64,000 nt of DNA, from contig NZ_MJUX01000001.1 in assembly GCF_001927245.1 (NCBI RefSeq), forward strand, positions 1,178,001 to 1,242,000, given 5' to 3'. Within the stretch, counting starts at the first letter, position 1, and each line of letters starts with the position of its first letter. Under the pieces are notes generated by a model. That model ran no database searches, was not told the DNA's origin, and saw only the letters and a program-made list of their open reading frames with translations. Origin of the DNA: Acuticoccus yangtzensis. GTDB taxonomy: Bacteria; Pseudomonadota; Alphaproteobacteria; Rhizobiales; Amorphaceae. Of the stretch, positions 1 to 64,000 are shown piece after piece. A program made the translations under genes and the position numbers.

Positions 1-28
1 TCTATCAAACGCTTGACCCGCGGCATAT

Positions 29-241
29 ATGCTCATGGATGACGAAGCTCAAATCGAACTTGTCTCTCGGCTCAAGGCGCTGAAGGAACAGCACCGCGAC
101 CTCGACGCCGCCGTCGAGGCGCTTGTTTTCGCCGGCTCCACGGACCTTCTCCAGATCCAGCGCCTCAAGAAGCGGAAGCTTCAGCTGCGGGACGAAATTC
201 GCCTCGTCTCCAACAAGATCCTTCCGGACATCATCGCGTGA
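29..241 (+). CDS. DUF465 (YdcH-family) small protein
   Basis: A 70-residue protein made almost entirely of charged, heptad-like helix ([20 protein letters not shown], then a basic [15 protein letters not shown] stretch). This matches the short DUF465/YdcH family common in alphaproteobacteria, whose function is not known. Two in-frame ATGs lie at 29 and 35 and neither has a convincing ribosome binding site, so the start is uncertain by two codons. The stop overlaps the GTG start of purE (GTGA), suggesting translational coupling to the purine genes, an arrangement seen in other Rhizobiales. Confidence 0.8.
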
Positions 242-753
242 TTTCCTCCTTCGATCCCGCTGCGCCCGCGGCCCCCGTCGCCGTCATCATGGGCAGCCAG
301 TCCGACTGGGCGACCATGCGCGGCGCGGCGACCACCTTGGGCGAGCTCGGCATCGGCCACGACGCGCTCATCGTGTCGGCCCACCGCACCCCCAAGCGCC
401 TTTACGACTTCGCCGAAACCGCCGCGGCGCGCGGTGTGCGCGTCGTCATCGCCGGGGCGGGGGGCGCTGCCCATCTGCCGGGCATGGTGGCCGCCATCAC
501 TCCCCTCCCCGTGTTCGGCGTTCCGGTCGAAAGCAAGGCGCTGTCCGGATGGGACAGCCTGCTTTCGATCGTGCAGATGCCGGCGGGCGTCCCTGTCGGC
601 ACCCTTGCCATCGGCCGCGCCGGTGCGGTGAACGCCGCGCTCCTCGCCGCCTCGGTGCTGGCGCTGTCCGACCCCGCCTTGGGCGAGCGTCTCGTCGCCT
701 GGCGTGCGGCCCGCACCGCCTCCGTCGCCGCCCATCCGACGGACGAGGCCTGA
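238..753 (+). CDS. purE: 5-(carboxyamino)imidazole ribonucleotide mutase PurE
   Basis: Class I PurE, which converts N5-CAIR to CAIR in de novo purine synthesis. The protein has 171 residues, close to the family's usual length. The N-terminal signature [14 protein letters not shown] and the [13 protein letters not shown] segment, which carries the catalytic histidine region, are both present, as is the later [29 protein letters not shown] block. The start is a GTG that overlaps the stop of the upstream DUF465 gene by four bases. purK follows 36 bases after the stop, forming the usual purE-purK pair that together replace the single-step carboxylation of AIR. Confidence 0.96.
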
Positions 754-789
754 CCCGTCCGCCCTCCCCGCCCGTTTCGGAGCGCTGTC

Positions 790-1878
790 ATGACACTTTC
801 CCCTGGCGCCACCGTCGGCATCCTCGGCGGCGGGCAGCTCGGCCGTATGCTGGCCACCGCCGCCGCCGAGCTCGGCCTCGCCGTCCACATCTTCAGCCCC
901 GAGGCGGACCCGCCCGCGGCTGATGTCGCCCGGTCCACCACCATCGCGCCCTATGAGGACGCCGCCGCGCTGGCCGCCTTCGCCGCCGCCGTCGACGTCG
1001 TCACCTACGAGTTCGAGAATGTGCCCGTGTCAGCGGTGCGCCCGCTCGGCGACAAGGTCCGCCCTGGCCCGCGCGCTTTGGAAGTGGCGCAGGACCGGCT
1101 GACCGAGAAGGCCTTTCTGGCCGAATGCGGGCTTCCCGTGGCGCCGCACCGCGCTGTGGACAGCGCCGCCGACGTCGCCGCTGCGATGGCCGACTTCGGC
1201 GGCAACGGCATCCTGAAGACGCGCCGGCTCGGCTATGACGGCAAGGGCCAGGTGCGCCTCGCGCCGGGCGCCGATCCCGCCGCCGCCTTCGCCGCCATCG
1301 GCGAGGTTCCGGCGATCGTGGAAGCGCTGGTGCCCTTCACGGCCGAGACCTCAACCGTTCTCGCCCGCGGGTTGGACGGAAGCGTCGCCGCCTATGCCGC
1401 GCCCGCCAACGTCCACAGCGAGGGCATCCTGCGCCGCTCCACCGTTCCGGGGCCGCTCTCCGCGGATCTGGAGGCGACGGCGGCGCGCCACACAGCCGCG
1501 GTCGCAGAAGCACTCGGCTATGTCGGCGTCGTCGCCATCGAGTGGTTCGTGACCGACGACCCGGAGCGCCCGCTGATCGCCAACGAGATGGCGCCGCGGG
1601 TCCACAATACGGGCCATTGGACGCAGGACGCCGCCGTGGCGAGCCAGTTCGAGAACCACATCCGCGCGATCTCCGGGTGGCCCTTGGGGTCGACGGCGCG
1701 CACCGCGGATGCGGCGATGATCAACCTCATCGGCCACGACGCGGACGATTGGGCGGCCCACCTGGACAACCGGCTGGCCAAGCTCCATCTTTATGGCAAG
1801 AAAGACACGCGTCCTGGTCGCAAGATGGGGCACGTGAACGTCCTCAGCCGCGGTGTGGACTTCTCCCGCGCGGACTGA
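790..1878 (+). CDS. purK: 5-(carboxyamino)imidazole ribonucleotide synthase PurK
   Basis: ATP-grasp enzyme that makes N5-CAIR from AIR, bicarbonate and ATP and feeds PurE. The 362-residue length is normal. The N-terminal nucleotide-binding fold reads VGILGGGQLGRMLATAAAEL, and the ATP-grasp core includes GNGILKTRRLGYDGKGQ and NEMAPRVHNTGHWT near residues 140 and 265, both diagnostic of PurK. It lies 36 bases downstream of purE and is probably cotranscribed with it. No terminator is evident before rpsU. Confidence 0.96.
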   Translation: MTLSPGATVGILGGGQLGRMLATAAAELGLAVHIFSPEADPPAADVARSTTIAPYEDAAALAAFAAAVDVVTYEFENVPVSAVRPLGDKVRPGPRALEVAQDRLTEKAFLAECGLPVAPHRAVDSAADVAAAMADFGGNGILKTRRLGYDGKGQVRLAPGADPAAAFAAIGEVPAIVEALVPFTAETSTVLARGLDGSVAAYAAPANVHSEGILRRSTVPGPLSADLEATAARHTAAVAEALGYVGVVAIEWFVTDDPERPLIANEMAPRVHNTGHWTQDAAVASQFENHIRAISGWPLGSTARTADAAMINLIGHDADDWAAHLDNRLAKLHLYGKKDTRPGRKMGHVNVLSRGVDFSRAD

Positions 1879-2032
1879 TAGAGGGCATCATTCGCGCGTA
1901 TGTAGCTGGGCTGGCGGCTCCTGGGTGGGAGCGGCCCGGCTGCTTGCGCGCATTGGCGTTGGCTTTGGGATCTGACGTCCGGCAAGACGGTGCAGCCGAA
2001 AATGCGCCGTGCAACAGAAGGAAGACGGCCAA

Positions 2033-2257
2033 GTGCAGGTTCTCGTTCGGGACAACAACGTCGATCAGGCGCTGAAGGCGCTGAAGAAGAAGATGCAGCG
2101 CGAAGGCATCTTCCGTGAAATGAAGATGCGCAACCACTATGAAAAGCCCTCCGAGCGTAAGGCTCGCGAGAAGGCTGAGGCTGTTCGCCGCGCCCGTAAG
2201 CTTGCACGCAAGCGCGCCCAGCGCGAAGGTCTCCTCCCGGGTAAGAAGCGCAGCTGA
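2033..2257 (+). CDS. rpsU: 30S ribosomal protein S21
   Basis: Small basic protein of the 30S platform. The sequence [20 protein letters not shown] continues with an arginine-rich tail ending GLLPGKKRS, typical of alphaproteobacterial S21. I place the start at the GTG at 2033, giving 74 residues, because GGAAG lies just upstream and family members begin MQVLVRDNN. An in-frame GTG at 2009 would add eight unlikely residues. The gene is about 150 bases downstream of purK, apparently as its own unit. Confidence 0.93.
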
Positions 2258-2295
2258 ACCATTTCAGCCGCGTCACCGGCGTGTGGTGGAGTAAC

Positions 2296-3147
2296 ATGAC
2301 GCGGATTCTGTCCCGAACCTTTGCCGTGGCCGTTCCGATGGCCCTCGCGGCCGCCGTGCTCGGCGGCTGCGTGGTCGACGATGCGATGACGACTCCCGGC
2401 CGGCTCATCGACCCGGCATCGGGTTCGCCGACCAACATCGCCTCGCTGACGGCCGTGGTGGAAGCCAACCCGAACGATGCCAGCGCCTACAACATGCGCG
2501 GCACGGCCTACGGGCGGGGCAACAAGCTGAACGACGCGCTGTCGGACTTCGACAGAGCGATCCAGATCGACCCGCAATATTACCAGGCCTACGCCAACCG
2601 CGCCCTGGTGCACCGGCGGATGAACAATCTGGACGCCGCGCTGGCGGACTATAATTCCGCGCTGCGCATCAATCCGACCTACGACACGGCCCTCGTCGGC
2701 CGTGGCAACATCTACCGCCTGAAGAACCAGTCGGACCGCGCGCTGGAGGACTTCAACGCCGCGATCCGGGCCAATTCGGGCGATCCGCGCGCCTATCACA
2801 ACCGCGCGCTGATCTATCAATCGCAGAACCTGCACGCCTTCGCGGTGGAGGACTTCGGCATCGCGATCGGCCTCGATCCGCAGGCGCCCGAGCCCTACAA
2901 CGGCCGCGGCGTGTCCTATCTCGCCACAGGCGACGTCGAAGCCGCGCTGCAGGACTTCAACCAGGCACTGCAGATCGACCGCCAATATGCCGACGCCTGG
3001 TCCAACCGCGGCCTTGCGCTGGAATATCAGGGCGATACGGACAAGGCGCGCGCCGCGTACAACCGCGCGCTGCAGCTCCGCCCCGGCTACGAGCCGGCGC
3101 GCGAAGGCCTCAGCCGCATCGACACCGGGCGCGCCCCGCTGCGCTGA
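2296..3147 (+). CDS. tetratricopeptide repeat lipoprotein
   Basis: The protein opens with an export signal (ILSRTFAVAVPMALAAAVLGG) followed by a lipobox ending LGGC, so it is probably a lipoprotein anchored in an envelope membrane. From about residue 45 to the end it is a run of six or so tetratricopeptide repeats of the form AYNMRGTAYGRGNKLNDALS and AYANRALVHRRMNNLDAALA, which usually mediate protein-protein contacts. The ATG at 2296 follows GGTGGAG and is preferred over a GTG at 2281. It resembles the NlpI-like TPR lipoproteins of rhizobia. A specific partner cannot be inferred. Confidence 0.82.
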   Translation: MTRILSRTFAVAVPMALAAAVLGGCVVDDAMTTPGRLIDPASGSPTNIASLTAVVEANPNDASAYNMRGTAYGRGNKLNDALSDFDRAIQIDPQYYQAYANRALVHRRMNNLDAALADYNSALRINPTYDTALVGRGNIYRLKNQSDRALEDFNAAIRANSGDPRAYHNRALIYQSQNLHAFAVEDFGIAIGLDPQAPEPYNGRGVSYLATGDVEAALQDFNQALQIDRQYADAWSNRGLALEYQGDTDKARAAYNRALQLRPGYEPAREGLSRIDTGRAPLR

Positions 3148-3156
3148 GCCCGCGTC

Positions 3157-3178
3157 AGGGCGCCACGTGAGGCGCCCT
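3157..3178. terminator. 8-bp hairpin between convergent genes
   Basis: AGGGCGCC and GGCGCCCT form a perfect 8-bp stem with a six-base loop (ACGTGA), nine bases after the TPR lipoprotein stop and just before the convergent DUF2189 gene. There is no clear T-run on either side, so it is a candidate bidirectional terminator rather than a classic one. Confidence 0.5.
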
Positions 3179-3196
3179 CCCCCATCACGACACCGA

Positions 3197-3991
3197 TCAT
3201 GACGGGACGAGCCGCCGGTAGAGGTGCCACGTGGCATGCCCGAACAGCGGCAGCGCGACGACGAAGCCCGCGAAGGCCGGCGCCGCAGCGATGGACATGA
3301 GGGCGCCGATCAGCGCCGCCCAGGACAGCATCACGACCGGGCTCGCCAGCACAGCCTTGAAGGATGTGATGATGGCGGTCGCGATGTCGGCATCCCGGTC
3401 CAGCAGGAACGGGAAGGACAGCGCCGAGAGGCAGTAGGCGACGAACGCGAAGGCCGCGCCGACGATGTGCCCCCAGACCAGGAATTCCAGTCCGCGCCGG
3501 GTGGTGACGAGGTCCGGCAGCATGTCGACGAATGGCGGCGCGTCGACACCATAATAGATGGCGTAGATGAAGACCGCCGCGCGGCTCCAGATGCCGAGCC
3601 ACAGCACCAGCACAAGACCGAGGATCATGAGCGAGCGCCGCGCGGTGCCGCCGGCGATGGCGAGCGCGTCCGCCGGGCCGAAGCCGAGCCCCAGCGCACG
3701 GCGGCGGCTGATCTCGTAGAGGATGGTCGCCGCAAAGGGCGCCACCATGACGAAGCCGCCGAGCAGCGGGAAGGTCAACCCGTCCCAGGTGGACGATCCG
3801 GTGACGGCGACGAGCACCCACCCGAAGGCGGCGTAGGCGAGGCCCACCGTGATGCCGAAGAGCGGGGCGGCGCAGAAGTCGCCCCAACCTGCGGCGAGCG
3901 CTGCGCCGAGGTCGCCCCACGTCGCGGCCCTGACCGCCGGCACGCCGGCCGCCTCGCGCCATGGTCCCGCCTCGTCTCTCCCCTCACCCAT
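3197..3991 (-). CDS. DUF2189-family integral membrane protein
   Basis: A 264-residue protein rich in hydrophobic helices, including LAYAAFGWVLVAVTG, FPLLGGFVMVAPFAATILYE, LMILGLVLVLWLGIW and a C-terminal ALIGALMSIAAAPAFAGFVV. The motif around GFVMVAPFAATILYEISRR matches the DUF2189 family, a polytopic inner-membrane protein of unknown function in Rhizobiales. I use the internal ATG at 3991 (MGEGRDEAG), preceded by GGGACG; the frame stays open to 4078 but the extra N-terminus looks non-coding. It is convergent with the TPR lipoprotein. Confidence 0.72.
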   Translation of the reverse strand: MGEGRDEAGPWREAAGVPAVRAATWGDLGAALAAGWGDFCAAPLFGITVGLAYAAFGWVLVAVTGSSTWDGLTFPLLGGFVMVAPFAATILYEISRRRALGLGFGPADALAIAGGTARRSLMILGLVLVLWLGIWSRAAVFIYAIYYGVDAPPFVDMLPDLVTTRRGLEFLVWGHIVGAAFAFVAYCLSALSFPFLLDRDADIATAIITSFKAVLASPVVMLSWAALIGALMSIAAAPAFAGFVVALPLFGHATWHLYRRLVPS

Positions 3992-4076
3992 CGCGCCGCG
4001 TCCCGGTTCTATTCTTGCGGGCGAGGGTAGCAGTCTTACGCCCAAGCGCCAGCGCCCGCAGTCGCGGCGCCAACGC

Positions 4077-4110
4077 AAAAGCCCCGGCGGGATGGACCCC
4101 CGGGGCTTTT
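4077..4110. terminator. rho-independent terminator after ilvE
   Basis: AAAAGCCCCGG and CCGGGGCTTTT form a perfect 11-bp stem around a 12-base loop. It is symmetrical, with A and T tracts on both sides, and sits 44 bases past the ilvE stop on the minus strand, so it should terminate ilvE transcription. Confidence 0.85.
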
Positions 4111-4153
4111 AAAGGTGTGACGGACAGGCGGCGCGGTGGCGCCGCCCTTCCGA

Positions 4154-5050
4154 TCAGGCGACGTCGCGCAGGGCGGCGTGGGCCGGCTGGACCGCTTCGG
4201 CATAGGCCTCGATCAGCGTCTTGGTGATCGCGCCCGGCACGAAGCTGTAGGGCCCGATCTCGCCGACCGGGGTCACCTCGGCGGCGGTGCCGGTGAGGAA
4301 GCACTCCTCGAAGTCCGCCATCTCCTCCGGCATGATCGTGCGCTGGTTCACCTCGATGCCGCGCTCGCGGGCGAGGCGGATCACGGTGCGGCGGGTGATG
4401 CCGTCCAGGAAGCAATCGGGCGTCGGCGTGTGGATGACGCCGTCCTTGATGAAGAAGACGTTCGCGCCCGTCGCTTCGGCGATGTGGCCGCGATAATCGT
4501 ACATCAGCGCGTCCTGGTAGCCCTTCGACTCCGCGGCGTGCTTGGACAGCGTGCAGATCATGTAGAGGCCGGCGGCCTTGGCATGGCACGGGATGGTGCG
4601 CGGATCGGGGCGCCGCCAGTCGGAGATGTCGAGGCGGATGCCCTTCTCGCGCAGGGCCGGGTCGAAATAGGACGGCCAGGCCCAGGCGGCGATGGCGACG
4701 TGGATCGAGTTCTTCTGCGCCGAGACGCCCATCATCTCCGACCCGCGCCAGGCGATCGGACGGACATAAGCGTCGGTCAGACCCATGCGTGCCACGGTTT
4801 CCCGCTTGGCAGCATTAATGGCTTCCTTGCTATAGGGCATCTGGAACCCGAGAGCTTCAGCGGAGGCGAAGAGACGGTCGGTATGCGCCTCGCACTCGAA
4901 AATCGAGCCGCCATAGGCGCGCTCACCCTCGAATACGGCGCTGCCATAGTGCAGCCCGTGGGACAGAACATGCAGCTTCGCATCTTTCCATTCCACGAAC
5001 GAGCCGTCGAACCAGATTTCACCCTCATGCTGATCGAAAGGAAGAGCCAT
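4154..5050 (-). CDS. ilvE: branched-chain amino acid aminotransferase
   Basis: PLP enzyme of fold type IV that transaminates the keto acids of valine, leucine and isoleucine. The 298-residue product has the family start region (GEIWFDGSFVEWKDAKLHVL), the SHGLHYGSAVFEGERAY segment and the glutamate-containing SKGYQDALMYDYRGHIAEAT block. I use the ATG at 5050 (MALPFDQHEGE), preceded by GGAGACT, rather than the longer open frame to 5107. It is divergent from a MarR gene and followed by a strong terminator, so it is probably monocistronic. Confidence 0.92.
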   Translation of the reverse strand: MALPFDQHEGEIWFDGSFVEWKDAKLHVLSHGLHYGSAVFEGERAYGGSIFECEAHTDRLFASAEALGFQMPYSKEAINAAKRETVARMGLTDAYVRPIAWRGSEMMGVSAQKNSIHVAIAAWAWPSYFDPALREKGIRLDISDWRRPDPRTIPCHAKAAGLYMICTLSKHAAESKGYQDALMYDYRGHIAEATGANVFFIKDGVIHTPTPDCFLDGITRRTVIRLARERGIEVNQRTIMPEEMADFEECFLTGTAAEVTPVGEIGPYSFVPGAITKTLIEAYAEAVQPAHAALRDVA

Positions 5051-5187
5051 CTTTTTAGTCTCCAATGGCGCGCATTTCGCCTGTTGCAGCGCGTGCGTAT
5101 GAAACAACCCGTCCGCGCAATATTATTTCTCAAAGCCCCACCTAAACGACAGAATAGCGCGTTTGAGAGGGTGCTGAGGTATGCGAA

Positions 5188-5694
5188 ATGTCGCGAAACG
5201 TCAATATGGTTGACCTGAAAAAAATCTCCGGGCCGGACCCGGAGCTTTCCCTTGCACTGATCGAAGGCATGTTCTTCGGCTATCGTGATTTCGTCGGCAT
5301 CGCCGACGACCGTCTCGACGAGCTGGGTTATGGCCGCGCCCACCACCGTGTGTTGCATTTCGTCGACCGCCATCCGGGGCTGACGGTGGGCGAGCTCCTC
5401 GGCATTTTGAAGGTGACCAAGCAGGGCATCTCGCGCGTACTTAAGACTTTGGTCGATGATGGGCTGATCGAAGTGCGGCCCGGCCCGTTTGACCGGCGCG
5501 AGAAGCGGCTTCAGACCACCGAGGCCGGTCACGCCCTGGCGCGCGAGGTGGTGGCGATCCAGTCGGCGCGCATCGAGAAGGCGTTGAAGGCGGCGGGACC
5601 CGGTGCGGCAGAAACGGTCTTTGCCTTTCTCGCCGGGCTCGTAGACGATGAGGATCGCGCCGCGGTGCAGCGGCGGATCGAAGGCGGACGGTAG
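5188..5694 (+). CDS. MarR-family transcriptional regulator
   Basis: A 168-residue protein with a MarR winged helix: LTVGELLGILKVTKQGISRV forms the helix-turn-helix around residues 68-87, followed by the wing DGLIEVRPGPFDRREKRLQTT and the TEAGHALAREV helix. GAGG precedes the ATG. The gene is divergent from ilvE across a 137-base, relatively AT-rich region in which both promoters must lie. It is 48 bases upstream of a two-component pair, an arrangement also found in other Rhizobiales. The ligand is not predictable. Confidence 0.88.
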   Translation: MSRNVNMVDLKKISGPDPELSLALIEGMFFGYRDFVGIADDRLDELGYGRAHHRVLHFVDRHPGLTVGELLGILKVTKQGISRVLKTLVDDGLIEVRPGPFDRREKRLQTTEAGHALAREVVAIQSARIEKALKAAGPGAAETVFAFLAGLVDDEDRAAVQRRIEGGR

Positions 5695-5742
5695 GCAACG
5701 CGGCGTTCGCGCGGCGGAGAGGCGACGATAAGGGCAAGGCCG

Positions 5743-6465
5743 ATGGCTGTGGGAGCGCACGCCCTCTCGGGCGAACCGCGGCACGACGATGACGCGCCGC
5801 ACATTCTGGTGGTGGACGACGACCAGCGCATCCGGTCGCTGCTGGAGCGTTTTTTGCGCAAAGAGGGCTTCCGCGTCACCGCGACGGCGGACGCGACCGA
5901 AGCGCGCCGCATCCTCGGCGGCTTCGTGTTCGACGCCGCGGTGCTCGACGTCATGATGCCGGGCGAGGACGGGCTTTCGCTGCTCGGCCACATGAAAGAG
6001 TCCTACGAGACGCCGGTTCTGATGCTGACCGCGCTGGCGGAGGCGGAAAACCGCGTGCAGGGCCTGTCGCTCGGCGCCGACGACTATCTCGGCAAACCAT
6101 TCGAGCCGCGCGAACTGTCTCTGCGGCTGAAGAACATGTTGCGCCGCCGGCCGGATACGGCGCGCATCGTCACCTTCGGTCCCTTCCGCTACGACGTGAA
6201 GCGCGAGGAGCTGACCACCGACGGCGAGACGGTGCGGCTCACCGAGCGTGAAAAACGCCTCCTGCGAATGCTCGCCTCCCGGCCCGGTGCCACGGTGCCG
6301 CGCCAGGACCTCGTCGCCGACGAGCAGCTCGGCGACCGGGCGATCGACGTGCAGATGAACCGCCTGCGCCGCAAGCTGGAGGCGGACCCCGCCGAGCCGC
6401 GTTATCTGCAAACCGTGCGCGGCCTCGGCTACCGGCTCGTCGCCGACATCGCGGACGGCGCGTGA
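5743..6465 (+). CDS. OmpR/PhoB-family response regulator
   Basis: A receiver domain (ILVVDDDQRIRSLLERFLRK) with the expected phosphoacceptor Asp at about residue 69 (AVLDVMMPGEDG) and the conserved lysine in DDYLGKPFEPREL. It is followed by a winged-helix DNA-binding domain ending in LEADPAEPRYLQTVRGLGYR, the OmpR class signature. The stop overlaps the start of the histidine kinase gene (GTGA), so the two form a translationally coupled two-component system. The pairing resembles EnvZ/OmpR-like systems of Rhizobiales; the signal is unknown. Confidence 0.93.
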   Translation: MAVGAHALSGEPRHDDDAPHILVVDDDQRIRSLLERFLRKEGFRVTATADATEARRILGGFVFDAAVLDVMMPGEDGLSLLGHMKESYETPVLMLTALAEAENRVQGLSLGADDYLGKPFEPRELSLRLKNMLRRRPDTARIVTFGPFRYDVKREELTTDGETVRLTEREKRLLRMLASRPGATVPRQDLVADEQLGDRAIDVQMNRLRRKLEADPAEPRYLQTVRGLGYRLVADIADGA

Positions 6466-7841
6466 GCCTCGCCTCGCAGCCCTACCGGCGGCCCTTGTGG
6501 CGGCGCGTGCTGCGCTGGGCGGGCCTTCCGCCGCCGATCGAGCGGTGGCTGAGGAAGCGCCTGCCGCGGCGCCTCTTCGCGCGGTCCATCCTCATCATCG
6601 TGCTGCCGATGCTGGTGCTGCAATCGGTCGTCGCCTTCGTGTTCCTGGACCGGCATTGGGAGAACATGACCGTGCGCCTGTCGCAGGCGACGGCGCAAGC
6701 GGTGGCGGCGACGGTCCAGGCGGTGGAGACCGCGCCCGACGAGGCCGAGCGCGAGCGTTATCTCAGGATTGCCCGCAACACCGGTTTCGACCGTGTGGTG
6801 ATGCTGGACGACGACACCCTGCCCTCGCGCCGCCCCGCGGGGTTCTTCAACCTCCTCGAATATACCCTGTCGCGCCAGCTCCGGCGCGAGGTGGGGCGCC
6901 CCTTCTGGATCGATACCTTCGACGACAACCGCTACGTCGAAATCCGCGTCGAGACCTCCGTCGGCATGATGGCCTTCGTGACGCGGCGCAGCTCAACCTA
7001 TGCCTCCAACGCGCACATCACCTTGGTATGGATGGCGGGGACGTCGCTGGTGCTGATCGCCGTGGCGGTCTTGTTCCTGCGGGGCCAGGTGCGGCCGATC
7101 CAGGAGCTGGCGGCCGCCGCGCAAAAGTTCGGCCAGGGGCGCCCGGTCGGCCGCCTGCGCCCGCACGGCGCCACCGAGGTTCGCCAGGCGACCGGCGCCT
7201 TCCTGGAGATGAAGCACCGCATCGAGCTGCAGATCGAGCAACGCACGGCGATGCTGGCGGGTGTCAGCCACGACCTCAGGACCATGCTCACCCGCTTCCG
7301 CCTGGAGCTGGCGCTGATGGAGCAGACCGACGACGTCGCCGCCCTCTCCGCCGACGTGGTGCAGATGCAGAAGATGCTGGAGGATTATCTCCAATTCGCC
7401 CGCACCGATTCCGACGAGCCGGCGGAAGACGTGTCGATCGCCGACCTCATCGAGGACGCGGCGCGCGGGATGGAGGACATCGACATCCAGGTCCCGCCGG
7501 GCCTCGCGGCGACGGTGCGCCCGACCGCCACGCTGCGGATGATCGCCAACCTGATCGGCAATGCGGACAAGCATGCGGCGCGCGTGAGGGTGACGGCGCG
7601 GCGCGAGGGCAACCTCCTCGTCATCGACGTGGACGACGACGGGCCGGGCATCCCGGAGGCCAAGCGGGTGCTGGTGTTTCAGCCCTTCGTGCGGCTGGAG
7701 GGGGGGCGCAATCAGGACACGTCCGGCACCGGGCTCGGCCTCACCATCGCGCGGGACATCGCCCGGCGGCAGGGCGGCGACATCAGCCTGAGGGAGAGCC
7801 CGCTCGGCGGTTTGCGCGCGCGGGTGAAGCTGCCGATCTGA
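6462..7841 (+). CDS. EnvZ-like sensor histidine kinase
   Basis: A 459-residue inner-membrane kinase. Two membrane helices (about residues 42-62 and 186-206) flank a periplasmic region of roughly 120 residues. A HAMP linker, the phosphoacceptor block GVSHDLRTMLTRFRLELALM (His at about 270) and a catalytic ATPase domain follow, with MIANLIGNADKHA, DVDDDGPGIPE and DTSGTGLGLTIARD as the N, G1 and G2 boxes. The usual proline of the SHDLRTPL motif is methionine here. It is coupled to the preceding response regulator by a GTGA overlap. Confidence 0.93.
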   Translation: MSLASQPYRRPLWRRVLRWAGLPPPIERWLRKRLPRRLFARSILIIVLPMLVLQSVVAFVFLDRHWENMTVRLSQATAQAVAATVQAVETAPDEAERERYLRIARNTGFDRVVMLDDDTLPSRRPAGFFNLLEYTLSRQLRREVGRPFWIDTFDDNRYVEIRVETSVGMMAFVTRRSSTYASNAHITLVWMAGTSLVLIAVAVLFLRGQVRPIQELAAAAQKFGQGRPVGRLRPHGATEVRQATGAFLEMKHRIELQIEQRTAMLAGVSHDLRTMLTRFRLELALMEQTDDVAALSADVVQMQKMLEDYLQFARTDSDEPAEDVSIADLIEDAARGMEDIDIQVPPGLAATVRPTATLRMIANLIGNADKHAARVRVTARREGNLLVIDVDDDGPGIPEAKRVLVFQPFVRLEGGRNQDTSGTGLGLTIARDIARRQGGDISLRESPLGGLRARVKLPI

Positions 7842-7931
7842 ACGCCGCCGCCGAGCATGCCCAATCTTGCGCCGCGGCGCCGACGTGATGGGCGAAACTT
7901 GCCGCGACGCCGGGCAGCGCGTCTTTTCCCC

Positions 7932-7960
7932 TTGCCCTCCCCCGGCCCCGCCGGTACATA
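7932..7960 (+). promoter_or_regulatory. sigma-70-type promoter of leuL-leuA
   Basis: A -35 box TTGCCC (7932-7937), a 17-base spacer and a -10 box TACATA (7955-7960). Transcription would start about seven bases later, on or next to the A of the leader peptide ATG at 7967, which would make the leader mRNA leaderless. Confidence 0.65.
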
Positions 7961-7966
7961 GCGGAT

Positions 7967-8065
7967 ATGACATTCGCGACGTCCATCCCGCGCCGTTCGC
8001 CGCCCTCCGGGCCGGCCGCGCGTCCGGCCGTCGGCATTCTCCTCCTTCTCCTTATTTGCCCCTGA
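7967..8065 (+). CDS. leuL: leucine leader peptide of leuA (attenuator)
   Basis: A 32-residue open frame too short for a standard ORF listing, ending VGILLLLLICP and then TGA. Five consecutive leucine codons (CTC CTC CTT CTC CTT) and two isoleucine codons flanking them sit at the position expected of a leader peptide that senses charged leucyl-tRNA. There is no Shine-Dalgarno sequence, but the predicted transcription start coincides with the ATG, so translation would be of the leaderless kind known for the trp leader peptide of Sinorhizobium. leuA starts 121 bases after the stop. Attenuation of leuA is established in other alphaproteobacteria; here it is inferred from the sequence. Confidence 0.75.
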   Translation: MTFATSIPRRSPPSGPAARPAVGILLLLLICP

Positions 8066-8178
8066 GCGTCGGCGGTCCGGCACACGGGCGCACGTTCAGG
8101 GGATGATCGAAGCCAGAGCGAAACCGATCATGCGGTCCTGCGCGCCGATGGCCTGACGCCTCGCGCCGCCGCCCGAGG
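8026..8178 (+). promoter_or_regulatory. candidate attenuator pairings in the leuA leader
   Basis: The segment GGCCGTCGGC (8026-8035), just before the leucine codons, can pair with GCCGATGGCC (8144-8153) over ten positions, including one G-U pair. A second copy, CGTCGGC (8067-8073), just after the leader stop codon, can pair with the same downstream arm. CCTCG (8159-8163) can also pair with CGAGG (8174-8178), which overlaps the leuA ribosome binding site. These pairings are mutually exclusive in part. There is no T-run, so the switch may act on translation or through Rho rather than by an intrinsic terminator. No folding was computed. Confidence 0.45.
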
Positions 8179-8186
8179 AGACTCCG

Positions 8187-9767
<1,581 letters not shown>

Positions 9768-9996
9768 AGTTTCGGCGCCGCCGGGTTGGTGCTGGCGCCC
9801 GCCTCTGCGGGCGGGCTCTGGTTGCCGCGGTGGCTTCGATGCGCGGCCCGATGAGGCCACGCAGCGGGTGATCGCCACCCAGGCGCCGACCGATGGCAGC
9901 GTCACCTGGGCCGAAATCGTATCGGCAAGCCGGCGGCTGCACCGGCGCGCGTGAAGTGGGCGCGGGAAAGTGGCAGCCGGAACCGGGGCGCATACG
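9768..9996. other. intergenic region after leuA
   Basis: About 230 bases without a credible gene. A seven-bp GC stem (9796-9802 with 9807-9813, loop CTCT) lies 30 bases after the leuA stop and may contribute to termination, but it lacks a T-run. Open frames here have no start signal or family resemblance. Confidence 0.4.
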
Positions 9997-10039
9997 AAAA
10001 GCCCCGGCTGGGGCGGATTCGCCGCCCAGCCAGGGCTTT
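9997..10039. terminator. strong terminator between leuA and luxR-type gene
   Basis: AAAGCCC pairs with GGGCTTT, and the inner GGCTGGGGCGG pairs with CCGCCCAGCC with one bulged G, closed by an ATTCG-type loop. Flanking A and T tracts exist on both sides. It lies downstream of both converging genes and probably serves the minus-strand luxR transcript, perhaps both. Confidence 0.75.
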
Positions 10040-10267
10040 CAATATGGTACTCAGCTACCGAATATTGGACAGGGTCCGTCGGCTTCCCCCGCGTCGTCCC
10101 CTCAGACTATGCCGGATCCCTAATGCGGCTCCGGTTGCCCCGATGCGTTCGAAAAGAGTGCCGCATCGGCGACTTGGGCAATTTAGAGGCAGTTTCTCAA
10201 ATCAGACCAGCTATCAATTTTGATACCTCCATAAGCCGCCATCCACAAGTTTTGGTAGTTTTTTGGG
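10040..10267. other. AT-richer stretch downstream of the luxR-type gene
   Basis: About 230 bases with lower GC than the surroundings and no gene that I can support. It contains a small inverted repeat TATCAA-TT-TTGATA at 10212-10225. No RNA gene is recognisable. Confidence 0.4.
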
Positions 10268-11002
10268 CTAGATTTGAAGCTGCCCGGTCAGAAGCGCCAT
10301 CGCCAACGCCTGTTCGCGGGTCTTGGCGCCCATCCGCCGCCGCGCCTGGGCGAAGTGTTTCGACACCGTCACCGGCGTGACGCCCATACGCTCGGCGATC
10401 TGCGCCGTGTGGAGACCCTCGGCCAGCCACTTCATCGCCTCCGCCTCCCGGTCGGTGAGCCGTGCGACGAAGGAGACTGTTCGGGCCACCGGGTCGCTGA
10501 GCAGAGGCTCGAACATCGACGTGAACATGGCGACGGCGACCTTGATCCGGGCCTTCACCTCCGCATCTTCGAGCCAGAGCCGGGCCTCGGGATCGTCGGT
10601 CATCAGGACGATACCGCCGGTTTTCATGCCGCTATAGGTCGGGAAGAGCTGTGCGTTCTTGATGCCGTAGGCGTGGAAGAGACGGGCGACGGCGTGCCGT
10701 CCCACATTGTCGCGATGCAGGAGCGCCTCGGCGATATCCATCCGGTCCGGTTCGGACCCGGCGATGCAGACGGACATGAAGGGGTCCACGGCGTGGATGC
10801 CCTGATCGACGTAATCGCTGACGAGGGCGCTCGGTGCGCTCGACGCGAAGGTCGGCTGATCGAGCCGAGAAGAGAGAGCGATACCCGCCGTAATGTACCC
10901 GAAGCCGAGCTCGCCGAAGACTTCGACACCCCTCTCCCACCGCGAGGACGGCGCGGCATCATCGACCAGGCGGGACATGGTATCGGCTACGAATCGCTGC
11001 AT
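10268..11002 (-). CDS. LuxR-family regulator with autoinducer-binding-like domain
   Basis: A 244-residue protein with an N-terminal domain resembling the acyl-homoserine-lactone-binding fold and a C-terminal GerE/LuxR helix-turn-helix (LTDREAEAMKWLAEGLHTAQ then IAERMGVTPVTVSKHFAQAR, residues 182-221). Of the residues usually lining the ligand pocket, Tyr 64 and Asp 73-Pro 74 (TraR Tyr61, Asp70-Pro71) are present, but the tryptophan expected four residues before the Tyr is leucine and no Trp is seen shortly after the DP. No luxI-like synthase is in the window. It is best described as an orphan LuxR, possibly sensing a different ligand. Confidence 0.85.
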   Translation of the reverse strand: MQRFVADTMSRLVDDAAPSSRWERGVEVFGELGFGYITAGIALSSRLDQPTFASSAPSALVSDYVDQGIHAVDPFMSVCIAGSEPDRMDIAEALLHRDNVGRHAVARLFHAYGIKNAQLFPTYSGMKTGGIVLMTDDPEARLWLEDAEVKARIKVAVAMFTSMFEPLLSDPVARTVSFVARLTDREAEAMKWLAEGLHTAQIAERMGVTPVTVSKHFAQARRRMGAKTREQALAMALLTGQLQI

Positions 11003-11210
11003 GACGCTCTCGTAAGCAAAACTCTCCCTGCCGATGGCCGCACACGCGCGCCGCGAGCCGGCTGACGCGCACTATAGCGGACAAGCTGTCGTGTTGACAT
11101 GCAGAGGTCAAGGCAAGGGCGGGACGCTCGGTCGCACCACCCGACGCAAAAGCCGCATATGACTTGCGGCTCCGAAATCCCACCATGAGGGAAAAAGCCC
11201 ACCTCAAAGG

Positions 11211-11295
11211 TGGTGCCCAGGAGAGGACTCGAACCTCCACGGGTTGCCCCACACGGACCTGAACCGTGCGCGTCTACCAGTTCCGCCACCTGGGC
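11211..11295 (-). tRNA. tRNA-Leu (anticodon CAG)
   Basis: Read on the minus strand, the acceptor arm GCCCAGG pairs with CCTGGGC. The D-arm contains GGCGGAACTGGTAGACGC, typical of leucine tRNAs. The anticodon stem CACGG/CCGTG encloses the loop TTCAGGT, giving anticodon CAG. A variable arm of class II type is followed by GGTTCGAGTCC in the T-arm. CCA is encoded at 11211-11213. The total length is 85 bases including CCA. Confidence 0.95.
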
Positions 11296-11467
11296 TTTGG
11301 TGCGTCGGAGACCCGGCTGATACGGGGTCGCCGACCGGCTGTCAACTGCCCACCTCAACAATGTTCACGCGGCGTCTAATCAACACCCCAAAATCGCCAA
11401 CACCGTTGCCCTTCAAAGCACAACGCCCTAACCCTGGAACCGCACCAAGGTGGCGGACGAGGGGACG

Positions 11468-12442
11468 ATGGAACGCAATCCGATGAAGTTGGTCACGATC
11501 TTCGGCGGGTCGGGTTTCGTGGGCCGCTACGTGGTGCGCGAGCTGGCCAAGAAGGGCTGGCGCATCCGCATCGCCGTCCGCCGACCCGATCTCGTCGGCC
11601 ATTTGCAGCCGATGGGCGGTGTCGGGCAGATCGCCCCGGTCCTGTGCAACGTCCGCTCCAAGGAGGCCGTCGCCCGCGCCGTCGCCAACGCGGACGCGGT
11701 GATCAACCTCGTCGGCATCCTCGCCGAAAGCGGCAAGCAGACGTTCGACGCCATCCAGGCCGAAGGCGCCAAGACCGTCGCCGACGCCGCCAAGGCCGCC
11801 GGCGTGAAGACCTTCGTGCAGATGTCGGCCATCGGCGCCGACCCGGCCGGCACTTCCGTCTACGCCAAGACCAAGGCCGCCGGTGAAGCCGCCGCCCTCG
11901 CCACCTTTCCGGACGCCGTCATCGTGCGCCCGTCCATCGTCTTCGGCCCCGAGGACGACTTCTTCAACCGCTTCGCCGGAATGGCTAAGCTGTCGCCCGT
12001 CCTACCGCTGATCGGCGGGGGCGAGACCCGGTTCCAGCCGGTCTATGTCGGCGATGTGGCCCGTTTCATCGCCGCGGCGGCCGAGGGCGCCGTTCCTGGC
12101 GGCCGAGCCTACGAGCTCGGCGGGCCGGATGTCGCGACCTTCCGCGAGCTCCTCGAAACGACGTGCGCCATCACCCGCCACACGCGCAAATTCGTCACCC
12201 TGTCGTGGGGGATGGCGTCGACCCAGGCGAGCCTCCTGCAATATCTGCCCAAACCGCCGCTCACACCCGACCAGGTGGAGCTTCTGAAGACCGACAACGT
12301 GGTCTCCGACGCCGCGAGCGCGGAAGGCCGCACCCTCGCGGCGATCGGCCTTCACCCGCGCAGCATGGGCGCCATCTTGCCGACCTACCTTTGGACCTAT
12401 CGCAAGAACGGCCAGTTCGCCGAGCCCGGCAGCGCCGCCTGA
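11468..12442 (+). CDS. NDUFA9-like NAD(P)-binding protein (complex I-associated family)
   Basis: An atypical short-chain dehydrogenase/reductase of 324 residues. The N-terminal Rossmann motif reads VTIFGGSGFVGRYVVRELAK, followed by NADAVINLVGIL, FVQMSAIGADPAGTSVYAKT and VRPSIVFGPEDDFFNRF. This pattern matches the bacterial relatives of the mitochondrial complex I accessory subunit NDUFA9, whose role in bacteria is uncertain. The ATG at 11468 follows GAGGGG; in-frame alternatives are GTG 11450 and ATG 11483. As in other Rhizobiales, it is convergent with uppP. Confidence 0.85.
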   Translation: MERNPMKLVTIFGGSGFVGRYVVRELAKKGWRIRIAVRRPDLVGHLQPMGGVGQIAPVLCNVRSKEAVARAVANADAVINLVGILAESGKQTFDAIQAEGAKTVADAAKAAGVKTFVQMSAIGADPAGTSVYAKTKAAGEAAALATFPDAVIVRPSIVFGPEDDFFNRFAGMAKLSPVLPLIGGGETRFQPVYVGDVARFIAAAAEGAVPGGRAYELGGPDVATFRELLETTCAITRHTRKFVTLSWGMASTQASLLQYLPKPPLTPDQVELLKTDNVVSDAASAEGRTLAAIGLHPRSMGAILPTYLWTYRKNGQFAEPGSAA

Positions 12443-12559
12443 GCGGCGCCCACCGGCACCGGCGAGGCCTCTGTTCTGGCCGTCCGGCCGCCTGGGCTGT
12501 TCCGCCGCCGCGGCCTGCTGTGACTGTCGCGGCGCCGCTGGATAGGGCCGGTGCGTGGC

Positions 12560-13378
12560 TCAATAGGCAAGCCACGCCAGCCCCAGCACGCCGACGACGA
12601 TCCGCCACCACGCGAACGGCTCCAGCCCATACCGCGCGACGAAGCCGAGCAGCCCCCGCACGACGACGAAAGCCGCGCTGAAAGCCACCGCGAAGCCGAC
12701 CGCGGCCACCAGCACTCCGCCACCGGACAACAGGTCACCCGCGTCCAGCACCTCACGATGACGCAAGAACTCCGCCACAAGGGTCCCGCTCATCGCCGGG
12801 ACGGCGAGGATAAGCGCATAGTCCACCGCGGCACGCGGCTCCACCCGCAGAACCAGCGCCGCGAGGATCGCCGCAGCGGCGCGCGACACGCCCGGAACCA
12901 GCGCGACACACTGGGCCGCGCCGACGAGGACCGCGAGCCGGAGAGGAAGGCGCGCCGCATCGGTAAAGCGCGGCGGAGGCGCCCGGCGCACAGCGATGAG
13001 CAGCGCCGCCCCTCCCAGCACCAGCCCCGTGCAGATCGCCTGCGCCGTCCACGACAGGACATCCCGCGCGGCAGCCTGCAGCAGCACACTCGCCCCAGCC
13101 GCCGCCAGCGACCCGGCCAGCCACCCCGCGACGAAGGTCCGCGCCGCCGGATCGGACGGCGCAGCACGGACCGCGCCGAAGAGCCGCGGTCCGTAGACCG
13201 CGAGGAGCGCCGCCAAGGCACCCAGCCGAACCGCCAGCTCGAACGCCGCGCCCGGTGACGCGACCGCGAAAAACTCCCCCAATAGCCGGAGGTGGCCGGT
13301 GGACGAGACCGCGGTGAACTCCGTCAGCCCCTCGACGAGACCCAAGATGATCGCCGAAGCGATGGTGTCGGCTTCCAT
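12560..13378 (-). CDS. uppP: undecaprenyl-diphosphatase (BacA/UppP family), divergent
   Basis: A 272-residue polytopic membrane protein. The first family motif is recognisable as VEGLTEFTAVSSTGHLRLLG, with both glutamates and the SSTGH core, and the C-terminus FVARYGLEPFAWWRIVVGVL is typical of alphaproteobacterial UppP. It would recycle undecaprenyl pyrophosphate for peptidoglycan synthesis and bacitracin tolerance. The second catalytic motif, normally PGxSRSGAT, is PGVSRAAAA here: the arginine is kept, but the following Ser, Gly and Thr are alanine. It is clearly homologous, but full activity is uncertain. Confidence 0.8.
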   Translation of the reverse strand: MEADTIASAIILGLVEGLTEFTAVSSTGHLRLLGEFFAVASPGAAFELAVRLGALAALLAVYGPRLFGAVRAAPSDPAARTFVAGWLAGSLAAAGASVLLQAAARDVLSWTAQAICTGLVLGGAALLIAVRRAPPPRFTDAARLPLRLAVLVGAAQCVALVPGVSRAAAAILAALVLRVEPRAAVDYALILAVPAMSGTLVAEFLRHREVLDAGDLLSGGGVLVAAVGFAVAFSAAFVVVRGLLGFVARYGLEPFAWWRIVVGVLGLAWLAY

Positions 13379-13484
13379 CCGTTCGCCCTATCTGGTGTTG
13401 CCATGAGCCGCTATACCGCGCCAGGCTGACGATGCGCCGGTTCGCGCGCGGCGCCCTCACCATCATAGTCAAACGCTCGAGCTG

Positions 13485-14174
13485 ATGATCCTCCACCACC
13501 ACCCCTTCCTGCCGTCCTGCCGCTTCATCCGGCTCGTCCTCGCCGAGCATGCGATCGACGTGGATCTGACGCTCGAACCCTTTTGGGAGCAGCGGCCTGA
13601 ATTCGTGGCGGTGAATCCGGGCCTCACTCTGCCGATGGCCTACGACAACGGCCGCGGCCCGGTGATCGGTGCGCGCGTCATCATGGAATATGTCAGCGAG
13701 CGCTATGGCGAGATGCGCGCCGCCCACCGGCTGATGCCGTCCGACCCGCTGCAACGCGCCGAGGTGCGCCGCCTCGTCGACTGGTTCCTGCTGAAGTTCG
13801 ACGAAGAGGTGTCCGGCCCTCTGGTGACGGAGCGCATCCTGAAGGTGGAGATGCCGTCCAAGCGCGGCGGCGGCGCCCCTGATTCCCACGCCATGCGCGC
13901 AGCCCGCGCCAACATCGTCGGCCATATGCATTATCTCGGCGCTTTGACCGCCTCGCGTCACTGGCTGGCCGGCGACAGCCTGACCTTCGCCGACCTTGCC
14001 GCCGCCGCCGCCCTGTCCTCGGTCGATTATCTGGGCGAGGCGCCGTGGGACGCCGACCCGATGGTGAAGCAGTGGTACCAGCGCGTGAAGTCGCGCCCGG
14101 CGTTCCGCCCCCTCCTCACCGACAAGGCGCGACTGGTTGCACCGTCCGCCCACTATGCCGACCTCGATTTCTGA
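13485..14174 (+). CDS. glutathione S-transferase family protein
   Basis: A 229-residue protein with an N-terminal thioredoxin-like domain starting MILHHHPFLPSCRFIRLVLA and the cis-proline region FVAVNPGLTLPMAYD. It has an all-helical C-terminal domain containing HWLAGDSLTFADLAAAAAL, the usual GST N-capping box. The substrate is unknown. The last 20 bases overlap the start of queG, and the GST-queG pairing recurs in Rhizobiales, suggesting cotranscription. Confidence 0.87.
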   Translation: MILHHHPFLPSCRFIRLVLAEHAIDVDLTLEPFWEQRPEFVAVNPGLTLPMAYDNGRGPVIGARVIMEYVSERYGEMRAAHRLMPSDPLQRAEVRRLVDWFLLKFDEEVSGPLVTERILKVEMPSKRGGGAPDSHAMRAARANIVGHMHYLGALTASRHWLAGDSLTFADLAAAAALSSVDYLGEAPWDADPMVKQWYQRVKSRPAFRPLLTDKARLVAPSAHYADLDF

Positions 14175-15327
14175 TCCGGCCGCCGCGCGGGGCCCCACGG
14201 CGGCGGAACGCGCACGCGCCGACATCGAGGCGGACGCGGCGGCCGCCGGGTTCGGCGCCGTCCGCGTGGTGCGCGCGGCGGACTTCGGCGCGCTCCATGG
14301 TGCGCGTCTCGCCGAGGCAGTCACCGCGGGGCATCATGGCGACATGGAGTGGCTCGCGGACACCGCCGCGCGCCGCGCCTCGCCTCAGGCGCTGTGGCCG
14401 GACGTGCGCTCGGTCATCATGCTCGCCATGAACTACGGGCCGCGTGCCGACCCGCTCGCCGATCTCACCCGGCGCGACCGCGGCGTCGTCTCCGTCTACG
14501 CCCGCGGCCGGGATTATCACGACGTGATCAAAGGCAGGCTGAAGGGCCTCGCCCAGCGCCTGGTCGCCCGGCATGGCGGCGACGTGAAGGTGTTCGTCGA
14601 CACCGCGCCGGTGATGGAGAAGCCGCTCGCCATGGAGGCCGGCATCGGCTGGCAGGGCAAGCACACCAACCTCGTAAGCCGCGATTTCGGCTCGTGGCTC
14701 TTCCTCGGCTCCATCTTCACCACTCTGGACCTCGCCCCGGATGCCCCGGCGCGGGACCATTGCGGCAGTTGCCGCCGCTGCCTCGACATCTGCCCCACCG
14801 ACGCCTTCCCGGCCCCCTACCGGCTCGACGCGCGCCGCTGCCTCGCCTTCCTCACCGTGGAATCGCGCGAGATGATCCCGCTTCAATTCCGCAGGGCCAT
14901 GGGCAACCGCATTTTCGGCTGCGATGATTGCCTCGCCGTCTGCCCGTGGAACCGCTTCGCCAAGGTCGCGTCGGAGGTGAAGCTGTCGGGCGAGGACGAG
15001 CCCGCCCCTCTCGCCGAGCTCGCCGCGCTGGGCGACGAGGCCTTCCGCAAGCGCTATGCGGGCACGCCGGTGAAGCGGCTCGGGCGTGAACGGTTCGTGC
15101 GCAACGTCATGGTCGCATGCGGCAATGCGAGGGACGCCGCGCTCGCGCCATCCATCGTCGCGGCCACCGCAGACGAGGCCCCGCAGGTGCGTGCCGCAGC
15201 CGTCTGGGCCGCATCCGAGAGCATGGATGCCGAAGATTTCCGCGCCTTGCGTGTTGCGCGCGAGCCGCATGAAGGCCATCAACTCGTAAAATTAGAGTGG
15301 GCAAGGGGTGACGCATGCAGGCGTTGA
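14155..15327 (+). CDS. queG: epoxyqueuosine reductase QueG
   Basis: Cobalamin-dependent iron-sulfur enzyme that carries out the last step of queuosine synthesis, reducing epoxyqueuosine in tRNA. The 390-residue product has two ferredoxin-like 4Fe-4S motifs, CGSCRRCLDICPTDAFPAPY and FGCDDCLAVCPWNRFA, and the preceding KGRLKGLAQRLVARHGGDVK and GIGWQGKHTNLVS blocks of the family. The C-terminal HEAT-like part is short. I start at the ATG at 14155, which overlaps the GST gene by 20 bases. The next gene begins 13 bases before this stop. Confidence 0.93.
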   Translation: MPTSISDPAAARGPTAAERARADIEADAAAAGFGAVRVVRAADFGALHGARLAEAVTAGHHGDMEWLADTAARRASPQALWPDVRSVIMLAMNYGPRADPLADLTRRDRGVVSVYARGRDYHDVIKGRLKGLAQRLVARHGGDVKVFVDTAPVMEKPLAMEAGIGWQGKHTNLVSRDFGSWLFLGSIFTTLDLAPDAPARDHCGSCRRCLDICPTDAFPAPYRLDARRCLAFLTVESREMIPLQFRRAMGNRIFGCDDCLAVCPWNRFAKVASEVKLSGEDEPAPLAELAALGDEAFRKRYAGTPVKRLGRERFVRNVMVACGNARDAALAPSIVAATADEAPQVRAAAVWAASESMDAEDFRALRVAREPHEGHQLVKLEWARGDACRR

Positions 15328-16217
15328 CCGAAGAAACGCGCCAGAAGGAGATGAGGCTCGTCGGGCTGGGGTTCGGCTATTCGGCGCATGCCTTCCTGCG
15401 CGCGGCCCGGCCGGAGAGCGCGGTCGGCACGGCGCGCAGCGCCGAGAAGGCGGAGGAGCTGTTGCGCCGTGGCGTGCGCTCCATCGTCTATCACGGCGAG
15501 CCGAGCCCGGCCCTGTCGGAGGCGGTGCGCCATGCCACCCACATCCTCGTCTCCGCCGGCCCGAACGAGCACGGCGACCCCTTCCTGCGGGTTGTCGAAC
15601 GCGACTTGGCCCACGCCCCGGACCTGAAATGGATCGGCTATCTCTCCACCGTCGGCGTCTATGGCGACCACGGCGGACAGCTGGTGGACGAGCGCGCGGT
15701 CTGTCACCCGATCGCCGACCGCGGGGTGTGGCGCCTGGAAGCAGAGGCGGCATGGATGGCGCTCGGCCGGCGCATCAACGTCCACACGGCTGTCTTCCGC
15801 CTCGCCGGGATCTACGGGCCCGGCCGCAACCAGTTCGTGGCACTGAACGAGGGCCGCGCCAAACGCATCGTCAAGCCCGGCCAGGTGTTCAACCGCATCC
15901 ACGTGGACGACATCGCCGCCACGTTGCAGGCGTCGATCGAGCGGCCTGCCTCGCGCGTCTACAACGTGGCCGACGACGAGCCGGCGCCGCCGCAGGAGGT
16001 GGTCGCCTATGCCGCCGGGCTGATGGGCGTGGAGCCACCGCCCGAAGTGCCGTTCGACGAGGCCGATCTGTCACCGATGGCACGGTCATTTTACGGTGAG
16101 TTGAAGAGAATATCGAACGCCCGCATCCGTCAGGAGTTGGGAGTGCGCCTCACCTATCCCACATACCGTGAAGGCTTGAACAGGTTGTGGGAAAGCGGAC
16201 AATGGCGCGGTTATTGA
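15315..16217 (+). CDS. NAD(P)-dependent epimerase/SDR (YeeZ-like)
   Basis: A 300-residue extended-SDR protein: RLVGLGFGYSAHAFLRAA is a glycine-rich dinucleotide-binding turn, followed by IGYLSTVGVYGDHGGQLVDE, FRLAGIYGPGRNQFVALN and FNRIHVDDIAATLQASIERP, the last being the epimerase-family HVDD motif. It resembles E. coli YeeZ-type proteins of unknown substrate. The ATG at 15315 has AAGGGG upstream and overlaps the queG stop; ATG 15351 is an alternative start. It sits within an overlapping GST-queG-SDR-small protein run. Confidence 0.82.
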   Translation: MQALTEETRQKEMRLVGLGFGYSAHAFLRAARPESAVGTARSAEKAEELLRRGVRSIVYHGEPSPALSEAVRHATHILVSAGPNEHGDPFLRVVERDLAHAPDLKWIGYLSTVGVYGDHGGQLVDERAVCHPIADRGVWRLEAEAAWMALGRRINVHTAVFRLAGIYGPGRNQFVALNEGRAKRIVKPGQVFNRIHVDDIAATLQASIERPASRVYNVADDEPAPPQEVVAYAAGLMGVEPPPEVPFDEADLSPMARSFYGELKRISNARIRQELGVRLTYPTYREGLNRLWESGQWRGY

Positions 16218-16477
16218 TGATGCTGGCGTGTGTGATCTCGGGCGGGGCGGCACTCGCCCAGTCCTCCAGCACCCAATCGGGGCAGCAACTGCTGCTCGAT
16301 CAGCAACGCCAGACGCAAGCGTTGCAGGAACGCATGTCGCTGGAACGGCAGATCAATTCCTACGAGTTGAGGCAGCGTATGGTGAACACCAACCGTCCGA
16401 CTTACGGCACCACCCGCACCCTCAGCCCGCAGACTGGACTCGGTGGCATTCCCCGCACCTACGGCAACGGAAGCTGA
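16202..16477 (+). CDS. small secreted Gln-rich hypothetical protein
   Basis: A 91-residue protein with a clear signal peptide (MARLLMMLACVISGGAALAQ, probable cleavage after ALA). The mature part is Gln-rich and helical (QQLLLDQQRQTQALQERMSL) with a flexible tail ending RTYGNGS. I do not recognise a family. The ATG overlaps the end of the SDR gene by 16 bases, so it is probably translationally coupled to it. It is most likely periplasmic; its role is unknown. Confidence 0.65.
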   Translation: MARLLMMLACVISGGAALAQSSSTQSGQQLLLDQQRQTQALQERMSLERQINSYELRQRMVNTNRPTYGTTRTLSPQTGLGGIPRTYGNGS

Positions 16478-16563
16478 TCGACCGCGCCGGCGCAGCGGCC
16501 CCATGAGACGCGCGGCGGATCGCTGAGGGCGCCGCGGCGCGCGCCGCGAACGCACCGGCCGCC

Positions 16564-16980
16564 TCAGGGCGCGGCCGGACCGTCCGGCGCCGGTGCGACC
16601 GCCACCGCGGCCATCATCCATCCCGCGACGCCGACGCTCTCCGCCGTCGCCGCGACCGCGGTGCCGGCGGGCCCGAAAGGCTCATAGGTCACCGCGATCG
16701 CCGCTAGCGACACGGCGATGGCGAGCGCCAGAACCGGCGCCACCATGGAAGACACCAGCGAAGGCGTCGCCGGCTGACGTCTAGCCCCCGCGGCGACACC
16801 TGACGGCACCGCACCTGACTCTGCGGGCTCTGCCGGCCCCGGCGCCGCGAGTGCTGCCCGGCCGCGCACGGTGGTTGCGGCCGGCACAGGCGCCGCGGAC
16901 CGTGGGCCGGCCGCAGCGCGCGTCCGCCGCGACGCGGGCCGAACTTGAATGAGACTGAATTGACGCATCGCCGTCTGCAT
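16564..16980 (-). CDS. hypothetical Ala/Pro-rich protein with one membrane helix
   Basis: A 138-residue open frame whose ATG follows GGGAGAGG at good spacing, the main reason to call it. The N-terminal 75 residues are Ala/Pro/Arg-rich, then SMVAPVLALAIAVSLAAIAV looks like a membrane segment and the tail is Ala/Pro-rich again. I recognise no family. It is 32 bases downstream of another small minus-strand gene with a similarly good ribosome binding site, and the two may form a small operon. Codon composition alone could mislead in such GC-rich DNA. Confidence 0.45.
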   Translation of the reverse strand: MQTAMRQFSLIQVRPASRRTRAAAGPRSAAPVPAATTVRGRAALAAPGPAEPAESGAVPSGVAAGARRQPATPSLVSSMVAPVLALAIAVSLAAIAVTYEPFGPAGTAVAATAESVGVAGWMMAAVAVAPAPDGPAAP

Positions 16981-17012
16981 CGTCCTCTCCCTGGGTGCAA
17001 CAGATGCAGAGG

Positions 17013-17207
17013 TCAGCGGCCCGGCTTGGCGGCCGGAACGGGATGCTTTGCAGCCTTCGACCCAGCCGCCTGCGCACCCAGCAACGATGCGGTCGCGGGC
17101 GAGGCTTCGGCCGGGCGGGTCATCTCCGCCCCCATCGCCGTGACGAAGACGACGGCAGCGGCGACGGCGGTGCGGACGATCATTGTGCGGGTGTTGCGGG
17201 CGGTCAC
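17013..17207 (-). CDS. small secreted hypothetical protein
   Basis: A 64-residue frame starting at GTG with GGGAG four to five bases upstream. The N-terminus TARNTRTMIVRTAVAAAVVF resembles a signal peptide or anchor, and the short tail is basic (AAKHPVPAAKPGR). I recognise no family. A CRP/FNR-like dyad lies about 50-65 bases upstream. It is probably cotranscribed with the next small gene at 16564-16980. Confidence 0.4.
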   Translation of the reverse strand: MTARNTRTMIVRTAVAAAVVFVTAMGAEMTRPAEASPATASLLGAQAAGSKAAKHPVPAAKPGR

Positions 17208-17258
17208 GTCACTCTCCCATGCGGTGAATGACAGATAGACGGCGGCTCACCCGCCCGC

Positions 17259-17274
17259 TGTGACGGCCGTCACG
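17259..17274. promoter_or_regulatory. CRP/FNR-like dyad TGTGA-N6-TCACG
   Basis: TGTGACGGCCGTCACG matches nine of ten defined positions of the CRP consensus TGTGA-N6-TCACA and contains a 14-base perfect palindrome. It lies between the end of the sulfotransferase fusion gene and the small secreted gene at 17207. Occupancy by a CRP/FNR protein is inferred only. Confidence 0.4.
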
Positions 17275-17282
17275 CCGAGCCG

Positions 17283-19217
17283 CTACAGCACCCAGTCGGC
17301 CCCGAAAATCGCCTTGTTGAGCGGTTCGATATCTTTGCGCCGCCGCTTCATGACCGCGACCGCGGGGGCGTACCGCTCGTGATTGAGATGGCGCCACCGT
17401 TCCGACGTCGCCATCTCCGCCGCCGCGCCCGAAAACGCGGTCTGGTCGAAGCTGCTGCCGCCGCCGACATCGGGCACGCGGTGGTTGGAGTTGTCGACCA
17501 CCGGCAGGCCGATCTTCTCCAGCAGTGCGGCGCGGTAGGCCTCGTCGCTCGCCCACCGGGTGAACGAGATGGTGACCGCGTCGCGCAGGTAGCGCGTCTC
17601 GCCGAGATATTCGCGCGCGTAGGTCGCCCAGAGCGAGATCATCGCGTCGAAATTGGCCATCGCCGCGCCGAGGTCCTTGTTGCGCACCTCGTAGAGCCTC
17701 AGCCGGCTGGCGGCCCAGTTGAAGAAGTCCCGCACCAGCAGGATGCGCGTGGTCCGCGCGCACGGCCCCATCACCCTGTCGTGGTCGCGCACGAGGTCCA
17801 TGAACGAGAGGCGCGGCAAAATGAGGCTCTCATAACTGACGATGACGAGCGGCTTGTCGGCCGCGCGCAGCTCCTCCAGACGCTGCGCCTGGCTGCGCAC
17901 GACCTCGACGACCCCCTCCATCTTGACCGCGCGGAAGAAGCGGTAGGGGTCCTTGAAGTGCTCGACGTTGTTGAGGAAGACCGGCGGGGTCGCCGCCTGC
18001 TGGGCCAGCCAAGCGACCACGCCGTGGTTGCCGCTGCGCTGCAGGCCGAAGAGGTTGATTTCGAGGCCCGTCGATCCTGCAGGTCCCTGCGGCACCTCGC
18101 CCGGCGTCGATGGGGCCGGCGTAGCCGGAACGTTCGACCTCGAGGGCGACGAAGGCGTTTCGACGCTCGCGGCGTCGGGCGCCGCGCCCTCGGCGGCCGC
18201 AGCTTGCGCCGAGCGCGCGGCCTGGCGGGCGGCGCGTGCCGCAGCGCGGGACGCCTGCCGCGCCGCGCGTTCCTCCTCACGCACCGTCTGACGCGCGGCG
18301 CGCGCCTCCGCACGCGCGACCTGCCGCGCCGCCCGCTCCGTCAGCAGATCGCCCGGTCGAGACGGTTTGGCCTCCGCAGTCGGCTCCGGCACCACCCGTG
18401 CCGCGTCCGCCTCCCGCGCCTCGTCCATCACGGCGGCCGCCGCGGCGGTGGCACGCTCCGTCACGGCCTGGCGCGAGGCGACCGGCGGTGCCGCCGGCGC
18501 CGGTCCGGCGGTTCCGGCGACGAGCGCCGCGGGATCCTCCGCGCCGGACACGATGGCGTGGATCAGCCGCGCCAGCGACACGCCGCGCCGCTTCAGCGCC
18601 TGAGCCGCCTTGTGGTCGCCGCCCGCCACGCGCAACCGGCGCATCGCCGGCCACGCGGCGCACAAGCGGTCGGCGTGCCGCGTATCCTCCTCGCCGTCCG
18701 TCCCATGGATCACGCTGTAGTCGATGCCGGGGGCGAAATAGGCCGCCGCATCAGGCATGGTCCAGCGGCGGACCGTGCGCGCGAACTTCAGGTAACGCTT
18801 GTCGAAAGGCACGAGGTTCGGCTTGATCGAGCTTTGCGGCACGAAGGCGATGGCGTGGGTGCAGCCCGGCAGATCACGGGCGAAGACCAGCGCCCCGAAG
18901 CCCCCCATGGAGTTGCCGATCGTCACCGTGCGCGTCACGCCGTTCGCGGCCATATCGCTGGTCAGGACCGCGCGCACACGCTCGTCGATGCCGTTGAACC
19001 AGCCGCGCGCCTTGTCGGTCACGAAATAGGCCGTCACCTCCTCGCCCAGCGTCTTCACGAACTCGTCCGGCTGGGCACCGGCCATCTTAAGAGCGATGCC
19101 GTTGAACACGACGTAGGCGAGGCCGGGCGCGCCGGGCTGATGGCTGATCTTGAGGCGCTCATCCTCGAAGAGGATCCGCAGTGCGGGCGTGTCCGGCAAC
19201 GCGGTCTGGCTGGACAA
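17283..19217 (-). CDS. alpha/beta-hydrolase-like and sulfotransferase-like fusion protein
   Basis: A 644-residue protein with two apparent domains. The N-terminal third has a nucleophile elbow (TVTIGNSMGGFGALVFARDL) with a later GGDH that could supply a histidine, as in alpha/beta hydrolases. An Ala/Arg/Glu-rich, probably coiled linker of about 150 residues follows, with tracts such as AARQASRAAARAARQAARSA. The last 250 residues start with INLFGLQRSGNHGVVAWLAQ, like the PAPS-binding loop of sulfotransferases, and contain ILLVRDFFNWAASRLRLYE, like the 3'-phosphate-binding segment. The TTG at 19217 follows CGAGG and fits the domain start; an ATG at 19331 would add an unlikely Arg-rich stretch. 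The substrate is unknown. Confidence 0.7.
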   Translation of the reverse strand: MSSQTALPDTPALRILFEDERLKISHQPGAPGLAYVVFNGIALKMAGAQPDEFVKTLGEEVTAYFVTDKARGWFNGIDERVRAVLTSDMAANGVTRTVTIGNSMGGFGALVFARDLPGCTHAIAFVPQSSIKPNLVPFDKRYLKFARTVRRWTMPDAAAYFAPGIDYSVIHGTDGEEDTRHADRLCAAWPAMRRLRVAGGDHKAAQALKRRGVSLARLIHAIVSGAEDPAALVAGTAGPAPAAPPVASRQAVTERATAAAAAVMDEAREADAARVVPEPTAEAKPSRPGDLLTERAARQVARAEARAARQTVREEERAARQASRAAARAARQAARSAQAAAAEGAAPDAASVETPSSPSRSNVPATPAPSTPGEVPQGPAGSTGLEINLFGLQRSGNHGVVAWLAQQAATPPVFLNNVEHFKDPYRFFRAVKMEGVVEVVRSQAQRLEELRAADKPLVIVSYESLILPRLSFMDLVRDHDRVMGPCARTTRILLVRDFFNWAASRLRLYEVRNKDLGAAMANFDAMISLWATYAREYLGETRYLRDAVTISFTRWASDEAYRAALLEKIGLPVVDNSNHRVPDVGGGSSFDQTAFSGAAAEMATSERWRHLNHERYAPAVAVMKRRRKDIEPLNKAIFGADWVL

Positions 19218-19495
19218 TGGAACCTCGGTGTCGCGGCGAAAGGGGGCCGGTATGGCAAAGGCCGCACGATGAAGGCAAGTCTCGGCGCTGCATAGCCGGG
19301 TAGGCCCTCGAACGCGGGCCGATGCGCGCATCCGATCTCGCCGGACGACGAGGCCACGCTAGGTGATGGACGACGCCGCGCCCGACCGGATGCGCGGCCG
19401 AGCAGAGCCGGAAGCGGTCCCGCCGCGCGGCGTGGTAACAACCGGCGGCCCGCTGCGGCGGGGGTGCGGGATCCGGCCGGCGCGATGGAGGTGTG

Positions 19496-20803
19496 ATGCG
19501 CAGTCTCGGCGAATGGGTGGTGATCCTGCGGCTGGCGCTGGTGCAAGCCGCCGTCGCCTCCGTCACGGTGATCCCCATCTCCACTCTTCCGCGGCTGATG
19601 GTGGAGGAACTCGCCTTCTTCGCGCTGATGCCGGCCGGCTTGATCGGCGTCCACTACGCGGTGCAGACCTCCCGCGCCCGGTTCGGCTTCGGCTCGGACG
19701 TCGCGCACCGGCGCACACCGTTCGTCCTCGGCGGCCTCGCCCTCCTCGCGGTGGCCGCGGTCGGCTGCGCGGCGGCGACATGGCTGATGGCGAGCTCCCC
19801 GGTGCTCGGCTATGCGGCCGCCCTCGTCGCCTACGGGGCTGTCGGCATCGGCATCGGCGCCGCGGGGACGACGCTCTTCGCGCTGGTGTCCACCATGGTC
19901 TCGCCCGAGCGGCGGGCGCCCGCGGCCACCGCCATCTTCCTGACGATGATTTTCGGCCTCGTCCTCACCTCCAAGCTGGCGGGGGGCGCAATGATCCCGT
20001 TCTCCTTCGCCGCGCTTCTCGAAGTGTCGGCCACGGTCAGTCTCGCGGCCGGGGCGATCGGCACCCTCGCCATCTGGCGGTTGGAGCGCGCGCCCCTGAA
20101 CCCGACGGGCGCGCCGCCCTCCGCCGGCCGCCCCACCTTCCGCGCCGCACTCGCCATGAGCTGGCACGATCCGACGGTGCGCGGCTTCACCCTCTTCGTG
20201 TTCATGTCGATGTTCGCCTACAACATGCAGGAACTCGTCATGGAGCCGTTCAGCGCGGCGGTGTTCGGGTTGGAGCCCGGCGCATCGACGCGGCTTTCGG
20301 GCGACCACCACGCGGGCGTCTTCGCCGGGCTGGTGCTGATGGCGCTTGCCGGATGGTGGGCGCGCGGCCGTCCCGCCGCGCTCGTCACCGCGACCGTGGC
20401 CGGCTGCGTCGGGTCTGCGTTGGCGCTGGGTGCCTTGGCGACGGCGGCCCTCAACGCGCCAGACTGGCCGCTGCGTCCGACGATCCTCGCCTACGGTCTC
20501 GCCAACGGCCTCTTCGCAGGCGGCGCCGTGGCGGCCATGTTCTCGCTCGCGGGTGACGGAACGGCGGGGCGCGAGGGCACGCGGATCGGTCTCTGGGGCA
20601 CGGCGCAGGCGCTCGGCTTCGGGCTCGGCATGGTCTTCGGCGCGGGGGCGCTGGACGCCGCGCGCGCCCTCATCCCGGTGTCGGAAGCTTTCGCCAGCGT
20701 GTTCCTCGTCGAAAGCGCGCTTTTTCTGGTTGCGGCTTTGGTCGCACTCAGGGTGCTACAAATCCGCCCGGACGCCAGAGAAAGGACCGGAATTCACGGC
20801 TGA
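19496..20803 (+). CDS. PucC/BCD-family MFS transporter
   Basis: A 435-residue membrane protein with about twelve hydrophobic segments. The N-terminal block ISTLPRLMVEELAF, then HYAVQTSRARFGFGSDVAHR and RRTPFVLGG, is characteristic of the bacteriochlorophyll-delivery (BCD/PucC) branch of the major facilitator superfamily, whose members assist pigment-protein assembly in phototrophs. GGAGG precedes the ATG at 19496. The gene is followed 106 bases later by hemA on the same strand. No photosynthesis gene is seen in the window, so the transported or bound compound is open; a tetrapyrrole is a reasonable guess. Confidence 0.8.
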   Translation: MRSLGEWVVILRLALVQAAVASVTVIPISTLPRLMVEELAFFALMPAGLIGVHYAVQTSRARFGFGSDVAHRRTPFVLGGLALLAVAAVGCAAATWLMASSPVLGYAAALVAYGAVGIGIGAAGTTLFALVSTMVSPERRAPAATAIFLTMIFGLVLTSKLAGGAMIPFSFAALLEVSATVSLAAGAIGTLAIWRLERAPLNPTGAPPSAGRPTFRAALAMSWHDPTVRGFTLFVFMSMFAYNMQELVMEPFSAAVFGLEPGASTRLSGDHHAGVFAGLVLMALAGWWARGRPAALVTATVAGCVGSALALGALATAALNAPDWPLRPTILAYGLANGLFAGGAVAAMFSLAGDGTAGREGTRIGLWGTAQALGFGLGMVFGAGALDAARALIPVSEAFASVFLVESALFLVAALVALRVLQIRPDARERTGIHG

Positions 20804-20908
20804 TATGCGTTCAGGCGGCCCTTTCGCGATACCGAAAATACAAGACAGCGCTGGACAGAGGGGGTGCTCATCAGAATATGTCTAATGACAGTTCGGATTG
20901 AGGGCACG

Positions 20909-22132
20909 ATGGATTACGAGCGTCACTTCGCGGACAGCCTCGACTCGCTGAGGAACGAGGGCCGCTACCGGGTTTTTGCTGATCTGGAACGTCACCGCGG
21001 TGCCTTCCCGCGGGCCACCCGCCATCATACTGGCAACGGCCCGAGCGAAGTCACCGTGTGGTGCTCGAACGACTATCTCGGCATGGGTCAGCACCCCAAG
21101 GTGCTGGCGGCGATGCACGAGGCGATCGACAAGTGTGGCGCGGGCGCAGGCGGCACCCGCAACATCTCCGGCACCAACCACTACCATGTCGAGCTTGAGA
21201 AATCGCTCGCCGACCTGCACGGCAAGCCGGCCGCCCTTCTCTTCACGTCCGGCTACGTGTCCAACTGGGCCGCGCTCGGTACGTTGGCGGCCAAGCTCCC
21301 GAACTGCGCCGTCTTCTCCGATGCGATGAACCACGCCTCGATGATCGAGGGCATCCGCCACAGCCGGGCCGAGCGGCACATCTTCGCCCACAACGATCCC
21401 GAAGATCTCGACCGCCGCCTGTCGGAGATCGACCCGTCCCGGCCCAAGCTCGTCGCCTTCGAGTCCGTCTATTCGATGGATGGTGACATCGCGCCGATCG
21501 AGGAGCTGTGCGACGTCGCCGACAAGCACGGCGCCATGACCTATCTCGACGAGGTTCACGCGGTCGGCCTCTACGGCCCGCGTGGCGGCGGCATCGCCGA
21601 AGAGCGCGGCCTGATGGACCGTCTAACCGTCATCGAGGGGACGCTCGGCAAGGCGTTCGGCGTCGTCGGCGGGTACATCGCCGCCTCGCGCGCCTTGTGC
21701 GACTTCGTCCGCTCCTTCGCGTCCGGCTTCATCTTCACCACGGCGCTGCCGCCCGCGGTCGCCGCCGGTGCCCGCGCGTCGATCGAGCATCTGAAGACCT
21801 CGACGGCCGAGCGTGAGGCGCACCAGGCCGTGGTCGCCACCGTGCGCGCGCGCCTGAAGGCGATCGGCATCCCCGTGCTCGACAATCCGAGCCACATCGT
21901 CCCGGTGATGGTGAACGACGCCGCCAAGTGCAAATGGATCTCCGATTTGTTGCTCGACCAGCACGGCGTCTACGTCCAGCCGATCAACTATCCCACCGTG
22001 CCGAAGGGGACGGAGCGGCTGCGCATCACCCCCTCCCCGGTCCATACCGAGGCCGATATCGACCACCTGTGCCACGCTTTGTCCGACCTATGGTCGCAGT
22101 GCGCCCTGGCCCGCACATCCGCCGTCGCCTGA
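20909..22132 (+). CDS. hemA: 5-aminolevulinate synthase (C4 pathway)
   Basis: PLP enzyme that condenses glycine and succinyl-CoA to 5-aminolevulinate, the first step of heme synthesis in alphaproteobacteria. The 407-residue protein begins [20 protein letters not shown], the standard family start. It carries [19 protein letters not shown], the [16 protein letters not shown] region, [28 protein letters not shown] and the lysine motif [16 protein letters not shown] for the cofactor Schiff base. The open frame extends upstream to 20864, but the conserved start is at 20909. A strong terminator follows. Confidence 0.96.
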
Positions 22133-22196
22133 CCCATAGCAGAACAGGTCTCTGAGCGGCCTCGATACGGCCGGTCTAAACTGAGAAAACGTGACG

Positions 22197-22221
22197 ATGG
22201 CGGCTTCGGCCGCCATTTTTT
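22197..22221 (+). terminator. rho-independent terminator after hemA
   Basis: ATGGCGGC and GCCGCCAT form a perfect 8-bp stem capped by a TTCG tetraloop and followed by a T6 run. It lies 64 bases past the hemA stop and is one of the clearest terminators in the window. Confidence 0.93.
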
Positions 22222-22471
22222 ATGGCCCGGCCGGAGCCAAGGCACCGGAAGTCAATCCCGGCCCGCCGCGACTGCGGCAAAAAGGCAACGCCCACCCACA
22301 GCAAAAGTTGAGCCTGTGGACGACGATCGCAACAATTTTACGCATTTTTCGGTTTTGGGGTTTTCGGGTCCGCCCCTGGACACTAACAGGGCCGGGCAGG
22401 CGCCACGCGCCGCATTTTCGCCGGGAGGTTGCAATCGCGCCCCCGGCGCATCCGATGACAGGATCCCGAAC
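22222..22471. other. upstream region of the RlpA-like gene
   Basis: About 250 bases without a credible gene. An AT-rich patch at 22328-22368 stands out from the GC-rich surroundings and probably contains the promoter of the RlpA-like gene. TTGAGC with AACAAT at 17-base spacing (about 22308-22336) is a weak candidate. Confidence 0.35.
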
Positions 22472-22849
22472 ATGCTCCACGCCAGGTCCGCCCTTGCGAC
22501 GGCTGTTGCCGCCCTTTTTATCGCGACCTCTCTGCCTCTCGCAGCTCCGGCGGACGCCGGCACCGTCAAGAATGGTGTCGCATCCTACTACGGCAAGCGC
22601 TTCCACGGCCGCCGCACCGCCAATGGCGAGCGCTTCAACATGAACGCGCTCACCGCCGCCCACCGCACCCTGCCCTTCGGCACCCGCGTCAAGGTCACCA
22701 ACCCGAAGAACGGGCGCTCGGTGACCGTGCGCATCAACGATCGCGGTCCCTATCACGGCAAGCGCTCCATCGATCTGTCGCGCGCCGCCGCCGAGAAGAT
22801 CGGCATGGTGAACGCCGGCGTCGCCTCGGTGAAGATGGAAATCTTCTGA
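22472..22849 (+). CDS. RlpA-like double-psi beta-barrel secreted protein
   Basis: A 125-residue protein with a signal peptide ([20 protein letters not shown]) and a single double-psi beta-barrel domain: [38 protein letters not shown] and [20 protein letters not shown], including the conserved aspartate of the NDRGP motif. This is the core of the RlpA septal-ring lytic transglycosylase family, without the SPOR domain. It is probably periplasmic and acts on, or binds, peptidoglycan. The ATG at 22472 is chosen because it directly precedes the signal peptide; the open frame runs upstream without coding character. Confidence 0.87.
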
Positions 22850-22969
22850 GGCAGAGGCCCGCGCCCATCACGCAGCCCATCACCGCCACCGATCGCCCAA
22901 CCGCACAACTTTGAATTTGATACCGGAACCGCACCGCGCCACGCTCGGCCGGAACCGGAGAGGGTGCGG

Positions 22970-23581
22970 ATGATCACGATCCACGGGATGGCGGACTCGG
23001 GGAACTGCTACAAACCACGGCTCTTGGCGGCGCTGATCGGGCTGCCATTTCGCCACAACGAGGTATCTTTCCTCGACGGCGGCACCGCGCGGCCCGCGTT
23101 CAGGGCCATGGCGCCGCTCGGCAAGGTGCCCGTGCTCCAGCTGGACGACGGGCGCGCGCTGCCCGAATCCAACGCGATCCTCACCTATCTCGGCGATGGG
23201 ACGGCGTTCGTGCCGCAGGATCGCTTCGCCCACGCCGAGATGCTGGCGTGGATGTTCTTCGAGCAATATAGCCACGAGCCGCACGTGGCGGTGCGCCGCT
23301 CCCTCACCGTCTATCCGGCGCTCGCCGCCGCGGCGACGCCGGAGCGGATGGCCGCCACGTTGGAGGGCGGCCGCAAGGCGCTCGGCGTCATGGAGCTGCG
23401 GCTTGCCGCCCATGAATGGTTGGTCGGCGACGCGCCGAGCCTCGCCGACATCGCCCTTTACGCCTACACCCATGTGGCGGCCGAGGGCGGGTTCGACCTC
23501 GGCGAGACACCGGGCGTTGCGCGGTGGGTGGAGCGGGTGGCCGCGCTTCCGGGCTACCGGCCGATGACCTGGCTCCCATGA
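22970..23581 (+). CDS. glutathione S-transferase family protein
   Basis: A 203-residue GST. The N-terminal domain begins MITIHGMADSGNCYKPRLLA and has MAPLGKVPVLQLDDGRALPESNAILTYL, the GSH-binding PVL and ES motifs. The helical domain includes HEWLVGDAPSLADIALYAYT, the GST N-cap box. The ATG at 22970 follows GGAGAGGG; a GTG at 22964 is in frame. This is the second GST in the window and is not closely similar to the one at 13485. The substrate is unknown. Confidence 0.86.
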   Translation: MITIHGMADSGNCYKPRLLAALIGLPFRHNEVSFLDGGTARPAFRAMAPLGKVPVLQLDDGRALPESNAILTYLGDGTAFVPQDRFAHAEMLAWMFFEQYSHEPHVAVRRSLTVYPALAAAATPERMAATLEGGRKALGVMELRLAAHEWLVGDAPSLADIALYAYTHVAAEGGFDLGETPGVARWVERVAALPGYRPMTWLP

Positions 23582-23643
23582 CGCCGGAGCGCCGCCTCAC
23601 GGTCGTGCCGTGTCGCCGCCGCCCGCGCCTCTGACCTCTCCTT

Positions 23644-23733
23644 ACAAACGCGAACAGCCCCACAAACGCGAACAGCCCCACAAACGCGAACAGCCCCACA
23701 AACGCGAACAGCCCCACAAACGCGAACAGCGCC
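23644..23733. repeat. five tandem copies of an 18-bp repeat
   Basis: Five head-to-tail copies of ACAAACGCGAACAGCCCC, the last ending AGCGCC. Copies start at 23644, 23662, 23680, 23698 and 23716, and the first four are identical. The period is a multiple of three, so any frame through it gives a six-residue repeat, but no credible gene contains it. It lies about 60 bases past the GST stop, and its last copy forms the left arm of a 13-bp hairpin. Confidence 0.95.
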
Positions 23734-23753
23734 GCGAAATGCGGCGCTGTTCG
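23723..23753. terminator. 13-bp perfect hairpin at the end of the tandem repeat
   Basis: CGAACAGCGCCGC (23723-23735) and GCGGCGCTGTTCG (23741-23753) form a perfect 13-bp stem with loop GAAAT. The left arm is the final 18-bp repeat copy, and every earlier copy has CGCGAACAG, which could pair with the same right arm. It may terminate GST transcription, although there is no long T-run. Confidence 0.6.
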
Positions 23754-23900
23754 GATGTTCATCGGCGGATTGCGGCGGGTGAATCCCCGGGGCCGCCTTC
23801 ACATCGGCTGCGCTTGCGCATCACGTGAAGGGCGAGGTCCGGCCCGGCTGCTCTCAGGCGGACCCGCGCGGCCGGCGCTTCGTCGATCCGGTCGGCGGGG

Positions 23901-24560
23901 TCAGCCGAAGAGGGCGTCCACGTCGTCCTGGTTGACGATGCCATAGTCACCTTCGAGAGCGGGACCGTTGAGCAGGTCCTTGTCGGTCCGCTCTTTCTTC
24001 TCCTGCACGGGCGCGGTCAGCTCTTGCGCCTTCCACACATCCACCATGGAGGCGATGCGCTCTTCGATGAAGGCCAGCGACTCCACCACCTTGGAGATGC
24101 GCTGTCCGGTGATGTCCTGGAAGTTGCAGGCCTCGAAGATCTGAATGACGCTGTCGCCGATGGCCTGTGCACGCTCCCTCAATTCGTCGTCCGCATCCTG
24201 CATGATGGCGGCGACGGTGGTGTCGATCGCCTCGGCGGCGGCGAGGATGGTGTCCGTCGCCATCTCGGTGCCCTCGACCACGGCCCTCAGCTCGTCCGCC
24301 GCGCGGGCGTTGGATTGCTCCCCCGCGTTGCGGGCGTAGAGCGCGCCGATCTCGGTCTTCGTCACGTCGATCCGCTTTTGGATGTCGTCGACGCCGCTCC
24401 ACAATGCGATCGCATTGTCCACGGGAGCTGCGGGATCGCCGCCGGCTTTGCCGCGGGCGGTGTGAAGCTCCTTCAGGATTGTTTCCACCTGGTGGGTCAT
24501 AGGCGAAGTTTCGGCAAGACGCCGTGCTTCTGCGATCTCGACCCGGAATGGTCTTGCCAT
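23901..24560 (-). CDS. cheZ: protein phosphatase CheZ
   Basis: A 219-residue, largely helical protein that should dephosphorylate phospho-CheY. The family's catalytic core reads IQIFEACNFQDITGQRISKV, including the Gln of the QDxTGQ motif, and the C-terminus NQDDVDALFG is the acidic CheY-binding tail. The ATG at 24560 (MARPFRVEIAEARRLAE) lies ten bases after GGAG. It is divergent from cheY with 184 bases between the starts, so the two may share regulatory DNA. Confidence 0.9.
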   Translation of the reverse strand: MARPFRVEIAEARRLAETSPMTHQVETILKELHTARGKAGGDPAAPVDNAIALWSGVDDIQKRIDVTKTEIGALYARNAGEQSNARAADELRAVVEGTEMATDTILAAAEAIDTTVAAIMQDADDELRERAQAIGDSVIQIFEACNFQDITGQRISKVVESLAFIEERIASMVDVWKAQELTAPVQEKKERTDKDLLNGPALEGDYGIVNQDDVDALFG

Positions 24561-24744
24561 GTTCAAATGACTCCGTTGACGCACGGTCCGAGAATACACG
24601 CTTACCGTGCATTTTCAACCGAGCGCGGGTGGGTGTGGCGAGTGTCGGGCAAGGTTCGACCAAAGCTCGGCGCAAGCGTATCAGCTTAGACCCAAATGGC
24701 CGAACATTCGCTCGAACCGGGCGTGCAACATCGCGGAGCAATCG

Positions 24745-25131
24745 ATGTCCCTTGACTTAACGATGCCTGTCCTCGTGGTCGACGACTACAAGACAATGGT
24801 TCGTATTATTAAGAACCTCCTGCGTCAGATCGGGTTCACGGACGTGGACGATGCGTCGGACGGCAGTGAAGCCTTGGAAAAGATCAAAGGCAAAACCTAC
24901 GGTTTGGTCATCTCCGACTGGAATATGGAGCCGATGACCGGCTACGAACTCCTCAAGCAGGTCCGCGCCAATCCCGAAACCGCAGAGCTGCCGTTCATCA
25001 TGGTCACCGCCGAGGCGAAGTCCGAGAACGTGGTCGCGGCGAAGAAGGCCGGTGTGAACAACTACATCGTCAAACCCTTTAATGCGCAGACTTTGAAGGG
25101 GAAAATCGAGTCGGTCTTCCAACCGGCATAA
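24745..25131 (+). CDS. cheY: chemotaxis response regulator CheY
   Basis: A single-domain receiver of 128 residues. The acidic pocket VLVVDDYKTM, the phosphoacceptor Asp in GLVISDWNMEPMTGYELL, the threonine in IMVTAEAK and the lysine in NYIVKPFNAQTLKGKI are all conserved, and there is no output domain. The start at 24745 (MSLDLTMPVLVVDD) has GGAG upstream. It is paired divergently with cheZ, which fits a CheY that binds the flagellar motor. Confidence 0.94.
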   Translation: MSLDLTMPVLVVDDYKTMVRIIKNLLRQIGFTDVDDASDGSEALEKIKGKTYGLVISDWNMEPMTGYELLKQVRANPETAELPFIMVTAEAKSENVVAAKKAGVNNYIVKPFNAQTLKGKIESVFQPA

Positions 25132-25186
25132 ACACGGCGAAATCAGAGCACGCCGTTACGATTTCAGTGTGGGCGGTCGAGCCTTC

Positions 25187-25209
25187 GGGAGATTGTCGAA
25201 CAATCTCCC
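25187..25209. terminator. hairpin after cheY
   Basis: GGGAGATTG and CAATCTCCC form a perfect 9-bp stem with a TCGAA loop, 56 bases past the cheY stop. There is no T-run, so it is a candidate terminator or a structural element in the leader of the next gene. Confidence 0.45.
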
Positions 25210-25372
25210 ACATTGAGACACAACCGCCCTCTTCCCGATAAAGTTGTCTTCTCGGTTGCGCGGTCGCAGCCCTCGCGTATTGGTTGTACAAAGAGGTCGG
25301 GTCATAGAGGTCTCCTCCAACGACCCCCCGACCACGAAACGCTCACGCTCAAACATGGAAGGCACGTACGGT

Positions 25373-26167
25373 ATGTATATTGTTATCGATTCGCGTGAGG
25401 TCGTGGCCAACGGCTATAAGTCTGGCTTCGAACGCGAAGGTCTGGCTTGCACCACCTTTGCGGGGACGGAGTTTGCCGACTGGCTGCACTCGATCTCCGA
25501 CGCGGATACCGCCGCCATCCAAGCGGTCATTCTCGGCGCCACCGAGGACCGTTATAATGTCCCCGCCCTGGTGCGCAGCCGTGCCAAGACGCCGATCATC
25601 GCCCTCAAGGAAGAGAGCGGCCTTGAAGAAACGCTCGAACTCTTCAACGTGGGCGTGGACGATGTCGTCAAGAAGCCGGCGCCGGTGCGCGAGCTTGTGG
25701 CCCGTGCCAACGCCATCTGGCGTCGGTCGAGCGACTCTCGCGAGGAAGCCCAGTTCGGTCGCCTCACCGTCTACTTCGACAGCCGCGACCCGACCATCGA
25801 CGATACCTCGGTCGAACTCCCCCGGCGCGAGCGGCAGATCCTGGAATATCTGGTGAAGAACCGCCGGCGGCGGATCACCAAGACCCAACTCTTCAACGCC
25901 ATCTACGGCCTCTTCAACGAGAACGTGGACGAGACGGTGATCGAAGGCCACATCTCCAAGTTGCGCAAGAAGCTGCGCACGCGCCTCGGCTACGACGTGA
26001 TCGACGCGAAGCGCTTCGCCGGCTACGCCTTCATCGGCGACAGGCAAGCGTGCGAGATGGAACGCCCCGTCCCGTGCGAGGAAACGACCACGCCGGTCCT
26101 GTCCCTCGTCGCCTCCAATCCGAGTGTGACGCGCGGCGTCTCGCGCGGCGGACCGCGGCCGGTCTGA
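25373..26167 (+). CDS. ftcR: FtcR-like flagellar transcriptional regulator
   Basis: A 264-residue protein with a receiver-like N-terminus (MYIVIDSREVVANGYKSGFE) and an OmpR-type winged-helix domain (LPRRERQILEYLVKNRRRRI, then TKTQLFNAIYGLFNENVDE and VIEGHISKLRKKLRTRLGYD). The order and wording match FtcR, the flagellar master regulator of Rhizobiales such as Brucella and Sinorhizobium. As in that family, the usual phosphoacceptor aspartate is not evident. I start at ATG 25373, downstream of GGAAGG; the frame is open to 25244. The neighbouring cheY and cheZ fit a motility role. Confidence 0.85.
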   Translation: MYIVIDSREVVANGYKSGFEREGLACTTFAGTEFADWLHSISDADTAAIQAVILGATEDRYNVPALVRSRAKTPIIALKEESGLEETLELFNVGVDDVVKKPAPVRELVARANAIWRRSSDSREEAQFGRLTVYFDSRDPTIDDTSVELPRRERQILEYLVKNRRRRITKTQLFNAIYGLFNENVDETVIEGHISKLRKKLRTRLGYDVIDAKRFAGYAFIGDRQACEMERPVPCEETTTPVLSLVASNPSVTRGVSRGGPRPV

Positions 26168-26583
26168 CCTGCCCGGCCAGCCACCGGCCGCCCGCCCCGG
26201 CGCGGGCGCCTTGGGGCACCACCTGCCGCGTGACGGCGACGGCGCCGTCTGACAGTCCGGCAAAGCTGCACTTCGCTTCCCTGGCAGAAGACGGCTTCCA
26301 TGGCAGAAGACGCCACCCTCTGAACCCTTCGCCGCCGTGCGAGCACGCTTCGACGCGCCGCCCATCGCACGGCCGACCGGCGACATCCGGCCCGCGGCCT
26401 GCGCATCCCGCGCCCTCCCCGCGCCGCACGCCGATCGAGGCCTCCGCCGGCGCACACGCCGCGTGAGACATTCCGCCCCAACCCAGCGCCTCGCTTTGAC
26501 CGGGACATCACGCCCGCAGTCGGTACTATACGTGCCGTGCCGCGCGTTCTGATCGCCGGCCCCGCGAAGTCCGAGGAGGCGCT
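26168..26583. other. intergenic region with a short direct repeat
   Basis: About 415 GC-rich bases with no gene that I can support. TGGCAGAAGACG occurs twice, at 26282-26293 and 26301-26312, a 19-base period. TACTATAC near 26524 may belong to the promoter of the downstream MBL-fold gene, but no well-spaced -35 box was found. Confidence 0.4.
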
Positions 26584-27405
26584 ATGGTCCCCCGTCCCTT
26601 TCGCACGATGCTCGCCGCGTTGACGGCCAGCCTCGCCCTCTCGTCCGTTCCTGCGGCCGCGCAATTCTCGAACTGCCAGGCCATCGCCAGCGCCTTTCCG
26701 AACGCGCGCGTGATCACCGTCGCCAGCGAGAGCCCGTCCGACGAGTACGCGGTCGAAATCCGCTATATCGGACACTCCACCTTTCGCATCACCGCGCCCG
26801 ACGGCACCACCATCGCCACCGACTATGCCGGAGCCGCAGGGGCCGGCCCTGTCCCGGACGTGGTGACGATGAACCACGCCCACACCAGCCATTTTACAAA
26901 TTTCCCCGATCCCGCGATCCCGCACGTCCTTCAGGGATGGGGCACCAACGGCGCGCCGGCCGATCACATGGTGGAAGTCGGCGAGGTTCTGGTTCGCAAC
27001 GTCACCACCGACATTCGCAGCTATGCCGGGGTGGAGCCGGACGGCAACTCCATCTTCATCTTCGAGATCCAGGGGCTGTGCCTCGGCCATCTCGGCCACC
27101 TGCACCAGCCTCTTTCGGACGGGCAGATCGCCGAGATCGGCCGGCTCGACGTGGTTTTCGTCCCCGTCGACGGCAGCTACACCATGAATCAGGAAACGAT
27201 GATGGAGGTGGTCTCGCGCCTTCGCGCGTCGATCGCCATTCCGATGCACTGGTTCGGATCCTACACGCTGGCCGACTTCCTGACCCGCACCCGCTCTGAC
27301 GGGATGGAGGTGGTCATGCAGAGCGAGCCCGTTCTGCGCGTCTCCCTCAACACCCTGCCGCGCCGCCCGACGATGATCGTTCTTCCCCTCAGCTTCGCCA
27401 ACTGA
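26584..27405 (+). CDS. secreted MBL-fold hydrolase-like protein
   Basis: A 273-residue protein with a signal peptide (LAALTASLALSSVPAAA) and a UlaG/beta-lactamase-like MBL fold: EIRYIGHSTFRITAPDG, VVTMNHAHTSHFTNFP, LGHLGHLHQPL, VVFVPVDGSY and IPMHWFGSY. The first metal motif, normally HxHxDH, is HAHTSH (residues 98-103), so the usual metal-binding or catalytic aspartate is serine. The histidines are otherwise in place. A near-perfect GAGGAGG precedes the ATG. It is probably periplasmic; the substrate is unknown. Confidence 0.83.
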   Translation: MVPRPFRTMLAALTASLALSSVPAAAQFSNCQAIASAFPNARVITVASESPSDEYAVEIRYIGHSTFRITAPDGTTIATDYAGAAGAGPVPDVVTMNHAHTSHFTNFPDPAIPHVLQGWGTNGAPADHMVEVGEVLVRNVTTDIRSYAGVEPDGNSIFIFEIQGLCLGHLGHLHQPLSDGQIAEIGRLDVVFVPVDGSYTMNQETMMEVVSRLRASIAIPMHWFGSYTLADFLTRTRSDGMEVVMQSEPVLRVSLNTLPRRPTMIVLPLSFAN

Positions 27406-27575
27406 CCATCACCGCGGCGCCCGCTCCCTCTCCGGAATCGGGCCTGCTGATCCCGCTCGGGCGGCCTTGCCAATAAGTTTTCCGACTTTTCCTACATAAG
27501 CATGCGCTTTCATGCGACAGCATCGCGCAAGCCTCGGCCGATAGTTTGGACAGGAAATCGACGTGAGTTCCGTCC

Positions 27576-29135
27576 ATGATCGGCAACACCGCAACAAACG
27601 ATTGCTCCTCGACCACGGCTGAGGGCGGAACAACCGCGGCCGAGCCCGCCGATCCCGGCGACCATTACCTGGCGCGCGAATCCGAGCTGGCACGACGAAG
27701 CAGTGTCTTCGGAGTGATGATCCGCCTCGGCGCGCTGATCGACGGTCTTTGGTTCTGGGACCTGGTCGACCGTGAGCACTGCTATTTCAGCCCCGGATTC
27801 TGGCGGGTTCTCGGGTTCGATCCCGGCGACAAAGCCCACAAGATGCACGAGTGGATCGACCTCCTCTACGACGAGGACGTGATCCGCTTTCACGAAGCGC
27901 TCGACGCGCACCTGAGGGACACCACCCAAGCCTTCAACGTCGTCGTGCGCTGCCGGACCGCGGACGGAGCGACGTTGCGCCTGCGGACCCGCGGTGTCGC
28001 GCTGGTCGAAGACGGCGTCCCCTCCCGCATGTCCGGCACCCACGACGTGCTGAGCGACCCGCGCGAGGACGAGCTGTCGGAGAAGATGGCCGAGCTTCTC
28101 GAACGCTCCAGCGACGCGATCAGCGTGTGGAGTCCGCTCCACGGCGTCCGGCGCTGGAACGAAGGCGCCCGCCGCATGTTCGGCTGCACCGCCGAGGAGA
28201 TGATCGGCCGCATACCGCACGAGACCTTCGGCGCCGACTTCTCCGAGCCAGTCGACGACATCATCGAGGCGATCGAAGAGGGCGAGAGCTGGGCCGGCGA
28301 CATCACCTGGCGCCACCGCGACGGCAGCGTGGTGCACACGTCCTCGCACCTGCAACGCATCGCCGCCCACGGTGACGACACGCTGATCCTGCAGGTCGAT
28401 CACGACGTGACGGCGAAGGTGGAGCTGCGCCAGCGCCAGAGGGCGATGACGCGCGAGCTCAATCACCGCGTCAAAAATCTGTTCGCGGTGATCCGCTCGC
28501 TGGTGAAGCTGTCGGCGATGGACAAGACCGAGGTCCCGCCGCTGGTGCGCGACCTCGATCAACGCATCACCGCGCTCGCGGCCGCTCACGTCGTCAGCCT
28601 CGGCTACGAGATGCAGGACGGCGGCCCCGTGGGAGAAATTCTCGAGGCCGTCCTCACGCCCTATCCGGCCGACCGAGCCGCTCTGCGGCTCGACGGTGCG
28701 GAGCTGTGGCTACCGCAGAGCAAGATCACGCCGATGGGCCTGATCCTGAACGAGCTCGCCACCAATGCCTTGAAATACGGGGCGTGGAAGACGGGCGACG
28801 GTTACGTGTCCATCCGCTGGAGCGCCGTCACCGACGACGGGGTGCCCGTCGTCCGGCTGGTCTGGGATGAACATTCGCCACACTTCGCGCCCGTGGCGCC
28901 TGGGGCGGTCCGTCGCGGATTCGGCACCGATCTCATCGACATGTCGACCGCCCAGATGGGCGCCATTCTCACCCGTGGCGACGGGCCGGACGGTATCCGC
29001 CTGTCACTGAGCTTCGAAGCCGCTCAGCAGTCCACCCAAGGCGGGCCGGTGTCCGCGTCCGCCCGCCGCCCAGGAGCCTCGCGCCATGAACGCCGAAATC
29101 TACACCATTCCAAAGCCGTACAGACCTATGTCTAA
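27576..29135 (+). CDS. HWE-family sensor histidine kinase with two PAS domains
   Basis: A 519-residue cytoplasmic kinase with no membrane segment. Two PAS-type domains lie at about 45-160 (LGALIDGLWFWDLVDREHCY) and 171-283 (LLERSSDAISVWSPLHGVRR). The phosphoacceptor block is MTRELNHRVKNLFAVIRSLV, with His at about 297, followed by ILNELATNALKYGAW and the WxE motif as WDE near residue 430, features of the HWE/HisKA_2 class common in Rhizobiales. A receiver gene overlaps the 3' end, so the pair is probably one signalling unit. The signal is unknown. Confidence 0.92.
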   Translation: MIGNTATNDCSSTTAEGGTTAAEPADPGDHYLARESELARRSSVFGVMIRLGALIDGLWFWDLVDREHCYFSPGFWRVLGFDPGDKAHKMHEWIDLLYDEDVIRFHEALDAHLRDTTQAFNVVVRCRTADGATLRLRTRGVALVEDGVPSRMSGTHDVLSDPREDELSEKMAELLERSSDAISVWSPLHGVRRWNEGARRMFGCTAEEMIGRIPHETFGADFSEPVDDIIEAIEEGESWAGDITWRHRDGSVVHTSSHLQRIAAHGDDTLILQVDHDVTAKVELRQRQRAMTRELNHRVKNLFAVIRSLVKLSAMDKTEVPPLVRDLDQRITALAAAHVVSLGYEMQDGGPVGEILEAVLTPYPADRAALRLDGAELWLPQSKITPMGLILNELATNALKYGAWKTGDGYVSIRWSAVTDDGVPVVRLVWDEHSPHFAPVAPGAVRRGFGTDLIDMSTAQMGAILTRGDGPDGIRLSLSFEAAQQSTQGGPVSASARRPGASRHERRNLHHSKAVQTYV

Positions 29136-29511
29136 CCGTACCCCCCGCGTTCTCCTGGTGGAGGACGAGGCGCTGATCGCGCTCACGCTGAAGATGATGC
29201 TCGAGATCGACATGGGGTTCGAGGTCATCGGCCCCATCGCGCGCCTCAACGAGGCGATCGAGGCGGCGCGAACCGAAACGCTGGATCTGGCGCTGCTCGA
29301 CGTGGCGATCATCGGCGGCGAGGTGTTCCCGGTCGCCAACATCCTGCAAGAGCGCCATGTGCCGATCATCTTCCACACCGGCCATGGGCTGCGGGAGGAG
29401 CTGAGCGGCTCCTATTCCGGCGCACAGGTCCTGTCCAAGCCCGTGGACGACGCTGTGCTGCGCGAAGCGATGACGCGGATGATCTCCGGCCCCTCCGCGG
29501 GAACATGCTGA
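29086..29511 (+). CDS. single-domain response regulator paired with the HWE kinase
   Basis: A 141-residue receiver protein: RVLLVEDEALIALTLKMMLE gives the acidic pocket, LALLDVAIIGGEVFPVANIL the phosphoacceptor, and VLSKPVDDAVLREAM the conserved lysine. There is no output domain. The ATG at 29086 follows AGGAG and overlaps the kinase gene by 50 bases; ATG 29128 is an alternative that would remove the overlap. Receivers of this kind next to HWE kinases often act in phosphorelays. Confidence 0.87.
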   Translation: MNAEIYTIPKPYRPMSNRTPRVLLVEDEALIALTLKMMLEIDMGFEVIGPIARLNEAIEAARTETLDLALLDVAIIGGEVFPVANILQERHVPIIFHTGHGLREELSGSYSGAQVLSKPVDDAVLREAMTRMISGPSAGTC

Positions 29512-29516
29512 TCTGA

Positions 29517-29573
29517 CAGCGCCGAGGTGCGGTGGAGCCTGAAGGCCCTCTGCACCCGGCGCTGTTTTTTTTT
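29517..29573 (+). terminator. rho-independent terminator after the kinase-receiver pair
   Basis: CAGCGCCG-A-GGTGC (29517-29530) pairs with GCACC-CGGCGCTG (29552-29564), thirteen pairs with one bulged A, and is followed directly by nine Ts. It begins six bases after the receiver stop. Confidence 0.93.
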
Positions 29574-30004
29574 GGCGCCACATGGAGCCTCGTTCCGCTC
29601 CGCCTGCGCCTTCGCTGCTGCCTCCCCCCTCGCAATCCTTCTCGCCCCTCCTCCGCCCCCCCTTTCACGCCGGGCGATCTCGGTGACGGGCGCCCTCACC
29701 CCTCCCCTTGCGGTCCTCACACATCTGGCGCGGCGTCCCTCAGGGCGCCCGCGGCCGGAGCAGTTTGCGCGGCGGCCGACCAAGGAACCGCCCGCATGCT
29801 GGTGCGATATCACCGCCAGCCGTGGCGATGCCGGAGGTCCGCACCTGCCGGCGCCGCAGCGCCCATCCCGTCGCAGGGTCATCCCGGATGGTTGTCCCGT
29901 CGCAGGCGCTCCCGCCGCAGGCCCCCCCCGCGCGGGCGCGCCCGCGGTAGGTGGCGCCCGTCGCAATGGTCCGCTGGCAACGCTCCGCCCCGCGGGCAAA
30001 AGAA
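29574..30004. other. GC-rich intergenic region without a credible gene
   Basis: About 430 bases of C-rich, low-complexity sequence. A 177-codon open frame crosses it, but its product is Pro/Ala/Arg-rich without any family pattern and it starts inside the terminator stem, so I do not call it. Confidence 0.5.
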
Positions 30005-30032
30005 AGCGCCGTGCCCGGTGGGGCACGGCGCT
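30005..30032 (-). terminator. terminator after the chemoreceptor gene
   Basis: AGCGCCGTGCCC and GGGCACGGCGCT form a perfect 12-bp stem with a four-base loop. On the minus strand it is followed by TTCTTTTG. It lies 31 bases past the methyl-accepting protein stop. Confidence 0.85.
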
Positions 30033-30063
30033 GCGGGTCGCCGGGAAGCGTGCGGCGTAAGGA

Positions 30064-31686
30064 TCAGGACGCGTCCTTCGCCTGCAGCGCCTTCACCACC
30101 TCTTTCGACTGGACCGACAGGTTGTCGTTCGCCTCCACGACACGGCGCGCCGCGGACGAAAGCACCGCCGTCGCCTCCAAGTTGTCCGCCGAGAAGGCCT
30201 CCACCGCCGAGATGGTCCGCGCCGCGGTGTCGGCCCCGCGCGCCGCCTGCTGGGCGTTCGCCGAAATCGCCGAGGTCGCCGCCTTCTGCTCCTCCGTGGA
30301 GTCGACGATGCTGGCGAAGAGCCCGCCCATCTCCTCCATCACCGTCGACACGCTCGAAATGCCGTCCGCGACGTTGCGCACCTGGCCCTGCAGCTTGCCG
30401 ATCTGCTGCGAGACCTCGTCCGTCGCCTTCGCGGTCTGCATGGCGAGGTTCTTCACCTCCTGCGCAACGACCGCGAAACCCTTGCCCACCTCGCCCGCGC
30501 GGGCCGCCTCGATCGTCGCGTTCAGCGCCAGGAGATTGGTCTGGTTGGCGATGCTGGCGATAGTCTCCACCACCTCGTTGATCGCCTCGCTGTCGGCCGC
30601 CAGGCGGTGCGACATCTCCACCACGTGCGAAACCTTCTGGTTGGTGTTCGTCGCTTGCGCGTTGGCGTCGATCACCCGGCTGGAAATGGACGTGACCAGC
30701 GCGCTGAGGTCGTCGGCGGCACGGGCCACGGTCTGCACGCTCGCCGTCGCGTCGCCGGTCGCGGTCGTCCCCTCGGCCAGCTTCTCGCGCATCTTGGCGA
30801 CGAGGGTCTGCACCGAGGCGAGCTCGGTCTGCATCGACGAGCTCGCCGCGCCCAGCTCGCCGATCGTCTTCTCGACGTTCTCCTCGAACATCTTCGTGCT
30901 CTTCACCTGGAAGGTGATGTTCCGCCACACCAGCATCGCGCCGATATAATTGCGGTTGGTGTCGAACAGCGGCGACACGCGCAGGTCGAGGTGCTCGCGC
31001 CCGTTCAGGCTCACCTGCGCGTTCCAAGGCAGCCGGTTGGGATCGCCCAGGATCTTGTGCTGCATCGTCGGATGCTTGTGGAAGAGGTCGACCGACTTGC
31101 CCACGATCTCGTCCGGCCGGCACGGCAGATCGCCGGATATCGCCTCCAGCGCATTACAGGCCGCTCGGTTGACGTAATTGATCCGGAACTCGTTGTTCGG
31201 GTCGGCCACCATCACCGGAACGGGGAACTGCTCGATCATCTGCTCGCGCGAGAAGGCATGCTCCGTGCGCGCCCGCACCTTGCCGACGGCGGTCCACATG
31301 CGCCCCATCGCGTCCTTGCCGTTGTTCTGGCGCACGACGAAATGGGTGTCCGCGTCGCCCAGCTTCTCCAGAGCCATCGCCAGAGCCTGGAGCGGAACCA
31401 ACGTCCCGCGAAGGACATAGGCGGCAACGCCCAGGCACAGGGCCGCGACGAGAGGGATCGCGATCAGAAGCGCGTTCATCTCCTGCGCGATCAGCGCCGA
31501 AAGCTCTTCGCGCGACAGCGTCTCAGTGCTGATCTTCAGCGCGAACGAGGCTTCCATGAAATAGAAGTAGATGCTGAAGGCGGCTTGCGCGGCGATCACG
31601 AAGCCAAAGCCGATCAGCACCTTCGGCATCAATGCGAGATTGTTGAGGAAGCCGCGTTTGACGGCCGGGCGCTTGGTCTGGATCAT
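30064..31686 (-). CDS. methyl-accepting chemotaxis protein with PAS domain
   Basis: A 540-residue receptor. Two membrane helices (about residues 21-44 and 70-92) enclose only about 25 periplasmic residues, so sensing is probably not periplasmic. A PAS domain follows at about 150-257 ([20 protein letters not shown]). The signalling domain occupies the C-terminal half, with the hairpin tip [20 protein letters not shown] and [20 protein letters not shown] at about 371-410. It should signal through CheA/CheW, which are not in the window, to CheY. It is probably monocistronic, with its own terminator. Confidence 0.93.
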
Positions 31687-31897
31687 CGGGGACGCCTGTT
31701 CAGCGGGTAAAGTCGCCGGATCCTATCGCCTCAAGGTTGCCGGGCGCTGGGCGTGGTCGACGGGGGGCGCGCATTGAACGCCGCGGCGAACGTCCCCATG
31801 TCCCGCTCGTCGGCGGCGATCACGCCCGTGTGAGCCGCCGCCGCCCGGATGGTTCCACCGCTGCGGAAAAAATTGTGACGGCGACCACGTTCCGTCG

Positions 31898-31926
31898 TTG
31901 ACACCGACAAGGGCTTTTCTTATCTC
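31898..31926 (+). promoter_or_regulatory. sigma-70-type promoter of groESL
   Basis: TTGACA (31898-31903), a 17-base spacer and TATCTC (31921-31926). The expected transcription start, about 31933, lies just before the CIRCE operator, the arrangement usual for HrcA-controlled groE promoters. Confidence 0.8.
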
Positions 31927-31937
31927 CGGCGCAACGC

Positions 31938-31964
31938 TTGGCACTCACCTCAAGAGAGTGCCAA
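31938..31964 (+). promoter_or_regulatory. CIRCE operator (HrcA binding site)
   Basis: TTGGCACTC, nine bases, GAGTGCCAA: a perfect 9-bp inverted repeat that differs from the consensus TTAGCACTC-N9-GAGTGCTAA only at one symmetrical position. It lies downstream of the groES promoter, so HrcA would repress groESL when unstressed. hrcA itself is not in the window. Confidence 0.95.
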
Positions 31965-32020
31965 CAAGCGGGAAGCACTCAGAGATCGGGCCTCGCGCCC
32001 TCATTGTCATGAGGACAGAT

Positions 32021-32326
32021 ATGAACTTCCGTCCGCTGCACGACCGCGTCGTCGTGCGCCGCCTCGAGTCCGACACCAAGACCAAGGGCGGCATCATCAT
32101 CCCCGATACCGCCAAAGAGAAGCCGCAGGAAGGCGAAGTCGTCGCCGTCGGCCCCGGCGCCCGCAACGAGAAGGGCGAAATCGTCGCTCTCGACGTGAAG
32201 GCCGGCGACCGCGTCCTGTTCGGCAAGTGGTCCGGCACCGAGGTGAAGCTCGACGGTGAGGACCTCCTCATCATGAAAGAGAGCGACATCATGGGCGTCG
32301 TCGAAGGCGTCGCGGTCTCCGCTTAA
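32021..32326 (+). CDS. groES: co-chaperonin GroES
   Basis: The 10-kDa lid of the GroEL chaperonin. The 101-residue protein starts [20 protein letters not shown] and includes the mobile-loop segment [20 protein letters not shown] and [25 protein letters not shown] precedes the ATG at 32021; an in-frame ATG at 32009 would add four residues. groEL follows 39 bases later, and the pair is controlled by the CIRCE element upstream. Confidence 0.97.
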
Positions 32327-34098
<1,772 letters not shown>

Positions 34099-34129
34099 GT
34101 CCATTGTCTGCACATCGGACCGATATGGG

Positions 34130-34162
34130 AAAGGCCGCGCACTGCGCGGCCTTTTTCTTTTT
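34130..34162 (+). terminator. rho-independent terminator of groESL
   Basis: AAAGGCCGCGC (34130-34140) and GCGCGGCCTTT (34144-34154) form an 11-bp stem followed by TTCTTTTT. It is 117 bases past the groEL stop. Confidence 0.92.
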
Positions 34163-34277
34163 GCGGCTCGCGCGCGCGGGTCTACGCTCGCCCGGAAACG
34201 GTCGCCCGGCGAAGTCACGGCCCCGTAAGGGTTCGCCGACCGGGAACCGGCGTGGACGACGACCTTGCGGAGACGAC

Positions 34278-35174
34278 ATGACGAGCACCCCGCCAGCCGG
34301 CCCCGGCGCCGCCCCTAACGATCCTGCCAACGACCCGAACGCCGACCCCAATTCCGACCAGCGCACCTTCTGGAACTCGCCGGCGGGCGACAAATGGGTG
34401 CGATACCAGGAGGAGCTGGACGGGCTTTTCACCGCCATCACCGCCCGCCTCGTGACGCTCCTTTCCCCCACCCCCGGCATGAACGTCGTCGACATCGGCT
34501 GCGGTGCGGGCGACCTTGCCCTCACGCTCGCCCCCCGCGTCGCCAGCGTGACTGGCGTGGACCTGTCGGTGCCCCTCCTCACCCGCGCCCGCGCACGGGC
34601 CGACGCCGCGGGCCTCTCCAACGCCGCCTTCATCGAGGCGGACGCGCAGTCGCACGCCTTCGCTTCGCCGATCGACGCGGTCGTCTCGCGCTTCGGCGTC
34701 ATGTTCTTCGCCGACCCCGTCGCAGCGTTCGCCAACATCCGCGCCGCCATGCGGCCCGGTGCGCCGCTCGTCTTCGCCACGTGGGCCGGGCTTCAGCCGA
34801 ACCCGTGGTTCGCCATACCGCGCGCCGCCGCGGTGGACCGGCTCGGCGCCGTCCCGCCCGACGCCCCGCGTGAGCCCGGTCCCATGGCTTTCGAGGAGCC
34901 GGCCTATGTCGAAGAGATTCTGACCGCGGCCGGGTTCGGCGCCATCGGCATCGACACGGCGACCGTCGACCTCCACCACCCGTCCTTCGCCGATGCCGTG
35001 GCGCTGTCGGTCAATGTCGGGCCCGCCTCCCGCATCCTGCGCAGCTACGACGGGACGGACGAGGACGTCGCCGCGATCCAGCAGGCGATCGCCGCCGCCT
35101 TCGCGCCCTTCCGCCGGGGTGACGCCATCGCCGTCCCCGCGTGCCTCCATTTCGTCTCCGCAAAGGCGCCCTGA
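34278..35174 (+). CDS. class I SAM-dependent methyltransferase
   Basis: A 298-residue protein with the class I methyltransferase motif I as VVDIGCGAGDLALTLAPRV (about residues 74-92), the acidic post-I loop VTGVDLSVPLLTRARARADA and a central AVVSRFGVMFFADPVAAFAN. It starts with a Pro/Asn/Asp-rich leader (GAAPNDPANDPNADPNSDQ) that is probably disordered. The ATG at 34278 follows CGGAG. The substrate is not identifiable. It is separated from groEL by a terminator, so it is an independent unit. Confidence 0.87.
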   Translation: MTSTPPAGPGAAPNDPANDPNADPNSDQRTFWNSPAGDKWVRYQEELDGLFTAITARLVTLLSPTPGMNVVDIGCGAGDLALTLAPRVASVTGVDLSVPLLTRARARADAAGLSNAAFIEADAQSHAFASPIDAVVSRFGVMFFADPVAAFANIRAAMRPGAPLVFATWAGLQPNPWFAIPRAAAVDRLGAVPPDAPREPGPMAFEEPAYVEEILTAAGFGAIGIDTATVDLHHPSFADAVALSVNVGPASRILRSYDGTDEDVAAIQQAIAAAFAPFRRGDAIAVPACLHFVSAKAP

Positions 35175-35335
35175 CCGGCCCCGCCGCACATCGTGGCGGT
35201 GGCGCGGCGCCTGTCACCGTAGCCGAGCCGCGCCCCCCGCGCCGACATCACGATCCCAGGCAGGGGGCCGGCGGCCCGTCGCCCGGAGCGGCAAAGCCGT
35301 AGCGCATCACCGCCGCGCTCCCCGACAGCAGGCAC

Positions 35336-35365
35336 AAAAAAAGCCGCCCGCGCGAGGCGGACGGC
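35336..35365 (-). terminator. terminator at the end of the ribosomal supercluster
   Basis: An imperfect GCCG-CCGC stem (35343-35365), followed on the minus strand by seven Ts (35342 down to 35336). It lies 26 bases past the rplQ stop and closes the long minus-strand ribosomal cluster. Confidence 0.75.
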
Positions 35366-35391
35366 TTTGGATCTCGCACCGAGCGGGTGGC

Positions 35392-35817
35392 TCAGTTCGC
35401 GCCGACCAGCGCCTCTTCGGCCTGGACGCGGGCGGCATCGGCGGCGCCCTTCGCGTCGGCGTCACGGTCGACGAACTCGATGACGGCGATGGCGGCATTG
35501 TCGCCGTAGCGGAAGCCGGCCTTCAGGATGCGCGTGTAACCGCCGTTGCGGTCCTTGTAACGCGGGCCGATCGTGCCGAACAGCTTGCGCACGGCGGCCT
35601 CGGAGCGGGTCTTGGAGAGAGCCTGACGGCGGGCGTGCAGGTCGCCGCGCTTGCCCAGCGTCACCAGCTTCTCGACGTAGGGGCGCAGCTCCTTCGCCTT
35701 CGGCAAAGTCGTCACGATCTGCTCGTGCTCGATCAGCGAGACGGCCTGGTTGGCCATCATCGCCATCCGGTGGGCGCTGTCACGGCCGAGCTTGCGGTGT
35801 GTCTTCTTGTGACGCAT
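35392..35817 (-). CDS. rplQ: 50S ribosomal protein L17
   Basis: A 141-residue L17, starting [20 protein letters not shown], with the family segment [20 protein letters not shown]. It is a component of the 50S subunit near the exit tunnel. A short acidic/Ala tail ([17 protein letters not shown]) extends beyond the conserved core. It is the last gene of the alpha operon, 108 bases after rpoA, followed by a terminator. Confidence 0.97.
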
Positions 35818-35925
35818 GGCGTCTCTCCAATGTCGAAGGTGGGTGCCGGGCGCTCCGGCGTTCGCGCGAGGCCCCGGATGGGGGGCCTAGAAGGAAGGCC
35901 GAGGCGTCAGCCCCGGCCTTCGATC

Positions 35926-36954
35926 TCAGTAGTGATGGTCCTCGTACCGCTTGGCCAGCTCCTCGATGTTGTCGGGCGGCCAGTTGGCGACTTCCATGCC
36001 GAGGTGCAGACCCATCTGGGCCAGAACCTCTTTGATCTCGTTCAGCGACTTGCGGCCGAAGTTCGGGGTGCGGAGCATTTCCGCCTCGGACTTCTGGATG
36101 AGGTCGCCGATATAGACGATGTTGTCGTTCTTGAGGCAGTTCGCCGAGCGGACGGAGAGTTCCAGCTCGTCGACCTTCTTGAGCAGCGCCGGGTTGAAGG
36201 CGAGCTCGGGCACCTCATCGGCGACTTCCGGCTTCTGCGGCTCCTCGAAGTTCACGAAGATCGCCAGCTGGTCCTGCAGGATGCGCGCGGCGTAGGCGAC
36301 CGCGTCCTCCGGCGAGATGGACCCGTCGGTCTCGATCTGCATGGACAGCTTGTCCTTGTCGAGATCCTGGCCCTCGCGGGTGTTCTCGACGCGGTAGGAG
36401 ACCTTCTTCACCGGCGAATAGAGCGAATCGACCGGGATGAGGCCGATCGCCGCGTCTTCCGGGCGGTTGCGGTCGGCCGGGACATAGCCCTTGCCGGTGT
36501 TGACCGAGAACTCCATCCGCACGTCCGCGCCCTCGTCGAGGGTGCAGATGACGTGGTCGGGGTTCAGGATCGACACGTCGCCGACGGTCTGAATGTCGCC
36601 CGCGGTGACGGCGCCCGGCCCCTGCTTGCGCAGGACCATGCGCTTCGGGCCCTCGCCCGACATGCGCACCGCGATCTCCTTGATGTTGAGGATGATGTCT
36701 GTCACATCCTCACGCACGCCGTTCATGGACGAGAATTCGTGCAGAACGCCGTCGATCTGGACGGAGGTCACCGCAGCACCCTGCAGCGAGGACAGAAGCA
36801 CCCGGCGCAGCGCATTGCCCAGCGTCAGGCCGAAACCGCGCTCGAGCGGCTCGGCGACGACGGTGCCGATGCGCTTGGGATCGTAGCCGGGCGTGACCTC
36901 GAGCTTGTTCGGGCGGATCAGCTCCTGCCAGTTCTTCTGGTTGGTCGTCACCAT
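35926..36954 (-). CDS. rpoA: RNA polymerase alpha subunit
   Basis: A 342-residue alpha subunit. The N-terminal assembly domain includes [20 protein letters not shown] and [20 protein letters not shown], and the C-terminal domain has [20 protein letters not shown] and [20 protein letters not shown], the helix-hairpin-helix part that contacts UP elements and activators. It lies between rpsK and rplQ as in other alphaproteobacteria, with a 133-base spacer upstream. Confidence 0.98.
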
Positions 36955-37087
36955 TTATGCCTTTCGATCACGTGGGGCGTCGCCCGGAGCGCCCGCGGGG
37001 GACGGCCCGCGGGCCAGTGGCGCGCTCGCCCGGATGGCGGCGCAGCCCGGATGCGCGCCCCGTATGGGCGCGCGGGTACCTTGGAGG

Positions 37088-37480
37088 TTAGACGCGGCGA
37101 CGCTTCGGCGGACGGCAGCCATTGTGCGGGATCGGCGTCACGTCGCGGATGGACGTGATGGTGAAGCCCGCGGCCTGCAGCGCACGCAGCGCCGACTCGC
37201 GGCCCGAACCCGGACCCGTCACCTCGACTTCGAGGGTGCGCATGCCGTGCTCGGAGGCCTTCTTGGCGGCGTCTTCGGCGGCAACCTGGGCCGCGTAGGG
37301 GGTGGACTTACGCGACCCCTTGAAGCCCATCGCACCGGAGGAGGACCACGAAATCGCGTTGCCCTGCGCGTCGGTGATGGTGATCTTCGTGTTGTTGAAG
37401 GAGGCGTTCACATGGGCGATGCCCGACGTGATGTTCTTCCGCTCCCTGCGCCGAACGCGCGTGGCTTCCTTCGCCATCAA
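37088..37480 (-). CDS. rpsK: 30S ribosomal protein S11
   Basis: A 130-residue S11, with [40 protein letters not shown] and the C-terminal [11 protein letters not shown]. It is part of the 30S platform near the decoding region and mRNA exit. It starts 64 bases after the rpsM stop and is followed by rpoA. Confidence 0.98.
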
Positions 37481-37544
37481 TACCCTCTAATGATGATGTG
37501 ATCGGCCCGCTGAACGGGCCACTCCCCAGCCGCCAGGCCGGGCG

Positions 37545-37913
37545 TTACTTCTTCTTGCCGGCGATCGGCTTCGCGGGGCCCTTGCGGGTGCGCGCGTTGG
37601 TGTGCGTGCGCTGGCCACGGACCGGAAGGCCGCGACGGTGACGCAGGCCGCGATAGCAACCGAGGTCCATGAGACGCTTGATGTTCATCGCGGTCTCGCG
37701 GCGCAGGTCGCCCTCGACGATGTAGTCGCGGTCGATGACCTCACGAACCATCAGGACTTCGGCGTCCGACAGCTCGTTCACCCGGCGCTCGGCCGCGATG
37801 TTGGTCTTCTCGATGATTTCCTTGGCCATCGAGGGGCCAATGCCGTGAATATACTGCAGCGCGATGAGGACGCGCTTGTTCGTCGGGATGTTGACGCCAG
37901 CGATACGAGCCAC
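37545..37913 (-). CDS. rpsM: 30S ribosomal protein S13
   Basis: A 122-residue S13 starting [20 protein letters not shown], with [12 protein letters not shown] and the basic tail [20 protein letters not shown]. It sits in the 30S head and contacts the 50S subunit. I use the GTG at 37913 because GGAGG lies at ideal distance and the family starts MARIAG. Upstream, instead of a short gap to adk, there is a 670-base spacer with many small hairpins. Confidence 0.97.
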
Positions 37914-37923
37914 TTTGCCTCCT

Positions 37924-38163
37924 GCCGGTGCGACCGGCCACTTCATCTGTCCGGCCAGGCCGGTTCAATTCGTCCGGCCAAGCCGGTCCATTCTCATGCC
38001 GGTCACCCGGCGTCCCCTACCGGCGCAGGCCGGCTGATCACAGTCCGGCGGTCGCCGGCGGATCGAAGCCGGCAGACCGGCCTGTTCTTCCACGGACCCG
38101 CGTCAGGCGGCCCGGTGTGCCGGTCGACGCCGCTGGTGCGCGCCCGGCTGCCGGTTTCCCGGC
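37924..38163 (-). repeat. periodic array of CCGGC/GCCGG mini-hairpins upstream of rpsM
   Basis: Seven small stem-loops follow one another with starts at 37924, 37951, 37974, 37998, 38020, 38045 and 38068, a spacing of 22-27 bases. Each has perfect arms of five or six bases (for example CCGGC-CAA-GCCGG and GCCGG-CAGA-CCGGC) and a loop of one to four bases. A further unit, GCCGG-TTTC-CCGGC, lies at 38150-38163. Units align loosely as GTCCGGCCAAGCCGGTCC, so this looks like a decayed tandem repeat with conserved pairing. It would lie in the 5' leader of the rpsM mRNA. Confidence 0.8.
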
Positions 38164-38527
38164 TGAATGTCATACGGCCTCGCGGTCGCTCGCGCGCCCG
38201 CGCCGAGGAGTCAGACCGCCGGCCCGCTGCCGTTCCGTCAGGGCCACGCTCCGGCGATCCACGCCGACGGCCCCGCGGTTAACCATTGGCCAACTGCTGC
38301 CGGTTAAAGCCCGCTCGCCATCGGACCACGAACCCGTCCTACGACGCACTCCGTCGGACCACCGAACCATCGACCGGCGAACGCACCCGACGGTCTGGTG
38401 AATAGCCCAACGACGAACGGGCTGATGCCGCCGTCGTCAACGGCGTGCCCAGCCCTGACGCTGTCGGGTTTGGCCATACCAGATGGCGGCGGCGCGTGGG
38501 CCCCGCGACTCCTCCAGATAGGCGCGG
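38164..38527. other. remainder of the adk-rpsM spacer
   Basis: About 360 bases without a gene that I can support. On the minus strand two similar segments, GGTTCGGTGGTCCGACGGAG and GGGTTCGTGGTCCGATGGCG, form an imperfect direct repeat near 38330-38375. No RNA gene is recognisable. Confidence 0.4.
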
Positions 38528-38556
38528 TGGGTAGCGCGGAGCAAGCCCCGCGTCAA
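38528..38556 (-). promoter_or_regulatory. candidate promoter for rpsM-rpsK-rpoA-rplQ
   Basis: On the minus strand TTGACG (38556-38551), a 17-base spacer and TACCCA (38533-38528). The -35 box is good and the -10 box poor. The spacer itself is partly self-complementary. A promoter here would give the alpha operon its own expression and a leader of about 610 bases. Confidence 0.4.
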
Positions 38557-38583
38557 CCTTTTTTCGCGCACCTCGGCCGACCC

Positions 38584-39158
38584 TCAGGTCCGGACCGACA
38601 GCGCCTCGTTGATATCAGCTTCCACCTCGTCGATGGACTTCATGCCGTCGATCACGACGAGGTCGCCGGTCGAGCGGTAGTGGTCCACCAGCGGAGCCGT
38701 CTGTTCGCGGTAGACGGCGAGGCGCTTCTTCAACGCTTCGACGTTGTCGTCGTCGCGAACTGCACCGCCGCTTTCGGCGACGCGCTGCTCGACACGCGCG
38801 GCCAGAGCGCCCTCATCGACCTCGAGCTGAATGACGGCGTCGAGACCCATGCCATGGGCGTTCAGCATCGTCTCCAGCGCCTCGGCCTGCGCCACGGTGC
38901 GCGGAAAACCGTCGAGGATGAAACCGCTCTTGCAGTCCGGTTGCTCCACCCGCTCCTCGACGATGCCGACCACGACGGCGTCCGGCACCAAGTCGCCGCG
39001 CGCCATGATGTCCTTCGCCTTGAGGCCGATCTCCGTCTCGGCCTTCACCGCAGCGCGCAGCATGTCGCCGGTGGAGAGCTGCGGGATCCCATGCGCGTCC
39101 ATGAGACGCTTGGCCTGGGTCCCCTTCCCCGCACCCGGCGGTCCGAGCAGAATGAGCC

Positions 39159-39162
<4 letters not shown>
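38584..39162 (-). CDS. adk: adenylate kinase
   Basis: Interconverts ATP and AMP with ADP. The 192-residue short-type enzyme starts [20 protein letters not shown], with the P-loop GPPGAGKGT. It has [11 protein letters not shown], the AMP-binding region [16 protein letters not shown], and a short LID without the zinc-finger cysteines. Its ATG overlaps the secY stop by four bases (ATGA). The secY-adk pairing is the normal spc operon arrangement. Confidence 0.97.
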
Positions 39163-40490
<1,328 letters not shown>

Positions 40491-40557
40491 GGACGCTCCG
40501 ATCCTCGACACTTGAGGTGACACGGACCCCACCCATAGGGTGTGGCTCAAGCGTTGC

Positions 40558-40586
40558 GCCATAGCGCGTCACGCACGACCTGTCAC
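40558..40586 (-). promoter_or_regulatory. candidate secY promoter
   Basis: On the minus strand GTGACA (40586-40581), a 17-base spacer and TATGGC (40563-40558). A start about 60 bases upstream of the secY ATG would result. Its presence fits the terminator after rplO, which isolates secY from the upstream spc genes. Confidence 0.55.
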
Positions 40587-40667
40587 GACCCTCTTTAGGG
40601 CGAATACGGAAAAGACTTAACCATCCACGCCCCGAAGGACAATGGCACTCGGCGCCAAAGCGCGCCG

Positions 40668-40691
40668 CGCATGATGCAATTGCATCATGCG
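40668..40691. promoter_or_regulatory. 24-base perfect palindrome between the regulator gene and secY
   Basis: Each half is CGCATGATGCAA or its complement, so the whole 24 bases are a perfect dyad with no central spacer. It lies 82 bases upstream of the candidate secY -35 box and 119 bases past the LuxR-type gene. The lack of a loop favours an operator or other protein-binding site over a terminator. The binding protein is unknown. Confidence 0.6.
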
Positions 40692-40809
40692 GCCGATGTC
40701 CACCAGGCGGATAAAGGCTTTGAAGGGACAGATAAACGTCGCGGGACCATCGCCGTCGCCGCCTCCCTCCCCGGCCGGTATCGCCTCGAGGATCGTTATG
40801 CGCAGCACG

Positions 40810-41931
40810 TCATGGGGCGCCCTCGCCCTCAGGCTCGACCAGCGAGAGGCGCGCGAGAAAGGCGCGCAACTCGCTCTGGCTGTGAAGCTGCAATTTGCCC
40901 AATATCGAAGCGAGCTGATTGCGTGCCGTCGGGTAGGCCACGGACCTGATCCCGGCCGCCTGGCGCAGACTGTGACCGTCCCGCAAGAGGACGGCCAAGG
41001 CGCATTCCGCCGGAGTCAGCCTGTAGAGATCCTGGAGCAGCGCACGGGGCGAGCCGCGGTGGCGGAACGGGTCGACGATGGTAGCGAGAAGCAACGGCCG
41101 CGGCGTCACCGCTTCCTGCAGCACCGCTGGCTGTGACGCGCCGAGCGGCACCAGCGAAAGGATCGCCGGCGGACCGTGGCCCAGCGGGACCCCCACACGC
41201 GCCGTCGCCCGCCGCGAGAGAGCGAACCGCACCGCCTCCTCGACCCTGCGCGCGGTCTGCGCGTCGGACGCGCTCAGCCGCCCGTCACGCGACACCGTCA
41301 GCCTGCCGGCCGCCGTCCGCCATGCGTCGTTGGTGACCTCCACGCGGCCCGACGGGCCGATGAGCGCGGCCGGAAGACCCATCGCGTCCATCGACATCGC
41401 GGCCCCTTCGGCGCGCGCCTTCTCCGCCATCTGCCCGGCGAGCCAGAAGGAGTGCTGCACCGGTCGCAGCAACCTCTCCAGCCTGTCATAGAGACGGGTG
41501 CGGTCGCTCTCGGCAAAGTCGTCCGGCATGGTCGCGGTGATCGCCACCAAGCCGTCCGGATCCGACCGGATCGGCAGCGCGAACGCCGACGTGACGTCCC
41601 AGAAATCCCGGCCGAAGGTGTCGTAGAACTCCGTCCGCTTCACCTCGGCGCGGCTGACGAAGCGCTCGGTGACGAAGACCTCCCTCTCGTTCGGCATCCG
41701 CGACAGGAACGGGTTGAGGTGGGCGACCTGCGCATAGGCGCTGAGGCTGTCCGGATCGACGAGCGTGACCGTTGCCCCGCTCACCCGGCGCGGTGCCCAG
41801 GTCTCGACCTGCAGCATGAAGACGACGTCCGGATGGGCGTGCGACATCTGCCGGATCACCTCGTCGTAACGCGTCACGCCCATGTGGGCGGAGAGCAGCG
41901 TGTCGAAAAGGGAACGGTCGGCGTCATCCAT
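40810..41931 (-). CDS. LuxR-type HTH regulator inserted in the spc operon
   Basis: A 373-residue protein. The first 300 residues look like a sensory region (including WAPRRVSGATVTLVDPDSLS and LGLPAALIGPSGRVEVTND-like PAS-type segments). The C-terminus is a LuxR/GerE helix-turn-helix: YRLTPAECALAVLLRDGHSL then RQAAGIRSVAYPTARNQLAS and ILGKLQLHSQSELRAFLARL. Such large HTH regulators occur as scattered orphans in Rhizobiales. Its place, between rplO and secY on the same strand, is not the normal gene order. Target and ligand are unknown. Confidence 0.85.
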   Translation of the reverse strand: MDDADRSLFDTLLSAHMGVTRYDEVIRQMSHAHPDVVFMLQVETWAPRRVSGATVTLVDPDSLSAYAQVAHLNPFLSRMPNEREVFVTERFVSRAEVKRTEFYDTFGRDFWDVTSAFALPIRSDPDGLVAITATMPDDFAESDRTRLYDRLERLLRPVQHSFWLAGQMAEKARAEGAAMSMDAMGLPAALIGPSGRVEVTNDAWRTAAGRLTVSRDGRLSASDAQTARRVEEAVRFALSRRATARVGVPLGHGPPAILSLVPLGASQPAVLQEAVTPRPLLLATIVDPFRHRGSPRALLQDLYRLTPAECALAVLLRDGHSLRQAAGIRSVAYPTARNQLASILGKLQLHSQSELRAFLARLSLVEPEGEGAP

Positions 41932-42015
41932 GGGTGCCGATTAAGGCACGGCTCCGGCGGTGCATCAATCCGTGGAGGCCCGGCGCTCTGCCGGTTCGCA
42001 GGGCGGTTCGGCACG

Positions 42016-42042
42016 AAAAAGCCCGCCACGGGGGCGGGCTTT
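42016..42042 (-). terminator. terminator after rplO
   Basis: AAAGCCCGCC and GGCGGGCTTT form a 10-bp stem with a five-base loop, with five Ts following on the minus strand. It lies 57 bases past the rplO stop and splits the spc operon from the regulator gene and secY. Confidence 0.88.
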
Positions 42043-42098
42043 CTTGTTCTCGCAGGCGAAGGGGCGCGGCGGCGCGAGCCGCCTCCCCGGACCGGGCC

Positions 42099-42584
42099 TT
42101 ATTCAGCCGCGGTCTCGACCTTCTTGGGCGCCAGCACCTCGACGGAGCCGCCGGCCTTCTCGACGATCTCGCGGGCCGCCTTGGAGATCCCGGCGACCTT
42201 GAGGTTCAGCGCGGTGTTCAGCTCACCATCGGCGAGGATCCGCACGCCGTCCTTGGCGCGGCGCAGGATGCCGGTCGCGGCGAGCGACTCGGCCGTCACC
42301 GGCTGCGAGGGGTCCACACGGCCCGCATCCACCGCCGCCTGCAGCTTGCCGACCGCGATGATGTTGTAATCGGGGCGGAAGATGTTGTTGAAGCCACGCT
42401 TCGGCAGGCGCATGTGGAGCGGCATCTGACCGCCCTCGAAGCCTTTGATGGCCACGCCCGAGCGGGACTTCTGACCCTTCACACCACGGCCGCCGGTCTT
42501 GCCGGTGCCGGAGCCGATACCGCGGCCGACGCGCTTGCGGGCTTTGGTCGCGCCCGGATTGTCGCGAAGTTCGTTGAGCTTCAT
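42099..42584 (-). CDS. rplO: 50S ribosomal protein L15
   Basis: A 161-residue L15 starting [20 protein letters not shown], with the Gly-rich [20 protein letters not shown] and the [19 protein letters not shown] segment. It is a late-assembly protein of the 50S subunit. It starts one base after the rpmD stop. A terminator follows, so here it ends the S10-spc transcript rather than leading into secY. Confidence 0.97.
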
Positions 42585-42585
42585 G

Positions 42586-42816
42586 TCAGCCCTCCACAAC
42601 CTTCACCAGGTGGGCGACCTTGGCGATCATACCGCGCACGGCCGGGGTGTCTTCCAGCTCGCGGCGACGGTGCATCTTGTTGAGGCCGAGACCCTTCAGC
42701 GTGTCGCGCTGCTCGGCCGGACGGCGGATCGGCGAACCGGTCTGCTCGACGACGACGGTCGGACGGCCCGCGGCCTTCGCGGCCTCGGCGCCCTTGGTGA
42801 CGCGGAAATCAGGCAT
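42586..42816 (-). CDS. rpmD: 50S ribosomal protein L30
   Basis: A 76-residue L30. The conserved part is [20 protein letters not shown], then [20 protein letters not shown] and [17 protein letters not shown]. The N-terminus carries about 15 extra residues ([15 protein letters not shown]) compared with typical L30 proteins of about 60. The start overlaps the rpsE stop by eight bases, and rplO follows after one base. Confidence 0.93.
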
Positions 42817-43405
42817 CGGCCATCTCCGACGTCTCGCTCTCGACCGCCGGCTCGTGCTCGGCATCGCGGCGGCGGGACTGGAGCTGCGACACCTTGAGAC
42901 CGCGACGAGCGGCCACGGAGCGCGGCGAATCCTGGTCCTTCAGCGCCTCGAAGGTCGCGCGGATCATGTTGTAGGGGTTCGACGAGCCGAGCGACTTCGC
43001 GACGATGTCGTGAACGCCGAGCGTCTCGAAGACGGCGCGCATCGGGCCACCGGCGATGATGCCGGTACCGGCCGGAGCGGCACGCAGGAAGACCTTGCCC
43101 GCGCCCCAACGGCCGGACACGTCGTGGTGCAGCGTGCGGCCTTCGCGCAGCGGAACGCGGATCAGCGTGCGCTTGGCGGACTCGGTCGCCTTGCGGATCG
43201 CTTCCGGCACTTCGCGCGCCTTGCCGTGGCCGAAGCCCACGCGGCCCTTGGTGTCGCCCACGACGACGAGCGCGGCGAAGCCGAAGCGACGGCCACCCTT
43301 CACCACCTTCGCGACGCGGTTGATGTGAACCAGCTTGTCGACGAATTCGTTGTCTTCGTCGTCGCGATCGCGCCGGCGACCGCCTCTCCTGTTATCGTCA
43401 GCCAT
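42809..43405 (-). CDS. rpsE: 30S ribosomal protein S5
   Basis: A 198-residue S5: [40 protein letters not shown] and the [20 protein letters not shown] segment involved in translational accuracy. Arg/Asp-rich residues at the N-terminus and a charged C-terminal tail of about 30 residues extend the core. The spacer to rplR upstream is 214 bases, unusually long for this operon. It overlaps rpmD. Confidence 0.97.
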
Positions 43406-43619
43406 CTCATGCTCCTTGGCCGGCCGTTCAGGGCAGAACCCTGCGTACCAGCTTCAGACTGCTTATCCGATGCGCCCCGGCCGCCCGCTTGGGGAGGAAG
43501 GGAGCGTCGCCCCGGCGGCTCATTCCGCTGAACGGGGGAAGGCCCGGCCGCACGCCTGAATGAACAAGGGCGCGGACGGGCCGGGTGTCACGCCGCGCGG
43601 CCGAAGCCGCAGGGCAGGA

Positions 43620-43982
43620 TCAGAATTCGAGGCCACCCTCGCGGGCCGCTTCCGCGAGCGCCTTGAGGCGCCCGTGATAGAGCCGGCCGCCACGGTCGAA
43701 GATAACCTTCTCGACGCCGGCCGCCTTGGCGCGCTCGGCGATCAGCTGGCCGACCCGCGTCGCAGCGGCGCAGTCGGCGCCGGTGCGAAGCTCCTCGCGC
43801 AGGCCCTTCTCCATGGTGGAGGCGGCGGCGATGGTCGTGCCCTTGAGATCGTCGATGACCTGGCAATAGATGTGCTTCGACGAGCGAAACACGCTGAGGC
43901 GCGGACGGCCGTTGGCGGCCGTCTTGAGGGCGCGGCGAACCCTGGCGACGCGCCGCTCGGTGCGAATGCGTTCCCGGCTCAC
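43620..43982 (-). CDS. rplR: 50S ribosomal protein L18
   Basis: A 120-residue L18 with [20 protein letters not shown] and the C-terminal [20 protein letters not shown] and EGGLEF. It binds 5S rRNA in the central protuberance. Its start overlaps the rplF stop by four bases. The downstream gap to rpsE contains no recognisable gene. Confidence 0.97.
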
Positions 43983-44515
43983 TTCTTCTTCCCTTCCTTA
44001 CGCACGATGGTCTCGTCGGCGTACTTCACACCCTTGCCCTTGTAGGGCTCCGGCGGACGGTACTTGCGGATCTCCGCAGCCACCTGGCCGACACGCTGCT
44101 TGTCGATACCCGTCACGGTGATCTCGGTCGGCTTCGGACACTTGATGTCGATGCCTTCCGGGATCGGATACTTCACCGGGTGCGAGAAGCCCAGCGAAAG
44201 CTCCAGGTCCTTGCCCGAGATCGCGGCGCGATAACCGACGCCGTTGATCTGCAGGTTCTTGGAGAACCCTTCGGTGACGCCGGTCATCAGGTTGAGGATC
44301 ATCGTGCGCGAGAGACCCCACATGGAGCGGGCTTCACGCTCCTCGTTGACGGGGTCGACCTTGATCGACCCGTCTTCGAGCTGCTTGACGATCACACGGT
44401 CGGGGACCGTGAACTCGAGCTGGCCCTTGGGCCCCTTCGCGGTGACCTTCTGCCCGTCGACGGTTGCCGTGACCCCCTTGGGGACCGGGACGGCGAGCTT
44501 ACCAATTCGGCTCAT
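43979..44515 (-). CDS. rplF: 50S ribosomal protein L6
   Basis: A 178-residue L6 starting [20 protein letters not shown], with KGPKGQLEF and the C-terminal [20 protein letters not shown] and [16 protein letters not shown]. It lies at the base of the 50S stalk near the GTPase centre. The start at 44515 is the family's start; the frame is open to 44560. It is ten bases after rpsH. Confidence 0.97.
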
Positions 44516-44525
44516 CGATGCCCCC

Positions 44526-44924
44526 TTAGAAGACCTGGCAGAGCACTTCGCCGCCGACATTGGCGTCGCGCGCGGCGTGCTCCGACATGACGCCCTTGGA
44601 CGTCGACAGGATGGAGATGCCGAGACCGTCGCGCACGCGCGGCAGCGTCTGCACCGAGGAATAGACCCGGCGGCCCGGCTTGGAGACGCGCTTGATCTCC
44701 TTAATCACCGGGGCACCGTCGTAGTACTTCAGCTCGACCTCGATCTCCGAACGGCCGTTCTCGAGTTCTTTGACGGAATAGCCACGGATGTAGCCTTCCA
44801 GCTTCAGAACTTCGAGGACATTCGTGCGCAGCTTGGAGCCGGGCGTCACGATCTTGCTCCGCTTGCGCATCTGCGCGTTGCGGATACGGGTCAGCATATC
44901 GCCGAGAGGATCAGTCAGGTTCAT
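44526..44924 (-). CDS. rpsH: 30S ribosomal protein S8
   Basis: A 132-residue S8 starting [20 protein letters not shown] and ending with [20 protein letters not shown] and [11 protein letters not shown], the conserved C-terminal RNA-binding region. It binds 16S rRNA in the central domain and, in enteric bacteria, represses the spc operon. Its gene lies 15 bases after rpsN. Confidence 0.97.
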
Positions 44925-44939
44925 GGTGTCTGCCCTCCC

Positions 44940-45245
44940 TTACCAGCTCGACTTGACCAGGCCGGGGATCTTCCCGTCCGAGCCCAGTTCACGCAGCGCG
45001 ATACGGCTCATCTTGAGCTTACGGTAGTAAGCCTTCGGACGGCCGGTAACCTCGCAACGGTTCTTCACGCGGTTCGGCGCGGAGTTGCGCGGCATCTCGG
45101 CCAGCTTCAGCGTCGCCGCGAACCGCTCTTCCATCGGAAGCTCCTGGTTCTGCGTGATCGCCTTCAGCGCCTCGCGCTTGGCCGAATAGGTCTCGACCAG
45201 CTGACGGCGCTTGTTGTTGTTCTCGATCTTGCCCTTTTTGGCCAT
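44940..45245 (-). CDS. rpsN: 30S ribosomal protein S14
   Basis: A 101-residue S14 of the long, zinc-independent type: [40 protein letters not shown] and the tail [20 protein letters not shown]. The CxxC pairs of the zinc form are absent. It belongs to the 30S head and lies three bases after rplE. Confidence 0.97.
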
Positions 45246-45248
45246 CTC

Positions 45249-45857
45249 TTACGCCTTCTGCGCCGGGTCACGGAACGGGAAGTTGAAGAGCTTCAGGAGC
45301 TCCCGTGCTTCCTCATCGGTCTTGGCCGTGGTCGCGACGATAATATCCATGCCCCACACCTGATCGACCTTGTCGTAGATGATCTCCGGGAAGACCAGGT
45401 GCTCCTTCATGCCGCAGGCGAAGTTGCCGCGACCGTCGAAGGACTTCGGGTTGAGACCGCGGAAGTCCTTCACGCGCGGCAGCGCGATCGTGACGAAGCG
45501 GTCGAGGAACTCGTACATCTTCTGCCGGCGCAGGGTGACCTTGCAGCCGAGCGGCATGTTCTCACGGACCTTGAAGCCCGCGATCGAGTTCTTGGCACGG
45601 GTCACCACCGGCTGCTGGCCGGCGATGAGGGCGAGATCTTTCAGCGCCGATTGGACCTTGCGGGAGTCGGAGGTCGCCTCGCCCACACCCATGTTGAGCA
45701 CGATCTTATCGACGCGCGGCACCATCATGGGGTTGGCGTAGTTGAACTTCTCGCGCATGCCCGGGACGACTTTCTCCCGGTACAGTTTCAGCGCGCGGGG
45801 CTCGTAGCCCTCCGGCATGCCGGTGGTCGCCTCGTCGGCACCCATCACATCAGCCAT
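45249..45857 (-). CDS. rplE: 50S ribosomal protein L5
   Basis: A 202-residue L5, which binds 5S rRNA. Motifs include [40 protein letters not shown] and [20 protein letters not shown]. It is about 20 residues longer than the E. coli protein, with an N-terminal extension ([19 protein letters not shown]). The start overlaps the rplX stop by eight bases. Confidence 0.97.
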
Positions 45858-46164
45858 CGATCAGCTCCCCGGAACGCTTCGCGAAGCGCACCTTCTTGCC
45901 GTCCTCGATCCGGAAGCCGACGCGGGTCGGCTGGCCGTCCTTCGGGTCGGCGATCGCAAGGTTCGACAGGTCGATCGGACCCGCCTTCGGAATGATGCCG
46001 CCTTCGGACTGCGCGCTCTGGCGCGTGTGGCGCATCTGCGTGTTGACGCCGGCGACGGTCGCGCGGCCCAGCTTCGGGTCGACGCTCAGGACCTCGCCGG
46101 ACTTGCCCTTGTCACGGCCCGAAAGGACCACGACCTGGTCGCCCTTCTTGATCTTCGCAGCCAT
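45850..46164 (-). CDS. rplX: 50S ribosomal protein L24
   Basis: A 104-residue L24 with the KOW motif [20 protein letters not shown], then [20 protein letters not shown] and [20 protein letters not shown]. It is an early assembly protein of the 50S subunit. The start shares one base with the rplN stop (TAATG). Confidence 0.97.
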
Positions 46165-46532
46165 TACAAGACCTCCGGCGCGAGCGAGATGACCTTCATG
46201 TGACCGGACTGGCGCAGCTCACGCGGCACGGGGCCGAAGATGCGGGTGCCGATCGGCTCCTTGTTGTTGTTCACCAGAACGGCGGCATTGCCGTCGAACC
46301 GGATCACGGAACCGTCCGCACGCTTGATGTCCTTCGCGGTGCGCACGACGACGGCTTTCGCCACGTCGCCCTTCTTCACACGGCCGCGCGGCGACGCTTC
46401 CTTGATCGACACCACGATGATGTCGCCCACGGAGGCGTACTTGCGCTTCGAGCCGCCGAGCACCTTGATGCACATGACCCGGCGTGCACCGCTATTGTCG
46501 GCGACGGCGAGGTTAGTTTGCATCTGAATCAT
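46164..46532 (-). CDS. rplN: 50S ribosomal protein L14
   Basis: A 122-residue L14 starting [20 protein letters not shown], with [20 protein letters not shown] and [13 protein letters not shown]. It sits at the subunit interface. The spacer to rpsQ upstream is 172 bases and contains a 9-bp hairpin, so the S10-spc junction is less compact than usual. Confidence 0.98.
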
Positions 46533-46704
46533 GGTTCAGCTTCTCCGATAGGGGACGAACCCCAACGATACGAAGGGTCGCCCCTTCCACGAGAAGACGG
46601 GTCCCTCGACCCGCCCCAACGAAATGGGTCGCCCTCGCTTCAGGGGGCGACCCCGCTGACCGCACGCGGCGGCCTCATTCTTGAACGCGCTCGGCGCCCG
46701 TCGC
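46533..46704 (-). other. spacer at the S10-spc junction with hairpins
   Basis: GGGTCGCCC (46626-46634) pairs with GGGCGACCC (46645-46653) in a perfect 9-bp stem with a ten-base loop. GGGTC-CCTC-GACCC just beside it is a second, smaller stem. They may be processing or attenuation elements between the S10 and spc segments. No gene is present. Confidence 0.5.
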
Positions 46705-47073
46705 TTACTGCCCGTCGGAGGCGTGCGCGGCGGCATCCTGCGCGGCGCGCTCGGCTTCCTCGGCGCTCGCACCGTGCGCGACCGCGTCGGCGGCAGCGGC
46801 CTGGGCGGCGGCGTCGGAGGCGATCAGCTCGCCGGCCGGGGTCAGAGCGCCGATGACCGTCCAGGACTTCGTCTTGGAGATCGGGCGGCACTCCTCGATC
46901 CGAACGCGCTGGCCTTCATGGTAGCGGTTCGACTCGTCGTGCGCGTGATACTTCTTGGACCGGCGAACGGTCTTCTTCAGCAGCGGATGAGCAAAGCGGC
47001 GCTCCACGGAGACAACGATCGTCTTGTTGCCCTTCGCGGAGGCCACGATGCCTTCAAGTTGACGCTTCGGCAT
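46705..47073 (-). CDS. rpsQ: 30S ribosomal protein S17 with Ala-rich C-terminal tail
   Basis: The first 80 residues are a normal S17: [40 protein letters not shown] and [20 protein letters not shown]. The protein is 122 residues, about 40 longer than usual, because of a tail rich in alanine and acidic residues from about residue 82 ([20 protein letters not shown]). The tail is in frame and ends at a proper stop. Its role is unknown. It lies nine bases after rpmC. Confidence 0.95.
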
Positions 47074-47082
47074 CTAGGGTCC

Positions 47083-47313
47083 TCACTCAGCCGCAGCCGA
47101 AGCGCTTTCGCGCCGGCGCTGGCCCAATACGGTCTTGATACGCGCAATGTCGCGGCGGATGACGCGGCTGCGCGACGTGTTCTCTTGCTGGCCGGTGGCC
47201 CGCTGAAAGCGCAGATTGAACTGCTCCTTCTTCAGGTCACGCAGCGTGTCGACCAGCTCATCGGACGTCTTGGCGCGGACGTCCTCGGCTTTCATCGCTT
47301 TGTTATCGGCCAT
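47083..47313 (-). CDS. rpmC: 50S ribosomal protein L29
   Basis: A 76-residue helical L29: [40 protein letters not shown] and [20 protein letters not shown]. It sits near the nascent-chain exit and helps dock trigger factor and SRP. It is three bases after rplP. Confidence 0.97.
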
Positions 47314-47316
47314 GAC

Positions 47317-47730
47317 TTACTCCGGAACGCGCTGGACGAACTTGGTCTTGACCGGCAGCTTCGCACCGGCGAGGCGGAAGGCCTCGCGGGCGATCTCCTC
47401 GGAGACGCCGTCGATCTCGAACATGATCCGGCCGGGGTGCACGCGGGCGGCCCAGAACTCGACCGAGCCCTTGCCCTTACCCATACGCACTTCGGTCGGC
47501 TTCTTCGTGACCGGGAGGTCCGGGAAGATGCGGATCCAGACACGGCCCTGACGCTTCATGTGACGCGTCATGGCACGACGGGCGGCTTCGATCTGGCGCG
47601 CGGTGATGCGCTCCGGCTCGAGAGCCTTCATGCCGTAGGACCCGAAGTTCAGGTCGAACCCGCCCTTCGCGTCACCGTGGATACGGCCTTTGTGCTGTTT
47701 GCGGAACTTGGTCCGCTTCGGCTGCAACAT
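47317..47730 (-). CDS. rplP: 50S ribosomal protein L16
   Basis: A 137-residue L16 starting [20 protein letters not shown], with [40 protein letters not shown] and the [20 protein letters not shown] segment. It contacts tRNA near the A-site side of the 50S subunit. It lies 12 bases after rpsC. Confidence 0.98.
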
Positions 47731-47742
47731 GGTTCCGCCCTC

Positions 47743-48461
<719 letters not shown>

Positions 48462-48462
<1 letters not shown>

Positions 48463-48842
48463 CAGGCGGCCTCCTCGACTTCACGCACCACGATCGTGAG
48501 GTGCGAGAACGGTTTCTGAATGGAGCCCACACGGCCGCGGCCCCGCGGCGAGAAGCGCTTCATGACGAGCGCCTTGCCGACGAAGGCCTCCTTGACGACG
48601 AGCGAGTCGACGTCGAGGTCGTGGTTGTTCTCCGCATTGGCAATGGCGGATTCCAGCGTCTTCTTCACCTCGCCCGAGATGCGCTTGCGCGAAAACTCGA
48701 GCTCGGCGAGGGCCGCGGAGACCTTCTTGCCCCGGATCATCGCCGCCACCAGGTTGAGCTTCTGGGGGGAGATGCGGATCATCTTGTTGACGGCGCGAGC
48801 CTCGTTGTCGGCGAGGGCGCGGGGAGCTTTGGCCTTACCCAT
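48462..48842 (-). CDS. rplV: 50S ribosomal protein L22
   Basis: A 126-residue L22: [40 protein letters not shown] and the loop region [20 protein letters not shown] that lines the exit tunnel, where macrolide resistance changes are known to occur. It shares one base with the rpsS stop and with the rpsC start. Confidence 0.98.
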
Positions 48843-49120
48843 TAGCGCTTCTTCGCCTTCTTGTCCGCGCCGTGACCGTAGTAGGTGCGGGTCGGCGAGA
48901 ACTCGCCGAACTTCATACCCACCATGTCCTCCGTCACGAGGACCGGCACATGCTTCTGACCGTTGTAGACGCCGAACGTGAGCCCAACGAAGTGAGGCAG
49001 GATCGTCGAGCGCCGCGACCAGATCTTAATGACCTCGTTACGACCGCCCTCGCGGACCTTCTCCGCCTTCTTCAGAAGGTATCCGTCGACGAACGGACCT
49101 TTCCAAACCGAGCGTGTCAT
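48842..49120 (-). CDS. rpsS: 30S ribosomal protein S19
   Basis: A 92-residue S19: [40 protein letters not shown] and [20 protein letters not shown]. It is part of the 30S head, next to S13. It starts immediately after the rplB stop. Confidence 0.98.
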
Positions 49121-49957
49121 TTACTTCTTCCGTGCGTGGCGCGAGCGGACGATGAACTTGTCCGTCGACTTATTCGAGCGGGTGCGCTTGCCCTTCGTCG
49201 GCTGGCCCCAGGGGGTCACCGGGTGACGGCCACCAGAGGTGCGACCTTCACCACCACCATGCGGGTGGTCGAACGGGTTCATCGCCACACCGCGGGTCTG
49301 CGGGCGCTTGCCGAGCCAGCGCGAACGGCCGGCCTTCGACAGGTTGATGTTGCCGTGGTCCGGGTTGGACACGGCGCCGATCGACGCCATGCACTGACCC
49401 GACACGAGCCGCTGCTCGCCCGACTGCAGGCGAAGAATGGCCCACGGGCCGTCGCGGCCGACGAGCTGCGCATAGGTGCCGGCGGAGCGGGCGATCTGAC
49501 CACCCTTCATCGGCTTCATCTCCACGTTGTGGATGATGGTGCCGACCGGGATCGCGGCCAGAGGCATCGCGTTGCCGGGCTTCACGTCGACCTTGTCGCC
49601 GGCGATGACGGTGTCACCTTCGGCGAGACGCTGCGGCGCGAGGATGTAGGCGAGCTCGCCGTCCTCGTACTTGATCAGCGCGATGAAGGCCGTGCGGTTG
49701 GGATCATATTCCAGCCGCTCGACGGTCGCCGCCATGTTCCACTTGGTGCGACGCTTGAAGTCGACCATGCGGTAGGTGCGCTTGTGACCGCCGCCCCGGT
49801 GCCGAGCCGTCTTGCGGCCGCGGTTGTTGCGGCCGCCGGACTTCGTCAGACCCTCGGTGAGGGTCTTGACGGGCTTGCCCTTGTAGAGGCCGTCGCGCTT
49901 GACGATGACGAGCTGACGCTGGCCCGGCGACGTCGGATTGAATGTCTTCAGTGCCAT
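49121..49957 (-). CDS. rplB: 50S ribosomal protein L2
   Basis: A 278-residue L2, essential for subunit association and peptidyl transfer. Motifs include [40 protein letters not shown] and the C-terminal [20 protein letters not shown] containing the conserved histidine. It is three bases after rplW. Confidence 0.98.
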
Positions 49958-49960
49958 GGA

Positions 49961-50257
49961 TTAAAGCCCCGTCGTCACGTCGATGTGCTGGCCGTCGGCG
50001 AGCGTCACGACGGCATGCTTGACGTCCGACTGACGCCCTCTGATGCCGCGGAAGCGCTTCACCTTGCCCTTGCGGACCAGCGTGTTGACGGCCGTCACCT
50101 TGACGGAGAAGAGCGCCTCGACGGCGGCCTTGATCTCCGGCTTGGACGCGGTCTTCGCCACGCGGAAGACGACCTGGTTGTGCTCGGACGCCTCGGTCGT
50201 CTTCTCGGTGATCACCGGGGAGACGATGACGTCGTAGTGGTTGAGAGCGATGGCCAT
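49961..50257 (-). CDS. rplW: 50S ribosomal protein L23
   Basis: A 98-residue L23: [40 protein letters not shown] and [20 protein letters not shown]. It forms the docking site for trigger factor and SRP at the tunnel exit. The start shares one base with the rplD stop. Confidence 0.98.
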
Positions 50258-50913
50258 CAGTTGGTCCCCTCAGCCTGAGCCTCGGACGAACCCTGGCCCG
50301 CGAAGCGCGCCTCGATGCCGTCCAGCGCGGAACGCGTCAGCACCAGCGTGTTGCGACGCAGGATGTCGTAGACGTTCAGGCCGGCGACCGGCAGCACGTC
50401 CACCATCGGGATGTTCTTCGCGGCCTTGGCGAAGTTGGCGTCGACCTCACCGTCGATGATGAGGGCGTTCGACAGGCCGAGCCCGGCGAATTGCTCCTTC
50501 AGCGCCTTCGTCTTGATGGCCTCGAGCTTGGCGTCCTCGATGACGATGAGGCCCTGGGACTTCACCTTCGCGGACAGCGCATGCTTCAGGCCGAGCACGC
50601 GAACCTTCTTGGGAAGGTCGATCGCGTGGCTGCGCGGCTTCGGGCCGTGCGGCTTGGCACCGCCACGGAACTGCGTCGCCTTCTTGTCGGAATGGCGGGC
50701 GCGGCCGGTGCCCTTCTGCTTGAACATCTTCTTGCCGGTGGCGTTGATCTCGCCACGCGACTTCACCTTGTGGGTGCCCTGCTGGCGGCGGGCGAGCTGC
50801 CAGCGCACCACGCGGTGGAGGAGATCCGCGCGCGGCTCGAGACCGAAGGTCTCGTCGGGCAGGCTGACGGTCCCGTTGGACCCGCCTGCGAGGGTTTTGA
50901 CCTCAATATCCAT
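50257..50913 (-). CDS. rplD: 50S ribosomal protein L4
   Basis: A 218-residue L4: [36 protein letters not shown]-like [20 protein letters not shown], and [20 protein letters not shown] with the tunnel loop. In enteric bacteria L4 represses the S10 operon; whether it does so here is unknown. I use the ATG at 50913, whose A is also the last base of the rplC stop; an upstream GTG at 50916 is in frame. Confidence 0.97.
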
Positions 50914-51701
50914 CACGCGTCACCCTTCGTCTCGTCGGCGCTCGCCTCGGTGGCGGGAGCCTCCGGCGCGGCATCGTCGGCCGGCGCGGCGTTGACGTTC
51001 TCGTCAGCGGCGGCCATGCGGAAGGCACCGGGGGTCGGCGCGTCGGCATGGGCCGGCTTCTTCACCGCGTCGCGGATGATGATCCACGAATTCTTGGCGC
51101 CCGGAACGGCACCGGCGACCAGGAGAAGGCCACGCTCGACGTCCGCACGAACCACGGTGAGGTTCTGCGTCGTCACGCGCACGCCGCCCATGTGGCCGGC
51201 CATCTTCTTGCCCTTGAACACCTTGCCGGGGTCCTGGCACTGGCCGATGGAGCCGTGGGAGCGGTGGGAGATGGACACGCCGTGAGAGGCGCGCAGGCCG
51301 CCGAAGTTGTGGCGCTTCATGGCGCCGGCGAAGCCTTTACCGATCGACGTCCCGGTGGCGTCGACGAACTGACCGGCGACGAAGTGGTCGGCGGTGATCT
51401 CGGCACCGACGTCGATGAAGGCGTCTTCCTTGACGCGGCATTCGACGAGGGTGCGCTTGGGCTCAACGTTCGCTTTCGCGAAATGCCCGCGCATGGCACG
51501 CGTCGTATTCTTGGCCTTGGCCTTGCCGGCGCCGAGCTGGAGCGCGGTATAACCGTCGCGGTCCTGCGTGCGGTGCGCAACGACCTGGCAGCCATCGAGC
51601 GACAACACCGTGACGGGGACATGCTCACCCGCCTCGTTGTAGACGCGCGTCATGCCGAGTTTCCGAGCGACAACGGAAGAACGCTGCTGGACTTGGGTCA
51701 T
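50913..51701 (-). CDS. rplC: 50S ribosomal protein L3 with acidic C-terminal tail
   Basis: A 262-residue L3: [40 protein letters not shown] and [20 protein letters not shown]. The protein is about 50 residues longer than E. coli L3, owing to a C-terminal Ala/Asp/Glu-rich tail ([20 protein letters not shown]). A similar type of tail occurs on S17 in the same operon. It lies ten bases after rpsJ. Confidence 0.97.
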
Positions 51702-51711
51702 GACGATACTC

Positions 51712-52017
51712 TTAAAGTTTGATCTCGACGTCCACGCCGGCCGCGAGGTCGAGCTTCATCAGCGCGTCAACGGTCTGCGGGGTCGGATCGACAATGTCGA
51801 GAAGCCGCTTGTGGGTGCGGATTTCGAACTGCTCGCGGCTCTTCTTGTCGATGTGCGGCGAACGGTTCACGGTGTAGCGCTCGATGCGCGTGGGCAGCGG
51901 CACGGGGCCGCGGACCTGGGCGCCGGTGCGGCGCGCCGTCTGTACGATCTCACGGGTACTCGAATCGAGTACTCGGTGATCGAACGCCTTCAGGCGTATG
52001 CGAATATTCTGGTTCAT
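51712..52017 (-). CDS. rpsJ: 30S ribosomal protein S10
   Basis: A 101-residue S10 (NusE): [40 protein letters not shown] and [20 protein letters not shown]. It acts in the 30S head and as a NusB partner in antitermination. It is the first gene of the S10 operon here, behind a strong promoter at 52365-52393 with a leader of about 340 bases. Upstream stands radC rather than tuf. Confidence 0.98.
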
Positions 52018-52364
52018 CGGTCTCTAACTTGCACCCGCCTGAACGGACAACGCGGTTTCAAGAACCGCACGAACACGAACGGCAACATCTGCCGCCACGA
52101 AACCGGCCCTCATGGACCGCAACGGACAAAGCGGCCTGTCCGGCCCTCCTTTAGGCTGGCCGACACGCCGATCGTCAAACTCGCTTGGCTGACGCTCCGT
52201 CGTCCGGAGCGACGGCTTACCTAATCGAAGACGAGGCGAATGGCTAGCCCCTTTCGGGGAAAAATGAAGGAATCATAACGGCCACGCATCCCATGGCCGG
52301 TGCCCCTTCGTCGCTCTCGGCCCGGCCGCCCCCATCGAAGCAGACCTCAGCTCACCGTGGGAGG
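52018..52364 (-). other. long 5' leader of the S10 operon
   Basis: The predicted transcript start near 52358 leaves about 340 untranslated bases before rpsJ. They contain several GC-rich stems, including CCCC-GAAA-GGGG near 52250, and an AT-rich patch near 52260-52280. Leader-based control of the S10 operon is known in enteric bacteria; nothing here matches it closely enough to claim. Confidence 0.45.
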
Positions 52365-52393
52365 ACTATAAGCCCACGCCCCTCGGGTCTCAA
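52365..52393 (-). promoter_or_regulatory. strong sigma-70-type promoter of the S10 operon
   Basis: On the minus strand TTGAGA (52393-52388), a 17-base spacer and TATAGT (52370-52365). Both boxes are close to consensus, with optimal spacing. It lies in the 432-base gap between radC and rpsJ, so rpsJ onward need not depend on transcription from tuf. Confidence 0.8.
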
Positions 52394-52449
52394 CCCCTCG
52401 CACGACACGCTGCGTGCAGGATGCGGATATCGTTCGGACTCTCGCCGCC

Positions 52450-53130
52450 TCACCGTCCCGCGACGTGGCCCATGGCGGCAAGGCTCGCCTCCCCCCGCAG
52501 CGTGATGATGATGTGGTCGTGAAGGCGGATGTCCACCGTCGCCAGCGCCGCGTGGACCTTGTGCGTCAGCGCGATGTCGCGCTGCGACGGCGTCGGGTCG
52601 CCGGACGGGTGATTATGGACGAGGACGACCCCCGCGGCGCCGACCTCCAGCGCTCGCCGCACGATCTCGCGCGGATAGGCCGGCGTGTGGTCGATCGTGC
52701 CGTGGGCGTGCTCCTCGTCCGCAATCAGTCCGTGCTTCACGTTGAGGTACAGCGCCCACAGCGCCTCGACATGCGCATGGCCGAGGCGAAGGCGCAGATA
52801 GTCGACCACGGCGTCGAACCGGCCGAGACGGATCTCTTCCTGCATCCTGCGGCGCCCCAGTCGCAGCGCCACCGCCTCCGCGAGTTTGAGCTGATGCACC
52901 GCCTCGCCGCCGAGGCCGCCCGCGCGCGCCAGCGCTTCGGGAGAGGCGCCGAGGAGGCGGCCGATGTCACCGAACTTCGCGAGCAGCCGGCGAGCCAGAT
53001 GCGGCACCTGCGACGGGGCCGCAGTGCCGCGCAGGAGAAGCTCCAGAAGCCGCTGGTCGGACACCTCACCGCCCCACTCTCCGGGACCGATCTCGCCTTG
53101 AACGCGCGGCTCGGACCGCGTCTGAGGCAC
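52450..53130 (-). CDS. radC: RadC-family JAB/MPN domain protein
   Basis: About 226 residues. The C-terminal JAB1/MPN-type metalloprotease-like domain has GLIADEEHAHGTIDHTPAYP and the JAMM motif VVLVHNHPSGDPTPSQRDIA. A helix-hairpin-helix-like region (LLAKFGDIGRLLGASPEALA) precedes it. RadC was named for DNA repair, but its biochemical role is unsettled. I use the GTG at 53130, which fits the family's length; the frame stays open to 53604 with an N-terminus of low-complexity character. The gene sits between tuf and rpsJ, on the same strand, which is unusual. Confidence 0.85.
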   Translation of the reverse strand: MPQTRSEPRVQGEIGPGEWGGEVSDQRLLELLLRGTAAPSQVPHLARRLLAKFGDIGRLLGASPEALARAGGLGGEAVHQLKLAEAVALRLGRRRMQEEIRLGRFDAVVDYLRLRLGHAHVEALWALYLNVKHGLIADEEHAHGTIDHTPAYPREIVRRALEVGAAGVVLVHNHPSGDPTPSQRDIALTHKVHAALATVDIRLHDHIIITLRGEASLAAMGHVAGR

Positions 53131-53671
53131 GGTGCCGCCAGCGCGAACCGCCGCGCGCGCCACGCAGGCCGCTACGGGACACAGCGGCAACGGACGAGGT
53201 GATCCGCTGGACGCGCCCGGCGCTCTCACCGACGCGCTGCCGTGCGCGCGGGGCTGCGCACCGGCGTCCGCGCCATGCGCGGGTCCCTCGTCGTGGGGGC
53301 CTCCCGTGGATGCGTTCGGATGGGGCCTCTCAGCGGCGTGCTCATCGCACGGGAGGACATGCAGCGGCGCAGGGCGCTCCCCGACCGGCCGTGTGGCGAA
53401 CCCGCGCGAGGCGGCCGCGTGTGATGAAGGGGAAGGTCCCTCCCCTGCCGCAGTGGGATCAGAGTGGAGGATGGGATCAGAGTGGAGGAGGTGCGCGTCC
53501 GGGCAGATCCGGCGGCGCGGCGCCGTTCGGACGGTGCGCCTCTCGTCGTCGCCTCCGGCGATCGCGGTGCCGGTCCACTGCGACGGATACTCAAACTTCG
53601 CCACGACGTAACCATACCTTTAGGTTGCAGTCGTGTCATTGCGCCCGAAACCCTCGCCACGGGCAAGGCAC
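53131..53671. other. spacer between tuf and radC with a short tandem duplication
   Basis: The radC frame remains open through most of this region, but the product (Pro/Ser/Ala-rich) shows no family pattern. GGGATCAGAGTGGAGGAT at 53455-53472 is followed directly by a near-identical copy at 53473-53490 (last base G). The radC promoter and true start may lie here. Confidence 0.45.
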
Positions 53672-53700
53672 AAAAAAAGCGCGGCCGAGGCCGCGCTTTT
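53672..53700 (-). terminator. terminator after tuf
   Basis: GCGCGGCC (53679-53686) and GGCCGCGC (53689-53696) form an 8-bp GC stem flanked by A7 and T4, so on the minus strand it is followed by seven Ts. It lies 22 bases past the tuf stop and separates the str operon from radC and rpsJ. Confidence 0.88.
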
Positions 53701-53722
53701 ATTTCTGTTATGCAATTTCGTC

Positions 53723-54913
53723 TTATTCGACGATCGTCGCCACCACGCCGGCGCCGACGGTGCGGCCACCCTCGCGAATAGCGAAGCGGAGCTGCTCTTC
53801 CATCGCGATCGGCACGATCAGCTCGACGTTGATCTCGACGTTGTCGCCGGGCATGACCATCTCGGTGCCCTCGTTCAGCGTCACCACGCCCGTCACGTCC
53901 GTCGTACGGAAGTAGAACTGCGGACGGTAGTTGGTGAAGAACGGGGTGTGACGGCCGCCTTCTTCCTTCGTCAGGATGTAGGCCGAACCCTTGAACTTCT
54001 TGTGCGGCTTCACGGAGCCCGGCTTGCACAGCACCTGGCCGCGCTCGACGTCCTCACGGCCGACACCACGCAGCAGCGCGCCGATATTGTCACCCGCCTG
54101 GCCCTGGTCGAGCAGCTTGCGGAACATCTCGACGCCCGTGATGGTCGTCTTGCGGCTGTCGCGGATGCCGACGATCTCGACTTCCTCACCGACCTTCACG
54201 ATGCCGCGCTCGACACGACCCGTGACCACGGTACCGCGGCCCGAGATCGAGAACACGTCTTCGATCGGCATCAGGAAGGCGCCGTCGATCGGACGCTCCG
54301 GCTCGGGGATGTAGGCGTCGACCTCTTCCATCAGCTTCAGCACCGCGTCGTGGCCGATCTCCTTGTTGGAGTCTTCCAGCGCCGCGAGGGCCGAACCCTT
54401 CACGATGGGGATGTCGTCGCCCGGGAAGTCGTAGGACGAGAGGAGCTCGCGAACCTCGAGCTCGACGAGCTCCAAGAGCTCCTCGTCGTCGACCTGGTCG
54501 ACCTTGTTCAGGAACACCACGATGGCCGGGACGCCGACCTGACGGGCGAGCAGGATGTGCTCGCGGGTCTGCGGCATCGGGCCGTCGGCAGCGGACACCA
54601 CCAGGATCGCGCCGTCCATCTGGGCGGCGCCGGTGATCATGTTCTTCACATAGTCCGCGTGACCCGGGCAGTCGACGTGGGCATAGTGACGGTTGGCCGT
54701 CTCGTACTCGACGTGGGCGGTCGAGATCGTGATGCCGCGGGCCTTCTCTTCCGGCGCCGCGTCGATCTGATCATACGCCTTGAACGTCGCGCCACCCGTT
54801 TCCGCCAGCACCTTGGTGATCGCCGCGGTTAGCGACGTCTTACCGTGGTCAACGTGACCGATGGTCCCGATGTTCAGGTGCGGCTTCTTACGCTCGAACT
54901 TCTCCTTCGCCAT
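53723..54913 (-). CDS. tuf: elongation factor Tu
   Basis: A 396-residue EF-Tu that delivers aminoacyl-tRNA to the ribosome. It starts [20 protein letters not shown], with the P-loop [11 protein letters not shown], the switch [14 protein letters not shown] and the guanine motif [20 protein letters not shown]. Domains 2 and 3 are complete and end with [14 protein letters not shown]. Only one copy is in the window. It is followed by a strong terminator, and the spacer to fusA upstream is 413 bases. Confidence 0.98.
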
Positions 54914-55326
54914 TGGCGATTCTCCACATTCCTCTTAAAGCTTGGGCTGACGCGATGTCATTCGCTCACGGCGTAGACAGATGTCCGGCCGGTGAGTGAG
55001 GCCGCTGTCTATCACCGAACTTCGCGAGCAGGAACACGCGAATTCGACTTTATTGGGTCTAATCGTCCCGTTTTCGTCGGTTGAAGCGTTTCGTGGCGCC
55101 GCGGGGCCGTGGTTGGGCCGCGGAATCACGTCACCTTCCTCTCGTCACCATGAAGAATCGTGCCGAGAGCATGAACCGACGATGATGGGGCGAAGCGACC
55201 TGGGAGGCGGGGGCGAAGAGCCCCGTGCCACCCGTGTCTCGGGAACCGTCATGCCCCGAGGGGCGGTCCGGACCCCGGACCCATGGGGAGAGCGACGCCG
55301 GAGCCCCGCCCGTCCCTTGAGCGTCC
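54914..55326 (-). other. fusA-tuf spacer
   Basis: About 413 bases without a gene. TAGACAG (54972-54978) and CTGTCTA (55011-55017) form a 7-bp inverted repeat around a 32-base interior, in what would be the tuf leader. No -35/-10 pair was convincing, though a separate tuf promoter is plausible given the length. Confidence 0.4.
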
Positions 55327-57402
<2,076 letters not shown>

Positions 57403-57554
57403 GATCGTCTCAGAACTCTGTCAGTTCGGCATTCAGTTCAGACCGCCTCTCAGACCGGCGCCGGAGCCAGCCGGGGGCCGAGCCGCGAACGGGGCGGCCA
57501 TTGCTGCCGCCCCTTTAGAGGACGGCGCGGGCAAAGGCCACACCCGAGGGCGAA

Positions 57555-58503
<949 letters not shown>

Positions 58504-58875
58504 TTACTTCGGACGCTTGGCGCCGTACTTGGAGCGGCGCTGCTTGCGGTTCTTGACGCCCTGGGTGTCGAGAACGCCGCGCAGGATGTGGTAACGCACG
58601 CCCGGAAGGTCCTTCACGCGGCCGCCGCGGATCATCACCACGGAGTGCTCCTGAAGGTTGTGGCCTTCGCCGGGGATGTAGCCGATGACCTCGTACCCGT
58701 TGGTCAGGCGGACCTTGGCCACCTTACGCAGCGCCGAGTTCGGCTTCTTCGGAGTCGTCGTGTAAACACGCGTGCAAACACCGCGCTTCTGCGGGTTGGC
58801 CTCCATGGCCGGAACCTTGTTGCGCTTGACGGGCGCAACACGCGGCTTGCGGATCAACTGGTTGATCGTGGGCAT
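58504..58875 (-). CDS. rpsL: 30S ribosomal protein S12
   Basis: A 123-residue S12: [40 protein letters not shown] and [20 protein letters not shown]. The lysines in [10 protein letters not shown] and GRVKDLPG, which change in streptomycin-resistant mutants, are the wild-type residues. I use the family start at 58875. It is the first gene of the str operon, behind the promoter at 59150-59178. Confidence 0.98.
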
Positions 58876-59149
58876 CAAACCTCTCACGCGGCAAGTGCCG
58901 CACACTTCCCCGGCAAAGGCCGGACCTACCGCCCGGCACGAAGGCCGGATCTCATGAAAAACGACGCGCCGACAGGCCAGCAACGCCAACGGACAAACGC
59001 GCCCACAAGCCCCTCGACAGAAGGACATGAGGAGCGCGGCAACTGGAGCGGAGCAGGTGCCAGACCCGCTCAAACTCGGACGGGAACCCAGAGCAGCGGC
59101 GCGAACACGCGCTTGACCCGCGCTCGACGGTCTGCCGTTCGGTCGGCGT
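58876..59149 (-). other. 5' leader of the str operon
   Basis: About 270 bases between the predicted transcription start and rpsL. GC-rich, with the small stem GCGGCA-AGTGCC next to the rpsL start. No gene or known regulatory RNA is recognisable. Confidence 0.4.
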
Positions 59150-59178
59150 CACATAAAGATGAATGAGGAGGCAGTCAA
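59150..59178 (-). promoter_or_regulatory. sigma-70-type promoter of the str operon
   Basis: On the minus strand TTGACT (59178-59173), a 17-base spacer and TATGTG (59155-59150). Good -35 box and spacing, about 275 bases upstream of rpsL. It should drive rpsL-rpsG-fusA and possibly tuf. Confidence 0.72.
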
Positions 59179-59308
59179 GCCTCGGGCGACCGGTTGCGCG
59201 CGGACCGCGCCGGACAGACCGAACCGTAACGCGGCTTTTATTGCCGATCAATTGCACGCCATCGCCGCGATGCCGTAGAACGGGCCGTCCAACGAGCCAG
59301 TTCTCTCC

Positions 59309-60337
59309 ATGTCGCGTCCGAATATCGCCCGCCTCGTCCTCGCCGCCCCCGCGGTCCTGACGGCCGAAAAATCCTTTCGCCGCAACCCGGTCATCGGCTC
59401 CCACGACCTCAACAAGAAGGGCCTGCACCGCCGCCGCGTGGCGCTCGCCGCCCGCATGGCCGAACGCCGCCGCGCCGCCATCGCCCCCCTCGTCGACGCC
59501 GATGAACGCGCCCGCTTCGACCGCGACGGCTTCGTCATCCGCCACGACGCCCTGCCGGCCGACCTCCTCGCCCGCGTCCGCGAGGAGATCGCCACGCGCC
59601 CCCGCCCCGCCTGGGAAATGCGCCAGGGGCAGACCGTCAACCGCGTCCAGCCCCTCCCCCACGACGGTTCGGCGCTGGCCTCGCTTCACACCTTCGTGCG
59701 CCGGCCCGACGTCGCCAACCTCATCGGCTACGCCGCCGGCCGCTCCGGCACCACGCTGACGATGCTTCAGACGATCGTCGTGGACCCGACCTCCGGCGAG
59801 CCCGACCCCCAGGCCCACCTCCACGCCGACACCTTCCACCCGACCGCCAAGTTCTGGCTCTTCCTGCACGACGTTGGCGCCGACGAAGGCCCCTTCGCCT
59901 TCGTCCCCGGATCGCACCGGCTGACCCCCGAGCGCCTCGCCTGGGAGGACGAGCAGGCCCTCAGCGCCACCGCCAGCGGCGACCCGCACCACGCCGCCGG
60001 CTCCTTCCGCCTCGAAGAGCACGAGCTCTCCCGCCTCGGCTATGGCCCGCTCGAGAAGTTTCCGGTCCCCGGCAACACCCTCGTCGTCGCCGACACCTAC
60101 GGCTTTCACCGCCGCGTCGAGAGTCTGAAGCCCACCGTGCGCACCTCGCTCTACGGCATCTCACGGCGCAACCCGTTCATGCCCTGGAACGGCCTCGACG
60201 TGCGCGCCCTGCCTTACGTGCGCGATCGCGGCATGGACTTCTACCTCGCCAGTGAAGACCGCCGGGCTAAACAAGGTCGTAAGGTGGTCTACAAGAATGT
60301 CGGCTCCATCCTGGCCGGCGCCGGGCAGCAGCTCTGA
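59309..60337 (+). CDS. phytanoyl-CoA dioxygenase family protein
   Basis: A 342-residue Fe(II)/2-oxoglutarate-dependent oxygenase-like protein. The metal ligands are visible as HxD in QAHLHADTFHPTAKFWLFLH and a distal His in VVADTYGFHRRVES; the core also has GPFAFVPGSHRLTPERLAWE. The N-terminus is basic (GLHRRRVALAARMAERRRAA). The substrate is unknown. It is convergent with the creatinase gene, with only 17 bases between the stops. Confidence 0.85.
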   Translation: MSRPNIARLVLAAPAVLTAEKSFRRNPVIGSHDLNKKGLHRRRVALAARMAERRRAAIAPLVDADERARFDRDGFVIRHDALPADLLARVREEIATRPRPAWEMRQGQTVNRVQPLPHDGSALASLHTFVRRPDVANLIGYAAGRSGTTLTMLQTIVVDPTSGEPDPQAHLHADTFHPTAKFWLFLHDVGADEGPFAFVPGSHRLTPERLAWEDEQALSATASGDPHHAAGSFRLEEHELSRLGYGPLEKFPVPGNTLVVADTYGFHRRVESLKPTVRTSLYGISRRNPFMPWNGLDVRALPYVRDRGMDFYLASEDRRAKQGRKVVYKNVGSILAGAGQQL

Positions 60338-60354
60338 CCACCCGGCGCCCCGCC

Positions 60355-61581
60355 TCACGCGGCGACGACGTTGGCGCCCGGACCATAGGGGAAGCCGGTG
60401 ATGTTCTCGGCCCCCGCCTCGGTCACGACCAGAATGTCGTGCTCGCGGTAGCCGCCGGCGCCGGGGGTCCCCTCCGGCACCCACAGCATCGGCTCCATCG
60501 ACACCACCATGCCGGGCTCCAGCACGGTGTCGATGTCCTCGCGCAGCTCCAGCCCCGCCTCGCGCCCATAATAGTGGCTGAGCACGCCGAAGGAGTGGCC
60601 GTAGCCGAACGAGCGAAAATGCAGGAGCCCCGCATCCGCGAACAGGCGGTTCACCTCGGCGCAGATCCCCGAGCACGTCGCCCCCGGCTTGATCAGCGAC
60701 AGGCCCAGCTCATGCGCTGCCACGTTCGCCTCCCATAGCCTCAGCGATGCCGCGTCCGGCTCGCCGAGGAAGAGGGTCCTTTCCAGCGCGGTATAATAGC
60801 CGGAGATCATCGGGAAGGCGTTCAGGCTCAGGATGTCGCCCCGCTGCAGCGCCCGCGTCGTCACCGGATTGTGCGCCCCGTCGGTGTTGAGCCCCGACTG
60901 GAACCAGCACCAGGTGTCGCGCAGCTCGCTCGCCGGATAAGCCTCGGCGATGGCGAACTCCATCGCGTCGCGCCCCGCCATCGCCACGTCGATCTCGCGC
61001 GTGCCCGGCCGGATCGCCGCCTTCATCGCCGCCCCGCCGATGTCGGCGATCCGCGCTCCGCCGCGAATGAGCGCGATCTCCTCGGCGGACTTCACCAGCC
61101 GCCTCGCCATCGCCGCCGGGGCGATGTCGGCCAGCGTGTCCACATCCAGCGCCGCCAACAGCGCGTCGGACGCCGCCAGCGTCAGGTGGTCGCCTTCCAC
61201 GCCGAGCCGCTTCACGCCGCGCGTCAGCCCCGCCACCGCGGCCCAGAAGTTGCCGCGCGCCCAGTCGGTATAAATCACGTTGTCGCAGTGGGACCGGCGC
61301 CACGGCTGGCCGGCGTCGATGTTCGGGGTCACCGTCGTCGCCCGGTCCGCCGTCACGACGCAGCCGAAGGCCCGGCCGAAGCTGCAATAAAGGAAGCCCG
61401 TATAATAGCAGATGTTGTGCATCGAGGTCAGAAGCACCGCATCCAGCTCGGCCTCCGCCATGATCGCACGAAGGCCGGCCATCCGCCGCTCATACTCGGC
61501 GCTGGAGAAGGGCAGCTCCGCCCGCTCCCCATTGTGACATGTAAAGGTCTGCGGCCGATCGTTCACATCGCGCATCGCCAT
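60355..61581 (-). CDS. creatinase (creatine amidinohydrolase)
   Basis: A 408-residue M24-fold enzyme that hydrolyses creatine to sarcosine and urea. It resembles Pseudomonas creatinase along its length: SMHNICYYTGFLYCSFGRAF, DAGQPWRRSHCDNVIYTDWA, SGLNTDGAHNPVTTR with the catalytic-type histidine, GYYTALERTLFLGE and EPGMVVSMEPMLWVPEGTPG with the glutamates, and GAGGYREHDILVVTEAGAEN. The metal ligands of true aminopeptidases are not expected in this branch. The start at 61581 follows GAGG. It is divergent from a LysR regulator that may control it. Confidence 0.85.
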   Translation of the reverse strand: MAMRDVNDRPQTFTCHNGERAELPFSSAEYERRMAGLRAIMAEAELDAVLLTSMHNICYYTGFLYCSFGRAFGCVVTADRATTVTPNIDAGQPWRRSHCDNVIYTDWARGNFWAAVAGLTRGVKRLGVEGDHLTLAASDALLAALDVDTLADIAPAAMARRLVKSAEEIALIRGGARIADIGGAAMKAAIRPGTREIDVAMAGRDAMEFAIAEAYPASELRDTWCWFQSGLNTDGAHNPVTTRALQRGDILSLNAFPMISGYYTALERTLFLGEPDAASLRLWEANVAAHELGLSLIKPGATCSGICAEVNRLFADAGLLHFRSFGYGHSFGVLSHYYGREAGLELREDIDTVLEPGMVVSMEPMLWVPEGTPGAGGYREHDILVVTEAGAENITGFPYGPGANVVAA

Positions 61582-61894
61582 ATCCTCAGCTCGAGGCCGG
61601 ACGGCGACGCCGCCTGCGCCTCGCAATCCGGGCGTACAGGACGGTGGACCCCTCGCCGCGGCCGGACGAACCGCCACACGCGATGACCCGCGCACGAGGC
61701 AGCCTCCGCGACGCCATCGCGGGCCCGATGCACACCCCTCGCGTAGCCGAAGCCGCGCGCCGGATCAATCGCCGCACAGGCGCGACGCCGTGCCGATTTC
61801 CAGCGGATGCATGGGAAATTGACTTGCTATCAAAAGTACAAAGAGGCGAGGGTCCGGCGCCGCAACGGAGTGCCACCGGAGAGACGCCCCACCC
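61582..61894. promoter_or_regulatory. divergent control region between creatinase and lysR-type gene
   Basis: ATTTCC (61796-61801) and GGAAAT (61814-61819) form a dyad with a 12-base interior, the sort of interrupted palindrome LysR regulators bind. It lies 76 bases upstream of the regulator start. TTGACT at 61819-61824 could be a -35 box, but no -10 fits well. The rest of the region is GC-rich without a gene. Confidence 0.4.
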
Positions 61895-62803
61895 GTGCAT
61901 CTGCGCCAGCTCGAAGCCTTCCGCCTCACCGTGGAGAAAGGCTCCATCACCAAAGCCGCCGAGGCGATGGGACTGTCCCAGCCCGCCGTCACCAAGCTCG
62001 TCGCCGCGCTCGAAGCCCACCTCGGCTTCGCCCTCTTCGAACGCTGCGCCACCGGCGTTGTGCCGACCCCCGAAGGCGTCGCCTATCACGGTGAATTGGA
62101 ACGCGCCCTCCTCGGCCTCGCCCGGCTGGAGGAGGCCGCTCGCGAGATCCGCGGCCTGAAACGCGGCCACGTGCGCATCGGCACCATGCCCGCCCTCGCC
62201 GCCGCCTATACGCCCGACGTCATCTGCCGCATCAAAGCCGACCATCCGGCCATGCGCGTCAGCCTCGACGTCTACACCGCCCAGCGCGTCATCGACCTGA
62301 CCGCCGCCGCCGCCTTCGACATCGGCTTCGCGCACCTGCCCGAACGCCGCTCAGACGTCGAAGTCATCGCCAGCTTCAGCACGGACTGCGTCGTGGCGAT
62401 GCCTCCGGACCATCCGCTCGCCGTCACAGAGGCCGTCTCCGCCCACGACCTTGCCGATGTCGCCATGGTCGCCCTCGGCCAGCACACCACCATGGCCCCC
62501 ATCCTCGACGGCGCGTTCGCGGAAGCCGACGTCGCCCGCTCGATTTTCGCGGAATGCCAGCCGAGCTTCGCCGCCTGCGCCCTCGTCGCCCGCGGGGCCG
62601 GAGTGGCCATCGTCGACCCCCTCACCCCCACCATCTTCGCGGCCGAGTCCATCGTCACCCGCCCATTCGCGCCCGCCGTGCGCTTCACCTTCCGCATGGT
62701 TCGCCCGGTCGGTGTGCCGCACTCCCATGCCGCCCGCGTCGCCGTCGATGCCGCGCTCGCCGCCGCCGAGGACAACCCGCTCATCACCTGCGCGAAGGAT
62801 TAA
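61895..62803 (+). CDS. LysR-family transcriptional regulator
   Basis: A 302-residue LTTR. The N-terminal helix-turn-helix reads MHLRQLEAFRLTVEKGSITK then AAEAMGLSQPAVTKLVAALE and LGFALFERCATGVVPTPEG. A substrate-binding domain of the periplasmic-binding-protein type follows (VRIGTMPALAAAYTPDVICR onward). It starts at GTG. It is divergent from creatinase and 128 bases upstream of a DapA-family gene on the same strand, so either could be its target. The ligand is unknown. Confidence 0.92.
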   Translation: MHLRQLEAFRLTVEKGSITKAAEAMGLSQPAVTKLVAALEAHLGFALFERCATGVVPTPEGVAYHGELERALLGLARLEEAAREIRGLKRGHVRIGTMPALAAAYTPDVICRIKADHPAMRVSLDVYTAQRVIDLTAAAAFDIGFAHLPERRSDVEVIASFSTDCVVAMPPDHPLAVTEAVSAHDLADVAMVALGQHTTMAPILDGAFAEADVARSIFAECQPSFAACALVARGAGVAIVDPLTPTIFAAESIVTRPFAPAVRFTFRMVRPVGVPHSHAARVAVDAALAAAEDNPLITCAKD

Positions 62804-62843
62804 AGCCATTCCGATCGGTTATGCGATCTTCGCTTTTTTGAAT

Positions 62844-62871
62844 TTGACGGCATAATCGGCCCCTCCATAGT
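62844..62871 (+). promoter_or_regulatory. candidate promoter of the DapA-family gene
   Basis: TTGACG (62844-62849), a 16-base spacer and CATAGT (62866-62871), about 60 bases upstream of the gene start. This suggests that the lyase gene is transcribed separately from the LysR gene. Confidence 0.55.
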
Positions 62872-62931
62872 CTCGACCCGACCAAGGTTCACGCCAGCGT
62901 CACAGCGCGCGGGCACAAGGGAGGGATTGCC

Positions 62932-63870
62932 ATGGCCCATGTGAAGCCGACCGGATCGTTCGTCGCGCTCGTCACCCCCATGAACGCCGACGGGTCGATC
63001 GACTTCGAAGGGTTCCGCACCCTCCTCGACTGGCATGCCGCCAACGGGACCACCGCCGTGCTCATCATGGGCTCCACCGGCGAAGTCTCCATGCTGTCGC
63101 CGGACGAGCGCCGCGCCATCATCTCCGAAACGGTGAAGATGCGCCCCGGCGCGATGCAGATGTACTATGGCTGCACCGGCACCAACACCGAGGCGACCAT
63201 CGCCAACGTGCGCTACGCCGCCGCCGAGGGAGCGGACGGCGCCATCATCGCCGCGCCCGCCTACATCTGCGCCGACAATGACGCGATCCGCGAATATGCC
63301 GCCGAGGTGCTGGACAGCGCCGACCTCGCGATGGGCTTCTACAACAACCCGCCGCGGGTGAAGACGGACCTTCATTGGACCGACATCCTGGCGCTCGCCG
63401 ACCATCCTAACATGGTCGTCCTCAAGGAGAGCACGACGCGGGTCGGCCAGGTGGCGCAGGTCTGCGCGGCCAAGCCGGACATGTCGATCATGTGCTGCTG
63501 CTCGCCCAATCTCGGCCTCGTCATCCCCACCATGGCGCTAGGCGGCCACGGCACGGCCAACATGACCGGCAACCTCATCCCGCGCGAGATGGCCACCATC
63601 TCCACGCCCTGGACCTCCGGCGAGGACGCCTTCGCCTGCCGCGAGGCGTGGCTCACCAACCTGCCCGTCCTCCACTTCGCCTATTCGGCCATCAACCCGG
63701 TCGCGGTGAAGACGCTGATGCGCGCCATCGGCCTTCCCTCCGGCCCGCTGCGCAAGCCGCTGCGCCCGCTGGACCCGGCCGCGCTCGCCAAGGGCATCGC
63801 CACCCTGGAGGCGCTGGAGCTCGACAAGGCCTACGGCTTCACCCTGCGCCCCTCCCTCGCCGCCGAATAA
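62932..63870 (+). CDS. DapA-family (dihydrodipicolinate synthase-like) lyase
   Basis: A 312-residue class I aldolase-fold enzyme. It has GSFVALVTPMNADGSIDFEG, the substrate loop IMGSTGEVSMLSPDERRAII, a catalytic tyrosine in MGFYNNPPRVKTDLHW and the Schiff-base lysine in NMVVLKESTTRVGQ. Its place in a creatinase/LysR/SDR neighbourhood points to a catabolic lyase or hydrolyase acting on a pyruvate- or keto-acid-type compound rather than lysine biosynthesis, but the substrate cannot be read from the sequence. Confidence 0.88.
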   Translation: MAHVKPTGSFVALVTPMNADGSIDFEGFRTLLDWHAANGTTAVLIMGSTGEVSMLSPDERRAIISETVKMRPGAMQMYYGCTGTNTEATIANVRYAAAEGADGAIIAAPAYICADNDAIREYAAEVLDSADLAMGFYNNPPRVKTDLHWTDILALADHPNMVVLKESTTRVGQVAQVCAAKPDMSIMCCCSPNLGLVIPTMALGGHGTANMTGNLIPREMATISTPWTSGEDAFACREAWLTNLPVLHFAYSAINPVAVKTLMRAIGLPSGPLRKPLRPLDPAALAKGIATLEALELDKAYGFTLRPSLAAE

Positions 63871-63937
63871 AAAAGCGGCGTCACCTTCAACGGGGCCGCC
63901 TGCAGTGCGGCCCGCCCTCAAAGGACCAGAACCCAGC

Positions 63938-64000
63938 GTGGCGATTGAACGCACCGTCGTGATCACCGGCGCGGCGAGCGGCATCGGGGCTGCCACGGCG
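63938..64000 (+). CDS. short-chain dehydrogenase/reductase (partial, 5' end)
   Basis: Only the first 21 codons are in the window, starting at GTG after AAGGA. The sequence VAIERTVVITGAASGIGAAT is the N-terminal cofactor-binding motif TGxxxGIG of classical SDR enzymes. It lies 67 bases after the DapA-family gene on the same strand, after a 7-bp GC stem, and is probably part of the same catabolic unit. The rest lies beyond the window. Confidence 0.8.
   Translation, partial: MAIERTVVITGAASGIGAATA

Follow-up and report, generated by a model that had tools for sequence, protein, structure and literature searches.

The window analysed here is a stretch of 64,000 nucleotides from the genome of Acuticoccus yangtzensis, and all positions are counted from its first letter. 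It carries leuA, whose product matches the profiles NF002087 (820 bits) and TIGR00973 leuA_bact (662 bits), both in excess of the cut-off, and contains the Pfam domains HMGL-like and LeuA_dimer. As a preliminary description of this DNA had stated, a frame with five successive leucine codons precedes the gene; its translation is MTFATSIPRRSPPSGPAARPAVGILLLLLICP, with ILLLLLICP as the C-terminal end before the stop codon. The stretch directly upstream of the leader (4154-7841) holds a divergent gene resembling, by eye, a branched-chain aminotransferase, a MarR-type regulator at 5188, and, at 5743-7841, an OmpR-type response regulator together with a histidine kinase, which end 125 nt 5' of the leader. 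Every feature that the preliminary description named lies where it had been placed. The features referred to below are as follows.

7932-7960, plus strand: promoter-like sequence, TTGCCC at 7932-7937, a 17-nt spacer and TACATA at 7955-7960 (sequence)
7967-8065, plus strand: leader peptide reading frame, 32 codons, from ATG at 7967 to TGA at 8063-8065 (sequence; C-terminus homologous in relatives)
8029-8035 and 8067-8073, plus strand: two copies of CGTCGGC (sequence)
8038-8044, plus strand: 5' arm of the closing stem H1, UCUCCUC (minimum-energy fold, duplex energy, co-adaptation)
8039-8053, plus strand: five Leu codons, CTC CTC CTT CTC CTT, followed by A (sequence)
8059-8102, plus strand: hairpin H2, CCCCUGAGCGU at 8059-8069 with ACGUUCAGGGG at 8092-8102 (covariation, fold)
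8103-8131, plus strand: hairpin H4, AUGAUCG at 8103-8109 with CGAUCAU at 8125-8131 (folds of the Acuticoccus leaders L081-L087)
8132-8172, plus strand: hairpin H5, immediately 5' of the Shine-Dalgarno sequence inside the H1 junction (folds of L081-L087)
8144-8153, plus strand: GCCGATGGCC, the arm proposed in the preliminary description (not conserved)
8175-8181, plus strand: 3' arm of H1, GAGGAGA, which is the leuA Shine-Dalgarno region (fold, duplex energy, co-adaptation)
8187-9767, plus strand: leuA, 2-isopropylmalate synthase, 526 amino acids (profile matches)

LeuA relatives were drawn from 80 named contigs, mostly of Hyphomicrobiales, from the genus Acuticoccus and from an order-wide sample; seven other Acuticoccus genomes were compared, A. 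mangrovi being the closest named relative. With few exceptions, the Hyphomicrobiales loci examined carry, 5' of leuA, a short frame that ends in Leu-Leu-Leu-x-x-Pro-stop and has hairpin H2 behind it. A homologous C-terminus before leuA is shared by 105 Hyphomicrobiales leaders, each of them an open frame with a start codon (105/105), and is also found across the class. Of 177 leaders, 172 have CTT as their last Leu codon, against a background of 3.4% of the Leu codons within Hyphomicrobiales leuA genes, and 175 have A as the base directly after that codon, though the residue varies. The two conserved Leu codons upstream of the last one vary at the third position, as expected of translated codons. 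Among the leaders compared, the peptide shows no conservation over its N-terminal two thirds, where codon-position patterns gave no information on constraint owing to the differing lengths of the leaders, the conserved part being the C-terminal stretch from the Leu run to Pro, and this part is under constraint at the RNA level in that it tracks pairing and not amino acids. The near-invariance of CTT-A (8051-8054) extends over the class despite a varying pairing register with the Shine-Dalgarno sequence.

A covariance model of 70 leader cores (R1) has one match in this genome at an E-value of 7.6e-15, the next best lying at 5.2, and it matches 51 of 190 alphaproteobacterial genomes, at a single place in each and in many families beyond Hyphomicrobiales; the 29 R1 loci that were fetched first all adjoin leuA on its 5' side. 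A broader model (R2) run on 299 genomes of the phylum yields 58 matches. LeuA is encoded downstream of all 45 further alphaproteobacterial primary matches fetched from both searches, but not downstream of the five matches outside Alphaproteobacteria (L264-L268) or of a secondary match in one genome (G076, L269), all six of which we therefore rejected as chance. Since LeuA follows the primary matches of the class and is absent from the five outside it, the element looks confined to Alphaproteobacteria in the genomes sampled, its bearers including Methylobacterium, Microvirga, Bosea, Devosia and Paracoccus. In one family of the same order (f23) R2 matches none of the 12 listed genomes, G031 and G278 among them; one genome of this family that was examined has LeuA only in a divergent form (best E 1e-42).

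The hairpin H2 begins on the end of the leader frame, with both Pro and stop codon inside its 5' arm. Its core is CCCCUGAG:CUCAGGGG, three further pairs extend the arms to their full length in the window, and an inner hairpin spans 8072-8091. Of 110 Hyphomicrobiales sequences, 97-100% have standard base pairs at the eight core positions. In alignment A1 of H2, double-sided changes occupy 101 cells as compared to 36.8 after shuffling, the covariation score of 0.325, as compared to 0.169, is reached by 0 of 500 shuffles, and the signal is lost when the partner strand is slid; the covariation is repeated in the class-wide alignment A2. Compensatory changes turn the stop codon TGA into TAG, TAA or TGG and the Pro codon CCC into the Leu codon CTC, with pairing retained in each case, and by these substitutions compensation in the stem is shown to override the coding sequence. 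Why, then, would the leader end on proline? Because the stem changes override coding while pairing is kept, the terminal Pro is most readily explained as a side effect of the RNA stem. H2 has in addition conserved, partly unpaired bases (YYGG, C and GGGC), and conservation of its interior is limited to Hyphomicrobiales, other orders being divergent there.

The second pairing, H1, joins the Leu-codon run to the leuA Shine-Dalgarno region, with a duplex energy of -11.9 kcal/mol in the window. The sequence CTCCTT is close to the anti-Shine-Dalgarno sequence, and some pairing with any Shine-Dalgarno sequence comes free of cost. Because such baseline pairing is expected, we chose a swapped-partner test, in which each leader's Leu run is paired with its own leuA ribosome binding site (RBS) and with RBSs swapped between genomes. 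In the first genome set the own duplex comes to -12.20 and the swapped one to -10.63 kcal/mol, a permutation z of -6.93, which like the other z values of this test is uncorrected for phylogeny; the baseline is supplied by control windows, whose 29 other pairs lie between z -3.6 and +1.6 and leave the Leu-run/RBS pair the strongest. The second set, 59 leaders mostly from other orders, gives -11.67 for own and -9.61 kcal/mol for swapped partners (z -5.91, likewise uncorrected), and the Leu-run/RBS pair is again the strongest, among 24 window pairs. In LRL-type leaders, where Arg CGA replaces a Leu codon, the RBS has changed too, and these leaders pair better with their own class of RBS; in L192, for example, UCCUUCGA pairs with UCGAAGGA. 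The potential of the Leu run to pair with the leuA Shine-Dalgarno sequence is shown by these comparisons to be under selection, the register of H1 varying between lineages. Blocking the Leu run in 105 leaders raises the computed accessibility of the RBS from 0.37 to 0.50, a larger effect than that of control blocks, which give 0.40 and 0.36 (p 1.8e-6).

A different arrangement had been pictured in the preliminary description, in which the two CGTCGGC copies, one before the Leu codons and one after the leader stop, compete for GCCGATGGCC. This arrangement does not hold up in comparison: all three parts occur together in this genome only, the first copy and the GCCGATGGCC arm are missing in the seven other Acuticoccus genomes, and the post-stop copy shows no co-adaptation with downstream sequence (t = 0.73). 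The pairings that carry evidence are the stop-codon hairpin H2 and that of the Leu run with the leuA Shine-Dalgarno sequence. Two other statements of that description fared better: the usual T-run terminator is indeed absent, no intrinsic terminator being detected on the leuA strand, and the suggestion that the switch could act on translation is supported by the conserved pairing of the Leu run with the leuA Shine-Dalgarno sequence.

A fold of 8037-8195 has the stem 8038-8044:8175-8181 enclosing hairpins at 8059-8102, 8103-8131 and 8132-8172, and in Acuticoccus H1 is thus predicted to close a junction that contains H2, H4 and H5. Most of the leaders L081-L087 fold alike in H1 and H2, although some have H1 in a partly displaced or shortened form. 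A fold of the window's sequence with its full leader pairs the Shine-Dalgarno sequence with upstream leader sequence instead, and for this single sequence blocking the Leu run does not free the Shine-Dalgarno sequence. H4 has changed in sequence but kept its pairing in L087; as a general element it was rejected, as there is no folding excess across Hyphomicrobiales (mean z -0.16). The sequence of H5 is poorly conserved.

We infer that the leader regulates leuA, and we consider the element to be probably a cis-acting, leucine-responsive translational attenuator of this gene. When leucyl-tRNA is plentiful, the ribosome would complete the leader and depart, the Leu codons would pair with the Shine-Dalgarno sequence, and translation of leuA would be low. 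When leucyl-tRNA is scarce, the ribosome would stall on the Leu codons and mask them, so that the Shine-Dalgarno sequence would be freed and leuA translated. H2 would draw the two arms of H1 together, and the effect may be strengthened by Rho if leuA mRNA that goes untranslated is lost through its action. The best reading of the Leu codons is that they would serve in both roles, as leucine sensor and as complement of the leuA Shine-Dalgarno sequence. A point against translational attenuation comes from the actinobacterial leuA leader, in which mutations of the Leu codons gave results inconsistent with classical attenuation, according to work as cited in PMC1262725.

Could the leader instead act on transcription, its translation deciding over Rho-dependent or pause-linked termination before leuA? 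A leader peptide with a hairpin on its stop codon does resemble classical attenuators, and where a T-run is missing, as here, Rho is commonly proposed (PMC1262725). However, the best-supported second pairing reaches the RBS and not a terminator arm, and conservation is lacking between H2 and the RBS, where the first 42 nt are devoid of folding excess in Hyphomicrobiales (mean z -0.16), so that we regard transcription attenuation without an intrinsic terminator as unlikely. It is decidedly improbable that H2 serves as a platform to which a protein or small molecule binds, with the leader peptide in a secondary role. The conserved, partly unpaired bases of the hairpin and the near-invariant CTT-A would suit such a platform, yet the interior of H2 diverges outside Hyphomicrobiales, as a ligand pocket would not; the Leu codons still vary in the manner of coding sequence, and all 105 leaders have an open frame with its start codon.

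The start of the transcript bears on a further alternative. The promoter described earlier, TTGCCC-N17-TACATA, is present at its place and would start transcription at the leader ATG or within 1-2 nt of it, but it falls under the threshold of a consensus scan. TACATA-N6-ATG is shared by L082 and L083, a TA-rich -10-like hexamer starts 12 nt (L081-L083) or 14 nt (L084-L087) 5' of the ATG, and no Shine-Dalgarno sequence is visible before the leader ATG in these seven Acuticoccus leaders; a Paracoccus leader has TATAGT 13 nt 5' of its ATG. The leaderless start that had been proposed is therefore plausible in Acuticoccus. Of 134 leaders, however, 23 have a -10-like hexamer beside a candidate start as compared to 18.9 +/- 3.6, which is not above chance, and leaderless initiation is for this reason not a defining property of the element; a class-wide leaderless promoter was rejected. 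With a leaderless mRNA in mind, action in trans had been suggested as well, through a leader peptide or small RNA as in peTrpL/rnTrpL of Sinorhizobium. Apart from the -10-like element 12-14 nt 5' of the ATG in the seven Acuticoccus genomes, this proposal found no support and is very improbable: the peptide is unconserved beyond a C-terminus whose residues track RNA pairing, no terminator is present that would release a small RNA, and a -10 element near the ATG is not enriched class-wide. As for a chance Leu-rich frame in the GC-rich spacer, open frames being common in GC-rich DNA, its probability is next to nil, for it is refuted by class-wide conservation, covariation and position before leuA, and the recurrence before leuA, the CTT bias of the last Leu codon and the R1 match in this genome place the frame well beyond chance.

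The closest known system is the LEU element of Actinobacteria, in which the Leu-run codons of a leader pair with the leuA Shine-Dalgarno sequence around a pseudoknot, and for which a binding protein was proposed (Seliverstov et al. 2005, PMC1262725); the leuA leader of Streptomyces lividans is leaderless and without terminator (MRFGLLLLSCRGEGL, PMC8079986). On paper the alphaproteobacterial element would work like it, since both have a Leu-run leader frame directly upstream of leuA, a base stem that the Leu-codon run forms with the Shine-Dalgarno sequence of leuA (here from fold and co-adaptation) and no intrinsic terminator. It differs in its hosts, which belong to another phylum, in its hairpin, which begins on the Pro and stop codons of the leader, and in that most alphaproteobacterial elements sit before another type of LeuA. 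In a test of the post-stop strand, which shows no co-adaptation with downstream sequence, a pseudoknot of the actinobacterial type was not found. In the only actinobacterial leuA leader compared, that of Tsukamurella (L216), a UUCUC:GAGAA stem between Leu run and RBS closes a hairpin; R2 does not match this leader.

Other systems share single traits. The attenuator of the enterobacterial leu operon (Rfam Leu_leader) likewise has a Leu-codon leader peptide before leuA and uses ribosome stalling, but it attenuates transcription by a U-run terminator, which is absent here. In erm-type translational attenuators (ermCL-ermC) stalling in an upstream frame also uncovers a downstream Shine-Dalgarno sequence; there, however, stalling depends on a drug, whereas here scarce leucyl-tRNA is the expected cause and the stalling codons themselves would be the sequestering strand. 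The trpL leader of Sinorhizobium meliloti is likewise an amino acid leader frame that precedes a biosynthetic gene and may be leaderless, but peTrpL derives from an attenuator of transcription by which a small RNA is set free (PMC7298713), and both such a terminator and a conserved peptide are absent from the leuA leader. In the open literature searched, no alphaproteobacterial counterpart of the LEU element was found named; an RNA-motif screen of Agrobacterium tumefaciens and its relatives lists a leader peptide of ilvB and leaves leucine unmentioned.

In Rfam scans of the window no family covers the element, and Leu_leader is without a match at cut-offs of E 10 and of E 1. Only RF02466 exceeds chance level; this family (Ms_AS-8), curated in Rfam as an actinobacterial antisense sRNA, matches the minus strand of the window weakly (E 0.0045, far under the gathering score). 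Its strong matches (84 bits; L161:1799-1872, L162:1798-1869, also L159, L160 and L163) lie on plasmids of Gordonia and Rhodococcus and adjoin IS256-family transposase genes on their upstream side. A LEU-like pseudoknot has been reported in a Bifidobacterium longum transposase related to those of the IS256 family (Seliverstov 2005, PMC1262725). We rejected RF02466 as an antisense of the actinobacterial LEU element, as its strong matches track the transposase genes, and for the same reason its match in the window was not used as evidence of homology.

Taken together, the element looks like an uncatalogued leucine-sensing switch acting on translation. If so, among uncatalogued controls of leucine synthesis it would be the main one over much of a large bacterial class, and its design would be economical, with one stretch of codons acting both as amino acid sensor and as antisense strand over the downstream RBS, a dual role that we found described for Actinobacteria only. 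It would also offer a simple and testable system for the study of terminator-free translation control by stalling, and with a curated family the leader frame could be called in automatic annotation.

The CTT-A motif and parts of the internal loop of H2 are more conserved than sequestration alone requires, and in one family (f53) the element precedes another type of LeuA, with 26-33% identity to that of the window. The latter suggests that the leader persisted and the gene following it was substituted, or else that the leader has moved. As a tentative reading that we hold possible rather than likely, an ancient leuA leader RNA may be common to Alphaproteobacteria and Actinobacteria, with the gene behind it swapped between two LeuA types, and with a further function of CTT-A and the hairpin interior, beyond covering the RBS, through interaction with the ribosome, with a protein or with a nuclease. 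The partial LeuA from one f53 locus (L242) has its best match to NF002991/PRK03739, and non-orthologous LeuA resembling PRK03739/leuA_yeast is found at the f53 loci L239, L241, L242, L244, L248, L254, L256, L259 and L261-L263.
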